Below are positions 1 to 64,000 of a stretch of DNA of 64,000 bases, piece after piece. This DNA is from Bremerella sp. P1 (GTDB taxonomy: Bacteria; Planctomycetota; Planctomycetia; Pirellulales; Pirellulaceae): contig NZ_CP118164.1 of NCBI RefSeq assembly GCF_028748185.1, positions 5,419,814 to 5,483,813 on the forward strand, read 5' to 3'. Each line of letters begins with the position of its first letter. Position 1 is the stretch's first letter. The position numbers and the translations under genes are program-made. A model generated the notes under the pieces. That model ran no database searches, was not told the origin of the DNA, and saw nothing but the letters and a program-made list of their open reading frames with translations.

Positions 1-1
1 G

Positions 2-1156
2 GCGGTCTTTCGGGCAATGCTTGAAGAGATGCTCTTCATTGCCAACACCGGCGTCGACATCCTTCGGCTGGATGCCGTGGCGTTCATTTGGAAGCAAATG
101 GGCACCAATTGCGAGAACCGTCCTGAAGCTCACTTGTTGATTCAGGCCTTCAATTGCCTGGCAGGGATTGCGGCACCAGGGCTGGTCTTTAAGTCCGAAG
201 CCATCGTTCATCCGGACGAAGTGGTGAAGTATATCGGAGTGGAAGAGTGTCAAATCTCCTACAACCCGACGCTCATGGCTTTGTTGTGGGAATCGCTGGC
301 CACGCGTAGCACGCGTCTGCTGAAGAAGTCGTTGAGCCACCGTCATCGATTACCGCATGGAACATCGTGGGTGAACTACCTGCGCTGTCACGACGATATC
401 GGCTGGACCTTCGACGATGAAGACGCGGCTCAGTTGGGCATCAATGGCTACGACCATCGACAATTCTTGAACAACTTTTACACCGGACAATTCCCTGGAT
501 CATTTGCCCGCGGCGTTCCGTTTCAGCACAACCCAACTACCGGCGACATGCGGATTTCGGGAACGTTGGCATCACTGGCCGGCCTCGAGCAAGCCATCGA
601 GTTCCACGATCCTAAATTGATCGAAATGTCGGTCCGGCGCATGTGCCTGCTGTATGGCATCACGCTGAGCATCGGGGGCATTCCGCTTCTGTATCTCGGC
701 GAAGAGTGGGGCATGCTCAACGATTACGATTTCGTGCAGGACCCGGCGAAAGCCGGAGACACACGCTGGATCCATCGCCCCAAGATGAAGTGGGAATACC
801 TGCAAAACTTCCATCAGGAAGTCGAGGATCAGAACGGGTCGATTCGCGGAAAGATCTTCCGTTCGATCCAGAGATTGATCTCGCTGAGGAAGAACCTGCC
901 GTCGCTGGCCGGGCAGCAGATGGAGCTGATCCCGGTCGATAATCCCCACGTGCTGGGCTTCGTCAGGCACTTTGAGGGAAATCGTATCTTGATCCTGGCT
1001 AATTTCACGGAAGAAGAGCAGCACGTCCCCGCCAACAACGTCCGCACGGGGGGGCTCGGACGCTTCTTCCAGGATCTGATCAGCGAGCAGGAAATTGCGA
1101 CGCATGAAGATCTCGTGATGCAGCCGTACGGTCTCTTGTGGCTGGAACGAATCTAG
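2..1156 (+). CDS. Amylosucrase (GH13), 5' end outside window
   Basis: This is the 3' part of an amylosucrase-type GH13 enzyme, which transfers glucose from sucrose to a growing alpha-1,4-glucan and releases fructose. The reading frame is open from base 2, so the gene starts before the window; about 384 residues are visible. The nucleophile region reads [14 protein letters not shown], the acid/base region [10 protein letters not shown], and the third acidic site LRCHDDIGW, all in the expected order. [16 protein letters not shown] and [17 protein letters not shown] are also typical of amylosucrases rather than of plain alpha-amylases. A C-terminal beta domain ends at the TAG stop. Sucrose hydrolase is a possible alternative within the same subfamily. 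No terminator is obvious in the following 269 bases. Confidence 0.9.
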
Positions 1157-1425
1157 GGCCAAAATCTGGGGGATTTGGCTCAGAATTAGGCCCTATGTGC
1201 ACAAATTTTTAGCACCTCCGGCCGAAACCTTTGCTAAGTGGTAGGTTTCTAGCAATGATCGGTAATTGGCGCGTCATTTGCGTTTCAGTACGAATGGATC
1301 GTGCCGATTAAAACGCCGGTGGCTGATTTTCGTGCGTTGTTCCCGTAATTACCGTTTGCGGGCCGGATGTTGGCCCAAACGGTTTGGCATTTCTCTCCCG
1401 CGATTCGACAATCTTTGAGGCTTCT
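1157..1425. other. Intergenic region, no gene seen
   Basis: About 270 bases separate the amylosucrase from the transglutaminase/DUF2126 gene. I see no convincing small gene here. It is long enough to carry the promoter of the downstream operon, but I cannot identify clear -35 and -10 boxes. A TTTGAGG stretch near its end is the likely ribosome binding site of the next gene. Confidence 0.5.
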
Positions 1426-4400
1426 ATGGCGATTCTGACGGCCCTTCATCATTCGACCAAGTACAAGTACGATCGCAAGATCGGCGTCGGGGCTCAGACT
1501 ATTCGTTTGCGTCCGGCACCACACTGCCGCACGCCCATCCACAGTTATTCCCTGCGAATCAATCCAAAACCGCACTTCCTGAACTGGCAGCAGGACCCAC
1601 ACGGTAACTTCGCCGCTCGCGTTGTCTTCCCGGAACCGGTTGACCACTTCCAGGTCGATGTCGATCTGATTGCCGAAATGACGGTGATCAACCCGTTCGA
1701 CTTCTTCCTCGAACCGGATGCGGAAGACTTTCCGATCATCTACAAGGAACCGCTCAAGACCGACCTAGCGCCTTTCCTGGAACAGGAACCGCATGGTCCG
1801 CTGCTGACCGAATACCTGAAGGGTGTCGATGTTACCCCACGGCGCATCGTCGACTTCCTGGTCGATATCAACCAGCGATTGCAGAATGACATCGCTTACA
1901 CGGTGCGTATGGAGCACGGCGTCCAGAGCCCGGAAGAGACTCTTGAAAAGCGTCTCGGGTCGTGTCGTGACTCGGCCTGGCTGTTGGTGCAAATGCTGCG
2001 TCACTTCGGGCTCGCCGCTCGCTTCGCTTCAGGCTACATCTGCCAATTGACGCCAGACATCAAGTCGCTCGATGGTCCTTCCGGTCCGGAAAAAGACTTC
2101 ACCGATTTGCATGCCTGGACCGAGGTCTTCCTGCCGGGTGCCGGTTGGGTTGGTCTCGACGCGACGTCGGGGCTCTTCGCCGGGGAAGGTCACATTCCAC
2201 TGGCATGTACACCGTCGCCAATCACCGCGGCACCTGTCTCGGGAAGCCACGAGCCATGCGAAGTCGAATTTGAATTCGACATGAAGATCACACGGTTCCA
2301 CGAAGATCCACGTGTGACCAAGCCGTACACCGACGAAGAGTGGGACGAGATTCAAGCCCTCGGTCACGAAGTTGACAAGCACCTGGAACGGGTCGGCATT
2401 ACGATGACCATGGGTGGCGAGCCAACCTTCGTTTCCATCGACGATATGGAAGGGGACGAGTGGAACACGGCTGCCGTTGGGCCGACCAAGCGTGGCCTGG
2501 CCGACAAGCTGATGCGTAAGCTGTTCAAGCGATTCGGCGAGGGCGGTTTCCTGCATTATGGTCAAGGTAAGTGGTACCCTGGCGAATCATTGCCACGATG
2601 GGCGTTCCGCTGCTACTGGCGTCACGATGGCGAGCCGATCTGGAATGATCAATCGCTCTTGGCCGAGGACGGCATGAACTACGGCCACGATAGTGATCTG
2701 GCGATGCAGTTCGCACGTCGTCTGGCCGAACAACTCGGTGTCGAACCAAACCATGCTAACTACGCCTATGAAGATGCGTTCTATTACACCTGGATGGAAC
2801 GTCGCCTTCCGGTGAATGTCGATATCCACGATTCTAAGCTGGAAGACGAGGAAGAACGTAAGCGAATCGCTAAGGTCTTCGAGCAGGGGATTACGTCGCC
2901 GGTTGGTGTCGTTCTACCGGTTCGTTACCTGTGGTGGGCCGCTCAGCCTGGTTGGGAAAGTGGCGAATGGCACGTGCGTAGTGACGAGCTGTTCCTCATT
3001 CCCGGTGACTCGGCGATGGGCTTGCGATTGCCGCTCAAATCGCTGATCTACGAAACCGAAGGTCAGGCTGCCGCGCTCTTCCCATTAGATCCGATGACGG
3101 AAACAACTCCGCTTCCATCGTATGCCGAGTTCATGGCGCGTCGCACGCCGGCGATGGTCGGAGGCGACTCCGGCAAGCCGTGGTCTATGAAGACCACGGG
3201 TGGCGATACTTACCGCAGCCCATCACGCCCTCAGGGCATGAGCGGACAGAGCCTGGAGTCGGACGGCTTCTTTGGCCCCGGTGACTGGGGCGACAATGGT
3301 GGTCCGAACCCCATGAATCAACTGGTTCGTACGGCCATTTGCGTCGAGCCACGCAATGGCTGCCTGCATGTCTTCATGCCGCCGGTCGATCGCATGGAAG
3401 GCTATCTCGAATTGCTGACGGCGGTGGAAGCCGTTGCCGCCGAATTGAGTTCGCCGGTGATCATCGAAGGCTACCTGCCTCCACACGATGATCGCGTCAA
3501 TCACCTGAGTGTGACGCCTGACCCCGGCGTGATCGAAGTCAACGTCCACCCAGCCAACAGTTGGCAAGAACTGGTCGACATTACGACCGGCGTTTACGAG
3601 GACGCCCACCATACTCGGTTGGGAACCGAAAAGTTCAACCGCGATGGTACCCATACCGGTACTGGCGGTGGTAACCACGTGGTGCTTGGTGGCCCGACTC
3701 CAGCGGAAAGTCCGTTCCTGAAGCGACCCGACATTCTGCGAAGCCTGATTGGCTATTGGCACAATCATCCATCGCTTTCCTATCTGTTTAGTGGTAATTT
3801 CATCGGCCCCACGAGTCAGGCGCCACGCGTCGACGAAGGACGCCGAGATGCGCTGTACGAACTGAAGATTGCCTTCGAGCAGATCCCCGATAAGGGGCAG
3901 TTCTCGCCTTGGTTGGTCGACCGTGTCTTCCGCAACTTGCTGGTGGACATTACCGGAAATACCCACCGTGCCGAGTTCTGCATCGACAAGCTATTCTCCC
4001 CGGATAGCAGCTCGGGGCGACGTGGTTTGCTGGAATTCCGTGCTTTCGAGATGCCTCCCCACGCTCGAATGAGCCTCACCCAGCAACTGCTGCTGCGGTC
4101 GTTAATGGCTCGTTTTGCTGAGCATCCGTATAAAATGCCTCTGGTCGATTGGGATACGAGTCTGCATGACCGATTCATGCTGCCGCATTTCAATTACCAA
4201 GACTTTGAAGACGTAATCGAGGAGACGAAGGACGCCGGATTCGAGCTGGAAGCATATTGGTTCCTCCCTCACTTTGAGTTCAAATTCCCTAAAATTGGGG
4301 AATTCTCTCATCGAGGTGTCCAGGTCGAGCTTCGCAAAGCGATCGAACCTTGGTACGTCCTGGGTGAAGAATCTGGGCAAGGTTTTACCGCCCGATATGT

Positions 4401-4839
4401 CGATTCGTCGCTGGAACGGATGCAGGTCAAAGTTCGCGGAGCGATCCCAGGCCGGCACTTTGTGATGTGTAACGGACGTAAGATTCCGCTACATCCAACA
4501 GGAACCGAGCAGGAATTCGTCGCTGGCGTGCGGTATCGGGCCTGGCAGCCGCCAAGTTGCCTACATCCCACGATTCCGGTCGATGAACCCCTGACGATCG
4601 ACCTGTACGACTCATGGTTCCAGCGAAGTTTGGGAGGTTGTCGCTATCACGTAGGACATCCAGGGGGGAATAATCCCGAAGCATTCCCTGTGAATGCCTT
4701 CGAGGCCGAGTCCCGCCGTGGGGGTAGATTTGAGAAGATGGGGCATACGCCCGGTTATGTCGAGCTTCCGCCGGATGAGTCCTCGACTGAATTCCCCTTC
4801 ACGCTAGATTTGAGACGGGGTAAAACCAAGCATCTGTAA
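1426..4839 (+). CDS. Transglutaminase-like protein with C-terminal DUF2126 region
   Basis: A 1137-residue protein with a Bact_transglu_N-type domain (about residues 4-85), a transglutaminase core (about 130-260) and a long DUF2126-type region. The Cys/His/Asp triad is visible as C180 in GSCRDSAW, H229 in LHAWTEV and D245 in VGLDATSG. DUF2126 has been proposed to be a glutamine-synthetase-like amide ligase domain; I recall this from work on amidoligase families and have not tested it. I chose ATG 1426, which follows TTTGAGG by five bases and begins directly with the conserved MAILTALHHSTKYKYD; the frame is open further upstream. It starts an apparent operon with the ATP-grasp/alpha-E fusion 51 bases downstream. 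A role in making or cleaving peptide or amide bonds is likely; the substrate is unknown. Confidence 0.88.
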   Translation: MAILTALHHSTKYKYDRKIGVGAQTIRLRPAPHCRTPIHSYSLRINPKPHFLNWQQDPHGNFAARVVFPEPVDHFQVDVDLIAEMTVINPFDFFLEPDAEDFPIIYKEPLKTDLAPFLEQEPHGPLLTEYLKGVDVTPRRIVDFLVDINQRLQNDIAYTVRMEHGVQSPEETLEKRLGSCRDSAWLLVQMLRHFGLAARFASGYICQLTPDIKSLDGPSGPEKDFTDLHAWTEVFLPGAGWVGLDATSGLFAGEGHIPLACTPSPITAAPVSGSHEPCEVEFEFDMKITRFHEDPRVTKPYTDEEWDEIQALGHEVDKHLERVGITMTMGGEPTFVSIDDMEGDEWNTAAVGPTKRGLADKLMRKLFKRFGEGGFLHYGQGKWYPGESLPRWAFRCYWRHDGEPIWNDQSLLAEDGMNYGHDSDLAMQFARRLAEQLGVEPNHANYAYEDAFYYTWMERRLPVNVDIHDSKLEDEEERKRIAKVFEQGITSPVGVVLPVRYLWWAAQPGWESGEWHVRSDELFLIPGDSAMGLRLPLKSLIYETEGQAAALFPLDPMTETTPLPSYAEFMARRTPAMVGGDSGKPWSMKTTGGDTYRSPSRPQGMSGQSLESDGFFGPGDWGDNGGPNPMNQLVRTAICVEPRNGCLHVFMPPVDRMEGYLELLTAVEAVAAELSSPVIIEGYLPPHDDRVNHLSVTPDPGVIEVNVHPANSWQELVDITTGVYEDAHHTRLGTEKFNRDGTHTGTGGGNHVVLGGPTPAESPFLKRPDILRSLIGYWHNHPSLSYLFSGNFIGPTSQAPRVDEGRRDALYELKIAFEQIPDKGQFSPWLVDRVFRNLLVDITGNTHRAEFCIDKLFSPDSSSGRRGLLEFRAFEMPPHARMSLTQQLLLRSLMARFAEHPYKMPLVDWDTSLHDRFMLPHFNYQDFEDVIEETKDAGFELEAYWFLPHFEFKFPKIGEFSHRGVQVELRKAIEPWYVLGEESGQGFTARYVDSSLERMQVKVRGAIPGRHFVMCNGRKIPLHPTGTEQEFVAGVRYRAWQPPSCLHPTIPVDEPLTIDLYDSWFQRSLGGCRYHVGHPGGNNPEAFPVNAFEAESRRGGRFEKMGHTPGYVELPPDESSTEFPFTLDLRRGKTKHL

Positions 4840-4890
4840 ACCCCACGCAGGGATTGCGTAACACCTCATTTTGGACAACCCGAGGTTTCG

Positions 4891-7440
4891 GTGACCAGAA
4901 TTCCCGCACAAAATGATGCGTCCGCCGATCTATTTGCCCCGTATAAGCCGATTCCCGACGTATACGACGAACTGAATGATGGTACGCACATAAGGCCCCA
5001 TTGGCAAAGTTTCGTCCAAGGCGTTCGAGACATTGGTGCCGGCGAATTCCAACGTCGCTGGCAACAAATGCAAAAATTGCTCGATCGCACGGGCATGGCC
5101 TATATCGGTGCGGGTATTGGAAGCCCTGCCCAGGATCGTCGCGCCCGCCCCTGGGAGCTTGATCCGCTACCGGTACTACTGCCTAGTAGCGAGTGGGATC
5201 AAATATCTCGAGGAATAAAGCAGCGTGGCAAACTGATGCAGATGATTTTGCAGGATCTGTACGGTCCGCAAGATTTACTGCGCAGCGGGATTCTTCCCGA
5301 AGAAGTCCTGTTCCGGCATCCGGGTTATTACCGTTGTTTTCACGGTCAGAACCCACCCGGGAATAATTACATCTACTTCTACGCCGCGGACCTTTCCCGC
5401 TCGCCAGATGGAAGTTGGTGGGTCCAAGGGGATCGAAGCGAATCCCCGTCCGGCAGCGGCTTCGCGCTCGAGAATCGAATTACCCAGTCTCGGATGACGC
5501 CGAGCCTCTTCCATAAAGAGAACGTTCAGCGTCTGGCCGGCTACTTCATGAAAGTGAAGGAGGCCGTACTGCGTGCTTGTTCACGCGTGACCAATCCGCG
5601 GGTCGTGATTCTCAGCAATGGCCCAGAAAGCCCGAATTACTTCGAAGATGCCTACCTCGCTCGCTACCTCGGTTACACGTTGGTTGAACCGGCCGACCTG
5701 GCCGTGCGTGGCAATCGCGTCATGCTGAAAACGTTAGGGGGCCTGCTTCCGGTCGACGTCATCATTCGGCGTCCTAACAGCGATCAGTGTGATCCCCTCG
5801 AGATTAGCCACTCGACCGGAGGAATCCCGGAACTGCTGCAAGTTTGCCGCATGAAGAATGTGGTGGTGCTCAATCCATTGGGTTCGGGCATCGTCGAGTC
5901 TCCGATCTTCATGACGTTCATGCCGCAGTTGTGTCAGCACCTGTTGGGCGAACCGCTCATTCTGCCTGGCGTCGCCACCTGGCGCTGTGGCGACCCTGAT
6001 TCGTTGGCTTACGTAGTCGAGAATATCGAGAAGCTTGTCATCAAATCGGCTTACCGAAAGCGTGGTAATCGAACGGGAATCTTCCGCGTTCAGAAAGATG
6101 GTGACCAGGAAAAACTGATTCGCATGATTCAGGCAGACCCTGACATGTTCGTTGCCCAAGAGGAAGTCGTTCGGTCGACCAGTCCGGTCTATTCCAAGAA
6201 GACCCTTACGCCGGCCCATATTGCTCTGCGAAGTTTTGCTGTGTTAGGGCAACATGAGTTCGAGACGATGCCAGGCGGATTGGTACGCTTGAGTGGCGAA
6301 CTGCAACCGCTCGAAGCCTCGTTGCAAGTGGGCGAACGCAGCAAGGATGCGTGGGTACTATCCGCGACTCCGATCGCTCGCGTGAGCTTGTTGAAGCAGC
6401 CGGAGCATGGTGTCGAACTAAAGCGTACCGGCGGAGAACTCCCCAGCCGCATCGCCGAAAACTTGTACTGGTTGGGACGCAACTTGGAACGCGCCGACGT
6501 GACGGCACGTATCCTGCGGACAACCATTTCGCGATTGACCAGTGAAGAGCAGATCGTCGAGATGCCTGAAGTGGTCATCTTGATGCGGACGATGGCCGAG
6601 ATGGGCATTATCGAGACCGGCTACGGTGTCGAAGAGATGCGAAAGCAATTGCCTCCCATCGAGCGAAACCTGGCCGTCAGTATCTTTGACGAACAGAACT
6701 CGATGAGTTTGCGTTCGATCGTCACGCAGATCTTCCGGCTCACGTCGCGTAGCCGTGATCGTGTTTCGGCTGATAGCTGGCGTGTGCTGCACCGCGTCGA
6801 CCAAGGCTTCCAACCGCCGAAAACCGGCTACTGGGATTTGTCCGATTGTTTGGCCTTGCTCGACGACCTGATCCTCGACCTGGCAGCGTTCTCAGGGATC
6901 ATCTCTGAAAGCATTACGCGTACCCAGGTCTATCACTTCCTCGACATGGGGCGACGCATGGAGCGGGCCACGCAAAGTTCGCGACTGATGCGGAACTGCC
7001 TGGTTCTTCCTTCCGGAGACCTGGCCGCCATCTTGGAAGCGCTCTTGGAGATCTCCGACAGTCTGATTACCTACCGTTCGCGTTATCTGGAAGAAATGCA
7101 TCTGGGAGCCGTGCTCGATCTGCTGGTGACCGACGAGACCAACCCACGGTCGATTGCCCGGCAGTTGGCTCAACTGTTAGAGCACGTCAACGACCTGCCC
7201 AACGTGGGGAATCATGCTGGCTACACGGTCGAACAGCGTCTGGCGATGTCGCTTTTGCACGAAGTCCGGATGTTCGACGTAACACGTGTACGAGCCCCCG
7301 ACGCATTGTCCGCCGGCGAATCGCTGCATATGCTGTTGCAAGAAATTGAATCGCTGCTTCCAAAGCTATCGGACGTTGTTTCCCAGCGATATCTTGTTCA
7401 CTCGATGCCCCAGTCACACCTGGTCGAGATCCGCCCCTAG
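4891..7440 (+). CDS. Circularly permuted ATP-grasp / alpha-E fusion protein
   Basis: An 849-residue fusion. The N-terminal half (about 1-500) is a circularly permuted ATP-grasp ligase (DUF404/DUF407 type) with hallmarks such as YFEDAYLARYLG, VDVIIRRPNSD, NPLGSGIVESP and IKSAYRKRGNRTG. The C-terminal part (about 520-849) is an alpha-E (DUF403) helical domain, beginning PSRIAENLYWLGRNLERAD. Family knowledge suggests ATP-dependent amide-bond formation, often next to transglutaminases. The GTG start at 4891 has GAGG six to nine bases upstream. It lies between two transglutaminase genes, 51 bases after the first and 21 before the second, so one transcript is likely. The split counterpart of this fusion (separate alpha-E and ATP-grasp genes) lies on the other strand at 8.4-10.9 kb. 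Confidence 0.9.
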   Translation: MTRIPAQNDASADLFAPYKPIPDVYDELNDGTHIRPHWQSFVQGVRDIGAGEFQRRWQQMQKLLDRTGMAYIGAGIGSPAQDRRARPWELDPLPVLLPSSEWDQISRGIKQRGKLMQMILQDLYGPQDLLRSGILPEEVLFRHPGYYRCFHGQNPPGNNYIYFYAADLSRSPDGSWWVQGDRSESPSGSGFALENRITQSRMTPSLFHKENVQRLAGYFMKVKEAVLRACSRVTNPRVVILSNGPESPNYFEDAYLARYLGYTLVEPADLAVRGNRVMLKTLGGLLPVDVIIRRPNSDQCDPLEISHSTGGIPELLQVCRMKNVVVLNPLGSGIVESPIFMTFMPQLCQHLLGEPLILPGVATWRCGDPDSLAYVVENIEKLVIKSAYRKRGNRTGIFRVQKDGDQEKLIRMIQADPDMFVAQEEVVRSTSPVYSKKTLTPAHIALRSFAVLGQHEFETMPGGLVRLSGELQPLEASLQVGERSKDAWVLSATPIARVSLLKQPEHGVELKRTGGELPSRIAENLYWLGRNLERADVTARILRTTISRLTSEEQIVEMPEVVILMRTMAEMGIIETGYGVEEMRKQLPPIERNLAVSIFDEQNSMSLRSIVTQIFRLTSRSRDRVSADSWRVLHRVDQGFQPPKTGYWDLSDCLALLDDLILDLAAFSGIISESITRTQVYHFLDMGRRMERATQSSRLMRNCLVLPSGDLAAILEALLEISDSLITYRSRYLEEMHLGAVLDLLVTDETNPRSIARQLAQLLEHVNDLPNVGNHAGYTVEQRLAMSLLHEVRMFDVTRVRAPDALSAGESLHMLLQEIESLLPKLSDVVSQRYLVHSMPQSHLVEIRP

Positions 7441-7461
7441 TAGATGAAGCTTTGACCAACC

Positions 7462-8397
7462 GTGCGATATCAAGTGGAACACAAGACGGCTTACCACTAC
7501 TCCGAGCCTGCCTCGGTAGCGCACAATCTATTGCATTTGCGCGTCCCCACAACGCATCGCCAAAGCGTCGAAGATTTCGCTCTGACGGTCGAGCCCAAGC
7601 CGAGATCGGTCGTTTCGCGAACCGATTATTTCGGCAATCAGGTTCATTACTTCGCGTTGAGCGAACCACATAGCGGAATGACCATCACGGCGACCAGTCG
7701 CGTGGTGGTAAAAACCCCAGCGCCGATAACAACCTCGCCAGCTTGGGAAGATCTCGCCGCGCACGCCAAGGACCGCGACTTTCCTCTGGAAGTTCGCCAA
7801 TACCTATTCCCTTCGCGGCACATTCGGATGTTGCCCATCCTGAGCGAATACGGCAAGGCGGCATTCACCCGGGCCCGTCCCATTGTTGAAGCGGCGATGG
7901 AACTAACGACGCGAATTTATACCGAGTACAAATACGACTCGAACGCGACCAATATCTTTACGCCGCTCGAGGAAGTCGTTCGTCAGCGACACGGTGTTTG
8001 CCAAGACTTTGCCCACGTGGGGATCGGAGCGTTGAGGGCTCTAGGCTTGCCGGCTCGTTACGTCAGTGGGTACCTGCGTACCGAACCGCCACCGGGCAAA
8101 CCTCGCCTGGTGGGTGCCGATGCTTCCCATGCCTGGTTCTCGGTCTTTTGTGGAACCGACCTGGGTTGGATCGATTTCGATCCGACGAATAACGTGATGG
8201 TGGGCACCGATCACATCACCCTGGCCCACGGGCGAGACTTCGAAGACGTTTCGCCCATTCAAGGGGTCGTTATGGGTGGCGGCACGCGGACCATGCAAGT
8301 TGGCGTCGACGTGATGCCGCTGGGTGCTAAGACCAACGGCGCGCCCTCAGGACCTGCCGCTACCCAGCAGCAGCAACAGCGAAGTCAGAACAAGTAG
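7462..8397 (+). CDS. Transglutaminase family protein
   Basis: A 311-residue cytosolic protein with an N-terminal Bact_transglu_N domain (MRYQVEHKTAYHYSEPAS) and a transglutaminase/protease core. The catalytic triad can be read as C180 (HGVCQDFAH), H223 (ASHAWFSV) and D240 (DFDPTNN). The C-terminus ends in a Gln-rich stretch. The GTG start at 7462 is supported by homology at the N-terminus; the ribosome binding site is weak. It is the last gene of the plus-strand module and converges on the alpha-E gene with 36 bases between stops. Proteins of this group may act as peptidases or as amide-forming enzymes; the sequence does not decide between these. Confidence 0.9.
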   Translation: MRYQVEHKTAYHYSEPASVAHNLLHLRVPTTHRQSVEDFALTVEPKPRSVVSRTDYFGNQVHYFALSEPHSGMTITATSRVVVKTPAPITTSPAWEDLAAHAKDRDFPLEVRQYLFPSRHIRMLPILSEYGKAAFTRARPIVEAAMELTTRIYTEYKYDSNATNIFTPLEEVVRQRHGVCQDFAHVGIGALRALGLPARYVSGYLRTEPPPGKPRLVGADASHAWFSVFCGTDLGWIDFDPTNNVMVGTDHITLAHGRDFEDVSPIQGVVMGGGTRTMQVGVDVMPLGAKTNGAPSGPAATQQQQQRSQNK

Positions 8398-8425
8398 GGT
8401 GCTCAGACTGATTTCTGAGCGACCC
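8397..8425. terminator. Hairpin between convergent genes
   Basis: An inverted repeat pairs GCTCAGA with TCTGAGC around a six-base loop, extended by GGGT and ACCC on the outside with one bulged base. It sits exactly between two convergent stops, so it may act for both strands, although no strong T-run follows. Confidence 0.5.
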
Positions 8426-8433
8426 TATCTATC

Positions 8434-9387
8434 TTATGCTGCTGCTTGAAGACTGAAGAAGGTTGTCCCGATCGATTCGCCGACGAGATTCAAACGCTTC
8501 TGGAAGTCGTCGATGAACTCGTGCAAGCCGCGAGCGATAATGTCTGTCGCGCTGGTAAATGCGAACTCAGCACGAAGTTGACCCAGTCGCTGCTCGGGCA
8601 GGTTCGTAAACCCTTCGATGTCGCTTCCGGTGATCGCGTGCAGCGATTCATTCGCTTTAGTAAGGCAGTGCAGAACGGCTCGCGGGAACTCTTTGTCCAG
8701 CATGATGAAGTCGACGACGTTCTGCGGAACAATTCGACCAAAACGCTGGCGATACATTTCGTAAGCACTTGCCGAACGGAGCAGGGCACCCCACTGTAAA
8801 TCATCGAACGCGCTTCCCACGTGCTGCGGGCTGGGCAGCAGGATGTAATACTTCACATCCAGAATGCGAGACATCTTGTCGGCCCGTTCCAGGAAGCGTC
8901 CTAGCTGACAGAAATGCCACCCTTCGCCGTGGGTCATGGTTGCATCGGTCACGCCGCTGAACTGCTGACCCGAATTACGAACGGCTTCGTAAAAGTCGGG
9001 CAGGTCGTCCAAAATGCCTTCGGCATCCCCCACATCTTTGACCATCAGGTAGAAGCGGTTGATGTGCTCCCACATTTCGGCCGAGATGCGTTCGCGGATG
9101 CTGCGGGCATTCTCACGAGCGTTGATCAGACAGGAAAGAATCGAGTTCGGATTGTTGCGATCGAACGTCAGAAACTCGATAACGTTTCGCTTACTGGCTT
9201 CGCCGTAAATCTCAGAGAACTTTTCATCATCACCAGTGGTGGTGACCAGCGGCATCCATTGCTGGTTGCCGGCGGTCGACAAATCCATGCTGATGTTCAA
9301 GTTCACCGCGATGAAGCGGGCTACCGCCTCAGCACGTTCGATATAACGGCTGGTCCAATAGATGGAGTCGGCTACGCGACTTAACAT
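8434..9387 (-). CDS. Alpha-E domain protein (DUF403)
   Basis: A 317-residue all-helical alpha-E protein starting MLSRVADSIYWTSRYIERAE, the hallmark of the family. Its partner ATP-grasp gene lies directly upstream on the same strand (17 bases between stop and start), as in many bacteria where the two proteins are encoded together. The exact activity of alpha-E proteins is not established; they are thought to assist the ATP-grasp enzyme. The ATG start has GAAAGG upstream. It is a paralogue of the C-terminal half of the fusion at 4.9-7.4 kb, but clearly divergent from it. Confidence 0.9.
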   Translation of the reverse strand: MLSRVADSIYWTSRYIERAEAVARFIAVNLNISMDLSTAGNQQWMPLVTTTGDDEKFSEIYGEASKRNVIEFLTFDRNNPNSILSCLINARENARSIRERISAEMWEHINRFYLMVKDVGDAEGILDDLPDFYEAVRNSGQQFSGVTDATMTHGEGWHFCQLGRFLERADKMSRILDVKYYILLPSPQHVGSAFDDLQWGALLRSASAYEMYRQRFGRIVPQNVVDFIMLDKEFPRAVLHCLTKANESLHAITGSDIEGFTNLPEQRLGQLRAEFAFTSATDIIARGLHEFIDDFQKRLNLVGESIGTTFFSLQAAA

Positions 9388-9404
9388 GAAGAACCTTTCA
9401 ATCC

Positions 9405-10871
9405 CTACACGACCCAGGTGTCTTTGCTTCCGCCCCCCTGGGACGAGTTGACCACGAGCGATCCCTTACGCAGGGCAACTCGAGTCAGTCCGCCGGGCAA
9501 TACGTAGATGTCACGTCCATAGATGATAAACGGTCGCAGGTCGACGTGCCTCCCCTCTAAGTGGTCATCAATGATGACGGGAGCCCGCGATAGGGCAAGG
9601 GTCGGCTGTGCGATGTAATTCCGCGGGTTGGCTTTGATCAATTCGACGAACTTCTGGTGCTCTTCCTTGGAAGCACGCGGACCGATCAGCATGCCGTAAC
9701 CGCCTGATTCGTTGGCCGGTTTTACCACCATGTCAGCGATATTCTTGATGACGTGGTCACGCTGAGCGTCGTCCCAGCAAACGTACGTGGGCACGTTCGG
9801 CAGGATCGGGTCTTCGCTCAGGTAGTACTTAATCATGTCCGGTACGTAGGCGTAGATTACCTTGTCGTCGGCAATGCCAGTACCCGGAGCGTTCGCCAAC
9901 GCGACGTTTCCGGCACGGTAAGCGTCGATGATTCCCGGAACCCCCAGCATCGAATCCTTGCGGAAGACGTGCGGGTCGATGAAGTCGTCATCGATTCGGC
10001 GGTAAAGCACGTCTACCGGTTTCAAACCCTTGGTTGTCCGGGCATAGACGCGGCGATCGCGAACCACCAAGTCTCGGCCTTCTACCAGGTCGACACCCAT
10101 CTGCTGGGCGAGGAACGAGTGTTCGAAGTAGGCCGAGTTATAAATCCCTGGCGAAAGCACGGCCACGACGGGCTTTTCGACACTTTCGGGAGCTAGCGAG
10201 TTCAGTGCGTCGAGTAATTGACTGCAGTAATCGTCGACTGGGCGGACAAACTGGGCCTCGAACAGGCCTGGGAATGTCTGTTTCATCAACTGACGATTCT
10301 GAAGCACGTACGAGACGCCGGAAGGGCAACGCAGGTTGTCTTCCAGTACGTAGAACTCGCCGTCCGAGTCACGGACCAAGTCAGTGCCGGTAATATGACA
10401 CCAAATGCCGTTTGGCGGCTTCATGCCGACACATTGAGGCCGGAAACTGCTGGCCGATTTGACCACGTGTTCTGGAATGATCTTGTCTTTGAGGATCTTC
10501 TGGTCGTTGTAGATGTCGTCGATGAACATGTTGAGCGCGACGATGCGCTGCTTCAGTCCTTTCGACATCCACGACCACTGCTCGCCTTGGATGATGCGAG
10601 GCAAAATGTCGAACGGAATGATTCGTTCCGTGCCTGCCTCTTCACCATAGACGTTGAACGTAATTCCTAAACGAATCATCGACCGCTCGGCGGCCGTCTT
10701 TCGTTTGCGAAGATCGTTGGAAGTGAGCTCTTGAATATGTTCATAAAGGAGTTGGCAGTTGGTCCGAGGGGAACCGCCAGGGGAGAACATTTCGTCGTAA
10801 AATTCGCCAACGTCATAATCTGCGATGAGGTTGGGCTCGGATATACCTTGAGTCTGTGTTTGCCCTTGCAC
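9405..10871 (-). CDS. Circularly permuted type 2 ATP-grasp protein
   Basis: A 488-residue ATP-grasp ligase of the DUF404/DUF407 family. Recognisable stretches are [13 protein letters not shown] near the N-terminus, [12 protein letters not shown]-like [55 protein letters not shown] and [13 protein letters not shown]. The family is thought to make amide or peptide bonds using ATP. The GTG start at 10871 lies downstream of TAGGAGAAG; an ATG a few bases upstream is in another frame. It forms a two-gene operon with the alpha-E gene. Together with the plus-strand module it gives this organism at least two ATP-grasp/alpha-E pairs. Confidence 0.9.
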
Positions 10872-11256
10872 GTCATTCTTCTCCTAATGAGAAATCCAGT
10901 GGGGCCAGATGAAACCGCCGGGGAGGAGACGTCGTCGTGACATGACGAGTCGAAGTGTTGCCTGAGTCCTCCCAAAGGGACAAGTAATAGAGAAGCACTT
11001 GCCGTGCCAATATAGGCGGTGCCATGGGATCTGCAAAGCCGTAAGATATTCCCTGCAATGGCTTTGCATCGAAATGAATCGGCCTGAACATTATGCCGTA
11101 GTTGCTTAACATGCCTATTAAATGAGCAGGGGTAAGGGAAACAGAACTGACATTAAGGTAATTTGCCGATTGCCAGGATTGATTCGCTCAGCCGGCATGA
11201 CGTTGTTAAAATGTGCGTCTGCCTAACCTGCTTCCTGCCAACTTCGAGCTTGCCCC
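10872..11256. other. Divergent intergenic region, no gene seen
   Basis: This 385-base region separates the minus-strand ATP-grasp/alpha-E operon from the plus-strand hydrolase and must contain promoters for both. AGGAGAA near 10885 on the minus strand is the ribosome binding site of the ATP-grasp gene. Short open frames here lack coding features. Confidence 0.5.
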
Positions 11257-12537
11257 ATGTCGTTCTCTTACCGCTGTCTGCTGCCGCTGTTTCTTCTTTT
11301 GGTCTTGCCGGTCGCTTCGACGGCTCTCGCGGATCCTATTCAGCCATCGACTAACCTTCCGCAAACGCAACCTTGGGACTTAACGAAACTTTCCGAGGCC
11401 CCCAAGTTCGCGTGGGTGGATGCCGATTCGCCGGTACGCTCTTTGACGTTCACCGGGGAAGAGTTCGAAGGACATCCGACAAGTGTCTTCGCTTATTATG
11501 CGACACCTGGAAGCATATTGGGAGACAAAAATTTAGACAGAAATTTGCCGGCCATCGTTTGCATTCACGGTGGAGGGGGAACCGCATTCCGCGAGTGGAC
11601 TGAATTGTGGGCGAAACGTGGTTACGCGGCAATTGCCATGGACCTCGCAGGCTCGCGGCCGATCGAAGGCAAGAATCCCCATGATCAAAAAAATCGAACA
11701 CGTTTACCCGACGGTGGACCGTTTCATGGCGACCAGCACAAGTTTGGCCACATCGACGATCAGGTACATCAACAATGGCAATACCACGCGGTCGCAAACG
11801 TAATCTTAGCGCATTCTTTAATTCGCAGTTTTCCCGAGATCGATAAAAAACGAACCGGTGTGACCGGTATCAGCTGGGGTGGTTACTTAACGTGCATCGT
11901 GGCCGGCGTCGATTCAAGATTTCATGCCGCGGTGCCTGTTTATGGATGTGGCTATCTGACCGACAACAGCAAGTGGCTGGATCGCTTTGCCAAAATGACA
12001 CCTCGGCAAAGACAGTTGTGGGTCACGCTGTGGGATCCTCGCCAATACTTGCCTGCGGTTTCGATGCCGATTCTGTTTGTGAACGGCACGAACGATTTTG
12101 CGTATCCGCTAGATAGTTACATGAAGAGCTACGACGCGGTCCCCGACGACGTTCACAAGCAGCTATCGATTACCGTGAAAATGTCGCACAGCCATCCCGG
12201 TGGTTGGAATCCACCGCAAATCGGTCACTTCATGGACCAATGGCTCAAGCGAGGTGAACCGTTGCCGATGGTTGATCTTCCCCAGATCAAAGGAGATCAC
12301 GTCGAATTGCGCTATGACACAGCGACGTTCGCTAAAGCGGCGATCCACTGGAGCGTCGACGACAAGGCGGTCAACGCTCATGATTGGAAGACGGCCGATG
12401 CGGTCGTCAAAGAAGACATCATTATCGCCCCAGCACCTCCCGAAGACGCACGGCTTTGGTACATGACCGTCCAGGCCGAGGATGGCAGCCTGGTTAGCAC
12501 CGAGATCATCTTCGTCAAAGAACGCTTGATCCGCTGA
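11257..12537 (+). CDS. Secreted alpha/beta hydrolase (dienelactone hydrolase/acetyl-xylan esterase-like)
   Basis: A 426-residue protein with an N-terminal signal peptide (hydrophobic core LLPLFLLLVLPVAS, cleavage near ALADP). The alpha/beta hydrolase core shows an oxyanion-side motif VCIHGGGGTAF, the nucleophile elbow GISWGG, a likely acid in NGTNDFAYPLD and a likely base in SHSHPGGW. A beta-rich C-terminal domain follows. An esterase or peptidase S9-like activity on polysaccharide or other exported substrates is likely, which would fit the sulfatase encoded convergently with only five bases between stops. The ATG at 11257 starts the signal peptide; no clear Shine-Dalgarno sequence is seen. 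Confidence 0.85.
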   Translation: MSFSYRCLLPLFLLLVLPVASTALADPIQPSTNLPQTQPWDLTKLSEAPKFAWVDADSPVRSLTFTGEEFEGHPTSVFAYYATPGSILGDKNLDRNLPAIVCIHGGGGTAFREWTELWAKRGYAAIAMDLAGSRPIEGKNPHDQKNRTRLPDGGPFHGDQHKFGHIDDQVHQQWQYHAVANVILAHSLIRSFPEIDKKRTGVTGISWGGYLTCIVAGVDSRFHAAVPVYGCGYLTDNSKWLDRFAKMTPRQRQLWVTLWDPRQYLPAVSMPILFVNGTNDFAYPLDSYMKSYDAVPDDVHKQLSITVKMSHSHPGGWNPPQIGHFMDQWLKRGEPLPMVDLPQIKGDHVELRYDTATFAKAAIHWSVDDKAVNAHDWKTADAVVKEDIIIAPAPPEDARLWYMTVQAEDGSLVSTEIIFVKERLIR

Positions 12538-12542
12538 GTCGC

Positions 12543-14366
12543 CTACGGACTGATCCGGCGAACATATAAGTAGTACGCCCCACAGATCTCTTGATTCTCT
12601 GAGTTGAAAAACGCGGTCCGCAACTCCAGCGGCCCTTTGCTAAGGTCAGCCTGGGTGACGAATGCGGAGTCGTCCTTGGTCATCGAATCGATGCGGATGG
12701 TTTGTTCGTCGACGCGCACCTCAGCACGTTGAATCGGCAAAGCCGTTCCCTCGGGGAACGTCCCGTCCGTGACTTTGAGTTGAGGACAGCCATCGGCCAG
12801 CTTCAAACCACTTTCCCGCGGCCAGCGTCGAAGTTCCAACTCGAAGGTACCTGGCTCGGCGACGGTCAGGTGCCAGGAACCATTCTTGAGCACGCCTCGG
12901 CGGATCTGCACCTGTTGATCGACAAACACATCAAGCCACTCGCACGCGGTCAGCAGTGTTGGGTTTTCGGCGTCGTGGCCGATGATCACGCGTTGCGGCG
13001 TCAGCACGTCTCCTTTGACTTCGTCCCACCAGGAATTAAGATGCGAGCGAAGTTTCTCGACGATCTCGGGATGTTGGCCGGCAATGTTCTTATCCTGGTG
13101 CGGATCGTCTTGCACGTTGTAAAGCTCTCGATTCTCCAGCAAACGCCACTGCTTCCACATCACGCAAGCTCCGTCACGTTGGGGAATGGCCGGGTTGCCC
13201 TTGGTGTAGCGAACCTTGAAGGTCGGCATGCGGCTGTAGTTGATCACCAGCATGCGATCGTCAAGTTGAGCGGTCTGCTGGGTCAGCACAGGCTTCAGCG
13301 AAACGCCGTCGAGCTTCGCTGGCGTCTGGCCCGCGATTCCACTCAGGTCGGCCAGGGTGGGCAGCAAGTCCTGAACATGGCACAGGTCCGCGACATCGTG
13401 AGGGTTCTTCAAGCCAGCGGGCCAACGGATGAAACAAGGAACACGGTGGCCGCCTTCCCATAGGGTTGTCTTGCTGCCCTTCATGCCGGCATTGAAATAC
13501 TTCGGTCCCATCGTGCTGCCGTTGTCAGTCAAGAAGACGACGATGGTGTTGTCGAGTTTATCTGTCTCCTGCAGGAACCGATCCAGCTTGCCGACGTTGT
13601 CGTCGATGTTTTCGCCCATCGCCAGGAAGCTGACGAGATTAGCCTTCTGGACAGGCGGCATTCCCTTTGTAACTTCCGGATGGGCTTCCATTGCCTCGCG
13701 AACCCTGTCCCGGTACTTGTCCGGAACAAACCAGGGCCAATGAGCAGCGTTCAGGGCGATGTAAGCAAAGAAGGGACGCTGGTCCTCTTGCTCGATCCAT
13801 TTCATCGCTTCGCTAAAGAAGATATCTGTGCAGTAACCTTCGCGCTTTTCACGCTTGGTATTGTGGATGTACGTGTCATCGAAGTAATCATTGTTCCAAT
13901 AGTCAGGCACGCTATTGATATGCGACGAGGGAAACCACAATGCTTCTTCAAAGCCGCGATCTTCTGGGCGGAACGGGTAGTTGTCACCCAGATGCCACTT
14001 GCCAAAGAGCCCAGTTCGGTAGCCGCCAGCCTGGAAGACATCGGCCATCGTTTTCAGTTCCGGCTTGAGCAGCGTTCGTCCACTGCTCACATTGATCGCG
14101 CCGTTGCGAAATGCATCAAGCCCCGTCAGTAATTGCCCACGGGTCGGCGTGCACATGGGCGAGACATGAAAGTCCGTCAAACGGACAGCTGCCTTGGCCA
14201 ATTGATCGATACTTGGGGTGTGCGTGATCGGGTTTCCATGGCACGAGAACTCGCCGTAGCCCTGGTCGTCGGTCATGATCACGATCACATTCGGCTTTTC
14301 TGCCGCCTGAAGTGAGCCGAACGCAACAAGGAGCAGTAGCAACGAGAGTACAAGTGGGCGGGGCAT
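12543..14366 (-). CDS. Secreted type I sulfatase (arylsulfatase family)
   Basis: A 607-residue sulfatase that hydrolyses sulfate esters, probably on sulfated polysaccharides as is usual for marine planctomycetes. A signal peptide (LVLSLLLLLVAFGSLQA) precedes the metal site MTDDQGYGEF. The formylglycine signature is C72-T-P-T-R followed by GQLLTG, so the cysteine needs conversion by a formylglycine-generating enzyme encoded elsewhere. GLFGKWHLGD and FLTDNGST supply further active-site residues. A non-catalytic C-terminal beta domain is present. I chose ATG 14366; a TTG at 14387 is in frame but would add seven residues before the signal peptide. Confidence 0.93.
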   Translation of the reverse strand: MPRPLVLSLLLLLVAFGSLQAAEKPNVIVIMTDDQGYGEFSCHGNPITHTPSIDQLAKAAVRLTDFHVSPMCTPTRGQLLTGLDAFRNGAINVSSGRTLLKPELKTMADVFQAGGYRTGLFGKWHLGDNYPFRPEDRGFEEALWFPSSHINSVPDYWNNDYFDDTYIHNTKREKREGYCTDIFFSEAMKWIEQEDQRPFFAYIALNAAHWPWFVPDKYRDRVREAMEAHPEVTKGMPPVQKANLVSFLAMGENIDDNVGKLDRFLQETDKLDNTIVVFLTDNGSTMGPKYFNAGMKGSKTTLWEGGHRVPCFIRWPAGLKNPHDVADLCHVQDLLPTLADLSGIAGQTPAKLDGVSLKPVLTQQTAQLDDRMLVINYSRMPTFKVRYTKGNPAIPQRDGACVMWKQWRLLENRELYNVQDDPHQDKNIAGQHPEIVEKLRSHLNSWWDEVKGDVLTPQRVIIGHDAENPTLLTACEWLDVFVDQQVQIRRGVLKNGSWHLTVAEPGTFELELRRWPRESGLKLADGCPQLKVTDGTFPEGTALPIQRAEVRVDEQTIRIDSMTKDDSAFVTQADLSKGPLELRTAFFNSENQEICGAYYLYVRRISP

Positions 14367-14527
14367 GAAAGAAGCTTTCTCGTCCAATAAGGATCGTCAA
14401 GGGTGGGAAGGTCCCTATGATGACTTCGACGCCAAGCGTTGGCAACAAAAAATGCTCACGGAGGCCATTGCTTCCGAGAGCATCACGAATTTGCTTGGTT
14501 GGAAAACGGGCAGAGAAGGACCAAAAA

Positions 14528-14896
14528 TCAGGTCAACCAGTTCGATTGAACCAACGCTTCCGCGCTGACGATTCTTGGGCACTTCCAATTGTTTCGCTGC
14601 ATCCAGTCAAAGAACTGCGACTCGACGGCAATGTGATAGTTGCGGATGTAGTAAATCACATCGCCTGACCAGCACCATTCGCCGTCGCTGTAGACATCCG
14701 GCGGACCGATCATCACGCTATCGTCCATTAGCCGGTCGTACGCGTCGCTATTGGCCTCGAACAGTAGGGTACCTTCGCTCAGATATTGCAGCACGAGGTC
14801 CTCTTCATCGAGAGGCCCCATCATTTGCAGTTCTCGCAAGTCTTGTAGAGCTTCGCGTCGACTGCTCTCCTCGAAAAATCCGAATCGCTTCAACAT
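14528..14896 (-). CDS. Small acidic protein of unknown function
   Basis: A 122-residue acidic protein without signal peptide or membrane segment. It contains many aromatic residues in its second half (GEWCWSGDVIYYIRNYHIAVESQFFDW). I do not recognise a family. It is isolated: the sulfatase starts 160 bases away on the same strand and almost 500 bases of non-coding DNA lie upstream. Codon use resembles its neighbours, which supports a real gene. Confidence 0.6.
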   Translation of the reverse strand: MLKRFGFFEESSRREALQDLRELQMMGPLDEEDLVLQYLSEGTLLFEANSDAYDRLMDDSVMIGPPDVYSDGEWCWSGDVIYYIRNYHIAVESQFFDWMQRNNWKCPRIVSAEALVQSNWLT

Positions 14897-15389
14897 GGGT
14901 CACGTTCCTCCACACCACCCATGGCAAGCCGAATCCGAGCTTCAGCCGGGTGACGATTAGATGAGAAAAGGAAGTCACCGGAAGACGGCCATCGTCTGGA
15001 ACCGCCTACCCTGTGGAATCACGAATCCCTCCAATGTTGTCCCGCAACAAGCTGCCACTTCTTCGGAGGACACCATCCGTGGCCCTCTTTGGGGCAGTTT
15101 AGCAAAGGAGGAATCGAAAAGGCAAAGAAAATTTTGCACGAAAATGCATTCGTTGCCGCGCTCACGGTAGCTTATGACGGCATCTGAACCATCACATAAA
15201 AAATGGCAAATGTGCATGGCAGGTTGTCTGGGAAGAAAAACCAACCATACGATTCCATGGATGCGTCTTTGGCATCGAAAGTAAGTACTGGTAGGAATAG
15301 CATTTGCACAAGTATGCACCAGAGATGATACGCACCAATAATGGCAGACCGCCTTCGACTGAGGTACGCCTAAGGGAAATGGCAAGAAA
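14897..15389. other. Intergenic region upstream of copper ATPase, no gene seen
   Basis: Nearly 500 bases separate the divergent small protein and the P-type ATPase. An open frame on the minus strand (14975-15385) lacks family resemblance and looks spurious. A metal-responsive operator would be expected here if the ATPase is copper-induced, but I could not identify one. AAGGGA at about 15373 is the probable ribosome binding site of the ATPase. Confidence 0.5.
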
Positions 15390-17825
15390 ATGGCAATCGA
15401 TCCAATCTGTGGAATGACCGTTCAGGAGTCGTCACCCTGGAAAACGACTCGGGATGAGAAAACGTTCTACTTCTGTAGCGAACACTGCTTGAAGAAGTTC
15501 GAAGCGGAAGGTGAGCTTGGCAGCGCGCCGATGCAGTTAGTTACCCTCGGCGAAGCCCCGGCCAAACATGATTGTTGCCATGGTCACGAAGGTCATTCAG
15601 CCAACAAAACGTCTTCAGCCAAGTACATCTGTCCGATGTGCGAAGGCGTCGAAAGCGATGTACCGGCCGATTGTCCGAAGTGCGGCATGGCCTTAGAGCG
15701 AAACCAACCGGCGGCACCGCAGACCAAGACCATCTACACCTGCCCGATGCATCCGGAGGTGCGGCAAGATCACCCCGGCAGTTGCCCGAAGTGCGGTATG
15801 GATCTCGAGCCGGAAACCGTCACGTCCGACGAGGAGGAAGCCGATCCGGAACTGACCTGGATGACGATTCGCTTTTGGGTGGGAACTGCGCTGACCATCC
15901 CCATCTTTGCCTTGGCGATGCTGCCGATGGTGGGCATCGAACTGGGTGTGCCTGCGGATGTATCACGTTGGATTCAATTGGTTCTGGCCACACCGGTCGT
16001 CTTATGGTGTGGCTGGCCTTTCTTCGTGCGTGGTGCGAAGTCGCTGGTCACCATGAACCTGAACATGTTCACGCTCATCTCTCTGGGGGTCGCGGCGGCG
16101 TACCTTTACAGCTTTGTCGCGACTGTTTTTCCGGCCGCGATACCCGAAGCCTTTCGACACGCAGGCGAGGTACCGGTCTACTTCGAGGCTGCGGCGATGA
16201 TCGTTACGCTCGTTCTGCTGGGCCAAGTGATTGAACTGAGAGCCCGAAAGAAGACAGGCAGCGCAATTCGCGAACTGATCAACCTGGCCCCACCTACCGC
16301 ACGGCTCATCGAAGACGGCCAGGAACGCGAAGTCCCGTTGAGTGAAGTTCACCGGGGGCAAGAACTGAAGGTTGTGCCGGGCGACAAGATTCCCGTTGAT
16401 GGCGAGGTCATCTCCGGTAGTTCGACCGTTGATGAGTCGATGCTTACCGGCGAAGCTGATCCCGTACAGAAGCAAACCGGTGACAACGTGATCGGCGGTA
16501 CTGTCAACCAAGGCGGGACGCTCCGCATCCGAGCGACCAACGTGGGCGAAGGCTCGGTCCTTTCGCAGATCGTACAAATGGTCGGCCAGGCCCAGCGCAG
16601 TCGTGCTCCGATTCAGCGGCTGGCCGATACCGTCTCCGGTTACTTCGTTCCAGCGATTGTCGGTATCGCGATCGTCACGTTTATTGTCTGGGCGTTCTGG
16701 TCGCCCGAAGAGCCGAAGCTCGCCTATGCTCTTTTGAACGCAGTCGCCGTTTTGATTGTCGCTTGCCCTTGTGCTTTGGGTTTGGCGACACCGATGTCGA
16801 TCATGGTCGGCGTCGGGCGAGGTGCGAAAGCTGGTGTCCTGGTCAAGGAGGCCGCGGGGCTCGAAACCTTGGAGCAAGTCGATACCGTCGTGGTCGACAA
16901 GACCGGCACACTGACCGAAGGAAAGCCCAAGCTTACTAAGCTAGAGCCCGCCGAGGGATTCTCGGAAGAGGAACTCTTGAGGTACGCCGCGGCCGTCGAG
17001 CAGAACAGCGAACACCCGATCGCTCATTCGATTATCGAAGAAGCGAAGCAGCGCGACATGAATCTACCGGAAGCGACCGACTTCGATTCGGCCACCGGCC
17101 AAGGCGTTCAGGCGGTTGTCGATGGAAAGAAGATCGTCTGCGGGAAGCCATCTCTGCTGAAGGATCACGGTATCGAGTTCGACGCGACCGGATCGCCCGA
17201 AGGAACGAAGGTCTACCTGGGCGTTGATGGAAAGTACGCTGGGGCTTTGATCGTGAGTGACCCGCTGAAACCGACCACGGCAGGCGCCATCGAGTCGCTG
17301 CATGAAATGGGGATTCGCGTGATCATGATGACCGGCGACAATGCCCAGGTTGCCGAAGCGATCGCGAAGAAACTGAATATCGATGACTTCCAGGCCGATC
17401 TATCGCCGCAAGATAAACACGATCGCATCCAGAAGCTTCGTGACGAAGGAGCCAAGGTAGCGATGGCTGGCGACGGGATCAACGATGCACCAGCGCTGGC
17501 CGCTGCGGATGTCGGGATTGCCATGGGAACCGGAACCGACGTAGCGATCGAAAGTGCGGCGATCACCCTCATGGGCGGCGATTTGGAAGGCGTGGTGAAA
17601 GCGTTTCGCTTAAGTCGACGCGTCATGCGAAACATTCGCCAGAACCTGTTCTTCGCGTTGGCCTACAACAGCCTGGGCGTGCCGATCGCTGCCGGTATCT
17701 TGGTGCCGCTGTTTGGCATGCATGCCTTGCTGAATCCCATGTTCGCAGCAGCTGCAATGAGCTTCAGCTCGGTCAGCGTGATCGGTAATGCTCTGCGGTT
17801 ACGTGCGACGAACCTGACAGAGTAG
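15390..17825 (+). CDS. copA: Copper-exporting P1B-type ATPase with YHS and two HMBD metal-binding domains
   Basis: An 811-residue heavy-metal P-type ATPase, probably exporting Cu(+) across the inner membrane. In order it has a YHS domain (about 2-45, DPICGMTVQ and FCSEHC), two heavy-metal-binding HMBD modules (YICPMCEGV...CPKCGM and YTCPMHPEV...CPKCGM), a His/Cys-rich linker, membrane segments, the actuator TGEA loop, the membrane metal site C459-P-C461, the phosphorylated D503 in DKTGT, the HP motif SEHPIAHSI and the hinge [10 protein letters not shown]. The last segments carry YNSLGVP and MSFSSVSV, as in Cu(+) pumps. Neither a classical N-terminal ferredoxin-like CxxC domain nor an adjacent regulator is present. 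The gene stands alone and converges on the methyltransferase. Confidence 0.95.
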
Positions 17826-17832
17826 TGCGGGG

Positions 17833-18447
17833 CTAAGTACGCTTGCGGGCGATCAGCTGCGTCACGTAAGCGTTGCCGGTATGGAAGGACCCTTCGGTGA
17901 CGTCCCGCTCGAGTTCCGCTTCGTGCACAATCTTCATGTCTGCGAAGTGAGGGCGAAGATCCTCAAGCGTGACGAGCATATCAACGTCCTTGGGCCCGCC
18001 GGTTCCATATTCAAGCTGTTTGGGGTGGTACGACTCCAGCAGAAAGATGCCGCCTTGCTTCAGTGAAGCAATTGCCTTTTGATAAATGTTCGTTCGTGAA
18101 GCCGAGTCGACATGCGCAAAGATGGACACGATCGCGTCCCAGCAGTTCTCGCCATAATCGAATTCGTTCAGGTCGCAGATAGTGTATTCCAGCGACACGT
18201 TATGCTCGGCTGCCAGACGCTCTGCTTTCGACTTGCCTTTGGTCGAAAGATCGACAGCATGCACCTGGTGCCCTTGCTGGCCAAGGAACAGGGCATTGCG
18301 GCCTTCTCCTTCGGCAATACAAAGGACTTTGGCATTGGGCGGGAAGTGATGGGCCGATGCTTTTAAGAACGTGTTGGGAGACGTTCCGTAAACATATTCT
18401 TCGCGTCCAAACCGCTCGTTCCAAAACTGTTGAACATCTTCGCTCAT
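17833..18447 (-). CDS. Class I SAM-dependent methyltransferase
   Basis: A 204-residue Rossmann-fold methyltransferase similar to the TehB/thiopurine-type group. VLCIAEGEGRNALFLG is the SAM-binding motif I, VHAVDLST is the acidic residue binding the ribose, and AIVSIFAHVDS and GGIFLLESYHPKQ are later motifs. ATG 18447 follows AGGAATTGCC; an in-frame TTG nine bases upstream is less likely. The substrate cannot be told from the sequence; tellurite or small-molecule methylation are family precedents. It is transcribed against the copper ATPase with seven bases between stops. Confidence 0.88.
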   Translation of the reverse strand: MSEDVQQFWNERFGREEYVYGTSPNTFLKASAHHFPPNAKVLCIAEGEGRNALFLGQQGHQVHAVDLSTKGKSKAERLAAEHNVSLEYTICDLNEFDYGENCWDAIVSIFAHVDSASRTNIYQKAIASLKQGGIFLLESYHPKQLEYGTGGPKDVDMLVTLEDLRPHFADMKIVHEAELERDVTEGSFHTGNAYVTQLIARKRT

Positions 18448-18703
18448 GGCAGGCAATTCCTGGGTGTGTGTTGAGTGAGCGGCTTGCGAGACCCTCTTTT
18501 AGTCACCATGTAGTCTGGCAGGTGAGGGCAGGGGGCAGGAAGCCGGTTCCCGGTAAGATGCCGTTACCGAAGATAGGTTACAGCGAAAATCAGTGCCAGA
18601 TTGGCGAATGAGATTTGCTGGATAGGGGGCAAGCTTGGCGGCGCTTGCCCCCTTTCCAGCCGGAACAACTTTCCACGAGCTTCCGTAGAAAGCAGTGTAG
18701 GCG

Positions 18704-19591
18704 CTAGCGAACGCCGTTATGGCCGGGACGATCCAACAGGCCGACCCCTTTGCCTGCATTCGACTTTTTGTAAGCCGTCATCAAAGCATCGGTCAAAGCA
18801 GGTGGAACGGGATCCGGGCCGCGAACTGCATTGGCGATATCCCACGCCGCTTGCCATGTCGCCTTCGCTTCGAACTCATGGCTCCAACCGCTGGGCCATG
18901 TCCCACCGTAAAACTTCTGCAGATAAAGCATCTGCACGACGTAAGCGAAACACTCTTCGTCCAGTTGGTAGGTGCGAACACCAGAGCTATGCCGGTAGTC
19001 GAAACTCGCGTGCACCGCTTCATGCACGATAAAGCTGCGGTCGATGGAATCGGTCGGCAGCGTCTTGATGATGATCCGATCGCTTTCCGGAACGTATTCC
19101 GCGGCATGTTTGTGCGTGGGATCGAATTTCGCCGTGATGCGTTTCGTGTTGAGCAGATGACCGACTTTGCCGAAGTCGTGGCCACTGATCGAGCACTTAT
19201 ACGCGAACAGCGACAGGTTCAGGCTTTTGACCGACGCGGAGTTGATCGTGGTCCGTACACGCTCCCAGGCATCATCGTCCGCAGTCGTCGGTGGCTTCCA
19301 GCCAGGCGGCGGAATGTAGATGTATTGCGTGATCGTGCAAGGCTTGCCGAAGTCATAGTTCTTGCCATTCTTCGACTTTCTGCGGCAGCCCAGGATGTGA
19401 TACAGGCACCAATTCACCTCGTCAGGATTTCGCGTGCCAAAGTTGAACACGATGATGTCCCACGGATCGGTGAACCCGTGCACGGCGGCCAAGATCCACC
19501 AGTCGTCGGCGTCGGTGACTTCTACCTTCTTTGCGTACCCCTTCGGTGGCCAGACTGGTCGAACCAGCGGCTCCCGCAACTTCACTGCCAT
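18704..19591 (-). CDS. Zincin-like protein (HEXXH) with LysM-like N-terminal module
   Basis: A 295-residue protein without a signal peptide. The second half carries HEAVH followed by ASFDYRH, a plausible HEXXH zinc site, with a downstream LDEECFAYVVQ helix that could supply the third ligand or catalytic support. The N-terminal 100 residues contain DDWWILAAVHGFTDPWDIIV, resembling LysM-like modules found in secretion-associated proteins; this resemblance is from memory. YIYIPPPGW follows, as in such modules. No secretion genes are adjacent, so a role as exported peptidase is speculative. GGGGAAG directly precedes the ATG. Confidence 0.65.
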   Translation of the reverse strand: MAVKLREPLVRPVWPPKGYAKKVEVTDADDWWILAAVHGFTDPWDIIVFNFGTRNPDEVNWCLYHILGCRRKSKNGKNYDFGKPCTITQYIYIPPPGWKPPTTADDDAWERVRTTINSASVKSLNLSLFAYKCSISGHDFGKVGHLLNTKRITAKFDPTHKHAAEYVPESDRIIIKTLPTDSIDRSFIVHEAVHASFDYRHSSGVRTYQLDEECFAYVVQMLYLQKFYGGTWPSGWSHEFEAKATWQAAWDIANAVRGPDPVPPALTDALMTAYKKSNAGKGVGLLDRPGHNGVR

Positions 19592-19794
19592 CTTCCCCGG
19601 TCCTTTGCATGATTGAGGTTTCTCTGTCCAAAACCGTTATCGATACAAAATGGATTGGGTTGTCTGGTTTTTGGATAGAAAGTAGCAGATACGGTAAGGC
19701 TAAGCCGATCTGGCAGGGGCCGTTAGGGCGTGGTAGTGTGATGCTTCGATTGGCGGGATGCTTAGCGAAAAGGATGGATAGAAAGCCCCAGGTC

Positions 19795-20427
19795 ATGAAT
19801 CCCAATGTAGACGACTACATCCAGACTCACGCGAAGTGGCAGAAGGAACTCACGCTGCTGCGTAAGATTGTCCTCGAATCCAAACTGACCGAAGATTGGA
19901 AGTGGCGAGCGCCTTGTTACACGCTCGATGGTAAGAATGTCGTCATGCTTGCGGCCTTCAAGAATGACTGCGTGCTGAGCTTCTTCAAAGGTCCATTACT
20001 CACGGATCCCGACAACATCCTGGTCGCCCCCGGCGAGAACAGCCGCACGTTTCGCGTGGTCCGTTTTACCGACGCCAGGCAGATCACGAAGCTGAAGTCA
20101 AAGCTCAAGTTTCTGATCGAGCAAGCCATCGAGGTCCAGCGGTCCGGCAAACAAATCGAAGCAAAGAAGGGGCCTGACGAGTTTCCTGCCGAACTGCAAG
20201 CCAAGCTCGAGGAAGATCCGAAACTCAAGCAAGCGTTCGAAGGCCTCACGCCAGGACGCCAACGAGCTTACGTGATGCACTTTGCTGCTGCTAAACAGTC
20301 GAAGACACGCACCGCCAGAATCGAAAAGTTCACGCCCCGAATCCTCGACGGCAAAGGCATGAACGATTGCGTCTGCGGCCTCACCAAAAAGCCCCCAGGC
20401 TGCGATGGCTCGCACAATAAGAAGTAG
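19795..20427 (+). CDS. YdeI/OmdA-like protein with C-terminal CDGSH iron-sulfur motif
   Basis: A 210-residue protein. Residues 1-120 resemble the DUF1801 (YdhG-like) fold (DYIQTHAKWQKELTLLRKIV, WKWRAPCYTLDGKNVVML), and residues 130-185 the OmdA/YdeI domain (FEGLTPGRQRAYVMHFAAAK). The last residues form C-x-C-x2-T-x3-P-x-C-D-G-S-H (192-207), an exact match to the [2Fe-2S] CDGSH signature, which ends three residues before the stop. Start codon is uncertain: ATG 19795 gives the conserved N-terminus, ATG 19774 would add seven residues, and the frame is open from 19531. The function of YdeI proteins is poorly defined; the cluster suggests redox or iron sensing. Confidence 0.8.
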   Translation: MNPNVDDYIQTHAKWQKELTLLRKIVLESKLTEDWKWRAPCYTLDGKNVVMLAAFKNDCVLSFFKGPLLTDPDNILVAPGENSRTFRVVRFTDARQITKLKSKLKFLIEQAIEVQRSGKQIEAKKGPDEFPAELQAKLEEDPKLKQAFEGLTPGRQRAYVMHFAAAKQSKTRTARIEKFTPRILDGKGMNDCVCGLTKKPPGCDGSHNKK

Positions 20428-20520
20428 AGACCGCGTATCGGAATCCTGGGACCCGCTGAACGATTCAGGCCGTCGCTACGAAGAGAGAAACGACCTCCGT
20501 CCCCTTTATTGTTGGTTGCG

Positions 20521-21729
20521 TTAGGGACTGGACACCGCTCTAAGCGTACGGCGGACGACACGCTTACATTCGCGCGCGATCCTTGCCGGCGCAGATCGCT
20601 TAGGCTTGGCAGTGGGAACCGTTGGGCTGTTCCCCTCTTCGGAGCTTTGCTGCTTAGCTGGAAGGGTAGCCGGTGTTTGTTCTGGAGGGGCAACGGACTT
20701 TACGACGTTCGCATGGAGTGATGCCCACGCGAGGAGCTGAGACACTGAAATGGATGACTCCAAAACAGGTGGGGAATTCTCTGAGAACTTGCTCTTTTCG
20801 CGGTCATACAAATCGGTCAACTGCTGAACCGTGTTGGCCAAACAGGTCTGATTACGGTGCTGCAAAGTCACCTCTCTCGTGGCCGCAGCGTCGTAGCGAT
20901 CGATCTCTTTCCGTATGTTCTCCACGGTAAAAGCTTTCGTGAGTACGCGACGTCCAAAGTTGTTTCGCTGTAGAAAACTATAGTTGTCAGGCGTCACCAT
21001 GGAGGCAATTCCGTCGACGCCAGCAGCAATCGTCGCTGCACCACTGGCAATTGCTTCGCGAGCACATCTTCCACGTGCCAGGATGATATCAAATTGAGGC
21101 AAAATACTACCTGGGTCGGCAGAGAAACGGTTGGATCCAAGCCCCAGGCCCTCGACATGCAATCCAGGCGATGCGCTACGAACGATGTCGAGATGATGGT
21201 CAGAAAAGCCATTGCAAAAACACAAAACGGATCTTGGTGCTTCGGCAAAATCTGTCCTGACCGGAAACTTGTCCAGGTTCACTCCGTTAGGAATCAAGGA
21301 AACCTTTTCAGGCGAAATGCCTCCCTGGATTACAAGCCGGTCATAGCAAGCTTGGTCTACGCCCACGTAGTGAACGACATTGGGAAGGTTGAGTGGCGTG
21401 TCGTGCCAAGCTTCGGCATCATGACAAAAAGAAATCACCGGAACACTCGGAAATCGAGTTGCTGCTGCTGCCGTCTCCAGAGAATGATGCCCATGGATAA
21501 TGTCAGGCGTGACAGACAATTTTGACAAGTCATCGATGACAGGAATGCCATCGTGAATTAGACCTTGAGCAAATCGACCCACGCGAGGTGTGTAGACAAC
21601 CGGATGTCGATCCAGTTCAACCAGGCGTCGAGCCAGGTCGCGAACGTACGCCTCGGTTCCCGTGCCATGATCCAGCACGAAGTTCGTAATCAACACGCGC
21701 CGTGCTATGGGCAATTTGCCAATCGACAT
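20521..21729 (-). CDS. Glycosyltransferase, GT4/GT-B type
   Basis: A 402-residue GT-B fold glycosyltransferase. The N-terminal domain shows ITNFVLDHGTGTEAYVRDLA and the central region contains LIPNGVNLDKFPVRTDF, the usual GT4 linker between domains. The C-terminal half is shorter than usual (ARGRCAREAIASGAATIAAG in place of the E-x7-E region) and a Lys/Arg-rich tail follows. The donor and acceptor are unknown. A GGAGG box precedes ATG 21729. Its first 25 bases overlap the end of the PIG-L-like gene, which indicates one transcription unit and coupled translation. Confidence 0.82.
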   Translation of the reverse strand: MSIGKLPIARRVLITNFVLDHGTGTEAYVRDLARRLVELDRHPVVYTPRVGRFAQGLIHDGIPVIDDLSKLSVTPDIIHGHHSLETAAAATRFPSVPVISFCHDAEAWHDTPLNLPNVVHYVGVDQACYDRLVIQGGISPEKVSLIPNGVNLDKFPVRTDFAEAPRSVLCFCNGFSDHHLDIVRSASPGLHVEGLGLGSNRFSADPGSILPQFDIILARGRCAREAIASGAATIAAGVDGIASMVTPDNYSFLQRNNFGRRVLTKAFTVENIRKEIDRYDAAATREVTLQHRNQTCLANTVQQLTDLYDREKSKFSENSPPVLESSISVSQLLAWASLHANVVKSVAPPEQTPATLPAKQQSSEEGNSPTVPTAKPKRSAPARIARECKRVVRRTLRAVSSP

Positions 21730-22481
21730 TCGGCCTCCAACTCTTTGAGCAGTGGGAAAACGTGTTGATCAAATGACATCGCGACTTGATATCGACCCTC
21801 TTTCACTTGGCGCCGCGCGAGTTGCTCGTATCGCGTGGCCTTATCTTGGTGAACGAGCCAATGACTTGCTGACGATGCCGATCGGACGACCTCTTGCCGA
21901 ATTAAGTTAGAACCATAGCGGCCCTTCAGGCGATCGACTTCTGGTTGAATCTCGACGTAACGGCAAATCGCCTTCTCCTTTTGCACGATACGCTGGCGAT
22001 CGAGGCTTAGCACCATGTCACGCGAATCGCGTACATGGTTGGGCAGCGTCTCAATGGCGAACTCAAGGTTAAGCAATCTGTGACCGTAATGGCCGGCAGC
22101 GAACCGCACCGCGCCGTCGATGATCGCCCGCCATACATCGTGAACGAGGATTTGCCCTTCGGCAGCATCCCCCACAACCGTCTCCACTTCGTCTTCAACC
22201 AAAGCATCGGCCAGTTCCCACGTCAAATCGACAAGTGGAGCTGTCCGGCCCTCCAAAAGCAAAGCGTAGAGGGCCTGGTCGTCATAGCGACCAAAGATTT
22301 TGCCAAGCGAGGATTGGGTTTGCTCGATGATGCTCTCGGTGCGTCCGATTCTCGCCGTCTGTCCGTAGGCAGCGCCCGTCGTCAAGCAATAGACGGTGGG
22401 CTTTGCCTCAGCCATCCAGCCATATAAGAGCAATTCGTGGGCTGGATGGGCGATAAGAAGTGCAGATTTGCCGAAATCCAT
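21705..22481 (-). CDS. PIG-L deacetylase-like protein
   Basis: A 258-residue protein starting FGKSALLIAHPAHELLLYGW, which resembles the LmbE/PIG-L zinc-deacetylase start but has HPAHE in place of HPDDE. A later GDAAEGQILVHDVWRAII could supply the distal histidine. PIG-L proteins remove acetyl groups from GlcNAc-containing substrates, and the overlap with a glycosyltransferase gene supports a role in sugar conjugate synthesis. The altered metal motif makes catalysis uncertain. It is the first gene of a two-gene unit; the 400 bases upstream contain repeats. Confidence 0.7.
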   Translation of the reverse strand: MDFGKSALLIAHPAHELLLYGWMAEAKPTVYCLTTGAAYGQTARIGRTESIIEQTQSSLGKIFGRYDDQALYALLLEGRTAPLVDLTWELADALVEDEVETVVGDAAEGQILVHDVWRAIIDGAVRFAAGHYGHRLLNLEFAIETLPNHVRDSRDMVLSLDRQRIVQKEKAICRYVEIQPEVDRLKGRYGSNLIRQEVVRSASSASHWLVHQDKATRYEQLARRQVKEGRYQVAMSFDQHVFPLLKELEAECRLANCP

Positions 22482-22720
22482 CTCACAACCGATTCTCTGG
22501 CCAGGTCAAGGTGCTGCTACATGCGTTTTCGATGTCGATTAATAGCGCGGTGACTTTAGCAAAAGGATACGAATAGCCACAAGACGTCTTGGTTATCCCG
22601 AAAGCCCAGGGAACTGCGGTGACTGGCCGGCTGCCAAGCCCAAGTCCTCTTACGCCTGCAAACAGGTCACCATCCTTAAACCGGTTTCCTGATCATATCG
22701 ACTGTCAACCAAAACTTCCG

Positions 22721-22812
22721 TGTGCCACTGGCCTCTGGCCAGTGCTCTTCATGCGGAATCGGGATTGGCAGCACGTGTACCTGCTTCGCACTGGCCAGAG
22801 GCCAGTGGCACA
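22721..22812. repeat. Nested inverted repeat (BIME/REP-like element)
   Basis: The arms 22721-22745 and 22788-22812 are perfect 25-base reverse complements separated by 42 bases. Each arm is itself a hairpin: CACTGGCC-TCT-GGCCAGTG. The whole could form a cruciform or two adjacent stem-loops in RNA. The architecture is like paired REP sequences (BIMEs). Related nested elements of different sequence lie at 29461-29613 and 42854-42922. Confidence 0.85.
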
Positions 22813-22855
22813 CCCCAGAGAGACATACACCAACAGTGCCACCCGTCCGAGGACA
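22777..22855. repeat. Dispersed repeat, copy A
   Basis: This stretch, which includes the right arm of the nested repeat and continues as GGCACACCCC and GTGCCACCCG, has a recognisable second copy at 23394-23463. The copies differ at scattered positions, so they are old or from different sources. Confidence 0.65.
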
Positions 22856-22893
22856 TGCCGTAACGCCAAACCTGCTCCTTTCCAATGCTTTGC

Positions 22894-23163
22894 TCATGCT
22901 GAGTCATGGATCTTGCGTAGTGCCCACGCTAGAGCTTCATTAGATATCTGAAGCAATGACTCGCTAACCGTGACGCGTCTAGTTCTCTTTTCGGCGTGCA
23001 TTCGCTCAAGAATTCGACGCTTGATGTCTTTGTGAATTCGCTCGAGTTCACGTTCGGCGTCAGCCGTGCCTGACTCGCTCAACTGCGCCAACGCGTCGCG
23101 ATATATAGCGCGAATCTCAGCCGCATTTCCAGGTACCTTTGGATGGTGAGGGTTTTCGTGCAT
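22894..23163 (-). CDS. Small helical protein of unknown function
   Basis: An 89-residue, highly charged protein predicted to be mostly helical (ERELERIHKDIKRRILERMH). I recognise no family, and no ribosome binding site is clear. The reading frame could be a real small gene or a remnant within the repeat-rich island. It lies between the two repeat copies, near the integrase fragment. Confidence 0.4.
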   Translation of the reverse strand: MHENPHHPKVPGNAAEIRAIYRDALAQLSESGTADAERELERIHKDIKRRILERMHAEKRTRRVTVSESLLQISNEALAWALRKIHDSA

Positions 23164-23445
23164 TACGAATGTGTCACGGGGTTATCGCGTAAGCGTGGCT
23201 TACAGAAAAACGATTCACTACAGTGCGGCTTCCATTGTTAATTCTTGCCATTGGAACGCCTAGGTAGATGAAGCCAGGCCGGGTTAATCGTAAAGGACAC
23301 AGGGCACATAGTACCAGGTTCGGAAGGATAGTTGCTGTTGGATATCACTAACAAAAGCGAGCGAACGGAAGCCGCATACCCACAAGATCGCTAGTACTCG
23401 TGTTGCACTCGGCACTAGCACACCCCGGAGAGACAATTATCAACC
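23164..23445. other. Repeat-bearing region before the integrase remnant
   Basis: No gene is seen. The right end holds the second copy of the dispersed repeat, which runs directly into the integrase fragment. Confidence 0.5.
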
Positions 23446-23463
23446 GTGCCACCCGCAGCGGCC
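23394..23463. repeat. Dispersed repeat, copy B, joined to integrase fragment
   Basis: This copy matches 22777-22855 over CACACCCC-GAGAGACA and GTGCCACCCG, but lacks most of the hairpin arm. Similarity ends about where the integrase-like coding sequence begins, so the repeat marks the breakpoint of the truncated integrase gene. Confidence 0.65.
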
Positions 23464-23676
23464 CGTCGAGCGCATATCACGAAACGAGTGACGGCTCATC
23501 CACTGCGTCACTCGTTCGCAACCCATCTGATCGAGGCGGGCTACGACATCCGCACGGTACAGGAACTCCTTGGTCACAGTGACGTTAGGACGACGATGAT
23601 TTATACTCGTGTCTTGAACCAGGGAGGCCGCGGCGTCCGCAGCCCGGCTGATTTCGACAGCCTGGATTCCGAATAA
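23446..23676 (+). pseudogene. Integron integrase, C-terminal fragment
   Basis: About 65 residues of a tyrosine recombinase of the integron-integrase type remain, out of roughly 320-340 in the intact family. The box II motif [11 protein letters not shown] (R21), the [14 protein letters not shown] region with H44, and the nucleophile Y53 are present, followed by the typical [12 protein letters not shown] tail. The N-terminal and central parts, including box I arginine, are gone, and the sequence upstream is repeat DNA, so the protein cannot recombine DNA. The first residues (MPP) come from the repeat. The fragment points the same way as the cassette genes downstream, as in the inverse integrons reported for planctomycetes. 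Confidence 0.88.
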
Positions 23677-23696
23677 CGTGCGCACGTTATTCGGAA
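23667..23696. repeat. 30-bp perfect palindrome
   Basis: Bases 23667-23681 (TTCCGAATAACGTGC) are the exact reverse complement of 23682-23696. It covers the stop codon of the integrase remnant. No T-run follows, so it does not look like a terminator. Its right half begins the 38-bp sequence found again before the second cassette gene. Confidence 0.9.
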
Positions 23697-23718
23697 AGGT
23701 TCTGAATAAACACTAGTT
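23681..23718 (+). repeat. 38-bp direct repeat, copy 1, before cassette gene 1
   Basis: This stretch starts CGCACGTTATTCGGAA and ends 28 bases before the ATG of the first cassette gene. It matches 24365-24402 at 34 of 38 positions by eye. It may be a duplicated recombination or promoter element. Confidence 0.85.
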
Positions 23719-23746
23719 ATCCGCATCAATCGAAGGGCGTTACAAC

Positions 23747-24223
23747 ATGAAAGTCCTACGATACACGATGCCGGCAGACCTGCCCTGCTACACCGACTGG
23801 GACTTCCGCGTCTATCCCGGTAGATTCGACTTTCTACTTGATGCGATGCGTCAAGCGTTTCATCGTCGGATTGAGAATGACAGCAAGTATGCACACATGT
23901 GGTCGTCGAAATCTGGAATCCACAAGGAATACCGTGATTGCAAGGCCGTTTTGGATTGGCTCGACCGTATGGCGTCCACGGATGCAGAGGTCATCGAGTA
24001 CGATGGCTCAGTTCGCGATCTGTTCTGGTCTATGAGCCACTCGCTTGTCTATGGCGGGCAATACCGGCAGGTCTACTGTCCGCCATGCGATCGGACCTTT
24101 CAACACCGTCACATGATGAAGATGCCATGGACATTCGGTGAAGACCTCGCTGCAGAAGGCGGGCATCGGCTTGATTGCCCCAAGAAACACGCCGTATATT
24201 CAATCATGGAATGGAACAGCTAA
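23747..24223 (+). CDS. Cassette gene 1: zinc-ribbon-like protein of unknown function
   Basis: A 158-residue protein with no family I recognise. The second half has VYCPPCDRTF followed by a CPKKH further on, which could bind one zinc ion. It lies just downstream of the integrase remnant and is followed within a dozen bases by an attC-like site, so it looks like an integron gene cassette. The ATG at 23747 has no clear Shine-Dalgarno sequence. Confidence 0.7.
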   Translation: MKVLRYTMPADLPCYTDWDFRVYPGRFDFLLDAMRQAFHRRIENDSKYAHMWSSKSGIHKEYRDCKAVLDWLDRMASTDAEVIEYDGSVRDLFWSMSHSLVYGGQYRQVYCPPCDRTFQHRHMMKMPWTFGEDLAAEGGHRLDCPKKHAVYSIMEWNS

Positions 24224-24234
24224 CCCGAGTCGGC

Positions 24235-24325
24235 GGATAACAAAAAAATGCACCCGAGTCGCCGATCGGGCATTTCCTGAAATCGAAGTCTCTTGGCGGC
24301 AACCGGGTGATTTTTGTCGTTAGGC
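24235..24325 (+). other. Candidate attC recombination site 1
   Basis: The 91-base region starts GGATAAC and ends with GTTAGGC, an exact match to the GTTRRRY core. The ends pair: AAAAATGCACCCG with CGGGTGATTTTT, leaving one unpaired base, as expected for the extrahelical bases of folded attC sites. Inner segments (GCCGA, TGGCGGC) pair partly around a variable centre. It follows cassette gene 1 in the correct orientation. Confidence 0.8.
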
Positions 24326-24364
24326 CGAAAACCCCCAAAAAAAGTCCTGACCCCTTTTCTTTCC

Positions 24365-24402
24365 CGCACGTTATTCGGAAACGATCTGATTAAACACGAG
24401 TT
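24365..24402 (+). repeat. 38-bp direct repeat, copy 2, before cassette gene 2
   Basis: This copy differs from 23681-23718 at four positions. It ends 19 bases before ATG 24422. Only the right half of the 30-bp palindrome is present here. Confidence 0.85.
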
Positions 24403-24421
24403 GTGTGGCAAAGGTGATTCC

Positions 24422-24871
24422 ATGAGTGGCAAGCAAAGAGAAGAGTGGCTGAATTCAATATGGCCAGACAAACTCACCATCAATCATAGCAAGGTCCGCG
24501 AATGTTTCTCAATTGAGTCCGCAAACTACCGTCAGGGAATTGACTCCGACTATTACGAGAATCTTTACCAATCGGCTCTATATCTATTTGTCATTGGTGA
24601 CCCAGAGGATGCGGTTCTGATTTTTGACGCAAAGATGTCGAATTTTGATCTTGGGTGCGGCATGGATTACCAATTCATGCTAGGCGCAGGTCTTGATAAA
24701 ACCATCGCCCATGCTCAAAGCGTCAATCGATTGGACATGGTGGATTACCTAGAGGGCCTAAGAGAAGACCCTGACCTACCAGACATTGAAGAATGGATGA
24801 AGTTTAGGATCAATTACTTCGGACTAGCCACACAACAAGGCGCTCAACCGGACGCCTTCGGCGCCGGTTAG
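24422..24871 (+). CDS. Cassette gene 2: acidic protein of unknown function
   Basis: A 149-residue acidic, helix-rich protein (YYENLYQSALYLFVIGDPEDAV) without recognised family. ATG 24422 is chosen because the preceding bases belong to the repeat and attC regions; the frame is open upstream to 24314. The last dozen residues (QQGAQPDAFGAG) are encoded within the attC-like site, as is common for cassette genes. Helices and length could fit an immunity or small-effector protein, but nothing specific supports that. Confidence 0.7.
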   Translation: MSGKQREEWLNSIWPDKLTINHSKVRECFSIESANYRQGIDSDYYENLYQSALYLFVIGDPEDAVLIFDAKMSNFDLGCGMDYQFMLGAGLDKTIAHAQSVNRLDMVDYLEGLREDPDLPDIEEWMKFRINYFGLATQQGAQPDAFGAG

Positions 24872-24885
24872 CTTTAACGTTCGGC
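24831..24885 (+). other. Candidate attC recombination site 2
   Basis: A short attC-like hairpin: GCTCAACCGG pairs with CCGGTTAGC with one unpaired G, and CCGGACGCC pairs with GGCGCCGG around TTC with one unpaired A. It ends TTAACGTTCGGC, close to the AACGTTRRRY end of attC sites, though position four is C. The stop codon of cassette gene 2 lies inside it. Confidence 0.75.
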
Positions 24886-25333
24886 CGAAAGGCTCATGTC
24901 CTTCTCTCTCACCGCGATTGCGCTGGTTGCGAGGCAGATGGAAGAAAATCGCGCGCGCACTATCTTCCGGCACCTTCAGGCTGGTATACCTAGATCTTGC
25001 CTGGGGAGTCTTACCCCGCTCTGAAGTTTTCATGCCTTGTTACCTGGGGCATCTTCAGATCTCTTGGGCCTCGCGTGGGGCTGGATACCTGGTATCCGCT
25101 GCCCTGCAAAAAAACTTTCGAGGCGCACTACCTTACTGAAGCGCTAGCCACGTAAGTTACATCCATCAGCCCTCGGATTCCTCTCGATTCTGGTGGGCTA
25201 AGTCCCCAGCCTGCTTGGGCGTGCGAAGAGTCGTCGCGTGCGAGAGCGGCTCACTCGCGAATTTTCGAACACAAAAACTCCACGCTCCCGTCGCGTGAAA
25301 ACCGTATCCCATTTTTTTGAAAGTCATGTCGTC
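24886..25333. other. Region after the cassettes, no gene seen
   Basis: About 450 bases without a convincing gene. Short open frames on both strands lack family features. It could be the rest of a decayed cassette array, but I find no third attC-like site. Confidence 0.45.
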
Positions 25334-26056
25334 ATGTCCTATTCCACCGAACCCAGTACCGCCGATTCTTCCATCCCCTTGAGTCAGCGTTCGACAACAT
25401 GGATCTTCCAGCGCCTGCGAGAACTCTACGCACAACGTGAGGAAGAGGTGCGCCAGAAGCAGTTGGAAATCGAACGCTTGCAGCAGCAGCTTGATGACTG
25501 TCCTGACAGAGCTGAGGAGGACGAGTCACGCCCGCGTCGCACGAAACGACGCTCGATCATAAAGAGCCCGGTGCCATGCGTGAAGAAGCACGAACCGGAG
25601 AGTACGCATTGTACGAAACCGGGATCGCCCCCTCACCCTAGCCCTCTTCCTGCAGGAGCGAGGGGACAGGACACGGACGAGAATTGCCGGTCAGATGGCC
25701 TCGCGCAGCGGCATGGTTTGCCGGGCAGCCAGTTCCATCTGCGCCAGAACTCCGCGCCAGTTGCCAGGGTTACCAGGCGTGATGCGTCCCAGCACGCGGG
25801 CCGCACTGGCCCCGGTCAAATCGGGCAGATTACCACTGACCTGGTCGACATGCAGCGTCGCCAGAATCGCGGCCATCGAAGCCCCGACGGCGCCCGAGAT
25901 CCAGCCTCGCTTTACATCGGTGGTTACCGGCACGCCGGGAAACCGGTCGGCAATTTGCTGCACGAGCTTTTCGCGGCGGGCACCGCGACCCAGTACGATG
26001 ATCTCGGCGAACTCAGGCGAACTGGGAAAATGCTCAGCGATTGCCTGATGAATTGA
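25334..26056 (+). CDS. Doubtful coiled-coil open frame
   Basis: The frame from ATG 25334 encodes a plausible start with a coiled coil (LRELYAQREEEVRQKQLEIE) for about 60 residues. It then runs through the dispersed repeat at 25628 and, from 25691, antisense to the AnmK-like gene, where the protein sequence loses coding character. At most the first 100 residues represent a real or decayed gene. Confidence 0.25.
   Translation: MSYSTEPSTADSSIPLSQRSTTWIFQRLRELYAQREEEVRQKQLEIERLQQQLDDCPDRAEEDESRPRRTKRRSIIKSPVPCVKKHEPESTHCTKPGSPPHPSPLPAGARGQDTDENCRSDGLAQRHGLPGSQFHLRQNSAPVARVTRRDASQHAGRTGPGQIGQITTDLVDMQRRQNRGHRSPDGARDPASLYIGGYRHAGKPVGNLLHELFAAGTATQYDDLGELRRTGKMLSDCLMN
25628..25671. repeat. GC-rich dispersed repeat with palindromic core
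   Basis: The stretch starts CCCCTCACCC and ends GAGGGGACAGG, with CCCCTC and GAGGGG pairing and the palindrome TCCTGCAGGA inside. Similar sequences translated as PHPSPLPAGARG are common intergenic repeats in many bacteria; here it lies between a decayed frame and the 3' end of the AnmK-like gene. Confidence 0.6.
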
Positions 26057-26941
26057 ATCAGCCCAATACGATTCCATCGTTTGGTTAAGTGCGACGCTCG
26101 AAGCCAGTAGCTCCGGCATCTCGGCCAGAATACTTTCGACCGCTGTTTGGATTTGATGCGGCGAGTCGGCCAAGACTTGTTCGATCTGCAGCTTCTGCAT
26201 CAGGTCGGCCAAGGTATGGGGACTCACGGCAGATGCGTTCGGCCTTTGTTCGCACAGACTTTGCAGCGATTGCAGCAGCGCAAACCCAGGCCCCAGCGAG
26301 CGGTAGGCGATGGCTGGGATCGGACGGTTCTTGCGCCGAGCTGGCAAGTAGAACAGTTCGATCGAGTGATCGAGTCGAATGACAACCTTCGGCCGGGCAC
26401 TGATCGAATCGACGGCCTTGGTCAGCAGCAACCACATCGGAAGCACATCCAAACCGTGGGCATTGCCACCCTTGGCGATGTCGCGCTGCTCGAAGTGGTC
26501 CATGACGGTCAGCCCGGTCGATTCCGCGAGAATCGCCGGATCGCCGATTGAGATTGCCGAGCCTGTCTGTTTCCAGAACTCGCGCCCACAAACGGGACCA
26601 CGCTGGCCGATCGCCGTGACCTTTTCCGCCGAGACGCCACACGAGTTGAGTAGCCGCTCGACGTTGACGACTTGCAGTTCGGAGACCAGCCGCGAGACCA
26701 TGCCAGGTAGTTGGGTTCCGGTGGTCAGACCGGCACCTCCTTGTTCGAGCATCGCGCGAACGTCAGGCGGCGTACGAACATTCAGCTGATGGATGACATC
26801 GAAGCACGCGTTGAGTCCACGTGAGTCGACTTTGAGAATTGCCGCACTGACAAAGCGCAGACAGGGAGTCATGGCGGTGCCAACGAAATATCGCCGCGCA
26901 TGTTCCGAGAAACTCGAGAATCCGAGAGTCTGCGAGGGCAT
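25691..26941 (-). CDS. Divergent AnmK-like protein, probably not an active kinase
   Basis: A 416-residue protein resembling anhydro-N-acetylmuramic acid kinase, which in murein recycling phosphorylates and opens anhMurNAc. The best match is SIGDPAILAESTGLTVMDHF followed by EQRDIAKGG, which equals the IGDPA/ERTGITVVADFR region of AnmK; IGQRGPVCG equals the IGSHGQT region, and ILVLGRGA-like IIVLGRGARREKL the C-terminal GGGARN region. The N-terminal MSGTSLDGVD loop is degenerate (FVGTAMTPC, about 20-27), and the catalytic DTGPGN motif reads SLGPGF with S215 where the aspartate should be. A pseudoenzyme or a different substrate is likely. It follows the amidotransferase-like gene on the same strand but behind a terminator. 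Confidence 0.72.
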   Translation of the reverse strand: MPSQTLGFSSFSEHARRYFVGTAMTPCLRFVSAAILKVDSRGLNACFDVIHQLNVRTPPDVRAMLEQGGAGLTTGTQLPGMVSRLVSELQVVNVERLLNSCGVSAEKVTAIGQRGPVCGREFWKQTGSAISIGDPAILAESTGLTVMDHFEQRDIAKGGNAHGLDVLPMWLLLTKAVDSISARPKVVIRLDHSIELFYLPARRKNRPIPAIAYRSLGPGFALLQSLQSLCEQRPNASAVSPHTLADLMQKLQIEQVLADSPHQIQTAVESILAEMPELLASSVALNQTMESYWADSIHQAIAEHFPSSPEFAEIIVLGRGARREKLVQQIADRFPGVPVTTDVKRGWISGAVGASMAAILATLHVDQVSGNLPDLTGASAARVLGRITPGNPGNWRGVLAQMELAARQTMPLREAI

Positions 26942-26974
26942 CCCTATCCCAGCGAATCAGAGGTAAAGCGATTT

Positions 26975-27025
26975 GAAGAAAAAGAGGGGAAGCAGCAGCC
27001 ATTGGCCTGCGGCTGCTGCTTTCCC
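26975..27025 (-). terminator. Rho-independent terminator of the amidotransferase-like gene
   Basis: On the minus strand a 15-bp stem (GGGAAAGCAGCAGCC with one mismatch in its partner, 27025-27011 and 27000-26986) with a ten-base loop is followed by TCTTTTTCTTC. It starts 27 bases after the stop at 27053 and separates this gene from the AnmK-like gene. Confidence 0.85.
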
Positions 27026-27052
27026 TTGCTGATCGTGCGTTTCCAGCTGCAA

Positions 27053-27805
27053 TTAAGCAGCTGCCACGCGGACGCCGCCAGACTTGACGGCGACGACGCC
27101 TTCGACGAACTCTTCAAAAATGCGCTGATCCAGGGCCGAGGCCGACTCGGCTTCCGGGTGGAACTGCGTTCCGATGGCGAACCAATCTTCGTGAATCGAT
27201 TCGATAGCTTCGATCACGCCGTCTGGGCTACGTGCCGAGGCGATGAAACCAGGAGCCAACTCATCGATGGCCATGTGATGGCTGCTGTTCACGCGAACTT
27301 CGCCATCGCCAAAGATTTTTTCCATCAGGGTGCCAGGAGTGACATCCAATCCATGGCGGTGATGCTTGTCGATCGTGTCGTGATGCGGCAACGCACCCGG
27401 CAGGTCTTCGGGGATGTGCATGAACAAGTTGCCACCCATGGCAACGTTGAGCAATTGCATCCCGACACCAATACCGAATACCGGCAGTCGCATCTGGGCG
27501 ATCAATTTCATCATCGATCGGTCGGCTTCTTCACGGCGCGGTTCCATCATGCGGATGGAAGCGTGACGCATGAACCCGTCCCGATTGGGATCCAAATCCG
27601 GACCACCAATCATCACCACACCGTCCAGCCGCTGTAAAACAGCCTGCTGGTCTTCCGCGGTGGCAACCGGAGGAAGGACCACGGGAATCCCGCCTGCCGA
27701 GATCACTGCATCAAAGTAACCGGCAGAGATAAAGGAGAACGCTGGCCGATCATGGGTAGCATTCCGAAAGTTGGCATTCAAACCGATAACAGGTTTGGAA
27801 AACAT
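27053..27805 (-). CDS. Class I glutamine amidotransferase-like protein (PuuD family) lacking the catalytic cysteine
   Basis: A 250-residue protein of the gamma-glutamyl-GABA hydrolase (PuuD, peptidase C26) family. MFSKPVIGLNANFR, the GGPDLDP motif and the HPE pair (H216, E218 in FHPEAES) are in place. The nucleophile elbow normally read as GICRGMQLLN is G-I-G113-V-GMQLLN: glycine (GGT) replaces cysteine, so ordinary hydrolase activity is not expected. I chose ATG 27805, which has GAGGAG ten bases upstream; the frame is open for another 61 codons without family similarity. A ligand-binding or regulatory role is possible. Confidence 0.85.
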   Translation of the reverse strand: MFSKPVIGLNANFRNATHDRPAFSFISAGYFDAVISAGGIPVVLPPVATAEDQQAVLQRLDGVVMIGGPDLDPNRDGFMRHASIRMMEPRREEADRSMMKLIAQMRLPVFGIGVGMQLLNVAMGGNLFMHIPEDLPGALPHHDTIDKHHRHGLDVTPGTLMEKIFGDGEVRVNSSHHMAIDELAPGFIASARSPDGVIEAIESIHEDWFAIGTQFHPEAESASALDQRIFEEFVEGVVAVKSGGVRVAAA

Positions 27806-28334
27806 CTGGGGACTCCTCGGGCGCGTCATGCGCTCAAAAAACGAAGATCCTCCCAAGGCTTGTTTGATCAACCAACTTCGGCTTGATCCAGAAAGAAGAA
27901 TTTGCGACAAGTGCTTGGCTGTAACGAAGTTCGTCCAAAACATTCGTCGGTAAGCGGCCGATAAGTCAACGTGTAGTCCGACACGCAATTATTGGCTTGC
28001 CCACCAAGCAATCGCAGATACCCGTCCTGGGTTTTGGCTGAAGCGATGACCTCCCTATCATGAGCCTTGATCAGATCGCAACGTTCCGCTGCGTTCCCAG
28101 ATCAATCACAAGATGCGAAGAGTCTACCGATCCGTTAAAGCTTGCCAAGCTTTTTCCATATCTTGTGTCTTGGCAAACTAAAGTGGTCAATATATTCCAG
28201 CTAGCGGTGGCGTCATCCAAGCTTAACGCTACGAGAATGGATTCTTCCAAATGATCCTGGACGGTTCTCTCAGTGCCCCAAAACCGGTATGATATCCGCT
28301 TTACGGAAAGTTCTTCTCCGCTGTCAGAGTCGGC
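27806..28334. other. Divergent intergenic region, no gene seen
   Basis: About 530 bases between the amidotransferase-like gene and the OleA-like gene. The open frame extending upstream of the former is judged non-coding. Promoters for both genes should lie here, but none is clear enough to mark. Confidence 0.5.
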
Positions 28335-29453
28335 ATGAAATATCAGAATGTCTGCATCGAAGGGCTGGGCTACTGCCTGCCGGATGAAATTGTTACTTCG
28401 GCTGAAGTTGAGCAGCGATTGGCGCCCTTGTACCAGCGTTTACGGCTTCCAGAAGGGCGTTTGGAGCTGATGACCGGGATTTCGCAGCGGCGATTTTTTC
28501 CCGATGTGGTCCAGCCTGGGGATGTCAGTATCCACTCGGCTCGCAACGTAATGGCCGCCACGGGGATCGATCCTTCGGACGTCGGTGCCCTGATCCATGG
28601 TTCGGTCTGTCGCGATTTCCTCGAGCCAGCCACCGCTTGCCGCGTGCATCACGCGCTGGGCTTGCCACAAGACTGTGTGGTTTACGACGTGAGCAATGCC
28701 TGCCTGGGCATTTTGAACGGGGCGATTCAGATCGCCAACATGATTGAGCTGGGCCAGATCAAAGCCGGCATCGTTGTCGGAACCGAGAGTGGCCGGCACC
28801 TGGTCGACAACACGATCGAAACGCTGAACAACAGCGAGAACCTCAGCCGCAATGACATCAAGCTGGCCGTCGCTTCGCTGACGATTGGTTCGGCCAGCTG
28901 CGCGATGCTGCTGTGCCATAAAGAGCTAAGCCGCACCGGCAACCAGATGATTGCCGCCAGCGCTCGGGCACACACGCAGCACCACGACCTGTGCCACAGC
29001 ATCGCCGGCAAGAATGAAACAGGCGTCGGCAATCCGTTGATGCAGACCGACTCCGAGAAGCTGATGGCCGAAGGGATCGCCACCGGCGCGGCGACCTTTG
29101 CTGACTTCCAAGCCGAGACTGGCTGGTCACCCGATCAAATCGATCGCTCGATCTGTCATCAGGTCGGCCTGACGCACCGCAAGCTGGTCTTGGAAAAGCT
29201 CGGCTTGCCGATCGAAAACGACTTCGCCACGGTGCAGTGGCTAGGTAATACCGGTGCAGCCGCTTTGCCAACGACGCTCGCCTTGGCGGCTCAAACCCAG
29301 TTCATCGAAGCTGGTCAGAACGTTGCTCTGCTGGGAATCGGCAGCGGCATTAACTGCGTGATGATCGGTGCCCAGTGGCAAACGACGATGGTCAGCGGTA
29401 CGGGCGACATGCCAGTTGGCATGGAACGCAGCGGGGCGCTTTCAGCTGGCTAG
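28335..29453 (+). CDS. OleA-like thiolase (ketoacyl-synthase III family)
   Basis: A 372-residue thiolase-fold enzyme. C123 in DVSNACLGI, the histidine in CHQVGLTH and the asparagine in WLGNTGAAALP form the KAS III Cys/His/Asn triad. The overall sequence is closer to OleA, which condenses two fatty acyl-CoAs head to head, than to FabH: SVCRDFLEPAT carries E97 at the place of the OleA catalytic glutamate, 26 residues before the cysteine, and LLGIGSGINCVM matches the OleA C-terminus. OleA usually works with OleB, OleC and OleD to make long-chain olefins; none of these genes is in the window. The ATG start is supported by conserved N-terminal residues. The substrate could also be acyl-ACP. Confidence 0.85.
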   Translation: MKYQNVCIEGLGYCLPDEIVTSAEVEQRLAPLYQRLRLPEGRLELMTGISQRRFFPDVVQPGDVSIHSARNVMAATGIDPSDVGALIHGSVCRDFLEPATACRVHHALGLPQDCVVYDVSNACLGILNGAIQIANMIELGQIKAGIVVGTESGRHLVDNTIETLNNSENLSRNDIKLAVASLTIGSASCAMLLCHKELSRTGNQMIAASARAHTQHHDLCHSIAGKNETGVGNPLMQTDSEKLMAEGIATGAATFADFQAETGWSPDQIDRSICHQVGLTHRKLVLEKLGLPIENDFATVQWLGNTGAAALPTTLALAAQTQFIEAGQNVALLGIGSGINCVMIGAQWQTTMVSGTGDMPVGMERSGALSAG

Positions 29454-29460
29454 AATCGCG

Positions 29461-29613
29461 GGTGGCCCAGAGAGATTCCTCTCTGGGTCGGCGAAGCCGA
29501 CAAGCGGCGCATGGACTGACGTTACCCAAGATAGAACATTCCACTTCGATCAAGCGAATTCACTAGCCGCTTGTGACCTACGGCCACCCAGAGAGAAATC
29601 TCTCTGGGCCACC
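29461..29613. repeat. Nested inverted repeat (BIME/MITE-like element)
   Basis: The arms 29461-29488 and 29586-29613 are reverse complements at 27 of 28 positions, separated by 97 bases. Each arm is itself a hairpin with stem CCCAGAGAG/CTCTCTGGG; the four loop bases differ between the arms. The element starts eight bases after the OleA-like stop and ends at the stop codon of the following minus-strand gene, so it may also serve as a bidirectional terminator. Confidence 0.85.
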
Positions 29614-30321
29614 CTACGGCTTTTCCTCCGGTTCCAGCCAGGCGGTGATTTCCGTGGACTCTTCGGATTCCTTACCACGGGCCCCGGTTTTGGGATCAGC
29701 CTTTTCGCGGCCGCGGGCGACCATCGTCAGTAGGGTGATTTCTTCATCCGTCTGAAAGACCTTTGTTCCGGCCGATCGCATCAAGCCGCCGGTGCTGGTT
29801 GTCGAGTTGTTTCGCCAACTCATGAAGTTCTCAGGCAGGTCTCCTGAGGAAGAGGAAGTGCTGGCGCCGTTGATGACGGTGAGCTTCTGCTTCCATTGGC
29901 CTTCGGGGCCGCGGTAGATGGCCAGTTCGATTTGGCTGGTGCCTTCTTGCAGACGAGAAGTGCCGGTCATCGTGCCGCCCTTCGATTGCTTGACCATCAT
30001 GTGCGATTTGAGCGTGACCCCTTCGGGGACATACACTTTCCAGCGCCATACCAGGTCTTCGTGTGTGGGAGCCGCGACGACGTGGACGAGCTTTTCATCG
30101 GTGATCTCGAGGTAGCCGGTCTCTTTGCGGAGCTGCGTGAGTTCGGCCTCCATAGTGGCCATGGCTTTGTTGTTCTCGTCCATCTGCCACGACATCCGCA
30201 CGTGCGAGATGGCCAATGCGACGATAGTTAGCAGCAGCAGAATGGTGAGCAGCGAGAAACTGGTCCAGCGGTTGCGCGCAGGCGAAGTCGTTTCAGGGGC
30301 TTCTGTGGAATCTGTGGTCAT
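29614..30321 (-). CDS. Membrane-anchored protein of unknown function
   Basis: A 235-residue protein with one N-terminal membrane segment (SFSLLTILLLLTIVALAISH), a short coiled coil (MDENNKAMATMEAELTQLRK) and a periplasmic beta-rich domain. I recognise no named family; the layout is common among planctomycete envelope proteins. It lies 27 bases downstream of another unknown minus-strand gene and may share its transcript. Confidence 0.7.
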   Translation of the reverse strand: MTTDSTEAPETTSPARNRWTSFSLLTILLLLTIVALAISHVRMSWQMDENNKAMATMEAELTQLRKETGYLEITDEKLVHVVAAPTHEDLVWRWKVYVPEGVTLKSHMMVKQSKGGTMTGTSRLQEGTSQIELAIYRGPEGQWKQKLTVINGASTSSSSGDLPENFMSWRNNSTTSTGGLMRSAGTKVFQTDEEITLLTMVARGREKADPKTGARGKESEESTEITAWLEPEEKP

Positions 30322-30348
30322 GAATCGAGATGGGGTAAAGGCGAGCCG

Positions 30349-31761
30349 CTAATCGCCTGCTTTAAAGTTGAAGAGCTTCAGCGAGGATTTAATCGCATCG
30401 GTAAGAAGACCGCTTAGGTGCTTTTTGAATTCCTTCTCCATTTCATCGGTGAATTCGTCGGCACTTTCTGCATTTGTCGAGGCTTTCGAAATTATGTTGA
30501 TGATGCCAGTTGCTTGCTTTGTCACCAAGAAATCGAAGACTGTCTTCTTCAGTTCGTCTTGCAGAGGTTGACTGATGTGTGACGTGATCTCCTTACCTTT
30601 GACGATATGTTCGGCACGACGCGCAAGTCTAGCGTCGGCCTTCAACTTCTTGCCAATCATCTCATTGAGAAGCTCGGACACGAAGATTTGGACGAACTGA
30701 TTAGTAGCCTCAGCGGCAGCTTTGCTGTAGGCGGGTGACTTAGCGTATTGCGGGCCAGGGACGAAAATCTCAGTTTCTTCAAAGGTGAATGAGGAACCGT
30801 CTTTCGATGATTTTGGCTGTGCCTGCGAGCTTTTTTTGTTTGCTTGGAAATGTTTCTTGAGCTGTTGGTCGTTCGCAAGTTGCTTTGCGAAAGTCTTGAT
30901 AAAGACTAGGGTCGCTTTAGCGATTGGCCTATCAAGAGTCTTTAGTATTTTGAGCAAGGCCTCTTTGAATCGCTTCCTCGCTCGCTTGAGTATTAACCTT
31001 TTCATGCTGCCGGCGACGACCTTGGAGGCCGACTTGCGGATGCCGAGTGTCGCGGCATCCACGAGCATGAGCGAGGCCTGGGCCATGTAGGAAAAGGCTT
31101 CTTCCGATTGAGCAGCCATGCGAGCAAACTTATTGGAGATGATCATCTGTCGCAGATCGCGCTGGTACCACTTGCGTATGCCGCCTCGCAGCAGAAGCAG
31201 TTTGTACTTTGGCTTCTTGGCTCCCTTGGGAAGGGGCTTTTCGTTAGGAAAGATAATCGCGTCGTATTCGACCCTAATCACCGGGGCGACTCGGACGAAC
31301 CGCTGTGAAGAATCGATGTTGAGAATCTTGTAGCCGTAGAGATACTTCTTGGACTCGACGATGTCGAACGAAGCTACGCCGAACAGGATGTCGATCGTCG
31401 TCAGGGGATCCGGGTCCAAGGGAAGCCCATCTTCTTCAAACATTTTGGTTAGCCAATACCAGCTGGCACTGGCCGTGAAGATCAATTCGCCTTTCTCATA
31501 TGAGCGGGGACTCTTTCCAGTTTCGCCCCAGGAGCTTCTTTCCCCATTGCGCCACTTAGTGATCACATCTGTTTGCTTTCCGCCACGTGTTCGAACAGCG
31601 AACTTGAGATCTAGCGGCAGGATTTGTTCGTCTTCATCTTTTTCATCCGAAGCACGTTTCTTCTGATGCTCTAGATGACTGCGAACACGGGAATCTCTTT
31701 GCCACCGGTTATTACGAGAACCATGCGGCTTGGGGCTTCGAGTCGGAGGGCAATTGGGCAT
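30349..31761 (-). CDS. Large Lys-rich protein of unknown function
   Basis: A 470-residue protein without signal peptide. Residues 1-60 are charged and disordered, 60-200 look like a beta/alpha domain (GELIFTASASWYWLTKMFEE), and 230-470 are strongly basic amphipathic helices (MKRLILKRARKRFKEALLKI). No family is recognised. The C-terminal helices could interact with membranes or nucleic acids. No ribosome binding site is obvious, and the start is the first ATG of the frame. It precedes the 235-residue membrane protein by 27 bases. Confidence 0.6.
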   Translation of the reverse strand: MPNCPPTRSPKPHGSRNNRWQRDSRVRSHLEHQKKRASDEKDEDEQILPLDLKFAVRTRGGKQTDVITKWRNGERSSWGETGKSPRSYEKGELIFTASASWYWLTKMFEEDGLPLDPDPLTTIDILFGVASFDIVESKKYLYGYKILNIDSSQRFVRVAPVIRVEYDAIIFPNEKPLPKGAKKPKYKLLLLRGGIRKWYQRDLRQMIISNKFARMAAQSEEAFSYMAQASLMLVDAATLGIRKSASKVVAGSMKRLILKRARKRFKEALLKILKTLDRPIAKATLVFIKTFAKQLANDQQLKKHFQANKKSSQAQPKSSKDGSSFTFEETEIFVPGPQYAKSPAYSKAAAEATNQFVQIFVSELLNEMIGKKLKADARLARRAEHIVKGKEITSHISQPLQDELKKTVFDFLVTKQATGIINIISKASTNAESADEFTDEMEKEFKKHLSGLLTDAIKSSLKLFNFKAGD

Positions 31762-31872
31762 GATGAGGTTAACAGGGATGTAGGTCGGTAGCTGGCCAAG
31801 GTTTACCTAGCGTACCGTCGACGGCACCCTGCTGACAACATAATTCGGTTCAGAGTTTGCCTCGCGAGGGCA

Positions 31873-32601
31873 TCAATCCAAGTACGGATCCATGATGTTG
31901 GTTGCCTGGTGGCCTTGCTTGGTGGTGAACTGCGCGAGATTCACCGAGCCCTTGAATTCGTTGGAATGAAGCTTCGACCCATCGTCCAGGTTCATTGTGA
32001 ACCGGAGCTTAGTCGCGAAGGTGCCTCGGTACCTGGGGGCTGAGAATTGCCAGGAGTAATCGGGCCGCAAATATACGTGGTGGTAACTGTTGCCGCAGAA
32101 GCTAGAAGGCAGGTACTCGATCGGCTGCCAGTTTCCGGCTTGGTCTTGGGCCTCTTGGATGATGTTCAGGCGGCTATCGCAAGCGAAGAACTTGAGCGTG
32201 TCGTCGGTTCGATTGACCAGCAGAAGTTGCATGCCAGGCTTACCCCCGAAGCTTGTCTTTTCTGTCGGCTGGGCAAGTAGAAACAAGCCATCCCCGGGTA
32301 GGTCTCGCGTGACCTTATGAGCGGAATTCTCGCTGGGGCCGAAACCGCCTGCGGCTTCGGTGTCCCGGAACTGTGAGTCGGCGTAACAGTAGCCGCGAAG
32401 CATGAAGTCAACTTCCAGGAAGTTATCGACCGGCTGTTTGACGGCCACATCCTTCGGAACGGGAACGACCGGGGCGGCCACGTGCTCCCCGCCAGCAGAG
32501 ACTGCCGGACGGCTGTGACTTGCAGCAAAGATAACCGCCGTGATCAGCATCAGTATCGAGACGGCAGCAACAACATACCATTGATGGGCTGGTGTTTTCA
32601 T
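31873..32601 (-). CDS. Membrane-anchored or secreted protein of unknown function
   Basis: A 242-residue protein with an N-terminal membrane segment (YVVAAVSILMLITAVIFAAS) and a periplasmic beta-rich domain holding several aromatic residues and three cysteines. The tail shows SYHHVYLRPDYSWQFSAPRY. No family is recognised. Its start codon is ATG 32601; a weak purine stretch precedes it. It lies 111 bases downstream of no related gene and appears to be a lone transcript. Confidence 0.65.
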   Translation of the reverse strand: MKTPAHQWYVVAAVSILMLITAVIFAASHSRPAVSAGGEHVAAPVVPVPKDVAVKQPVDNFLEVDFMLRGYCYADSQFRDTEAAGGFGPSENSAHKVTRDLPGDGLFLLAQPTEKTSFGGKPGMQLLLVNRTDDTLKFFACDSRLNIIQEAQDQAGNWQPIEYLPSSFCGNSYHHVYLRPDYSWQFSAPRYRGTFATKLRFTMNLDDGSKLHSNEFKGSVNLAQFTTKQGHQATNIMDPYLD

Positions 32602-32822
32602 GGTCGATCACGCCAATAGCAGGATGAGAGCCAACACGCAGACAAGTGCGCAGCTAGTACTTTAATCGTACCTAGCCTTGGTCATTTAGAGGACGATTTG
32701 GCCAGCGTTTTGGATTTCAGAATTCTGGTGGGCGTCATGCAGGCATCGTCAAAGATGGCGCTGCTCGACGGCGCACCGTCGAGCATTGGTCACGTTTTCA
32801 CGCTTATTGAGAAGCTCTTTGC

Positions 32823-33410
32823 TTATGGCTCGATCTTGGTACCCAGGACTTCCAGGAACGAACGGATCCATGCGGGATGGGCGGGCCAGGCAGGGCCGGT
32901 GACCAGTTTACCGTCGACGTGAGCATTGTCGAACGTGCTGCTGGGCGGGATGGTCTCGCCACCGCCGATGACCACTTCCGGGCCGCAAGCGGGATAAGGA
33001 CAAACGGTCTTCCCTTTCAGCACGCCAGCGGCGGCCAGGATTTGAGGACCGTGGCAGATCGCAGCGATCGGCTTGTCGTTCTCGGCGAAGTGTCGCACGA
33101 TGTCGAGGACTTTGTCGTTGAGACGCAGGTACTCCGGTGCGCGCCCGCCGGGGATGACCAAGGCATCGAACGAAGCGGCATCGATCTCGTCGAACGTCGC
33201 GTTCAGACTGAAATTGTGCCCTGGCTTTTCGCTGTAGGTCTGATGCCCCTCGAAGTCGTGAATCGCCGTGGCGACGGTATCGCCGGCCTTCTTGTCAGGG
33301 CAGACGGCGGAAACTTCGTGCCCGACCATCAGCAGCATTTGAAAGGGAACCATGACTTCGTAGTCTTCCACGAAATCGCCCACGAGCATCAGAATCTTCT
33401 TGGCTGCCAT
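32823..33410 (-). CDS. DJ-1/PfpI family protein
   Basis: A 195-residue protein of the DJ-1/PfpI superfamily. The reactive C119 sits in the nucleophile elbow [11 protein letters not shown]15 in GDFVEDYE is the conserved acidic partner, and [12 protein letters not shown] is the adjacent loop. Members act as peptidases, glyoxalase III or deglycases, or redox chaperones; ordinary sequence reading does not separate these. It lies 29 bases downstream of the acyl carrier protein gene on the same strand, so the two are probably cotranscribed. Confidence 0.92.
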
Positions 33411-33439
33411 ATCAATGTGTCTTTTCTGAGGGGGAGGGG

Positions 33440-33715
33440 TTAACGTGCTGCGCTGTGATGCTGGATGAACTTCACGACGTCGCCTACCGACTGAATGTCG
33501 GCGAAGTCATCGTAGTCGACCGGAAAGCCAAACTCTTTCTCGATGGCACAGACGAGTTCGATTAACTCGAACGAGTCTGGCACAAGGTCTTCCGCGAGCG
33601 AGCTATCCATTTGAACGTTCTCAGGACGAATGCGGCGAGTCTGTGAAATCTTGTCTCGCAACCATTCGAACACTTCACGATCTTGCACGGCGTAGGTCCT
33701 TCTGTCCAACGACAT
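33440..33715 (-). CDS. Acyl carrier protein-like
   Basis: A 91-residue acyl carrier protein. The phosphopantetheine site is S48 in [12 protein letters not shown], which differs a little from the usual DSLD motif, and the four-helix pattern is clear ([38 protein letters not shown]). It would carry an acyl chain on a 4'-phosphopantetheine arm. It is not next to fatty acid synthesis genes, so it is likely a specialised ACP rather than the main AcpP. The OleA-like enzyme 4 kb away is a possible but unproven partner. Confidence 0.85.
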
Positions 33716-34110
33716 CGGTAGGTATCGCCCGATGGGACGACCTCTCGCCTGTTGCTGGCCGGCACACAGTACGAGAGCAATCGATCAGTTCCCTTCCAAC
33801 GACAGCGTTCTGGCTGGCCGCGCTGGTACCGCCGGCGCGAAAGCTGTCCCGGAACCGCTCTTAGGAAGTGGTCGGCATGATTTTAGCAGATCTTGTCTCA
33901 TACTTTCGAGCCAATGTCATGGCATCGGAAGCAGGTTTGCGTAATCCAATCGTGGAAACAGGGATAAAAAGGTAAAGAAAAACGATTAGATAGAGTGTTG
34001 CGGGTAGGTCATGGTTGCCGATAAGCAAGGCGTGGGAGCCAGCTTTGCTAGCACTTGGTGCCTGGACAACCACTTATGACGATTATTCCATCCCCCCTGG
34101 AAGAGAACCG
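33716..34110. other. Divergent intergenic region, no gene seen
   Basis: About 395 bases between the acyl carrier protein gene and the RNase H-like gene. Short open frames on both strands have no supporting features. GGAAGAG near 34099 is the ribosome binding site of the RNase H-like gene. Confidence 0.5.
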
Positions 34111-34635
34111 ATGAGAGAGAGTACTCCCCAATATCTCCTCGCGACCGGCTCACGAAGTGACATTGAAGGGGGACGTTGGCAATTTGTGTTGCGGAGTTCC
34201 GACCGCAAGTTCGAGATTGCTGAGTCCGACTTTGAAGCAAATCATTTCGGCGACCGCGTAGCGCTTTTGGCTGTGGTTCGTGGCTTGGAAGCCATCCCAG
34301 AGCCAAGCCGCGTCATGCTGCTTACCCCATCGCGATACATCTTGAACGGGATCCGCCACGGTCTTTGCACCTGGGAAGATCAGGATTTCAAGATCCAGCG
34401 ACTCGGACGACGTGTTGCCGTACGGAACCACGACTTGTGGTCACGTGTCGCGCACGCTCGACAATTTCATCGTATTTCAGCGAAGTATTGCCGCTCGTCA
34501 CTGACGGAAAATCCATCCGTTGAAGAGTGGCCGGCGAGAACTTCGCTGGTGGACGATATTCAGCTCGCTTTGCGAAATGCCCAGCACGAAATCGACGCGA
34601 ATACGACACTAAACCCATTGGCTACGTGTGCTTAG
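34111..34635 (+). CDS. RNase H-fold protein lacking catalytic residues
   Basis: A 174-residue protein that follows the RNase HI fold order but has lost its acidic active site. The first strand reads YLLATGSRS where TDGS is expected, DRVALLAVVRGLEAI where the helix should hold a catalytic Glu, and VMLLTPSRYILNGI where TDSxYV is expected (P73 replaces Asp). The later VAVRNHDLWSRVAHARQFH matches the VKNxDLWxRLDxAL helix of RNase HI well. It is therefore probably a nucleic-acid-binding or structural relative without nuclease activity. ATG 34111 is preceded by GGAAGAG; the open frame upstream to 34015 is not conserved. Confidence 0.75.
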   Translation: MRESTPQYLLATGSRSDIEGGRWQFVLRSSDRKFEIAESDFEANHFGDRVALLAVVRGLEAIPEPSRVMLLTPSRYILNGIRHGLCTWEDQDFKIQRLGRRVAVRNHDLWSRVAHARQFHRISAKYCRSSLTENPSVEEWPARTSLVDDIQLALRNAQHEIDANTTLNPLATCA

Positions 34636-34715
34636 GCCAATAGGGACAAGCAATTTTGGACAAGTCTCCCCCAGTAGAAATCACCCACAGCCGCTGCATC
34701 GGCAAGGAGTAGGAC

Positions 34716-36929
34716 GTGCATACCATTGGTAGTTTGGGTAAAATAACCGATATTATTGACGGCTGTTCAGACAGCCCGAGTCGTTTTCTGGGGCCACACC
34801 CAGTCGAGGGCTCAGGCAGCGATAAATCCGCGGCGGTTCGTGCCTACCTGCCGGGAAAAGAGCAGGCTTGGCTGTTCCATCCAGGACACGGTCAGAGCAC
34901 GCAGATGAAAATGATTCATCCAGCTGGGCTGTTTGAAGTCATGTGTCCCATGGACGGGGTTACGGAAAAAGGCCAGTATCAACTACGAGTCGACGGCGGA
35001 AGCGGCCAGATGAAAACATTGCACGACCCCTACGCATTTCCTTCGTTCTTCACCGGTTTCGACCTTCACCTGTTGGGCGAAGGCAAGCACTGGAATTCTT
35101 ACGACAAGATGGGTGCCCACCTCCGCACCGTCAACGGCGTGACCGGCGTGAACTTCGCCGTCTGGGCTCCGAATGCCAAAGCCGTTTCGGTCGTCGGCGA
35201 TTTCAATGACTGGGATGCCCGTAGCCACCAGATGAACCGCATCGGAAGCAGCGGCATCTGGGAACTCTTCATCCCCGGTATGGCTGCCGGCGAGAAGTAC
35301 AAGTACCGCGTTCGCCAGGCTGATCGTGCCGTTGATAAGTGCGATCCTTACGGCTTCGCTGCCGAAGTGCCGCCCAAGACGGCTTCGGTCGTAGCAGACC
35401 TGAGCGTCCACCAATGGAAAGACCAGGCGTGGATGGAACAGCGTGCCCAGGAAGATCAGCTCTCGAAGCCGATGTCGGTCTACGAAGTCCACCTTGGTAG
35501 CTGGCAGCGAAACCTGGAAGAAGAGCACGGTTGGTTCAACTACCGCTACCTGGCTCACGAATTGGTGAAGTACTGCAAAGAGCAGAACCACACGCACATC
35601 GAACTGATGCCCGTTTCCGAGCATCCGTTCACCGGAAGCTGGGGTTATCAAACGGTTGGTTACTACGCGATTACCAGCCGCTACGGTAGCCCGGAAGACT
35701 TCATGTACTTCGTCGATTACTGCCACCAGCACGGCCTGGCAGTGATTCTGGACTGGGTGCCTGCCCACTTCCCGAAAGACGATCACGGTCTGCGTCGCTT
35801 CGACGGATCGGCTTTGTACGAGCACGACGATCCTCGCCGTGGCGAACACCCGGACTGGGGTACGTTGATCTTTAACTACGGCCGCAACGAAGTTCGGAAC
35901 TTCCTTGTTTCCAACGCGTTGTTCCTGTTCGACAAGTACCACATCGACGGTCTTCGCGTCGACGCGGTGGCTTCGATGCTGTATCTCGATTACAGCCGCG
36001 AAGGGGACAACTGGCTGCCTAACGAATATGGTGGTCGCGAAAACCTGGAAGCGATCTCGTTCCTGAAGGAATTCAACGAGCAGTCGCACCTGCAGCATCC
36101 TGGCGTGATGACGATTGCCGAAGAGTCGACCGCTTGGGGTGGCGTTTCCCGTCCAACCTTTGACGGCGGTTTGGGCTTCAGCCTGAAGTGGAACATGGGG
36201 TGGATGAACGATACCCTTCGCTACATGCGAAAGGATCCGATCTACCGTCAGCATCACCACGGCGAACTGACGTTCAGCTTGATCTACGCGTTCACCGAGA
36301 ACTTCATTCTGCCGCTGTCGCACGATGAAGTGGTTCACGGCAAGGGTGCCTTGCTGGATCAGATGCCAGGCGACATGTGGCAACGCTTCGCGAACCTGCG
36401 ATTGTTGTACTCGTACATGTGGACGCATCCCGGTAAGAAGTTGATCTTCATGGGGGATGAAATCGCCCAGTGGAACGAATGGAACCTGGAAGCTGGTCTG
36501 CAGTGGGACTTGCTGGAATGGGAATCGCACCAAGGGATGCAGAAGCTGATTTCTGACCTGAACGCGATGTTGGTCCACGAGCCAGCTCTGCACGAAGTGG
36601 ACTTCGAGGGCAGTGGCTTCGATTGGATCGACTGCAACGACTGGCAGAACAGCACGATCAGCTACATCCGTAAGGGTAAGAACCCCGAAGACTTCGTCGT
36701 GGTCGTCTGTAACTTCACGCCGAACTCGCGAGAAGACTACCGCATGGGTGTCCCGATGCCAGGTACCTACAAGGAAGTCTTCAACTCGGACAACTCGCGT
36801 TACGCTGGTAGCGACGTGATCAATACCGATGAATTCCACACGGATAACATCGAGTGGAACGGTCGCGAGCAATCGATCCAGTTCCGTCTGCCGCCTCTGG
36901 CAACGGTTGTGCTGAAGCCAGTGCGATAA
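34716..36929 (+). CDS. glgB: 1,4-alpha-glucan branching enzyme
   Basis: A 737-residue GH13 branching enzyme, which cuts alpha-1,4-glucan and reattaches the piece by an alpha-1,6 bond in glycogen synthesis. It has an N-terminal extension module, a CBM48 domain ([20 protein letters not shown]), the catalytic barrel and a C-terminal beta domain. The catalytic residues are D416 ([11 protein letters not shown]), E469 (TIAEESTAW) and D537 ([11 protein letters not shown]); [13 protein letters not shown] is also typical. Length is close to E. coli GlgB. The start is GTG 34716 behind AAGGAGTAG. It is a single gene ending in a strong terminator; with amylosucrase 33 kb upstream it could shape the same glucan. 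Confidence 0.97.
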
Positions 36930-36962
36930 GCACGGGGTCAGCCAAGCATAGAGCAAACAAAA

Positions 36963-36990
36963 AAAGGGCCGGCAAAACTGCCGGCCCTTT
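36963..36990. terminator. Bidirectional terminator between glgB and ppiD-like gene
   Basis: A perfect 11-bp stem, AAAGGGCCGGC with GCCGGCCCTTT, encloses a six-base loop. A-tract and T-rich flanks make it suitable for both converging genes. Confidence 0.9.
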
Positions 36991-37012
36991 GCTGTTTCTT
37001 GCCAGGTGCGTC

Positions 37013-39589
37013 TTAGGAACGCGACTCGAGATCCATTGGATCGATCTTCCAGTCGATACGCTTCGGATCGAAGAAGTCGAGCAGAATGGCTCGGGTAACC
37101 ATGTTCTCTTCCTGCGAAGCGTACTGCGAAACGCTGGCAGGCAGCGTGCCTTGGATGGCGGCCATCATGTTATCGCGAAGCTGTTCATTGGTTTCGGCTT
37201 CAGCGGTGACGAACGCGACGTAGTAAACGTCTTCACCAGCGTTTGGAGCAACGGTTGAGCTCTCAACCGGAGCGCTGAACAGGGCTTCCATGGTCATCTG
37301 GCTGACGTCTTCCACGCCTGGGATTGAACCCAGCGACAGGCCCTGACCACCGGAAAGCTGATTGAAGTAAGTGATGTTCTCGGCGACGACCACTTCGGCC
37401 TTTTGCTCGGTGGCGGCCTTGTTCAGGTCTTCCTTCGACTTGATCTGCTCGGCCAGCTTTTCGGCAGCTTCCTTGGCCAGCTTGCCGGCTTCCTGCTGCT
37501 TCCAAGCTTCCACGACCTGATCTCTCACGTCGTCAAGCTTCGGAGCGTAACCATCTTTCATTTCCGTCTTCCAGAAGACGTACTGCACTTCGGCCTGGAT
37601 GTTCTGGCGGAACATCATCGAGCTTTGCGAAGCTCCTGGGAACAGACGTGGCTGGAAGAGCGGGCTATTGGTTTGGAACGCTTCGGCAACCATCGAGCGG
37701 TTGATAGTCCGCAGGCCGGATGTCTGGTCGAAGGTGTAGTCGACATGAACCGCTTCCTGGGCCAGGGCCGACTGCGAAGCCTGGTAGAAGTCCATCAGCG
37801 GCATCGCACCGAACGATAGTCCCAGGCTGGTCGCCAAGCGTTCGATTTCGTCCGTGTCGTAAGGGGACTTTTCCGACTTGGTTTCGAGATAGCGGTACTC
37901 TTCGTACTTGGCTTGCAGCACACCGCGAATTTCGGCCAAAGCATCGGTCATTTGCTTCTGAGCGATCGGCTGAGCAAGTCGAGTACGAATCTGTTCCTGA
38001 ACTTCAGCCAGTGGCTTGTACTCGACGGGTGCTTCTTCCATCGGAGCGTCCGTTGCCGGGGCATCGGTAGCAGGAGCGTCAGCCGCCGGAGTCTCCATTG
38101 GAGTTTCCTCAGCAGGCTTGTCTTCCGCCTTGGGCTCTTCCATCGGAGTGTCTTCTGCCGGCTTTTCTTCGGCTGGTTTCTCTTCAGCGGCGGGCTTTTC
38201 TTCCTCTTCGCCTTCTTCCTGGAGGAAGCTGACCAGCTGAACGTTGCTCTTGGTGGCGTTCAGCGAAGAGTCTTCGGCTGCCGGTTCTTCCTTGGCAGGC
38301 TCTTCGGCTGGCGTTTCTTCAGCAGGAGCTTCTTCAGCCGGTTTCTCTTCTGCGGGCTTCTCTTCCGCAGGTTTGTCCTCGGCAGGCTTATCTTCTGCTG
38401 GTTTCTCGTCGGCAGGTGTTTCTTCCGCCGATGGTTCTGGCTTAGCCTCTTCCTTTGGCTCTTCGGAAGGAGCTTCTTCCTTCTTCATTTCCTCAGCCGG
38501 CTTTTCTTCCGAGGCAGGCTCGGTCGTTTCTTCCATTGGCTTGGCGTCTTCGGTGGCCGGTTTTTCTTCGGTCATCGGAGCCGGCTCTTCCGTCCCTTCG
38601 GCACCTTCAGGGCTGCCCGGCGCTTCCGGTTCTGCCGAAGGCAATACCGGCTTACGGAACGAATCTTTGTTCTCTTCGTAATATTGAGCGACCTGTTCGT
38701 CGGTGATTTCTGCCTTGGCAGCTTCGACGAAGTCGTTGATGTCACCCTTCACGTAGGCCAGCGAGATCTTGTCCATTTGCATGAAACCGATCTGGTTCAT
38801 CGCCGGATTGGCTGGCTGGTGCTTGTACTTGTTGAACAGTTCTTCGATCTGAGCACTGCTGGGGCTACCGACCTGATCCATGAAGTCCTTGGCCGAGACC
38901 GGGAACATTTCGGTCGAGATCGTGCGGTTCATGTTGCGGTAAGCCACCCAGGCCGAGCTGGGCGTCACGACGCGACCGTCGCGGAAGACCAGGGCCTGCA
39001 GCTTTTGGGCTGTCAGAACTTCGCGAAGCATCTCGAAGAAGTAGTCGTAGTTCAAACCGCGTCCTTCGCCACCGGTCACGCTGGTGAGAATCGCGTTGTA
39101 GTCGTAATCGCTCAAGCGTCCGCCGGACGATTCACGCATGAAGTCGCGGACTGACTGGTCATCGACGACCATGCCCAGCTCTTCGGCTTTCTTTACCCAG
39201 GCATAGTACAGCACGGCTTCTTCCGCACCGACGGGCATAAACTGGGGACCACCTGGGCTTTGTTGGCTGGCCGGCACAATGCGAAGACCAGGGATAGGTG
39301 GCATGGGCGCTTTAGGCGAACCTTGCAGGATAAGGGACTGACCAATGGCTTCGGCCATGACCCGCCCGACGATATCGTATTTATTAACGAGATTGTCGAT
39401 GTCGGGACGGTAGAGTTCTTCGTCGTCGACGACTACCACAACTTCGCCACGTTCGTTGGCGGTCTGTTGGGAGAAGAAGCCAAACTGCAGAATTGGCGGA
39501 AGGACGACAAAGGCGACCATCAACAGGGCGCCAAAAACGACCATCAAGATTTTCTGGTTATCGCGGAAGACTTTGAACGGAGTGGCCAT
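37013..39589 (-). CDS. PpiD/SurA-like membrane-anchored periplasmic protein with acidic Pro/Glu/Ala/Lys insertion
   Basis: An 858-residue protein. The N-terminus (MATPFKVFRDNQKILMVVFG) and the following membrane segment match PpiD-type chaperones, and the next 250 residues resemble a SurA N-terminal helical domain. Residues about 310-540 are a low-complexity run of imperfect EEKPAEE and ETPAEEP units with very few hydrophobic residues. The C-terminal 300 residues are helical again. I see no clear rotamase (parvulin) domain, so it is likely a chaperone rather than an isomerase. The acidic linker probably spans the periplasm. It diverges from topA with a 428-base gap and ends at the shared terminator. 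Confidence 0.78.
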   Translation of the reverse strand: MATPFKVFRDNQKILMVVFGALLMVAFVVLPPILQFGFFSQQTANERGEVVVVVDDEELYRPDIDNLVNKYDIVGRVMAEAIGQSLILQGSPKAPMPPIPGLRIVPASQQSPGGPQFMPVGAEEAVLYYAWVKKAEELGMVVDDQSVRDFMRESSGGRLSDYDYNAILTSVTGGEGRGLNYDYFFEMLREVLTAQKLQALVFRDGRVVTPSSAWVAYRNMNRTISTEMFPVSAKDFMDQVGSPSSAQIEELFNKYKHQPANPAMNQIGFMQMDKISLAYVKGDINDFVEAAKAEITDEQVAQYYEENKDSFRKPVLPSAEPEAPGSPEGAEGTEEPAPMTEEKPATEDAKPMEETTEPASEEKPAEEMKKEEAPSEEPKEEAKPEPSAEETPADEKPAEDKPAEDKPAEEKPAEEKPAEEAPAEETPAEEPAKEEPAAEDSSLNATKSNVQLVSFLQEEGEEEEKPAAEEKPAEEKPAEDTPMEEPKAEDKPAEETPMETPAADAPATDAPATDAPMEEAPVEYKPLAEVQEQIRTRLAQPIAQKQMTDALAEIRGVLQAKYEEYRYLETKSEKSPYDTDEIERLATSLGLSFGAMPLMDFYQASQSALAQEAVHVDYTFDQTSGLRTINRSMVAEAFQTNSPLFQPRLFPGASQSSMMFRQNIQAEVQYVFWKTEMKDGYAPKLDDVRDQVVEAWKQQEAGKLAKEAAEKLAEQIKSKEDLNKAATEQKAEVVVAENITYFNQLSGGQGLSLGSIPGVEDVSQMTMEALFSAPVESSTVAPNAGEDVYYVAFVTAEAETNEQLRDNMMAAIQGTLPASVSQYASQEENMVTRAILLDFFDPKRIDWKIDPMDLESRS
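38020..38640. repeat. Degenerate tandem repeat coding for the acidic linker
   Basis: The part of the PpiD-like gene coding for the Pro/Glu/Ala/Lys run consists of short imperfect repeats such as GCTTTTCTTCAGC-like units on the plus strand. Because it is codon-periodic, long mirror open frames appear on the plus strand (Ser/Ala-rich), which are not genes. Repeat number may vary between strains. Confidence 0.7.
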
Positions 39590-40017
39590 TGTCGCCTATC
39601 GAAAAATGGAACCGCCGGTGGGGTGTTAAAATGTCCCGCCCCCTTGACATTAGGAGTCAAGTCGCACTACTGATGCTTTGCGGGAATGAACAATTCGAAC
39701 GATTGTAGGGGCATTTGTGGTTTGTACAATCCCAATCAAAGCCCGCAAACGTAGCAGCGGCTTTCCTTTAGGGCTAATTGCCCTTAATTTTGCGAAGCAG
39801 GGGAAAGCTTCACCGAATTTTCAGAGACCGAGCTGAGTTTTCAAAAAATTCACGCCGACTGCAACGATTTTTCGTCTGGCGGAAAGCGTATGGCTCTGCG
39901 TTAAATTTGACCAACCTGTTTGGCAGATAAGAACATTACGTCGAAGCACCTCAGTTTTTACGTCAGGCAACAGCAACGTAGGCCCATCGGCACTAGTCGC
40001 ATTGTATTGGATCATTC
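39590..40017. other. Divergent promoter region of topA and ppiD-like gene
   Basis: These 428 bases are AT-richer than the coding sequence around them and contain no gene. They must hold both promoters. No ribosome binding site is clear before the topA ATG. Confidence 0.55.
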
Positions 40018-42774
40018 ATGGCGGAATCGGGTAACAGCAAAAAAGCCTTGGTAATCGTTGAGTCCCCGGCCAAGGCTCGTACGATCTCTAAATTCCTGGG
40101 AAAGAACTACCTCGTCGAGGCGTCGATCGGTCACGTTCGTGATCTACCCCAAGGTGCGAAGGAAATCCCGCAGCAATATAAGGACCAGGACTGGGCCTAC
40201 CTGGGGGTGAACGTCAACGAGAACTTCGACCCGGTCTACATCGTTCCGACCGACAAGAAGCAACAGGTCACCAAGCTCAAAAAGCTGCTGAAGGAGTCGG
40301 ACGAACTTTACCTCGCGACGGACGAAGACCGCGAAGGGGAAGCAATCAGCTGGCATCTGCAGGAAATCTTGAAGCCGAAAGTGCCGGTACATCGGCTCGT
40401 TTTCCACGAAATCACCGAATCGGCCATCACGGAAGCTCTGGAGCACCCCCGCACGATCGACGACGGGCTGGTCCGTGCGCAGGAAACGCGTCGTATCCTT
40501 GACCGTTTATATGGTTACGAAGTCTCGCCGCTCTTGTGGCGGAAGATCAAACCCAAACTATCCGCTGGCCGGGTGCAAAGTGTGGCCGTGCGTCTGATCG
40601 TGCAGCGCGAACGCGACCGCATGGCGTTCCATTCGGCCACCTATTGGGACCTGGTCGCAACGTTTGAGGTCGATGGCCAGTCGTTTGACGCGACTTTGGT
40701 CGAAGCAGACGGCAAACGCGTCCCGTCGAGCCGCGACTTTGATTCCTCGACCGGTAAGGTCAATAAAGAAGGTCTGCTGCTTCTCGATGAAGATGGCGCT
40801 AACGCGCTACTACAGCGGATCAAGGATACCGACTTCTCGGTCAGTAATCTCGAAAACAAGCCGTACACCAGCAAGCCGGCGGCTCCATTTACGACCAGTA
40901 CGCTGCAGCAGGAAGCCAACCGTAAGCTCGGCTTCACGGCCCGGCGAACGATGCAGGTTGCTCAGAGCTTATACGAAAACGGTTACATCACTTACATGCG
41001 TACCGACTCGACCAACCTGGCCCAGGTTGCGATCGACGCGTCGCGTAAGCTGGTCGAAAGCGAATACGGCAAAGACTACCTGCCTGAGAAGCCTCGGCTC
41101 TACTCGTCGAAGGTCAAGAACGCTCAGGAAGCTCACGAAGCGATTCGACCTGCGGGTAATGAATTCCGCAAGCCTGACTCGGTGAAGGGGGAATTGAGTG
41201 CCGAACAGTTCAAGCTGTTCGAGTTGATCTGGAAACGAACCGTGGCCTGCCAGATGGCCGATGCCCGTGGCCACCGCATTTCGATCAACATTGGCGGCGC
41301 CGAAGCGGTCTTCTACGTCAGTGGTAAGACGATCGATTTCCCTGGCTTTTTGCGGGCCTACGTCGAAGGATCGGACGATCCTCAAGCCGAGTTGGCCGAC
41401 CGCGAAACGCTGTTGCCAGCGGTCACTGTCGGGCAAAAAGTCGACGCGAAAGAGTTCGACCCGAAGAGCCACACCACCCAGCCGCCTGCCCGCTTCAGTG
41501 AAGCTTCGCTGACCCGCAGCCTGGAAGAAATGGGCATTGGTCGTCCGAGTACGTACGCTTCGATTATCGATACGATTCTTCGCCGCGAATACGTCTTTAA
41601 GAAGGGGAACGCCCTGGTTCCCACGTGGACGTCATTTGCCGTAGTTGGCCTGATGGAAGCCCATCTCGAGCGACTGGTCGACTACGACTTCACCGCCAAG
41701 ATGGAAGACGACCTCGACAGCATCAGCCGCGGGGAAGCAGACGCGAACGACTACCTGAAGAAGTTCTACTTCGGCGTCGAAAACCACGGTCTTAAGCAGG
41801 TCATTGAAGAACGCATTAAGGACGTCGATGCCCGCAGCGTGAACTCGATTCCGCTGGGTGCACCTGAAGAAGGGGAGCATCGCGAAGAAGTCTTTGTGCG
41901 GGTTGGTCGGTATGGACCGTACGTCGAACAAGGCGAACGCCGTGGATCGATTCCCGATGAGTTGCCGCCGGATGAAATCGACCTGGCCAAGGCCATGGAC
42001 ATTCTCGAGCAGTCCGAAAAAGGGGAAGAGCCAATGGGCGAGCACCCCGAGACCGGCAAACCGATCTATCTGAAGACGGGGCGTTTCGGCCCGTACGTTC
42101 AGATGGGATCGTCGGACGACGACGAGAAGCCAAAGAACGCTTCGCTGCTCAAAGGCATGAACGTCGGCGACGTGAACCTGGAAACCGCGATCAAGCTGCT
42201 TTCGCTGCCACGCGAAGTGGGGCTGCACCCAGAAGATCAGAAGCCGATCGTCGCTTACAACGGTCGATTCGGTCCTTACATCAAGTGGAACGACGAGACG
42301 CGCTCGCTCCCGGCCGAGATTTCGCCGATCGATATCGAGATGGACAAGGCCCTCGAGTTGTTGGCCCAGCCGAAGACGCGCGGCCGTCGCGGTGCTCCGA
42401 AGGAACCTCTCAAGACACTCGACAAGTCGCCGGTGACCGAAGAAGTGATCAAGATCATGGACGGCCGCTACGGTCCCTATGTGACCGACGGCGAGACGAA
42501 TGCTTCGCTTCCCAAGGGAGCTTCGCCCGACGAATTGACGATGGAAGTCGCGTTGCAACTTCTGGCCGATCGTGCCGCCAAGGGTGGTACGAAAAAGAAG
42601 AAGGCCAAGAAGAAGACGACCAAAAAGGCCACCAAGAAGAAGACCGCCAAAAAGAAAACCACGAAGAAGGCGGCCACCAAGAAGACGGCCAAAAAGTCGA
42701 CGACGAAGAAAGCGGCTACCAAGAAGACCGCTAAGAAAGCGGAAGAGTCGACCAGCGACGAAGCCCCGTTCTAA
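40018..42774 (+). CDS. topA: DNA topoisomerase I
   Basis: A 918-residue type IA topoisomerase, which relaxes negative supercoils by cutting one strand. The Toprim domain starts ALVIVESPAKARTISKFLG, and EDREGEAISWHL and the catalytic Y326 in GYITYMRTDST follow. Zinc fingers, as in E. coli, are missing; instead at least four modules around the motif GRFGPYV or GRYGPYV make up the C-terminal third. The final 60 residues are a Lys/Ala/Thr tail (KKKTTKKATKKKTAKK) like histone H1. It is a lone gene with a strong terminator. Confidence 0.97.
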   Translation: MAESGNSKKALVIVESPAKARTISKFLGKNYLVEASIGHVRDLPQGAKEIPQQYKDQDWAYLGVNVNENFDPVYIVPTDKKQQVTKLKKLLKESDELYLATDEDREGEAISWHLQEILKPKVPVHRLVFHEITESAITEALEHPRTIDDGLVRAQETRRILDRLYGYEVSPLLWRKIKPKLSAGRVQSVAVRLIVQRERDRMAFHSATYWDLVATFEVDGQSFDATLVEADGKRVPSSRDFDSSTGKVNKEGLLLLDEDGANALLQRIKDTDFSVSNLENKPYTSKPAAPFTTSTLQQEANRKLGFTARRTMQVAQSLYENGYITYMRTDSTNLAQVAIDASRKLVESEYGKDYLPEKPRLYSSKVKNAQEAHEAIRPAGNEFRKPDSVKGELSAEQFKLFELIWKRTVACQMADARGHRISINIGGAEAVFYVSGKTIDFPGFLRAYVEGSDDPQAELADRETLLPAVTVGQKVDAKEFDPKSHTTQPPARFSEASLTRSLEEMGIGRPSTYASIIDTILRREYVFKKGNALVPTWTSFAVVGLMEAHLERLVDYDFTAKMEDDLDSISRGEADANDYLKKFYFGVENHGLKQVIEERIKDVDARSVNSIPLGAPEEGEHREEVFVRVGRYGPYVEQGERRGSIPDELPPDEIDLAKAMDILEQSEKGEEPMGEHPETGKPIYLKTGRFGPYVQMGSSDDDEKPKNASLLKGMNVGDVNLETAIKLLSLPREVGLHPEDQKPIVAYNGRFGPYIKWNDETRSLPAEISPIDIEMDKALELLAQPKTRGRRGAPKEPLKTLDKSPVTEEVIKIMDGRYGPYVTDGETNASLPKGASPDELTMEVALQLLADRAAKGGTKKKKAKKKTTKKATKKKTAKKKTTKKAATKKTAKKSTTKKAATKKTAKKAEESTSDEAPF
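42590..42740 (+). repeat. Lys/Ala/Thr-coding tandem repeat at the topA 3' end
   Basis: The sequence repeats AAGAAGACGACCAAAAAG-like units and codes for a chain of KKT, KKA and TKK triplets. It is likely unstable in length by replication slippage. Confidence 0.8.
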
Positions 42775-42803
42775 GAGCGGAGTCATCCTAGCTAAGAAAC
42801 AAA

Positions 42804-42839
42804 AAAAGGCCATCGAGGTGTTTGCTTCGATGGCCTTTT
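42804..42839 (+). terminator. Rho-independent terminator of topA
   Basis: A perfect 13-bp stem, AAAAGGCCATCGA with TCGATGGCCTTTT, encloses ten bases and is followed by CTTTTTCTCGTTTT. It begins 30 bases after the topA stop. Confidence 0.92.
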
Positions 42840-42853
42840 CTTTTTCTCGTTTT

Positions 42854-42922
42854 GTAGGGCCCGCGCGTCGCGGGTCGCGAAGTTGGTACCAAGTATTTGG
42901 CCCCGCGGGACGCGGGCCCTAC
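42854..42922. repeat. Nested inverted repeat, very GC-rich
   Basis: The arms 42854-42874 and 42902-42922 match as reverse complements at 18 of 21 positions; the three mismatches form the loop of a second-order hairpin. Each arm folds as CCCGCG-NNN-CGCGGG. The element lies between the topA terminator and the stop of the next minus-strand gene, and shares architecture but not sequence with the elements at 22.7 and 29.5 kb. Confidence 0.85.
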
Positions 42923-42923
42923 T

Positions 42924-44552
42924 TTAGTCGTTGGTCATCGTACGCAGGTCGCGGACGTCTTCTAACAAGTCTTGATACTTGCGTTGGAAGTCTTGCGAGA
43001 TGATGAACATGTACCCGTTGGCACAGAACGACAGGAGGAAACCGAAGGCCAGGAAAGGCCACCACGATGGCAGCGTTTCGACCTCTTTTTCGACTACCTT
43101 CTCGACGACTTCCTTTTCTTTATCGGTATCAGAAACCGAAGCGTTGGTCGTCGTGGTTGGAGACTGTTGAGCTGGCGGTGTGGCTGCCGGCTGATTCCAG
43201 GCAACTTGTGCGACCGGTTGCTGACCGGCGTAAGGTCCTTGGTAATAAGGGGCCTGGGGATTGTACGGGTAGTTAGGGTTCGTGCCGTAGTACGGCTGCT
43301 GACCATACCCGTTGTTGACGAAGTTGCCGCCGTAAGGCTGCTGGTTGTTGTAACCGGCTGGCGGTTGTTGGTTGTTGTACTGGGGCTGCTGCTGATTGTT
43401 CTGCGGTTGCTGCCCGGTGTTTGGGTTGTTGGGCATTGGGCTGTAAGGAGCCGTATTGCCACCGGTCTGATTGTTTTGGTTCCAGGCACCTGTCAGCCAC
43501 GGATTGTCAGGATTGACGCTGCTGCCCGGAACTGTGCCGTTGTTTTGCTGCTGCGACCCATTGGTACCGGGGTACGTGTAATTGCTGTTGTTATTGGGTG
43601 GCGACATGGTGCCGCCGGTTTGACCGGTACCTTGATTGGTCTGGTTGTTCCCGTAGGTCGAACCGGTGTTGGTTTGACCGTTGTTCGAGACCCAGTTGCT
43701 GGAATCGGATGGCGAGATCAGGTCTGGGGCACTTTGGTTGGTTCCGCTACCGGTTTGATTGAAGCGAAATTGGTTTGCTGTGCCGCTGTTGGTAGAAGTA
43801 GGGGGCAAGACGAGGTCTGAGCCGCTGGTCGAACCATTGTTTGGTGACGTTGCGCTCCAGTTCGTGCTGCCACTATTGCTGGTCGAGCCGGTGCTGAACT
43901 GACTGCCAGTTGTACTGCTGCTTGGCGGAGGTGGAACTACCGGGGCGGTACCGCTCGTTTGCACCGCACCGTAGGGACCACCTTGTGTGGCTGGCACAGA
44001 GAACCGCGATCCGGCAGTCGATGCGCCGCCGTAGCGTTCTTCGGCACCCGGGATCGGCGGGTAGCTGCCGCCGGTATTGCTTGCCGTGGGAGTGTTGGTG
44101 GCTGTGCTTGGCTCGGTCGCGCCCGAGGGCAGTGTTCGTGTTTGGCGCGGAATGTACTGAGCGAGTTCTTCGCCGAGTGCCGGTCTGGTATCAGCGGCCG
44201 AAGTTGTCTCCGGCGGAGCGGTCAACTTCGGAGACTCGGTCGGCATCAAGCCAATCTCGTTGGTCCGCTCGTTGACGGGCTCTTCGTAAGCCGTTGGCAG
44301 AATCTTCGGTAGTTCGGCATCGCCGACCTGAACCCGAAAGACCTGAACGCGCTGCACGTTCGGCGGTAGACCGACCTGTATCGCTTCGCCCGATTTGAGC
44401 TTTTCGATCGCTTCCGGTTCGATCTGAATAATGTATTCCAGCTGGCCCTGATCGGTGGGCTGATAGCCGAAATCGACGCCAAGAACGGCGGATGTAATTA
44501 ATAAGCAGGCGGCGTACACAGTCTCATACTCCTCGCACAGCACGTGCATCAT
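42924..44552 (-). CDS. Disordered, Asn/Gln/Gly/Pro-rich tail-anchored protein
   Basis: A 542-residue protein with an N-terminal hydrophobic segment that may be a signal peptide (YAACLLITSAVLGVDFGYQP), a small folded domain (about 30-90, QLEYIIQIEPEAIEKLKSG), and then about 350 residues of low complexity rich in N, Q, G, S, T, P and Y. Near the end a charged EKVVEKEVE stretch leads to a membrane helix (WWPFLAFGFLLSFCANGYMF) and a short coiled-coil tail. Prion-like composition suggests phase separation or a flexible envelope spacer. No family is recognised; the start is one of two adjacent ATGs (44552 or 44549). Confidence 0.7.
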   Translation of the reverse strand: MMHVLCEEYETVYAACLLITSAVLGVDFGYQPTDQGQLEYIIQIEPEAIEKLKSGEAIQVGLPPNVQRVQVFRVQVGDAELPKILPTAYEEPVNERTNEIGLMPTESPKLTAPPETTSAADTRPALGEELAQYIPRQTRTLPSGATEPSTATNTPTASNTGGSYPPIPGAEERYGGASTAGSRFSVPATQGGPYGAVQTSGTAPVVPPPPSSSTTGSQFSTGSTSNSGSTNWSATSPNNGSTSGSDLVLPPTSTNSGTANQFRFNQTGSGTNQSAPDLISPSDSSNWVSNNGQTNTGSTYGNNQTNQGTGQTGGTMSPPNNNSNYTYPGTNGSQQQNNGTVPGSSVNPDNPWLTGAWNQNNQTGGNTAPYSPMPNNPNTGQQPQNNQQQPQYNNQQPPAGYNNQQPYGGNFVNNGYGQQPYYGTNPNYPYNPQAPYYQGPYAGQQPVAQVAWNQPAATPPAQQSPTTTTNASVSDTDKEKEVVEKVVEKEVETLPSWWPFLAFGFLLSFCANGYMFIISQDFQRKYQDLLEDVRDLRTMTND

Positions 44553-44766
44553 GCAACTTGTGCCGCTAATCCTAACTATTATTGTGGAAACGGGAAAGCG
44601 ACATTTGACAGCATTCTTGCCGCAAGCATAGCCGCGAGGAGAATTCCCTATCTCTGGTTCGGTATGGCACTACGGACGAAACGCCTTTGGGGTTCGCAGG
44701 CGCCAGGCAATAGACTATCATCGCCAAGTTATCCACATCCGCTATCAATGCCGTCAGAGCTGCATT

Positions 44767-45837
44767 TTGGTTTCTCCATCAAGCCCAGATTGCCCCGATG
44801 ACACGCCTGCCAAGGGTGCGAAGGTGTGGAAGTCGCGCGCGATGAACGCAATTCAGATCATTGTGATGGTTCTGGTTGCCTGGGGGATTTGGCGAAATAT
44901 CGAAAAAGCGATCGCCCAAGTTCACGAACAAAATTTTTCTTTTGAAGAACTTCGCTGGCCCTGGATTGTTCTCGCGGGGGTTGTCTACCTGCTGGGAACC
45001 CTCCCCATGGGGCTATTCTGGTACCGGTTGATGAAGGCCATGAAGCAGGACCCACAGCTATATAGCGCTGTGCGAGCCTATTTCATTGGTCACCTCGGGA
45101 AGTACGTCCCGGGCAAGGCATTGGTCGTGGTGCTGCGAACATCGTTGGTGCAAGGCAGTAACCTGCAACGTTCGGTTGTCGCGACCGCCGTGTTCGCCGA
45201 GACGTTAACGATGGTTGCCGTGGGGGCGGTGTACGGAACGATCTTGGTCGTCATCTGGTTTTCCGAGCAGCAATTGCTTCTGTGGACGGCCGTCGGAATT
45301 GGCTTGGCCGCCAGCTTTGTCACGTTGCCGCCGGTGTTCCGCACCGTTGTCCTCTTATTAAAGGTCTCGCGGATCAATCCCGAGATTGAAGAGAAGTTAT
45401 CCGGGCTGAGCTACGGGACCATGGCCTGGGGGTGGGGCGCGAACATCATCGGATGGACCTTACTATGTAGTAGTCTGTACGCGACGATGGTCAGCATTCC
45501 CGAAGCCGATGCCCAAATGGCGGGTGGCCTGACGGTGTTTCCGTTATTGGCCGCCACGGTTTGCCTGGCGATGGTGGTTGGTTTCGTAACGCCCATTCCC
45601 GGTGGTATGGGCGTTCGTGAATATGTGATTATGGAAATGATGGCCCCGGTCTTTGGTCCGGTGGTCGCCGTGGTGTCGGCCGTATTGTTGCGGGTGGCAT
45701 GGCTTTTGGCAGAAGTGGCGTTGGCGATTATCCTATATGCCATTCCCGTCCCCGAGCCTGCCACCGACGATACAACTTCGGAGTCCACTTCTTCCGAAGA
45801 AAACTCGTCCACCGATCCCGCCCAAAACCCTGCATAA
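44767..45837 (+). CDS. Flippase-like integral membrane protein (UPF0104/LPG synthase TM family)
   Basis: A 356-residue protein with about eight membrane segments of the lysylphosphatidylglycerol synthase/UPF0104 type. GHLGKYVPGKALVVVLRTSL and FVTPIPGGMGVREYVI are the two conserved family stretches. Such proteins are thought to move polyprenyl-linked or aminoacyl lipids across the membrane. The start is unsure: TTG 44767 is the longest, GTG 44824 has AAGGG upstream with good spacing, and ATG 44842 starts the first membrane helix. A Ser/Glu/Thr tail ends the protein. The GT2 gene starts 26 bases after its stop. Confidence 0.85.
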   Translation: MVSPSSPDCPDDTPAKGAKVWKSRAMNAIQIIVMVLVAWGIWRNIEKAIAQVHEQNFSFEELRWPWIVLAGVVYLLGTLPMGLFWYRLMKAMKQDPQLYSAVRAYFIGHLGKYVPGKALVVVLRTSLVQGSNLQRSVVATAVFAETLTMVAVGAVYGTILVVIWFSEQQLLLWTAVGIGLAASFVTLPPVFRTVVLLLKVSRINPEIEEKLSGLSYGTMAWGWGANIIGWTLLCSSLYATMVSIPEADAQMAGGLTVFPLLAATVCLAMVVGFVTPIPGGMGVREYVIMEMMAPVFGPVVAVVSAVLLRVAWLLAEVALAIILYAIPVPEPATDDTTSESTSSEENSSTDPAQNPA

Positions 45838-45862
45838 CGAGTATGCGTGGAAAGTGAAGCAA

Positions 45863-46831
45863 ATGAAGCTCTCCCTGGTGATCCCCGTCTACAACGAAGA
45901 CGAGAGTCTCGAAAAACTACACGAAGAAATCTGCGAAGTCGTCACGGCCAACAACTACGACGTCGAGATCATCTTTATCGACGACGGCTCGAAGGATGAA
46001 TCATGGAATGTTGTCTCGAAGTTGGTCGAGAAAGACGCACGCATTCGTGGGCTCAAGTTTCGTCGCAACTTCGGCAAAGCGGCCGGCCTGGATGCTGGGT
46101 TTCAGGAAGCCCAAGGGGATGTGATCATCACCATGGATGCCGACCTGCAAGACGATCCGCAGGAGATTCCACGCTTCCTGGAACAACTCGACGCCGGCTA
46201 CGATGTGGTCAGCGGTTGGAAGCAAGTGCGACATGACCCATGGCATAAGGTCGGACCTTCGCGCGTCTTCAACTGGATGGTCAGCACGCTTACGGGTGTC
46301 AAGTTGCACGATCATAACTGTGGCATGAAGTGCTACCGCGGTGAGATCTTCGACGAGGTTCGCCTGTATGGCGAGCTTCATCGTTTTGTGCCGGTGCTGG
46401 CCGCGGCCCACGGCTGGAAGGTCGGCGAGATTGTGATCAATCACCGAGCCCGGCAGTTCGGCCACTCGAAGTACGGTGTGCGCCGCTTCCTGAAGGGGTT
46501 CCTCGATCTAACGACCGTAGCGTTCATCACCGGCTATGGTCAACGTCCGCAGCACCTCTTGGGTGGCATCGGCTTGTTGTTCTTTGCCCTGGGGTTCCTG
46601 GGGTTGTTCGGGCTCTCGGGCTGGTGGGTCGTCGATCGACTGGTAGGGGCGGAAGAACCGATCGAACTGCACAAGCGAGCCATCTTCTACTATTCCATCG
46701 TCTCGCTCCTGCTGGGCACGCAGTTTGTCACCGTGGGCTTGTTGGCCGAAATCATTCGTTCGGCGATGGCTCCGCAGACCAAGTCGTACTTCATCTCGCA
46801 GAAGGTAGGCGTGCGTGACGAAGCCAACTAG
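45863..46831 (+). CDS. Polyprenyl-phosphate glycosyltransferase, GT2 family
   Basis: A 322-residue GT2 enzyme of the DPM1/GtrB/ArnC type, which transfers a sugar from a nucleotide donor to polyprenyl phosphate. MKLSLVIPVYNEDESLEKLH opens the GT-A fold, IIFIDDGSKDES and ITMDADLQDDPQEI hold the metal and donor sites, and VINHRARQFGHSKYG is the typical acceptor-side motif. Two C-terminal membrane helices follow. ATG 45863 is chosen over an open upstream frame that overlaps the flippase gene; GTG 45854 is possible. The last 17 bases overlap the next gene. Confidence 0.93.
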   Translation: MKLSLVIPVYNEDESLEKLHEEICEVVTANNYDVEIIFIDDGSKDESWNVVSKLVEKDARIRGLKFRRNFGKAAGLDAGFQEAQGDVIITMDADLQDDPQEIPRFLEQLDAGYDVVSGWKQVRHDPWHKVGPSRVFNWMVSTLTGVKLHDHNCGMKCYRGEIFDEVRLYGELHRFVPVLAAAHGWKVGEIVINHRARQFGHSKYGVRRFLKGFLDLTTVAFITGYGQRPQHLLGGIGLLFFALGFLGLFGLSGWWVVDRLVGAEEPIELHKRAIFYYSIVSLLLGTQFVTVGLLAEIIRSAMAPQTKSYFISQKVGVRDEAN

Positions 46832-48413
46832 AGTTTCCCGGAAGTCCGACAACACCTGGACCGACGCCGACCGATTGCGCTGGGCCGTTTATTGGCTACT
46901 GATCGCGGTTTGCCTGGGTAACGCGGTGGGACGCATCTTTGCCGTGACGGCGGAGCACAATCGGCATCCGTTTCTTAGTGCGAACGATCGCAGCCGCTGG
47001 GCGACCGTTCGTTCGCTGGTCGATCATCAGACGTTCGCCATCGACGAGGTGATCAAGGACCGCTACTGGGACACGATCGACAAGGTTTATCATTTAGGCC
47101 CTGATGGGAAGTACCACTACTACAGCAGCAAACCGCCGCTGATGGCCTGTGTGCTGGCCGGGGAATACTGGCTAATCAAGAATACGGTCGGCATGGAGAT
47201 CTCGGAGCATCCCTATTATGTAGGGCGTGCGATCTTGATTGTCACCAACGGGCTGCTTCTCTTCGGACTTTTGTGGGCGACGATCTGGATTGTCGAGCGG
47301 TATGCCAAGTCCGATTTTGCACGGATAGGAATTGTCGCCACAGTCGCGTTCGGGACCTTTCTCACCACGTACGCAGTCACAATCAACAATCATAGCCTGG
47401 CCGCGATGAGTGTGGCGATTGCCTTGTTCTGCGGTCTGCGAGTTTGGTGTGACGATCGAAGCGATGCCCGATATTTGGCGGGAGCGGGTTTCTTTGCTGC
47501 CTGTGCGGCAGTGAATGATCTGCCGGCGTTCAGCTTCTTCGGACTGCTTGGCTTGGCGATGCTGATCAAGCGACCGGCGGGAACGCTTCTATATGGTGTG
47601 CCTGCCGCGGCGGTGATTTTAGGAGCATCTCTGCTTACGAACTACATCGCGCACCAATCGTGGCGACCGCCGTATGCTCATCGCGCCGATGGCGAGGTCC
47701 TGGGGACGCTGGAAGAAAAAATGCATGGTGCGCTCGACAAGAACGAAGTTCCTGCTGAGCTGAAAGACGTTCTCGGGCAGCACGATATCGCGCTGAGCGA
47801 TCAGGCCGAAATCATTACCCGCGAGACAGGCAACCGGTGGGTGGTCCTGGATATGGGGATCGACCGGCGATATGCGATTCAGCGAACCGATTCGAACATC
47901 GAAGTTCGCGACTGGGACAACTGGTACGACTACGACACCAGCTACTGGAAACCAGGCGTGAAGAAGGGGGTCGACAAAGGTGAGAAGTCGATCGGCGTCT
48001 ACGCGTTTCATGTAACGCTGGGGCACCATGGGATCTTGTCGCTCACCCCGGTGTGGATTCTTTCTTTGTTGGGACTTGGCCTGTGGCTTCCGGAGAAGGG
48101 GAGTCTGCGCCAGGTTGCCGGATTCATCGTTCTGCTGACCCTGATTTGCGTCCTGTTTTATATCTTCCGACCGCTGAAAGATCGCAATTACGGCGGGATG
48201 ACCTCTGGTTTCCGCTGGGCTTTCTGGCTGATTCCCTTGTGGCTGACCGCGATGATTCCCGTATTGGATCGCTGGAAGAACGCTCGTTGGGGGCAGCTGT
48301 TGTTTGCCGTGCTGCTACTGTTTTCCGCCGTATCCGCCAGCTATTCCGCATTGAATCCATGGATCCATCCTTGGATGTACACATACATGGGTTATTTAGG
48401 GTGGATGGAGTGA
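46815..48413 (+). CDS. GT-C type membrane glycosyltransferase-like protein
   Basis: A 532-residue membrane protein with about ten helices and a large non-membrane loop (about 275-390). The N-terminal periplasmic stretch between the first helices carries YHLGPDGKYHYYSSKPPLM; the SSKPPL resembles the sugar-lipid-binding loop of GT39/GT-C enzymes. It probably uses the polyprenyl-linked sugar made by the GT2 enzyme to glycosylate a lipid or protein outside the membrane. The GTG start at 46815 overlaps the GT2 gene by 17 bases, indicating translational coupling. Confidence 0.8.
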   Translation: MTKPTRVSRKSDNTWTDADRLRWAVYWLLIAVCLGNAVGRIFAVTAEHNRHPFLSANDRSRWATVRSLVDHQTFAIDEVIKDRYWDTIDKVYHLGPDGKYHYYSSKPPLMACVLAGEYWLIKNTVGMEISEHPYYVGRAILIVTNGLLLFGLLWATIWIVERYAKSDFARIGIVATVAFGTFLTTYAVTINNHSLAAMSVAIALFCGLRVWCDDRSDARYLAGAGFFAACAAVNDLPAFSFFGLLGLAMLIKRPAGTLLYGVPAAAVILGASLLTNYIAHQSWRPPYAHRADGEVLGTLEEKMHGALDKNEVPAELKDVLGQHDIALSDQAEIITRETGNRWVVLDMGIDRRYAIQRTDSNIEVRDWDNWYDYDTSYWKPGVKKGVDKGEKSIGVYAFHVTLGHHGILSLTPVWILSLLGLGLWLPEKGSLRQVAGFIVLLTLICVLFYIFRPLKDRNYGGMTSGFRWAFWLIPLWLTAMIPVLDRWKNARWGQLLFAVLLLFSAVSASYSALNPWIHPWMYTYMGYLGWME

Positions 48414-48539
48414 GTGTCCAGCAGTCGGTGAAACTCATGTTGCATGATTCTCCGAAATCCTGAAAATACTCCCAGAAATTCCGACCCGAACCTGACCCGT
48501 TCACTTCACCCTCAGGCGTAGCGCAGGGAGGCGTGCTTG

Positions 48540-49265
48540 ATGAAGTTCCCGTACTTATCATCGTCGGCAACCGTTATCGGTTTTGCTGTTTGTCTTGGCT
48601 TGTTGACCGCTGGCTGTGGATCTTCCGATTCGGCCAATCCACCGGCTGTCAGCATCAACGATCCGGCTAGTGGCGGCACAGATACCGCTTCGCACACCGT
48701 CTCGACCGACACACCTGGCACCGCCCGAAAGCGTTCTGACTTTCGCGGCGAAGAGTTTCCTGAAGTCATCCTGACTACGACTAAGGGGGATATCCATCTG
48801 AAGCTGGACGCCAAAAAGGCTCCTGCGACGGTCGACAACTTTCTAACGAACTACATTTCGACCAATCACTACGATGGGACGATCTTTCACTATGTGCAGC
48901 CCAAGGGAATGGTCCTGGGCGGCTTGTTCGACGCTGGCATGAATCCTCGCGAAACGAAGAGCGAAATTCAGAACGAGGCCATGAACGGCCTGAAGAATAA
49001 GCGTGGCACGATCGCCATGTCGCGCGATCCCAGCTTCATTCACAGCTCCACGTGCCAGTTCTTCATCAACTGTGCCGACAACACGGCGTTCGATCACATT
49101 GGTACCGACGATTCCAGCAGCTTCGGCTACTGTGTCTTCGGCGAAGTGGTCGAAGGGATGGACGTGGTCGATGCCATTTCCAAGGTCGAAGTTCAATCGA
49201 GCGATGGGTTTGTTAATCTGCCACGTGAGCCAGTTCAGATTCTATCGGCCCAACGCGTCAAATGA
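48540..49265 (+). CDS. Cyclophilin-type peptidyl-prolyl isomerase-like lipoprotein, atypical active site
   Basis: A 241-residue protein with a lipoprotein-like signal peptide (LGLLTAGCGSS, acylated C26) and a cyclophilin domain (about 75-240) very similar to E. coli PpiB (GLKNKRGTIAMSRD, QFFINCADN, GYCVFGEVVEGMDVVD). The catalytic arginine in FHRV is Y118 here (FHYVQ), and the FMIQGG loop reads MVLGG, so isomerase activity should be low or absent. ATG 48540 is chosen; a TTG three bases upstream is in frame. Its last 24 bases overlap, tail to tail, the unknown gene on the other strand. Confidence 0.88.
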   Translation: MKFPYLSSSATVIGFAVCLGLLTAGCGSSDSANPPAVSINDPASGGTDTASHTVSTDTPGTARKRSDFRGEEFPEVILTTTKGDIHLKLDAKKAPATVDNFLTNYISTNHYDGTIFHYVQPKGMVLGGLFDAGMNPRETKSEIQNEAMNGLKNKRGTIAMSRDPSFIHSSTCQFFINCADNTAFDHIGTDDSSSFGYCVFGEVVEGMDVVDAISKVEVQSSDGFVNLPREPVQILSAQRVK

Positions 49266-49895
49266 GGTCATCGCGCCGGCTGATTGCGTCGGCGGTGTGT
49301 AAGCACTTTCCAGTGCTTCCAGTAAATGCTCGATCGTATAGTTACGCCGTCTGGGGCTTGCCTGGGCGGCGTTTTCTACGCCATGCTTCTTGAGCGTGTC
49401 TTGCAGACGCAGCGATTCGAGCGAAGGAAAAAGCGGGTCGGCGGGGACCCACGTCGTCGAGAAGCTTTCTCCCTTATCGGCAAGCCGTGTCAACTGGCGG
49501 ATCGACTGGTGCGAGCTGCACATGGCATCAATGCGTTGCAGTAGGAATGTCGGGTCTTCGGGGAATTCCAACGCTGGGTCTTGTGCGAGTTCATCGAGTA
49601 CAAAACGCGCGAAGAACTCCCGGTCGTGAGGAAAGCTGCGAACGATCTGCGTGCGGCCTGAAATGTAGATCCGCATCCCCTGCAAGGACTCCATCAGGTC
49701 GAGCACCTGGCTTTGCGTCAATAGAATTGGATTGTGGCGTGTACGGGCGTGATAGAAGTACTGCTCCACAAGGCGTTTAAGAGTCGGGAACTCAGGTCGG
49801 ACTGGCTCAGCAGGCAGTGTCGCGCAGCAGGCACCCCACAAACAAAGGGTCGTCGCGACCACACGCATCGCGTGGCTAATCTTCCGCCAGTGCAT
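49242..49895 (-). CDS. Secreted protein of unknown function
   Basis: A 217-residue protein with an N-terminal signal peptide (VVATTLCLWGACCATLPAEP) and a helical, charged mature part containing EFPTLKRLVEQYFYHARTRH. No family is recognised. GGGGGAAACC precedes the ATG. It converges on, and overlaps by 24 bases, the cyclophilin-like gene. Confidence 0.7.
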   Translation of the reverse strand: MHWRKISHAMRVVATTLCLWGACCATLPAEPVRPEFPTLKRLVEQYFYHARTRHNPILLTQSQVLDLMESLQGMRIYISGRTQIVRSFPHDREFFARFVLDELAQDPALEFPEDPTFLLQRIDAMCSSHQSIRQLTRLADKGESFSTTWVPADPLFPSLESLRLQDTLKKHGVENAAQASPRRRNYTIEHLLEALESAYTPPTQSAGAMTSFDALGR

Positions 49896-50267
49896 GGTTT
49901 CCCCCGATCCTCTTGCACGTTTCTGGCAATATTTTTTTCAAGCTGTGAACGATTTCTGCCCGCTCTCTAGAAGGGTAGGTCACGGCTTGGAGGATCGTTA
50001 GCCTGCCCCGCTAAATTGGGTCAAAAACCCCTAATCCCCGAGATATCATCCGAATCTGGTCAATTTAGAGCGAATGAGGAGGAAGAGCTGAATAGCCGTA
50101 ATTTGGGTTTAGTTTCCCTAGTAATGGCCATAAAGTGGCGTTGATATACCGTAGCTGCGTTTTTTCGGTTGATTTTCGTGAGGGTTTTCCTATACTGCTG
50201 GAACGTTATCGAGCCTGTCGTCTCTCGTTAACACTTTTCAGCAGTTGCGGTAGAAGGAGATGCCGTC
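49896..50267. other. Divergent intergenic region with a promoter
   Basis: About 370 bases without a gene. It is AT-richer than its surroundings. The promoter before the zinc-ribbon gene is listed separately; the promoter for the minus-strand unknown gene is not clear. Confidence 0.55.
50169..50196 (+). promoter_or_regulatory. Sigma-70-type promoter of the zinc-ribbon gene
   Basis: TTGATT and TATACT are separated by 16 bases, about 70 bases before the GTG start. Both boxes are close to consensus and lie in AT-rich DNA. Confidence 0.6.
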
Positions 50268-50519
50268 GTGTGTAAAGTCACGTACTTCGTCCAACCCTGC
50301 CCCACATGTGGCCGAAAGCTGCAGGTCAAGGTCGAGTATCTTGGCCTCGAAGTATCCTGTCAGCATTGCGGTGCTGGATTTATCTCGCATGATCCGGATA
50401 TGGTCGGAGCTCCACCACTCCCAAACCCGGTGGATGATGCCCTCCATAAGGCTGATGCGTTCCTCGGAAGAGGAGGTTTGTCCAATACGCACTTCCCAGC
50501 AACCTTCGGATCCAATTGA
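50268..50519 (+). CDS. Small zinc-ribbon protein
   Basis: An 83-residue protein whose N-terminal half has two CxxC pairs, CPTCGRKLQVKVEYLG and SCQHCGAGF, typical of a zinc ribbon. The C-terminal half is rich in Pro, Gly and Leu. The GTG start is well supported by AAGGAG eight bases upstream. It stands alone between a recognisable promoter and terminator, suggesting a separately regulated small protein. Zinc ribbons of this type often bind nucleic acids or ribosomes; the partner is not known. Confidence 0.8.
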   Translation: MCKVTYFVQPCPTCGRKLQVKVEYLGLEVSCQHCGAGFISHDPDMVGAPPLPNPVDDALHKADAFLGRGGLSNTHFPATFGSN

Positions 50520-50575
50520 GGCACTGCCTCGGGATTTGAGAAGGCATCGGCTTTCATGCCGACGCCGTTCGTTTT

Positions 50576-50602
50576 AGCCGCTTCGTGCGGCTTTTTCTTT
50601 TT
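50576..50602 (+). terminator. Rho-independent terminator of the zinc-ribbon gene
   Basis: A six-bp stem AGCCGC/GCGGCT with loop TTCGT is followed by TTTTCTTTTTC. A second hairpin, CTTGACGC-GTT-GCGTCAAG at 50603-50621, follows and touches the aroA stop. Confidence 0.8.
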
Positions 50603-50622
50603 CTTGACGCGTTGCGTCAAGG

Positions 50623-51900
50623 TTAGGTGCCGCAGATTTGGGCGAGGTCCTCGAAGAAGTGAGGATAGGTCTTGCTGGTACAGGCGGGGTTGAGGATCAC
50701 AACGCCTTCTTGGCGAAGTCCGACCAGGGCCAGGCTCATGGCCATTCGGTGATCATTGTAAGTTTCGATCCGAGCCGGCTGCAGCGTGCCGGGCGTGATG
50801 ATCATCCCGTCTTCCAGTTCCTCGACGGTCGCTCCTAGCTTGCGAAGCTCACACGCGAGGTCACCAATCCGGTCGGTTTCTTTGTGGCGGTTATGCGCAA
50901 CGCCGGTAATCGTGGTGGGGCCGTCGGCAAACAAGGCGACCGCGGAAAGGGTTTGAACCGTGTCGCTGATTTCGCCCATGTCGATGTTGATACCGCGGAG
51001 CTTGCCACCGGTAACGGTGATGCTGTCTGGCTGGTAGTCGACCTGGCAGCCCATCTGGGCGAGTGCTTCGCAGAAGCCGACATCCCCTTGCAGGGCATCG
51101 CGTGAAAGTCCTTCGACGGTGACCTTTCCGCCACTGACCGCGGCGGCACCCCAGAAGTAGCTTGCCGCCGAGGCATCGGGTTCGATCGCGTATTGGCACC
51201 CCTGGTAGGTTTGACCCCCAGGGATGACGAAACGAACGCAATCGTTTTCCTCAAGCGTCGCACCGAAGTCCCGCATGATTTGGGTCGTCATACGGACGTA
51301 TGGTTTGGAAACCAACTCGCCGTCGACTTGCAGTTGGACCTCGCCAGAAGCGTAGGGTGCTGCCATCAAAAGGCCGCTGAGGTACTGACTACTGATATTG
51401 CCGGCGATGGTTGCCTGGCCGCCGGGTAGGCCCTTGGCGTCGACGAGCACTGGAGGACAGGCATTATCAAACTCGGTGCGGATGTTGGCGCCCAGTTGTA
51501 TTAGAGCTTCGATCAGGTCTCCGATCGGGCGTTCTCGCATGCGGGCAATTCCGTCCAGGCGAAAGGTGCCTTGGCCGAGAGTTGCCAGCGCGGTGAGAAA
51601 CCGCATCGAGGTGCCGCTGTTGGCGATGAACATTTCCGTGTTATCGCCGTGGAACTTGCCGCCGTTTCCTTCGACCGTTAGCGTGTGGGTTTCGGGATCG
51701 TGAAGAATCGATACACCAATTCGGCGCAGGCTATCGATCATCACTTCCGTGTCTTCGCTTTCCAACGCGCCGGTTAGCGTTGATTGACCTTCGGCCAAAG
51801 CAGCGATGATCAAGGCGCGATTGGTAAGACTTTTCGAGCCAGGCGGACGAATCGATCCCGTAATGGGACCGCACGGGGTAATGGCAATTTCAGCGACCAC
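50623..51900 (-). CDS. aroA: 3-phosphoshikimate 1-carboxyvinyltransferase (EPSP synthase)
   Basis: A 425-residue EPSP synthase, the sixth step of the shikimate pathway: transfer of an enolpyruvyl group from PEP to shikimate-3-phosphate. [50 protein letters not shown], and the C-terminal [20 protein letters not shown] with [16 protein letters not shown] give the expected substrate-binding residues in order. Length fits the family (about 427 in E. coli). The GTG start at 51900 is followed by the conserved N-terminus. It is the last gene of an operon with the PQQ-propeller and HEAT-like genes (44 and 22 base gaps). Confidence 0.97.
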
Positions 51901-51944
51901 GGTGCATCTTCAAGCAAGTGAGGAAATGAGGTATCCCCTTTAGT

Positions 51945-53159
51945 TTACTGCTTGTTGGCGATCTTCCACAGGTGGCGTTCCCCTTTGACGTACATCGCAT
52001 TTTCGCCCAAGGCTGGGGTCGCTTGGATGTTTTCACCCATGTCGATTTCCTCGACGATTTCCCCCTTCTTGCCGGATAGGTTGACCACCATGGCCAGGCC
52101 ATCGTAATTGATGGCAATTAGCTTCTGGCCCGCGATAACTGGGGTGGCCCAGAACTTACCCTTCAGACGCAAAGCCCACTCCAGATCGCCCGTTTCCGCG
52201 TCACCGCAATTCAGTACGCCGCTGCCATTGATGGTGTAAACCTTGCCATCGTGCAGGATAGGGCTCATCGACGAAGGGTTCAGCTTGTTGGCTTCCCAGA
52301 CAATCTCAGGTTTGACGCGAGGATCTTTCAAATCGAGTACGGTCAGGCCCTTCGAGACAATGAAGGCCTGATCGCCGGTAGTAAGCGACGTTGAGATCGT
52401 CGAGGCACCGCCACCCAGTTCCCAGAGAATCTCACCACTCTTGGAAGAGACGGCCGTAACGCCTTCGTTGTTCTGCAAGAGGGCAACGCTTTCGTCGCCA
52501 GTGTTGACTGACTTCAAGGCCAGGGGAGATGCCCAGTTGGCTCGTTCGGCACGAGGCAGGAACCATCTCGTCTGACCGTTTTCAGCATTGATGCCGGCGG
52601 CGAAGGAGTCGCCTTGGTTTTCAATCTGAACGACGACCGTATCGTCGAGCACAATCGGCGAACTGGCCATGCCGACGTCGTTGCCAGCCTTGGGGTGTTC
52701 GTGACCGAGGCCGCGGTACCACTTTAAGTTCCCGTCCAGGTCCAAGCAGATCAGATCGCTCGAACCGAAGAACGCGTAGACATTCTTACCGTCGCTAACG
52801 GGGCTGGGTGCGGCAGGCGTTGTCTGCGGATGACAGAAGGTTCGGCCGGTTGCCCAGAAATTGCGTTGCCATAGCTTCTTGCCATCGGCGGCGGAGTAGC
52901 ACAGCACGTGTAGTTGCTCGAGATCGGCTCCGTCGGCGGTCGTGACGATGACTTTTTCGTCAACCAGAATCGGGCTCGATGGCCCCCGGCCTGGCAGTTC
53001 GACCTTCCAGGCAATGTTGTCCCCATCCGGCGACCATCGGTCGGGCAGTACGCACGATGCGGAGGATCCGGTGGTGTCGTTGCCGCGGAACTGTCGCCAG
53101 TCGGCTACTGCGCTCGAGGCGATCGCGGCCAGGCATACGAAGCTAAGTAGAATACGCAT
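51945..53159 (-). CDS. Secreted PQQ-like beta-propeller protein
   Basis: A 404-residue protein with signal peptide (MRILLSFVCLAAIASSAVAD) and repeated beta-propeller blades with the PQQ/WD-like pattern (GKKLWQRNFW, GNLKWYRGLG, GQTRWFLPRA, GEILWELGGG). Such planctomycete proteins usually lie outside the cytoplasm and act as assembly factors or sugar/quinone-binding proteins; PQQ binding itself is not shown. It sits between a HEAT-like gene and aroA in one operon. Confidence 0.88.
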   Translation of the reverse strand: MRILLSFVCLAAIASSAVADWRQFRGNDTTGSSASCVLPDRWSPDGDNIAWKVELPGRGPSSPILVDEKVIVTTADGADLEQLHVLCYSAADGKKLWQRNFWATGRTFCHPQTTPAAPSPVSDGKNVYAFFGSSDLICLDLDGNLKWYRGLGHEHPKAGNDVGMASSPIVLDDTVVVQIENQGDSFAAGINAENGQTRWFLPRAERANWASPLALKSVNTGDESVALLQNNEGVTAVSSKSGEILWELGGGASTISTSLTTGDQAFIVSKGLTVLDLKDPRVKPEIVWEANKLNPSSMSPILHDGKVYTINGSGVLNCGDAETGDLEWALRLKGKFWATPVIAGQKLIAINYDGLAMVVNLSGKKGEIVEEIDMGENIQATPALGENAMYVKGERHLWKIANKQ

Positions 53160-53181
53160 AGGTCGTTTTTCGCACTAGAGG

Positions 53182-54324
53182 TTAAGGTTTGGCGTCAACA
53201 ATGGCCGTGCCGAGGTGGTCGCATACCCGTAGCTCGAAGTGCCATACGTTGGTCCACGACTGGGTTTGTTCGTTCTGAACGAGTTTGACGAGAATCGTAT
53301 TCTCGCCCGCCTTGAGCTTGGCCTTGGCCGTGTATTGGTCGAACTTGTCGCCCGAGTGATACACCTTGTCCGAGGCAACGAGCTCGCCGTTGACCCAGAC
53401 TTTGGTCGCATTGGGCGAGCCCCAACGCAGTTCAACGTCTTGTGCCTGATCGCTGTCGAAGGTGGTGACGGCGTAGCCAACCACTTCTTTGACCGGAGCG
53501 AAGGCCTTGTTGAAATCGACGCGTTTCTCTCCCTTGCCTAGCTCAAGTGGCTGCCATTTGGCCGGGGCAGGAATCTCGTCGATGAGCTTGCCCGCGTACG
53601 ACGCTTCCAGGTCGATCTCTTTCTCAGGCGGATAAACGGTATCGAAGCCGGCTCCTTTGGCGAACTCGAAAGCGGCGATCACGTGCCAATTTTTCAGGAA
53701 GCCAAAATGTGCGGTCGTATCAACTTCGACATCCAGCTTCTTCAACGCGTCGGCGATCACTTTGGCTTGTTCGGCGCTGCGTGTGGCCGTCAGTGCTTGT
53801 TGGTAGGTCGCAATCCCTTCTTCTTTTTGCTCTGCTTCGACCTTCGCTTTCGCGTCTTCGATCAGCTTGTCGACTGCCAGGAGTCGCAGTTCCAGCGAAG
53901 CATCGTTCTCGAAGGCAGGGACCAGCTTCAGCGCGGCCGCTTCGTCTTGTTGCTTGAGCAGATGGTACGCGACGGACCGAGACTTGGGCGAGTGATCGTT
54001 CGTCTCGATGAACTCGATCAAGATGTCGTTGGCGATCGGCTTGCCTTCTTGGCGTGCTTTATCGGCGATCGCTTCGACGGCACCTCGCAGCCAGTTGGCA
54101 GCCACGGGACGATCCTCCTGCATCGCGGCTAGCACTTCGGGAATCGCGTCGGCGTTCATTTTGCCAAGGGCAGTAACCGCTTCGACCGCTTCAGGGTAGC
54201 CGGCTGCTTCAGCGCTGATCGCATTGATCTTGGTAGACAGTTCGGTCGCTTCACCGGCAATCAGAGGTGAGACGCTCAACAGCAGAGCGAAGCCAGTGGC
54301 AATAGATTGGTAACGTCGCATCAT
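53182..54324 (-). CDS. Secreted HEAT-like repeat protein with C-terminal beta-sandwich
   Basis: A 380-residue protein with signal peptide (ATGFALLLSVSPLIAGE), an alpha-helical repeat region resembling HEAT repeats (about 25-190) and a C-terminal beta-sandwich that looks like a PA14/galactose-binding type domain (ELRWGSPNATKVWVNGELVA). I infer a periplasmic binding or scaffold role. It is the first gene of the operon with the propeller protein and aroA, and the start has two adjacent ATGs (54324, 54321). Confidence 0.75.
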   Translation of the reverse strand: MMRRYQSIATGFALLLSVSPLIAGEATELSTKINAISAEAAGYPEAVEAVTALGKMNADAIPEVLAAMQEDRPVAANWLRGAVEAIADKARQEGKPIANDILIEFIETNDHSPKSRSVAYHLLKQQDEAAALKLVPAFENDASLELRLLAVDKLIEDAKAKVEAEQKEEGIATYQQALTATRSAEQAKVIADALKKLDVEVDTTAHFGFLKNWHVIAAFEFAKGAGFDTVYPPEKEIDLEASYAGKLIDEIPAPAKWQPLELGKGEKRVDFNKAFAPVKEVVGYAVTTFDSDQAQDVELRWGSPNATKVWVNGELVASDKVYHSGDKFDQYTAKAKLKAGENTILVKLVQNEQTQSWTNVWHFELRVCDHLGTAIVDAKP

Positions 54325-54422
54325 GGCTCGAATCGATCGAAGGGAAAAGGGCAGGGGTTTGCCCGATTGTAATCGATTCAGACGCGCGAGGAAGCATTGC
54401 CGCGGAAGTTTAACGAATCGGC

Positions 54423-56078
54423 TTAGAAGAGAATCGTTTCCGAGACGAACACGCCATCGCGGCGTAGCGACTCGGTGTCAGAGAGATTCACGATCCCCAA
54501 GACTTCGAAGAAAGTTCGTTTGCTTGTCTTTCGCTGGTAGCGAAGGCCAAACCCGTAGACCAAGTCGCCGTTGGGCGATTGGAAGGCGATTTCTGGGGCG
54601 ATCGACTCGTCTTCGTGGTGTCGGAACAACTGAATGCCCAGCGAAGCCCCGTAGTTCTCGCCGAGGCTACTACCAGAAGAAATCGCCACCAGGGGATTCA
54701 CGTCGAATGCGGCCCGTAGACGATTGAAATTGCCACCACCGGCTGAGTTCCAGCCGTCCGTTGCATAGAAGACATTGCAGTAGGCCACCCCAAACTCGAT
54801 GCCTAGCGGATGGGCAGGCATGAGAAGGGTGTAGTTCGATTCCAAGACAAACAACTCGCCTGAGCCGGTACCAGCTTCGTCCCCGAATTTGAACAGGGCC
54901 CGCGTGGCATAGTTGAACCGGCCGTGGAACTTGGTGCGACTGACCGCCGCGAAATGCTGGTCGCGACCAGGCGCATCGGGCGTTTCGACAAACAGGTAGG
55001 ACGCTTCGTAGAAGACCCGCTCGTAATCGATGCTGAAATTCGTTCCATACATCCGGCTATTGTCGTCGGCGACATTGTCGACATCGCTGGCCGCGTAAAT
55101 GGCCTGGATGTTGATGTTGCTGGTGTTGCCAACAAAGAGCGTATTCTTGTTGATGACGGTCCCCAGGAGTTCGTCGTTCATCAACAGTTGGTTGTGCAGC
55201 TGGAACGGAAACTTGCCGCCAACCATGTGCACGTCGCGGACAGCGAATGGACTCATGAAGCCAGAGAACATGCTGTGCAGTTCTCCTTCAAACCAGAATC
55301 GCTGAGGCACACCGGTGCTGTTATCGATGTACCCAGCCGGATCGCTGAAGCGGTAGTACGAACCGCCGGTGTTGTCTTTGCCGATGGGACGGAACTGCAC
55401 GTGAAAGCGTTCGGTCCCGGTTAGACGCAAGTCCAAGTCGACCAGCAACTGATGCCCCAGACCATCGCTACGCGTATTGCCCTGCTTGTATGCAATGGCA
55501 CTGGCTTGGTAACCACCGTAGGCGACAAAGCGCGGTTCCCAGTTGTAGGCACCTGGCCCAAACCAGTCCAGCGAATACTGCTTGATCGGTCCTTCCCCTT
55601 CGAACTGTGTGAATAGCGTGAAGGGTTCGGGATCGATGTAATCTTCCGGTAGCCGCAGCATTTCGTAGTCGGTGTGCTCATCCTTGCAAGGAAAGCCCAG
55701 GCGGTCCCCTTCTGGTGCGTAGATGTACGAGCCGCCATGTTGCCACAGTTCTTCATCCAGTGATGGGAGTGGCTCGTCTTCCCAGGCCTTGCTCTGAGGA
55801 TTATCTGGTGTGGCAAGGGGCAACAGGTGCGGCAATTCCTGAGGTGTCTCGATCGCTTCGGACAGCGGAGGTAGCAGTGACTCGTGCATGGGCGCAAAGC
55901 TGGCATGCTTCATCTCAGGAATCGTTAACCGAATGGGCCTGTCGCTCGACTGGCCAGGAATCGGCGGCTCTCCAAAGAGCGAGTCCTCTCCCAGCACGAC
56001 CGAGCCACAGCAAAGAATTGCCGAGCACCACGCCGAAGCGAAGAGATGTCGAAGTTTGGATTGCACATGCGACGTCAT
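54423..56078 (-). CDS. Outer-membrane beta-barrel candidate coupled to the hexahaem cytochrome
   Basis: A 551-residue protein with signal peptide (SAWCSAILCCGSVVLGE) and, after a 110-residue Pro-rich part, alternating beta strands rich in aromatic residues (EPRFVAYGGYQASAIAY, RFHVQFRPIGKDNTGGSYY, NINIQAIYAA). The last strand ends SETILF with a terminal phenylalanine, the classical signal of outer-membrane proteins. I chose ATG 56078 because it overlaps the stop of the cytochrome gene as ATGA, implying translational coupling. A porin-cytochrome role in electron transfer across the outer membrane is possible but unproven. Confidence 0.78.
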   Translation of the reverse strand: MTSHVQSKLRHLFASAWCSAILCCGSVVLGEDSLFGEPPIPGQSSDRPIRLTIPEMKHASFAPMHESLLPPLSEAIETPQELPHLLPLATPDNPQSKAWEDEPLPSLDEELWQHGGSYIYAPEGDRLGFPCKDEHTDYEMLRLPEDYIDPEPFTLFTQFEGEGPIKQYSLDWFGPGAYNWEPRFVAYGGYQASAIAYKQGNTRSDGLGHQLLVDLDLRLTGTERFHVQFRPIGKDNTGGSYYRFSDPAGYIDNSTGVPQRFWFEGELHSMFSGFMSPFAVRDVHMVGGKFPFQLHNQLLMNDELLGTVINKNTLFVGNTSNINIQAIYAASDVDNVADDNSRMYGTNFSIDYERVFYEASYLFVETPDAPGRDQHFAAVSRTKFHGRFNYATRALFKFGDEAGTGSGELFVLESNYTLLMPAHPLGIEFGVAYCNVFYATDGWNSAGGGNFNRLRAAFDVNPLVAISSGSSLGENYGASLGIQLFRHHEDESIAPEIAFQSPNGDLVYGFGLRYQRKTSKRTFFEVLGIVNLSDTESLRRDGVFVSETILF

Positions 56079-58048
56079 GGAGTGACCTCGATGGTGCCAC
56101 ACCATTCTTGCAGGACGACCACCTCGAGCAGATGCTTCAAGTGAGGCGTACCGATGCGATCTAGAAGTGTTGGAGGAAGGTGACGGAAGTTGAGACGGGC
56201 CGTCACGCGGTACGTTCCTGGCTGCTTAGGCAGGTGTACGGGATAGGTTCGCCCTTGCTTGGAAAGGGGAGCCAGGCTTCCCTTGGCGATTCGGAATACC
56301 GGAGGTCGGCCGAACGAGGCGGAGATGCCATCGGCAGGACGCACGAAGCTGAGGGGATTCAGGTGGCGATTCACCGAGAGAACCACCGAGCGATCCGTGC
56401 CTTCGGACGTGAGTGCTGTGAACTTGTTTTGGAAGTTGAGCAAGTGCTTATCGTATGGAATCTTGCCGGCCAGGACGGCGTGGCTATGTTCGTCGCGCAG
56501 GTCGCCGTTGTCATCGAGGTCGCCCGAGGTGAAGACAATCCGTCCTTGTTCGTCATGCACCAGGACTGAAACCCAAGCCTGGCGTTCGGCGGTAAAACCG
56601 GTGGGGAAGCTGTGCCCGGACAGCTTGCTCTTCACTTCGACGTTGATATGAACCTTGTCGCCACAACCGGCTGTTTCCGGAGCACTCACGTAAAGGTCCG
56701 CTGCCTGGGACAGCACTTCGTATCGCTTTTGGGCGGCGATGCGATTGCTGTGACGGTTCTTCTTGCGAAGCTCCGTGAGCGTTTCCTTTTGGTATTCCGT
56801 CAGTGAATTCCAGTCACGGTAATCGACCTCGTACATCCAGTCGAGCTTCTCAGGGAACTCGGTATCGGGAAGCAGAGAGTAATCAGGACCGGCGAAGGTG
56901 TGATCGGTGAGTGGGCGAAGGGGGATCTGTTCTTCCGGTACGTCTGGCACCACGGCTGCTCGTCCCAAGGGGCGTTCGCAGTCTTTGAACGGAACGCCTT
57001 GTACGGGACCCATGTGGCACTGTTGGCAGGTAATCCCTTGCTTGGCCGCCGGGCTGTTTTGCCACTCGCTGAACGCTTCTTCAAGACGGACGCCTTGTGG
57101 GTTGGTCACGTCGTGGCATTCGCCGCAGAACTGCGAAGTCTTGATGTAGGGAAGGCCTTTTGATTCGTGTGTTGCCATCGCTTCGCCGCCGGTGGCATCG
57201 TCGAAGGGACCATACATGCACACGTCTTCTAACTTGCCGGGTTCGATCGGGACACGCCCGCTCGACTTGTAGTGCTTGGTGCTGCGGCGGTGGCAAGAGA
57301 CACAGGTAACCCCTTCCATCGAGACCCGCGAACGGTGGACGTTGCGGCGGTTGCCATTCTCGCCCAGTGCCGTACCGACCGGCGTATGGCAGCGTGTGCA
57401 GAAGGTTCCTTGCGTTCCTTGGGTGCGTTCCATGAGGGTCAAGTTGAAGGCCTCAAACACAGGGCTATGCTGGGCATAGGCGTGCATCGAACGGGACCAT
57501 TCGTCGTACTGTTTCGGATGGCAGGTCTGACACTGCTTGGCCGATGGAAATTCCATCTCGGTCAGCGGAGTGATATTGCAGTTCTCAGGCAGTGCGTATT
57601 CCAGGGCACCGTTTTCGATCCAGCGGTAGATTGCTTCCTGCTGACCTGGGGTAAGCCACTCCATCTTGTCTGGTGGCATTTCCGGCGTACGCGGCATGCC
57701 AGATCCAGGCTGGGCGTGTTCGTCCCATTCGATGTACATCAGCAGTGCCGAGTCTTTCGGGTTGCCTGGAATGACAAGGCGATCGTTGCCTGACTTGCCG
57801 GCGAGCAGGGCCTCGTAGGTGCTCAGGTCGACCCGCTTTGTGTTAGGGCGATGGCATCCGGCACACTTGTTGGCCAGGGTCATATAGACTTCGGGCCAAT
57901 CGACATCGTAGGGATGAGGCTGCGAAATCAGATGGGGAATTGCTTCCACGGTTGTCGGGGCCGCACCCCAGAACCACAGCGCGCTGACCAGGCTCAGACC
58001 GAGGGTCAAAACCGCCAATTGGGAGGTCAATTTTTTGGCTGCGGGCAT
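56075..58048 (-). CDS. Secreted hexahaem cytochrome c
   Basis: A 657-residue exported cytochrome with signal anchor (LTSQLAVLTLGLSLVSALWF). Six CxxCH haem sites are visible: CAGCH, CQTCH, CTRCH, CVSCH, CGECH and CQQCH. The first lies in a planctomycete-type cytochrome domain (about 50-150), and the other five in a cytochrome c554-like region (about 165-345). The C-terminal 230 residues look like a beta-sandwich (GHSFPTGFTAERQAWVSVLV), as found in some multihaem cytochromes. GGAAGGA precedes ATG 58048. It probably moves electrons in the periplasm or to the cell surface, with the coupled barrel downstream. Confidence 0.9.
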   Translation of the reverse strand: MPAAKKLTSQLAVLTLGLSLVSALWFWGAAPTTVEAIPHLISQPHPYDVDWPEVYMTLANKCAGCHRPNTKRVDLSTYEALLAGKSGNDRLVIPGNPKDSALLMYIEWDEHAQPGSGMPRTPEMPPDKMEWLTPGQQEAIYRWIENGALEYALPENCNITPLTEMEFPSAKQCQTCHPKQYDEWSRSMHAYAQHSPVFEAFNLTLMERTQGTQGTFCTRCHTPVGTALGENGNRRNVHRSRVSMEGVTCVSCHRRSTKHYKSSGRVPIEPGKLEDVCMYGPFDDATGGEAMATHESKGLPYIKTSQFCGECHDVTNPQGVRLEEAFSEWQNSPAAKQGITCQQCHMGPVQGVPFKDCERPLGRAAVVPDVPEEQIPLRPLTDHTFAGPDYSLLPDTEFPEKLDWMYEVDYRDWNSLTEYQKETLTELRKKNRHSNRIAAQKRYEVLSQAADLYVSAPETAGCGDKVHINVEVKSKLSGHSFPTGFTAERQAWVSVLVHDEQGRIVFTSGDLDDNGDLRDEHSHAVLAGKIPYDKHLLNFQNKFTALTSEGTDRSVVLSVNRHLNPLSFVRPADGISASFGRPPVFRIAKGSLAPLSKQGRTYPVHLPKQPGTYRVTARLNFRHLPPTLLDRIGTPHLKHLLEVVVLQEWCGTIEVTP

Positions 58049-58274
58049 TCGGGTATCCTTCCCGTCGATCGATCGCGTTCCGGCCCTCCGATGGCTAGAA
58101 CTACTGGGGTTGCGTGCACTGCATCCCCTGATATCACTTTTCGGCAGGGCGTTGGGGAGAGTCTTAGCTAACTAAGTGCGCACGTAGCTTTTAGAATAAT
58201 CGGAAATGCTTAATACGAAGCTTCATGTTCCGCGATCGATTCCCCAAGAATTTGGCCTTAAAAGACGGTCCAAA
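58049..58274. other. Upstream region of the cytochrome operon
   Basis: 226 bases without a gene, between the stop of the J-domain-like gene and the cytochrome start, both on the minus strand. The cytochrome promoter should lie here. I see no clear terminator for the J-domain-like gene. Confidence 0.45.
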
Positions 58275-60716
58275 TTAGGGGGTTGAGCTCAGCTGCTTTA
58301 CCGCTTCTACCAAGTCTTTGTCACGGGCCTTGGTTGCCGAGTCTTCTGCTAGCGTCGTCATGGCGATAGCGGCCTTTTCTTGACCATCTGCTTCCAGCAG
58401 CGGTACGTGCTTGATAGCGTGTTGGGCGATCGCGGCATGGACCTTCGAGGACATGCTCGACCCTGCTGCTAGCTGCATGGCTTTGAGGTGCCATTCCCCC
58501 TCGTCGATGGCGAAACGAGTATGCCAGTCGTGGATGATTTGCGAGCAAGTGGCAAAGTCACCTCCGCGAGCCGATTCGGCCAAGGCATAGCGGAAGCCAG
58601 CGAACTGCTGCGGCGAACCATTGGGCATCGCCATCGCGGCAGCGGCCATCTCTTGCCCGATTTTGGCATGATCATCAAGACGCTGCGCTGACTGAATCCG
58701 CGAGTTCCATTTCTCCTGGAAGGCAGCCGCCGGGGCCGAGATATCTGCTTCGGTCGGAATCGTTGCTTGCTCGATCAGGTCATCCGCAAGCTTGTAGGGA
58801 TCGGTAAGCACAGCGACCAGGTTGTTTATTTCTTCGTCCGGCAGAAAGGCAGTCGCCAACTCTTCACGTGCCCGCTCTGGTCCACCATCGGGGGTCATCA
58901 ATAGGAACGCACCGATGATCTTCTTCGTTTCGGCCTGAGTGGGCAGTTCTTGTTCGGCAAGGAACTTGGCCAAGCCGGCAGGAATATCGGCGAGCGTGTA
59001 ACGGCGGTTCTCACCATCCATCCGAATTACGAGACGATTCGCATCCGACTCGACAACACGAATCATCGTGCCGTTCACGTCGAGGTCAGAGTCAGGCGGA
59101 AGCTTGGTAAGTCGTGACGAAACGGCTTGCCAGAACTGCTGATTCAAGTCAGCCACTTCCTTCAGGTGGTCGAGCTTATCTTGGTGCTTCGGAGCCGTAA
59201 CCAGCGGAGCCGCCTGAGCGATCAGTTGTTGGGCCGTGGCAGCGCTGCGGTCGATGATCTGCTGGCGGGCCTGTTTCATTAGGCCGGTTAGTTGATCGAC
59301 ATTGGCCGTCGAATCCGCCGGCATCGAGCCAGTGTTCTCCATGGGGGTCATGGTGTTGGTGTCGGTTGGCGTTGAGGTCATCTCAGTCGGCTTGGGCGAT
59401 GTATTGGAAGCCATCATGCTGCCGCCGAGGTACTTCTTCTTGCCCGCTTCCAAAGCAGCGAGCGCCCCACCATCGGCACCCGATTGGGTCCACAAGTCGC
59501 GGACGAACTCGATATCGGCCTTAGGCGAGAGCAAGAGGTAGGAAGCCTCCACGCGTTGTTTCACGGTGTCTTCACCCTTCAAGCGGCTAATGGCAATTGC
59601 ACGCTGGAAGCCATCGGGGAGTTGGCCGCGTTCGTATCCTTTGTTTTGACCTGCGAAGCGAATGACAACACGATTGTCATCGATCGTAGTAACCGTGAAG
59701 GACGTGCTGCCGACGGTGAGCTCTTCGTTTTCACGAAGCGATGCGGTGCCGTCATTGAGCGCTTTGTTGTAGGCCATCAGGTCCTGCACGAACTGATCGA
59801 TGCGATCGAAGTCGGTCTTGCCTTCAGGCGTTTTCGGAAGCTTGCGAACCTCGTCCAACGCAATCGATGACTTGGCGAAGTCGTTTTCACTGATCCCAAC
59901 CCAGGCCGTTTCGATCGCCGTCTTTAGCTCTGCTTGATCCTCGGCGGTGGCCATGGGTTCTGGCGGCTTGGTGTCCATCGCTGGCATGCCAGCCATCGTT
60001 TCTTCAGGATCGCCTAGGCCAGGGATCGAACTGGCCAGATCGTTGGAGGTCGGACGTTTGCCCGACTTGGGACCAGGAGGCGTGTTCCTGCCCTTTTCCG
60101 GCTCTTCGTCTTCTTTCTCGACAGGGGGCTGCGGCGTCGGTACTTTCGGCTCAGGATCGTTTTGAGCGACGGGCTCGTCCGCAGGCTCGGTGAAGATGAA
60201 GTAAGCGCCACCGGCAACTGCGGCCAATAGTAGAATTGCGGCTCCGCTCATGTACAAACCGAATGCCGAATTCTTAGCACGGCTTTTGGCAGACGATGCG
60301 GCGGATGGCTTCTTCGATTTCAGCTGGATATCGCCACTTGAATCGGAAGATGCCGTGGCAGCCGGGCTGACTGGAGCAGCGGCTTGAACCGGAGCGGCCG
60401 TAGCAGGCTGGGCAGCCGCAACCGGAGCGGTCTGGCTACTGAAGTAGGCTTGTAGCTGTTGGTCGTAGGCTTGTTTCTGGGCCGGATCCAACAGGCAGTT
60501 TTGGGCCAATTGGATTTCGGAAATCAATGTCTGGCGGAGTGGCTCATCGGCTGGGGCCATCGGAATCGAGGCGCGCGACATGGCATTCTGCGCGGCAACC
60601 ATGATTTTGCCGGTGTCGGTCTCGTACATTGGTAATCCCAGCAGCGTATAGCAGTCGGGGCGACCGGTGACGTTGAGACCCAACCACATTTGGTAGGGAT
60701 TGGTTGCTTGAGTCAT
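58275..60716 (-). CDS. Membrane protein with N-terminal J-domain-like region
   Basis: An 813-residue protein. The first 90 residues resemble the degenerate J-domain found in many planctomycete proteins (NPYQMWLGL, DCYTLLGLPMYETD, CLLDPAQKQAYDQQLQAY). A disordered Ala/Pro/Ser region, one membrane helix (GAAILLLAAVAGGAYFIF), a Pro/Glu-rich linker, and a large C-terminal helical domain follow. The HPD motif of J proteins is missing, so it should not stimulate DnaK. The function is unknown. GAGGA lies directly before the ATG. Confidence 0.75.
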   Translation of the reverse strand: MTQATNPYQMWLGLNVTGRPDCYTLLGLPMYETDTGKIMVAAQNAMSRASIPMAPADEPLRQTLISEIQLAQNCLLDPAQKQAYDQQLQAYFSSQTAPVAAAQPATAAPVQAAAPVSPAATASSDSSGDIQLKSKKPSAASSAKSRAKNSAFGLYMSGAAILLLAAVAGGAYFIFTEPADEPVAQNDPEPKVPTPQPPVEKEDEEPEKGRNTPPGPKSGKRPTSNDLASSIPGLGDPEETMAGMPAMDTKPPEPMATAEDQAELKTAIETAWVGISENDFAKSSIALDEVRKLPKTPEGKTDFDRIDQFVQDLMAYNKALNDGTASLRENEELTVGSTSFTVTTIDDNRVVIRFAGQNKGYERGQLPDGFQRAIAISRLKGEDTVKQRVEASYLLLSPKADIEFVRDLWTQSGADGGALAALEAGKKKYLGGSMMASNTSPKPTEMTSTPTDTNTMTPMENTGSMPADSTANVDQLTGLMKQARQQIIDRSAATAQQLIAQAAPLVTAPKHQDKLDHLKEVADLNQQFWQAVSSRLTKLPPDSDLDVNGTMIRVVESDANRLVIRMDGENRRYTLADIPAGLAKFLAEQELPTQAETKKIIGAFLLMTPDGGPERAREELATAFLPDEEINNLVAVLTDPYKLADDLIEQATIPTEADISAPAAAFQEKWNSRIQSAQRLDDHAKIGQEMAAAAMAMPNGSPQQFAGFRYALAESARGGDFATCSQIIHDWHTRFAIDEGEWHLKAMQLAAGSSMSSKVHAAIAQHAIKHVPLLEADGQEKAAIAMTTLAEDSATKARDKDLVEAVKQLSSTP

Positions 60717-61162
60717 TCCTCGAAACTCGCGAGTACGTAATGTTTACTTCAAGGCTAGTTGCCGTTTCGCCTAAATGCCCTACTAGGACTGGGTTTCGCC
60801 TCTGATAGTACGACGAGGAAGCGACCGATTTTGTTTCGTAAATCGGTTGTATCGACAACGATGGGGGGATAATTCATTGTCAGGGGGGTGAGTTGCCCCA
60901 ATTGTAGCGAGATCGAAGCACGTGGAAAGAGATGTTACTCCCCCTATGTTAACGTCGCGACGCAAGATCTTGGACATCTGGGCAAACTTATTTTTGTAAG
61001 GGCGAAATCTAGAAAACTTCATAAAATGTCAGTCGTAGAAAAGTCTGAGCAATTCGTGTTTAACTGAAATCGCATGAGGGCTTTAGATCGTCTACACCTG
61101 AGCAAGACAATTAGCTTTTCACCCCACGGAATGTCGCAGATACCTCGGAGAGGGCACCCATT
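60717..61162. other. Divergent intergenic region, no gene seen
   Basis: About 450 bases, AT-rich in its right half, between the J-domain-like gene and the alpha-2-macroglobulin gene. No gene is seen. GGAGAGGG at 61148 is the ribosome binding site of the latter. Confidence 0.55.
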
Positions 61163-64000
61163 ATGATCTTTTCGCTCCAACGCACCGTCCCCTTAGCCAT
61201 TCTTTGCAGTTGTGCTGCAATGATGACAGTCTGGATCGGATCGCACGTTACTACGGCCCAAGGGCCCACACCTGACTTGAAAAAAATGGAAGAGCTATAC
61301 AAGCAGGGAAATTACAAAGAAGCCTACGAAGCTGCCGAGAAGCTTTTCGTTGATCCACAGCAAGATCCGAAAGAGCTTGCTCGTTTGATCTACGTACCCA
61401 TTCAATCGCTGCAGCGGCTGGCTCGCTATGCCGAAGTCGATGCATTTTTGGAGAAAGCCGTCGAGGCTCAGAAAGATGAGTGGCGCGTTCTCCAAGCAAT
61501 CGCAACCCAATATCAAAGTCTGAATCACTGGGGAGCGATCAACGACAACGAGTATCAGCGAGGCCCTGTCCGCGGTGGTGGTAAGCGAGTGAACAGCATC
61601 GACCGCGATTACACGCGGGCCTTGCAGCTATATGTCGACGCGATGAAAGTCGCGCAGACGAAAGATGCCGAGCCAGACATGGCCAACCTCTTTCAGGACG
61701 TTGCGAATTTCTTTCTCAATAACCGCTATGGTCGTGGTGCCTGGCAGCTGCAATATCTGACCGACATCGAAACGCTGCCTGACTACGACGAAAGCTACAA
61801 CTATGGCGGGTCGAATCAGGGAGCCCCGGTCGATGAAGAGGGCAACCCGATTTACTACCACGTTCCCAAGTCGTGGGACGATGCCAAAAACGATGGCGAA
61901 CGGATGCGCTGGGCCATGGAGCAAGTGGCGGAGTACGATGCAAATCGTACCGGCCAGGTCAAACTACGCTGGGCCAGCTTTCTAAACTCGCAGTTCGGTG
62001 TCCAAACGCTTCAGCAGTACCAGTGGTTCTTCGCCCCGCGCAATGACGATGACGAGAATGAAACTCCTCATCTCTTGCAGCTGAGCACATTGGCGGATAA
62101 CGAAACCATTGCCCGCCTGGCAACAGGGATCAAACGCTTCAAGCTGCCGGACGAGTTCAATCACATCAAGATCTGGCAAGATTTGATTCAGGAAAAGGAT
62201 TCGCAGCGTGGGTCTGCCTACGATCAGTTGGCATCTGTCTTCGAGAATCGTCGACATTACCCCAAAGCGGCCCAGACTTGGAAGGATGCCATTGCCGACG
62301 TAGGTCCAGGCTCGAATAACTATCGCCGCAAGCGACTCGAGCAGATCGTGAACAACCTGGGGCAGTTCCAGGGAGGCCAGGTCAATGCGGCTGGCCAAGG
62401 AGCGACGCTGCAGTACCTGTTCCGCAATGGAACCGAAGTCGAGTTCACGGCCCATGCCATCAAGATCGAGCAGTTGATTGCGGACGTGAAGAAGTACCTG
62501 AAATCGAACCCTGGCCGGATCGATTATCAGAAGGTTCAATTCCAACAGGTGGGTGAGAAGATTCTCTTTCAGGATGGCGGCGACGTCTATCTTGGAGATC
62601 AAGTCGCCAAATGGTCGGAGAAGCTGAATCCTCGTCCTGGCCACCTCGATCAACGCATCGATGTGCACGCTCCGCTAAACAATGCCGGCGCGTACATGGT
62701 GACGGCCAAGATGAAGGACGGCAACGTCTGCAAGGTGGTTGTCTGGGTTGCCGACACGGTGATCGTCAGCAAGCAGTTGGACCAGAAAAAGTATTACTAT
62801 GTCGCCGATGCGGTCAGTGGTAAGCCGATCGAAAAGGCCAATGTCGAGTACTTCGGCTACAAGGTCGAACAGATTCGCAATCAGAACCGCTTCAATATCT
62901 TGACGAAGAACTTCGCCGAATTCACCGATGCGGACGGCCAGGTTATTTTGGCCGACAACCCGCTGACGCATCAGTATCAATGGCTGGTCATGGCCCGGAC
63001 CGACAAAGGACGCTTCGCGTTTCTGGGCTTTCAGCACATCTGGTACGGCCGCCGACACGATGCGACCTACAACCAGGTACGCAGCTACGGGATCACCGAT
63101 CGGCCGGTCTATCGACCGAATCAAACGATGAAGTTCAAGTTCTGGACACGGCGTTCGCAATACGATCAGGCCGACGTCAGCCAGTTCGCCGGTCAGTCGT
63201 TTAACATCCAGTTACGCGATCCGCAAGGAAACGAGATCTTCAATAAGCAGTTCACCGCGGACGAGTACGGCGGTATGGACGGCACGTGGGAGATTCCTTC
63301 CGACGCGAAGCTGGGACAGTACAACCTCTACACGAACCACGGCAACATTCAGTTCCGGATCGAAGAATACAAGAAGCCGGAATTTGAGGTCACGATTGAT
63401 GCCCCCGAGAAGCCGGTTGAACTAGGCGAGACGATCACGGCCAAGATCAACGCCAAGTACTACTTCGGTTCGCCGGTTACCAATGCCACGGTCAAGTACA
63501 AGGTCGAGCGTTCACCGTACAACCGCCATTGGTACCCGACAGCTCGCTGGGACTGGTGCTTTGGCAATGGCTACTGGTGGTTCGCTTACGACTATGCCTG
63601 GTATCCCGGCTATCACAAGTGGGTGGGATGCGTTCGCCCAGCTCCATTCTGGATTGGGTGGTCGCATAATCCTCCCGAGCTTGTCCTGGAGCAGGAAGTC
63701 AAGATTGGCGAAGACGGTACCGTCGATGTCGAAATCGATACGGCCCTAGCCAAAGCATTGCATGGCAACGAAGACCATCAGTACACCATCACGGCAGAAG
63801 TTCGCGATCAATCGCGACGCACGATTGTCGGTAGCGGCAAGGTCTTGGTAGCACGCGAGCCGTTCAAGGTTTATACGTGGGTTGATCGCGGTTACTACGA
63901 TGTCGGCGATACGATTCACGCCCATTTCCTGGCCCAAACGCTTGATGCCCGGGACGTTGCTGGTAAGGGAACGCTGAAACTTCTCAAGATCACCTACGAC
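61163..64000 (+). CDS. Alpha-2-macroglobulin family protein, 3' end outside window
   Basis: The first 946 codons of a large exported protein; the frame stays open to the last base. A signal peptide (VPLAILCSCAAMMTVWIG) precedes TPR-like helices (about 40-150: MEELYKQGNYKEAYEAAEKL). After a long helical part, macroglobulin-type beta domains begin at about 460, with YGITDRPVYRPNQTMKFKFW, the typical MG2 signature. Such proteins trap proteases or act in envelope defence; the thioester and anchor regions lie beyond the window. ATG 61163 has GGAGAGGG upstream. It is not in the usual pair with a penicillin-binding protein on the visible side. Confidence 0.88.
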   Translation, partial: MIFSLQRTVPLAILCSCAAMMTVWIGSHVTTAQGPTPDLKKMEELYKQGNYKEAYEAAEKLFVDPQQDPKELARLIYVPIQSLQRLARYAEVDAFLEKAVEAQKDEWRVLQAIATQYQSLNHWGAINDNEYQRGPVRGGGKRVNSIDRDYTRALQLYVDAMKVAQTKDAEPDMANLFQDVANFFLNNRYGRGAWQLQYLTDIETLPDYDESYNYGGSNQGAPVDEEGNPIYYHVPKSWDDAKNDGERMRWAMEQVAEYDANRTGQVKLRWASFLNSQFGVQTLQQYQWFFAPRNDDDENETPHLLQLSTLADNETIARLATGIKRFKLPDEFNHIKIWQDLIQEKDSQRGSAYDQLASVFENRRHYPKAAQTWKDAIADVGPGSNNYRRKRLEQIVNNLGQFQGGQVNAAGQGATLQYLFRNGTEVEFTAHAIKIEQLIADVKKYLKSNPGRIDYQKVQFQQVGEKILFQDGGDVYLGDQVAKWSEKLNPRPGHLDQRIDVHAPLNNAGAYMVTAKMKDGNVCKVVVWVADTVIVSKQLDQKKYYYVADAVSGKPIEKANVEYFGYKVEQIRNQNRFNILTKNFAEFTDADGQVILADNPLTHQYQWLVMARTDKGRFAFLGFQHIWYGRRHDATYNQVRSYGITDRPVYRPNQTMKFKFWTRRSQYDQADVSQFAGQSFNIQLRDPQGNEIFNKQFTADEYGGMDGTWEIPSDAKLGQYNLYTNHGNIQFRIEEYKKPEFEVTIDAPEKPVELGETITAKINAKYYFGSPVTNATVKYKVERSPYNRHWYPTARWDWCFGNGYWWFAYDYAWYPGYHKWVGCVRPAPFWIGWSHNPPELVLEQEVKIGEDGTVDVEIDTALAKALHGNEDHQYTITAEVRDQSRRTIVGSGKVLVAREPFKVYTWVDRGYYDVGDTIHAHFLAQTLDARDVAGKGTLKLLKITYD

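Follow-up and report, generated by a model that had tools for sequence, protein, structure and literature searches.

The window analysed here, a stretch of 64,000 nucleotides from Bremerella sp. P1 (contig NZ_CP118164.1), contains two adjoining genes, one for an exported-looking multihaem cytochrome and one for a predicted outer-membrane beta-barrel protein, and genomic comparisons support well that such pairs constitute an outer-membrane redox module. Since the two genes lie side by side across the phylum and have evolved together, their products probably form one electron-moving device at the outer membrane. The reading that we favour, and to which we give an even chance or slightly better, is that the pair is the outer-membrane end of an electron-transfer route, with the cytochrome docking on or partly into its cognate barrel. 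The features of the locus are as follows.

54423..56078, minus strand: gene for a predicted outer-membrane beta-barrel, 551 aa when counted from the ATGA start or 560 aa from an ATG at 56105
55593..55817, minus strand: A-type-specific N-terminal barrel segment, residues 88-162
54426..55586, minus strand: predicted strand-rich barrel domain with terminal F, residues 165-551 (387 aa), 13 to 19 alternating segments depending on the threshold
56075..56078, minus strand: ATGA stop/start overlap, likely a translational coupling
56075..58048, minus strand: A-type hexahaem cytochrome gene, 657 aa, with signal-like N-terminus, PSCyt1-like monohaem domain, pentahaem core and C-terminal domain
57677..57865, minus strand: PSCyt1-type haem domain, C62-H66, candidate Met ligand M124
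56849..57553, minus strand: pentahaem (PHC/ExtKL/c552-like) core, residues ~166-400, five CxxCH, PF13435 match
56078..56728, minus strand: cytochrome C-terminal domain, residues ~441-657, with GH479xxPTG and H521 as candidate distal ligands
58194..58205, minus strand: conserved upstream element TTCCGATTATTC, aligned in 7 of 8 species of the genus, possibly a promoter or operator

An earlier note on this DNA had described an exported-looking cytochrome with six CxxCH sites, and the open reading frame bears this out: its N-terminus is signal-like, as judged by eye, and the six motifs are CAGCH, CQTCH, CTRCH, CVSCH, CGECH and CQQCH. The Pfam model PSCyt1 (PF07635) matches across C62-H66 with 21.6 bits (E = 3.3e-4), just missing its gathering score of 22, and M124 is unchanged in all 15 aligned A-type cytochromes. 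The sixth CxxCH is confined to the A type, to which the window cytochrome belongs; the 28 B-type sequences have five CxxCH each. The five core CxxCH and four further histidines are invariant in 37/37 cytochromes. The core contains the further invariant histidines 189, 294 and 383, and H479 is likewise conserved in 37/37; H521 is present in 28/37, being missing in 9 of the 28 B-type members, and the A type retains all five candidate distal histidines.

A profile of the 37 cytochromes matched the structure of Thermochromatium tepidum cytochrome c552 (PDB 5ze8) at E = 2e-18. The match places the family among the PHC proteins, with five colinear CxxCH and a C-terminal beta domain, although the C-terminal segment alone, a further colinear stretch at HxxPTG, matched weakly. 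The best NCBIfam match of the window cytochrome is the ExtKL model NF040886, which finds 35 of the 37 family members at E <= 1e-3. With 48.6 bits, far under the equivalog cut-off of 250, the window protein is a relative of ExtKL and not ExtKL itself. UshA-like and DmsE models also match 34/37 members, below cut-off level. Judged by its sequence, the cytochrome combines in one chain a PSCyt1-like haem domain and a pentahaem core whose relatives are ExtKL and cytochrome c552.

The second protein begins with a signal-like stretch and ends in phenylalanine (VFVSETILF), as had been noticed before. In 37 divergent barrel homologues, the last residue is F in 35, W in one and G in one (aromatic in 36/37). 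For the alternating beta strands that had also been claimed for it, the sequence statistics were mixed. In the wide alignment of these 37 homologues (A3), lag-2 hydrophobicity gave z = 3.0, and at the strictest of three thresholds 13 alternating segments were counted, compared with 5.4 +/- 1.9 in shuffles (z 4.0; 2.2 and 1.6 at the two laxer thresholds). Neither the A-type alignment (A1) nor the single window barrel sequence showed an excess of alternating segments over shuffles. In the controls, Porin_O_P reached z 2.2 and the cytochrome haem core -0.6 and -2.0, and the soluble control, the cytochrome C-terminal domain, gave lag-2 values of 1.4 and 2.6, the latter, from the A+B alignment, being close to the 3.0 of the barrel. 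When a simple alternation score was applied to single sequences or to A1, barrels and soluble proteins could not be told apart; only A3 stood out. The barrel character of the second protein is supported by these sequence properties, though short of proven.

The barrel has no Pfam or NCBIfam match and no credible PDB relative, and a PHROGs search returned nothing credible. None of the 37 barrels matched Porin_O_P (PF07396), and one member matched Porin_4 at E = 0.012. No homology to Porin_O_P was detected, hhalign giving probabilities of 0.8% and 1.8% against 18 planctomycete members. The MtrB_PioB model (PF11854) had no match in the barrel or its own genome, and a single partial match in one of 60 relatives. 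The MtrB conduit barrel is much longer than the 387 residues of the strand region, which is near the 346 of OmpC; with a region of only this length, a cytochrome of ~600 aa is unlikely to sit wholly inside the barrel. A model built from 17 A-type barrels found the segment of residues 88-162 in 26/26 A-type loci and, at E below 1, in no B-type barrel.

The ATGA gene overlap described in the earlier note is present, the barrel ATG (56078-56076) overlapping the cytochrome stop TGA (56077-56075). The reading frame also extends without a stop to the alternative ATG at 56105. However, two species of the genus (L007, from genome G008, and L008, from genome G005) have a barrel reading frame that starts exactly at the four-base overlap, the longer match there carrying one TGA, which makes the ATGA start the likelier one.

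Unlinked genes in planctomycete relatives would speak against a pair, and linkage held. An A-type cytochrome was found in 19 of 60 relatives, and the same 19 have an A-type barrel, adjoining by coordinates and downstream. In the loci on named contigs, the barrel lies downstream of the cytochrome in 16/16; the two counts are not independent, because five of these loci (L062, L068, L069, L073 and L076) are in the same genomes as G028, G022, G024, G045 and G030. Across 392 genomes of the phylum, the cytochrome lies upstream at 48 of 50 barrel places, a count made with a part of the cytochrome table, copied by hand, and after dropping two of 52 barrel rows that were second segments of genes already counted. 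The barrel was adjacent in 16 of 19 further cytochrome loci and the other three reach contig ends, so that the "cytochromes without a barrel" of earlier counts were mostly a sensitivity effect. Pairing conserved across the phylum in this way argues that the arrangement is not due to chance. A larger A-type operon was not seen: no third gene is common to more than three of 17 A-type loci, and there is therefore no recurring surface cytochrome. In this neighbour count the cytochrome itself tallied 16/17, that of L071 being displaced by an antisense frame though found in another scan.

The two genes also share their history. The split between A and B types is identical in the cytochrome and barrel trees, with 26/26 in each; both set the five-haem B type apart as its own group. 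Uncorrected for shared ancestry, the trees correlate with r = 0.85 (A) and 0.98 (B), against permuted maxima of 0.25 and 0.29. Three genomes in the tree have both types, each type with its matching partner.

B-type pairs often adjoin tetrahaem, Fe-S and flavin-reductase genes. Of the 26 neighbourhoods surveyed, six (L179-L184) were chosen after their neighbours had been glimpsed, and two of the other 20 (L204 and L205) had a short downstream stretch already seen. A decahaem cytochrome of inner-membrane type is present in 40 of the 392 genomes, 37 of which also have a B-type cytochrome, and in 27 of these the two genes are no more than 20 kb apart; in the 60 relatives, the association holds in 15/16. 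Conversely, at the threshold applied, no decahaem was detected in 12 of 49 B-type genomes. The list of 49 was put together manually with a cut-off of about E <= 1e-45; at E <= 1e-20 there are 99 cytochrome genomes, the 39 weaker ones of which were counted as neither A nor B, and none of these is among the 40 with a decahaem. The Fisher p values for the association take no account of shared ancestry. The B-type gene set suggests that electrons could travel from NAD(P)H to the outer membrane. Such a chain goes with the B type and not with the A type of the window; genomes with the A type are mostly without the decahaem.

In the mechanism that we favour, a PHC-family multihaem cytochrome would be exported and docked on or partly into a barrel of a family without a current model, and electrons would pass between the periplasm and a partner, whether acceptor or donor, located at the outer membrane or beyond it. 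In B systems the source of the electrons may be NAD(P)H, and their path a membrane-anchored flavin/2Fe-2S reductase, then an Fe-S protein, the inner-membrane decahaem and a tetrahaem cytochrome; in A systems, the fused PSCyt1 haem would probably connect the pair with the common pool of periplasmic cytochromes.

The closest precedent, ExtI-ExtKL of Geobacter sulfurreducens (extHIJKL), in which a porin-like gene is clustered with a pentahaem cytochrome of a related family, lends itself to a different reading: the barrel may be a selective porin admitting a small soluble acceptor (selenite, tellurite or another oxyanion, or a chelated metal) that the cytochrome reduces in the periplasm, no electrons crossing the outer membrane. 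We regard this as possible but rather unlikely. It fits the best family match of the cytochrome, since ExtKL is encoded beside the porin ExtI, and the strand region of about ordinary porin size. According to PMC5877670, cells that lose ExtI reduce less selenite and tellurite and show mild changes in their haem proteins, but reduce Fe(III) citrate as before, and ExtI-ExtKL is reported as unnecessary for Fe(III) oxide or low-potential electrodes. The same paper describes ExtI as weakly similar to phosphate-selective porins, whereas our barrel is not detectably Porin_O_P, and the one-to-one co-evolution seems tighter than a general solute channel would need. In that cluster the porin gene is reported to come first, with extJ in between (PMC5877670). 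ExtKL is moreover a putative selenoprotein, unlike the window cytochrome, and the A type adds a PSCyt1-like haem and has no third recurring gene. Of the possible new porin-cytochrome conduit proposed in the earlier note, a conserved partnership of barrel and multihaem cytochrome is strongly supported; that the partnership is a conduit is one of two live readings, given this precedent and the 387-residue strand region.

Two further explanations are much less probable. PHC proteins are reported in PMC11976967 to be structurally related to archaeal extracellular cytochrome nanowires, and a simple regular expression found lipobox-like N-terminal patterns in a few members, so the cytochrome might be exported to or anchored at the cell surface or polymerise, the barrel serving to export or anchor it, as in nanowire-forming pentahaem relatives. 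We give this little credence: the core keeps its own conserved candidate distal histidines, so that a ligand from a neighbouring subunit is not required. Still harder to believe is a detoxification or repair module that handles reactive nitrogen or oxygen species under nitrosative or oxidative stress. The tetrahaem neighbours of B-type pairs match Cytochrome_C554, the nearest NCBIfam model of the flavin reductase is NO-inducible flavohaemoprotein (233 bits against a cut-off of 432), and the loss of H521 in some B-type members might leave one haem open; but the complete histidine set of the A type speaks against such a function, which would also leave a dedicated outer-membrane partner unexplained.

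As an electron-transfer pair, the locus resembles several known systems. In the MtrCAB and Pcc conduits a barrel gene adjoins an exported multihaem cytochrome, as here, but the barrel family differs. Their cytochromes carry eight or more haems, compared with five or six here. The differences from known conduits pointed out previously, in haem number, N-terminal planctomycete-type haem domain and barrel sequence, are real. Conceptually, PSCyt1 plus barrel has a parallel in Cyc2, a cytochrome-porin fusion of a monohaem domain and a narrow barrel; here the genes are separate and a pentahaem core is added. Cytochrome c552 of T. tepidum shares the five-haem core and lacks the PSCyt1-like domain, and we know of no barrel partner for it. 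The porin-MHC clusters of Verrucomicrobia, also in the PVC superphylum, place a barrel beside a multihaem cytochrome as well; they differ in their published description, in which the cytochrome has eight haems and the porin 20 or more transmembrane motifs (He et al. 2017, PMC5615132). For anammox planctomycetes, a porin-cytochrome complex has been proposed from transcriptomics with an electrode (PMC7188810), and is compared here by its description. Surveys of EET loci (MHCscan and the ghost-rock survey) required 15 or more haems in a cluster, or else a cytochrome carrying 10 or more (PMC11475568, PMC13264449). The A-type pair, with six haems in all, escapes both of these published criteria.

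We tentatively suggest, as an idea that is less likely than not, that planctomycetes have a trans-envelope electron route of their own, the last member of which is a pentahaem cytochrome seated on a new outer-membrane barrel. In B systems NAD(P)H would feed it by way of an inner-membrane decahaem and a tetrahaem cytochrome, whereas in A systems the PSCyt1 fusion and the matching barrel segment would have re-plugged the unit into the cytochrome c pool, allowing electron exchange with the outside, possibly in either direction, without a classical conduit. An A- or B-type cytochrome is present in 60 of the 392 planctomycete genomes, and provided that the pair functions as suggested, about one in seven of the genomes sampled would be capable of outer-membrane electron transfer, among them those of a genus for which no barrel of the MtrB/PioB family was found. 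Partners can now be proposed for unnamed families, namely the barrel, the decahaem cytochrome and a cNMP/Fe-S protein. As a compact two-gene system with two natural versions, of five and six haems, the pair may also tell how few haems and how small a barrel suffice.

Two genes on the minus strand of the window make up the pair, and a short conserved sequence lies upstream of them:

58048-56075, minus strand: cytochrome gene, product exported-looking, 657 aa, six CxxCH motifs
56078-54423, minus strand: second gene (predicted barrel), product exported-looking, 551 aa; its start overlaps the cytochrome stop as ATGA
58194-58205, upstream of the pair: TTCCGATTATTC, kept in 7/8 species of the genus

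The earlier note had described a cytochrome with six CxxCH motifs overlapped by the barrel-gene start as ATGA, and the window sequence confirms this. The ATGA start is favoured because the barrel frames of two congeners (loci L007 and L008) begin exactly at the 4-base overlap, and because the longer barrel alignment carries one flagged TGA in these congeners. The upstream sequence is perhaps a candidate promoter or operator.

The six-haem (A-type) cytochrome occurs in 19 of the 60 relatives, each match having E below 1e-240, and strong barrel matches (all below 1e-130) come from exactly these 19 genomes; according to their coordinates, both genes lie on one strand with the cytochrome first. 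The barrel is downstream of the cytochrome in 16/16 loci taken from named contigs, one of which (L077) is cut by a contig end. When 392 genomes of the phylum were searched, the barrel profile matched 47, and a cytochrome is located at most 3.5 kb upstream at 48 of the 50 barrel places, the other two being in G082 (near a contig start) and G130. Another 20 stretches were chosen, namely cytochromes without a barrel match, second copies and G082. Nineteen of them hold a cytochrome, with a barrel directly downstream (E below 1e-80) in 16; the other three run into contig ends. Conserved pairing in other planctomycetes, which the earlier note proposed to look for, is borne out. Comparison of frames of at least 90 aa in flanks of up to 8 kb around the 16 A-type loci and the window revealed no further gene family common to more than three loci, and the A-type unit therefore consists of two genes only.

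At L074 (3216-5284), the cytochrome is broken into two open frames that overlap, beside an intact barrel; this suggests an assembly error or decay. Locus L107 (G130:C37) holds a barrel homologue without a pentahaem cytochrome in the rows used, and a decahaem match about 7 kb off. In L179 (6023-11648; G160), two pentahaem cytochrome genes stand in tandem ahead of a single barrel gene. Duplication can also affect A-type pairs, since two contigs of one MAG (JASMLW01; L070 and L075) each have one.

The window cytochrome matches Cytochrome_C554 of Pfam at 8.8e-10, and its PSCyt1 score (21.6 bits) is just below the threshold of 22. Its best NCBIfam model is ExtKL (NF040886), at 48.6 bits, with an equivalog cut-off of 250 lying far above. 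When 37 cytochromes were combined in a profile, its match to 5ze8, the Thermochromatium tepidum pentahaem cytochrome c552, reached 2e-18 over all five haem sites, and a second, weak match lies at the HxxPTG motif. Of these 37 members, 35 are matched by the ExtKL model at E <= 1e-3, and 34 by each of the UshA-like and DmsE models. A 2025 paper unites ExtKL, Gsu2801 and the pentahaem cytochromes of cable bacteria in the PHC family, and reports structural homology to c552 and archaeal cytochrome nanowires (PMC11976967). All five core CxxCH motifs and four further histidines (189, 294, 383 and 479) are invariant in 37/37; H521 is kept in 28/37, including all nine A types among them, and is missing from 9/28 B types, which have five haems. 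All 15 aligned A-type sequences keep Met124, which follows the PSCyt1-like haem. The simplest reading is that the A type would have five bis-His haems and one His/Met haem, and would serve electron transfer rather than catalysis. By a simple pattern search, the cytochromes of L125, L126, L130 and L133, and also of L062 and L124, have a lipobox-like pattern ahead of their first haem; some may be lipoproteins.

The second protein has no Pfam or NCBIfam match at E <= 1. Across 37 divergent homologues, the C-terminal residue is F in 35 and W in one. The lag-2 hydrophobicity z is 3.0 in the profile of these homologues and 2.2 in the A-type alignment alone; controls gave 2.2 for Porin_O_P, -0.6 (A) and -2.0 (A+B) for the cytochrome haem core, and 1.4 (A) and 2.6 (A+B) for the cytochrome C-terminal domain. 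Because this last domain also scores, the signal indicates beta structure and not a barrel as such. At the strictest threshold, the alignment of 37 homologues has 13 alternating segments versus 5.4 +/- 1.9 in shuffles (z of 1.6 and 2.2 at the other two thresholds), an excess larger than that of Porin_O_P (z about 2); there was no excess in the A-type alignment or the single window sequence, nor a clear one in a single OmpC. Depending on the threshold, 13 to 19 alternating segments were counted, which is not a strand number, and the strand-bearing region spans 387 residues, versus 346 in mature OmpC. No relation was detectable to 18 planctomycete Porin_O_P proteins, and the PDB gave no credible match. 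Porin_4 was matched by one of the 37 homologues, at 0.012, and MtrB_PioB had a single partial match among the 60 relatives and none in the window's own genome.

Types A and B, defined by sequence and haem number, divide identically in the cytochrome and barrel trees (52 pairs; 26 + 26). The correlation between cytochrome and barrel distances is 0.85 for A and 0.98 for B (permuted maxima 0.25 and 0.29), and shared species history contributes to it. Three genomes of the tree contain both types, G195, G024 (taken as locus L069) and G045 (taken as L073), and in these every cytochrome is paired with the barrel type that corresponds to it. An extra conserved N-terminal segment marks the A-type barrels: the model made from 17 of them detects it in 26/26 A-type loci, with no B-type barrel matching at E below 1. 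The extra haem domain thus goes together with the extra barrel segment, and the two may reflect a single evolutionary event.

The 26 B-type neighbourhoods contain a tetrahaem c554-like cytochrome in 11, an inner-membrane-type decahaem cytochrome in 10, and a cNMP-binding/4Fe-4S protein in 11 by linkage, eight of these being long forms. A 280-aa protein that has hydrophobic segments recurs in eight neighbourhoods, and six encode an NAD(P)H/FAD/2Fe-2S reductase whose N-terminus is hydrophobic; domains were checked on examples. In the subset of 20 loci L190-L209, the tetrahaem is found in seven and the decahaem in six. In several decahaem members, the N-terminus is rich in Cys and is followed by a hydrophobic segment and then ten haems. 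Three loci contain the same five genes (flavin/2Fe-2S reductase, tetrahaem, cNMP/4Fe-4S protein, membrane protein and decahaem):

L179, 11655-18532: five-gene set
L180, 7717-14635: five-gene set
L181, 11034-17928: five-gene set

Their members score under the curated equivalog cut-offs; judged by sequence, the set resembles a route for electrons from NAD(P)H to the periplasm. B-type pairs adjoin cytochromes with 15 and 17 CxxCH in L192, and with 11 and 4 in L209, apparently another set of partners.

The decahaem profile finds 40 of the 392 genomes, of which 37 have a B-type cytochrome (Fisher p = 7e-38, shared ancestry ignored), at most 20 kb away in 27 of the 37; it is absent from 12 of 49 B-type genomes. 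Among the 60 relatives, 15/16 B-type genomes have the decahaem and 15/16 decahaem genomes have the B type. This co-occurrence is not merely shared transfer of one cluster, since the two lie >400 kb apart in three single-contig genomes (G036, G019 and G014). The only A-type genomes with a decahaem, G016, G024 and G195, all hold the B type as well, and profile searches of the window's genome found neither a decahaem nor a second barrel.

Nearest in gene content is Geobacter ExtI-ExtKL, a porin-like outer-membrane protein and a pentahaem cytochrome in one cluster. The extI mutant is reported to be impaired in selenite and tellurite reduction and not in that of Fe(III) citrate (PMC5877670; PMC6148476), and ExtI is discussed both as a channel and as an anchor (PMC5877670). 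Eight haems are reported for the porin-MHC system of Verrucomicrobia (PMC5615132). Within the same phylum, one paper proposes a porin-cytochrome complex in anammox bacteria on electrodes (PMC7188810), and others report such complexes in Planctomycetota MAGs (PMC10732223, PMC13264449); compared by description only, these may overlap with the present pair. MHCscan is described as requiring 15 haems per cluster (PMC11475568), so a six-haem A-type locus falls below its criterion. Among the top-ranked matches in the openly accessible literature, no title or abstract opening describes the pair.

Of the porin-cytochrome conduit suggested in the earlier note, the cytochrome/barrel partnership and electron transfer are supported, and the conduit itself, in which electrons cross the outer membrane to an outside partner, has about an even chance of being correct. 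That the barrel instead admits a small acceptor at the outer membrane is a less probable alternative, though a serious one. On co-occurrence and domains, electrons in the B type would pass from NAD(P)H through the reductase, the Fe-S protein, the inner-membrane decahaem and the tetrahaem to the pentahaem cytochrome at the barrel. In the A type, the fused PSCyt1 haem would replace this feeding chain and connect the general cytochrome pool of the periplasm with the pentahaem core. The predicted barrel family is without a current model in the libraries searched, and the pair represents a further form of the known combination of a porin with a multihaem cytochrome.
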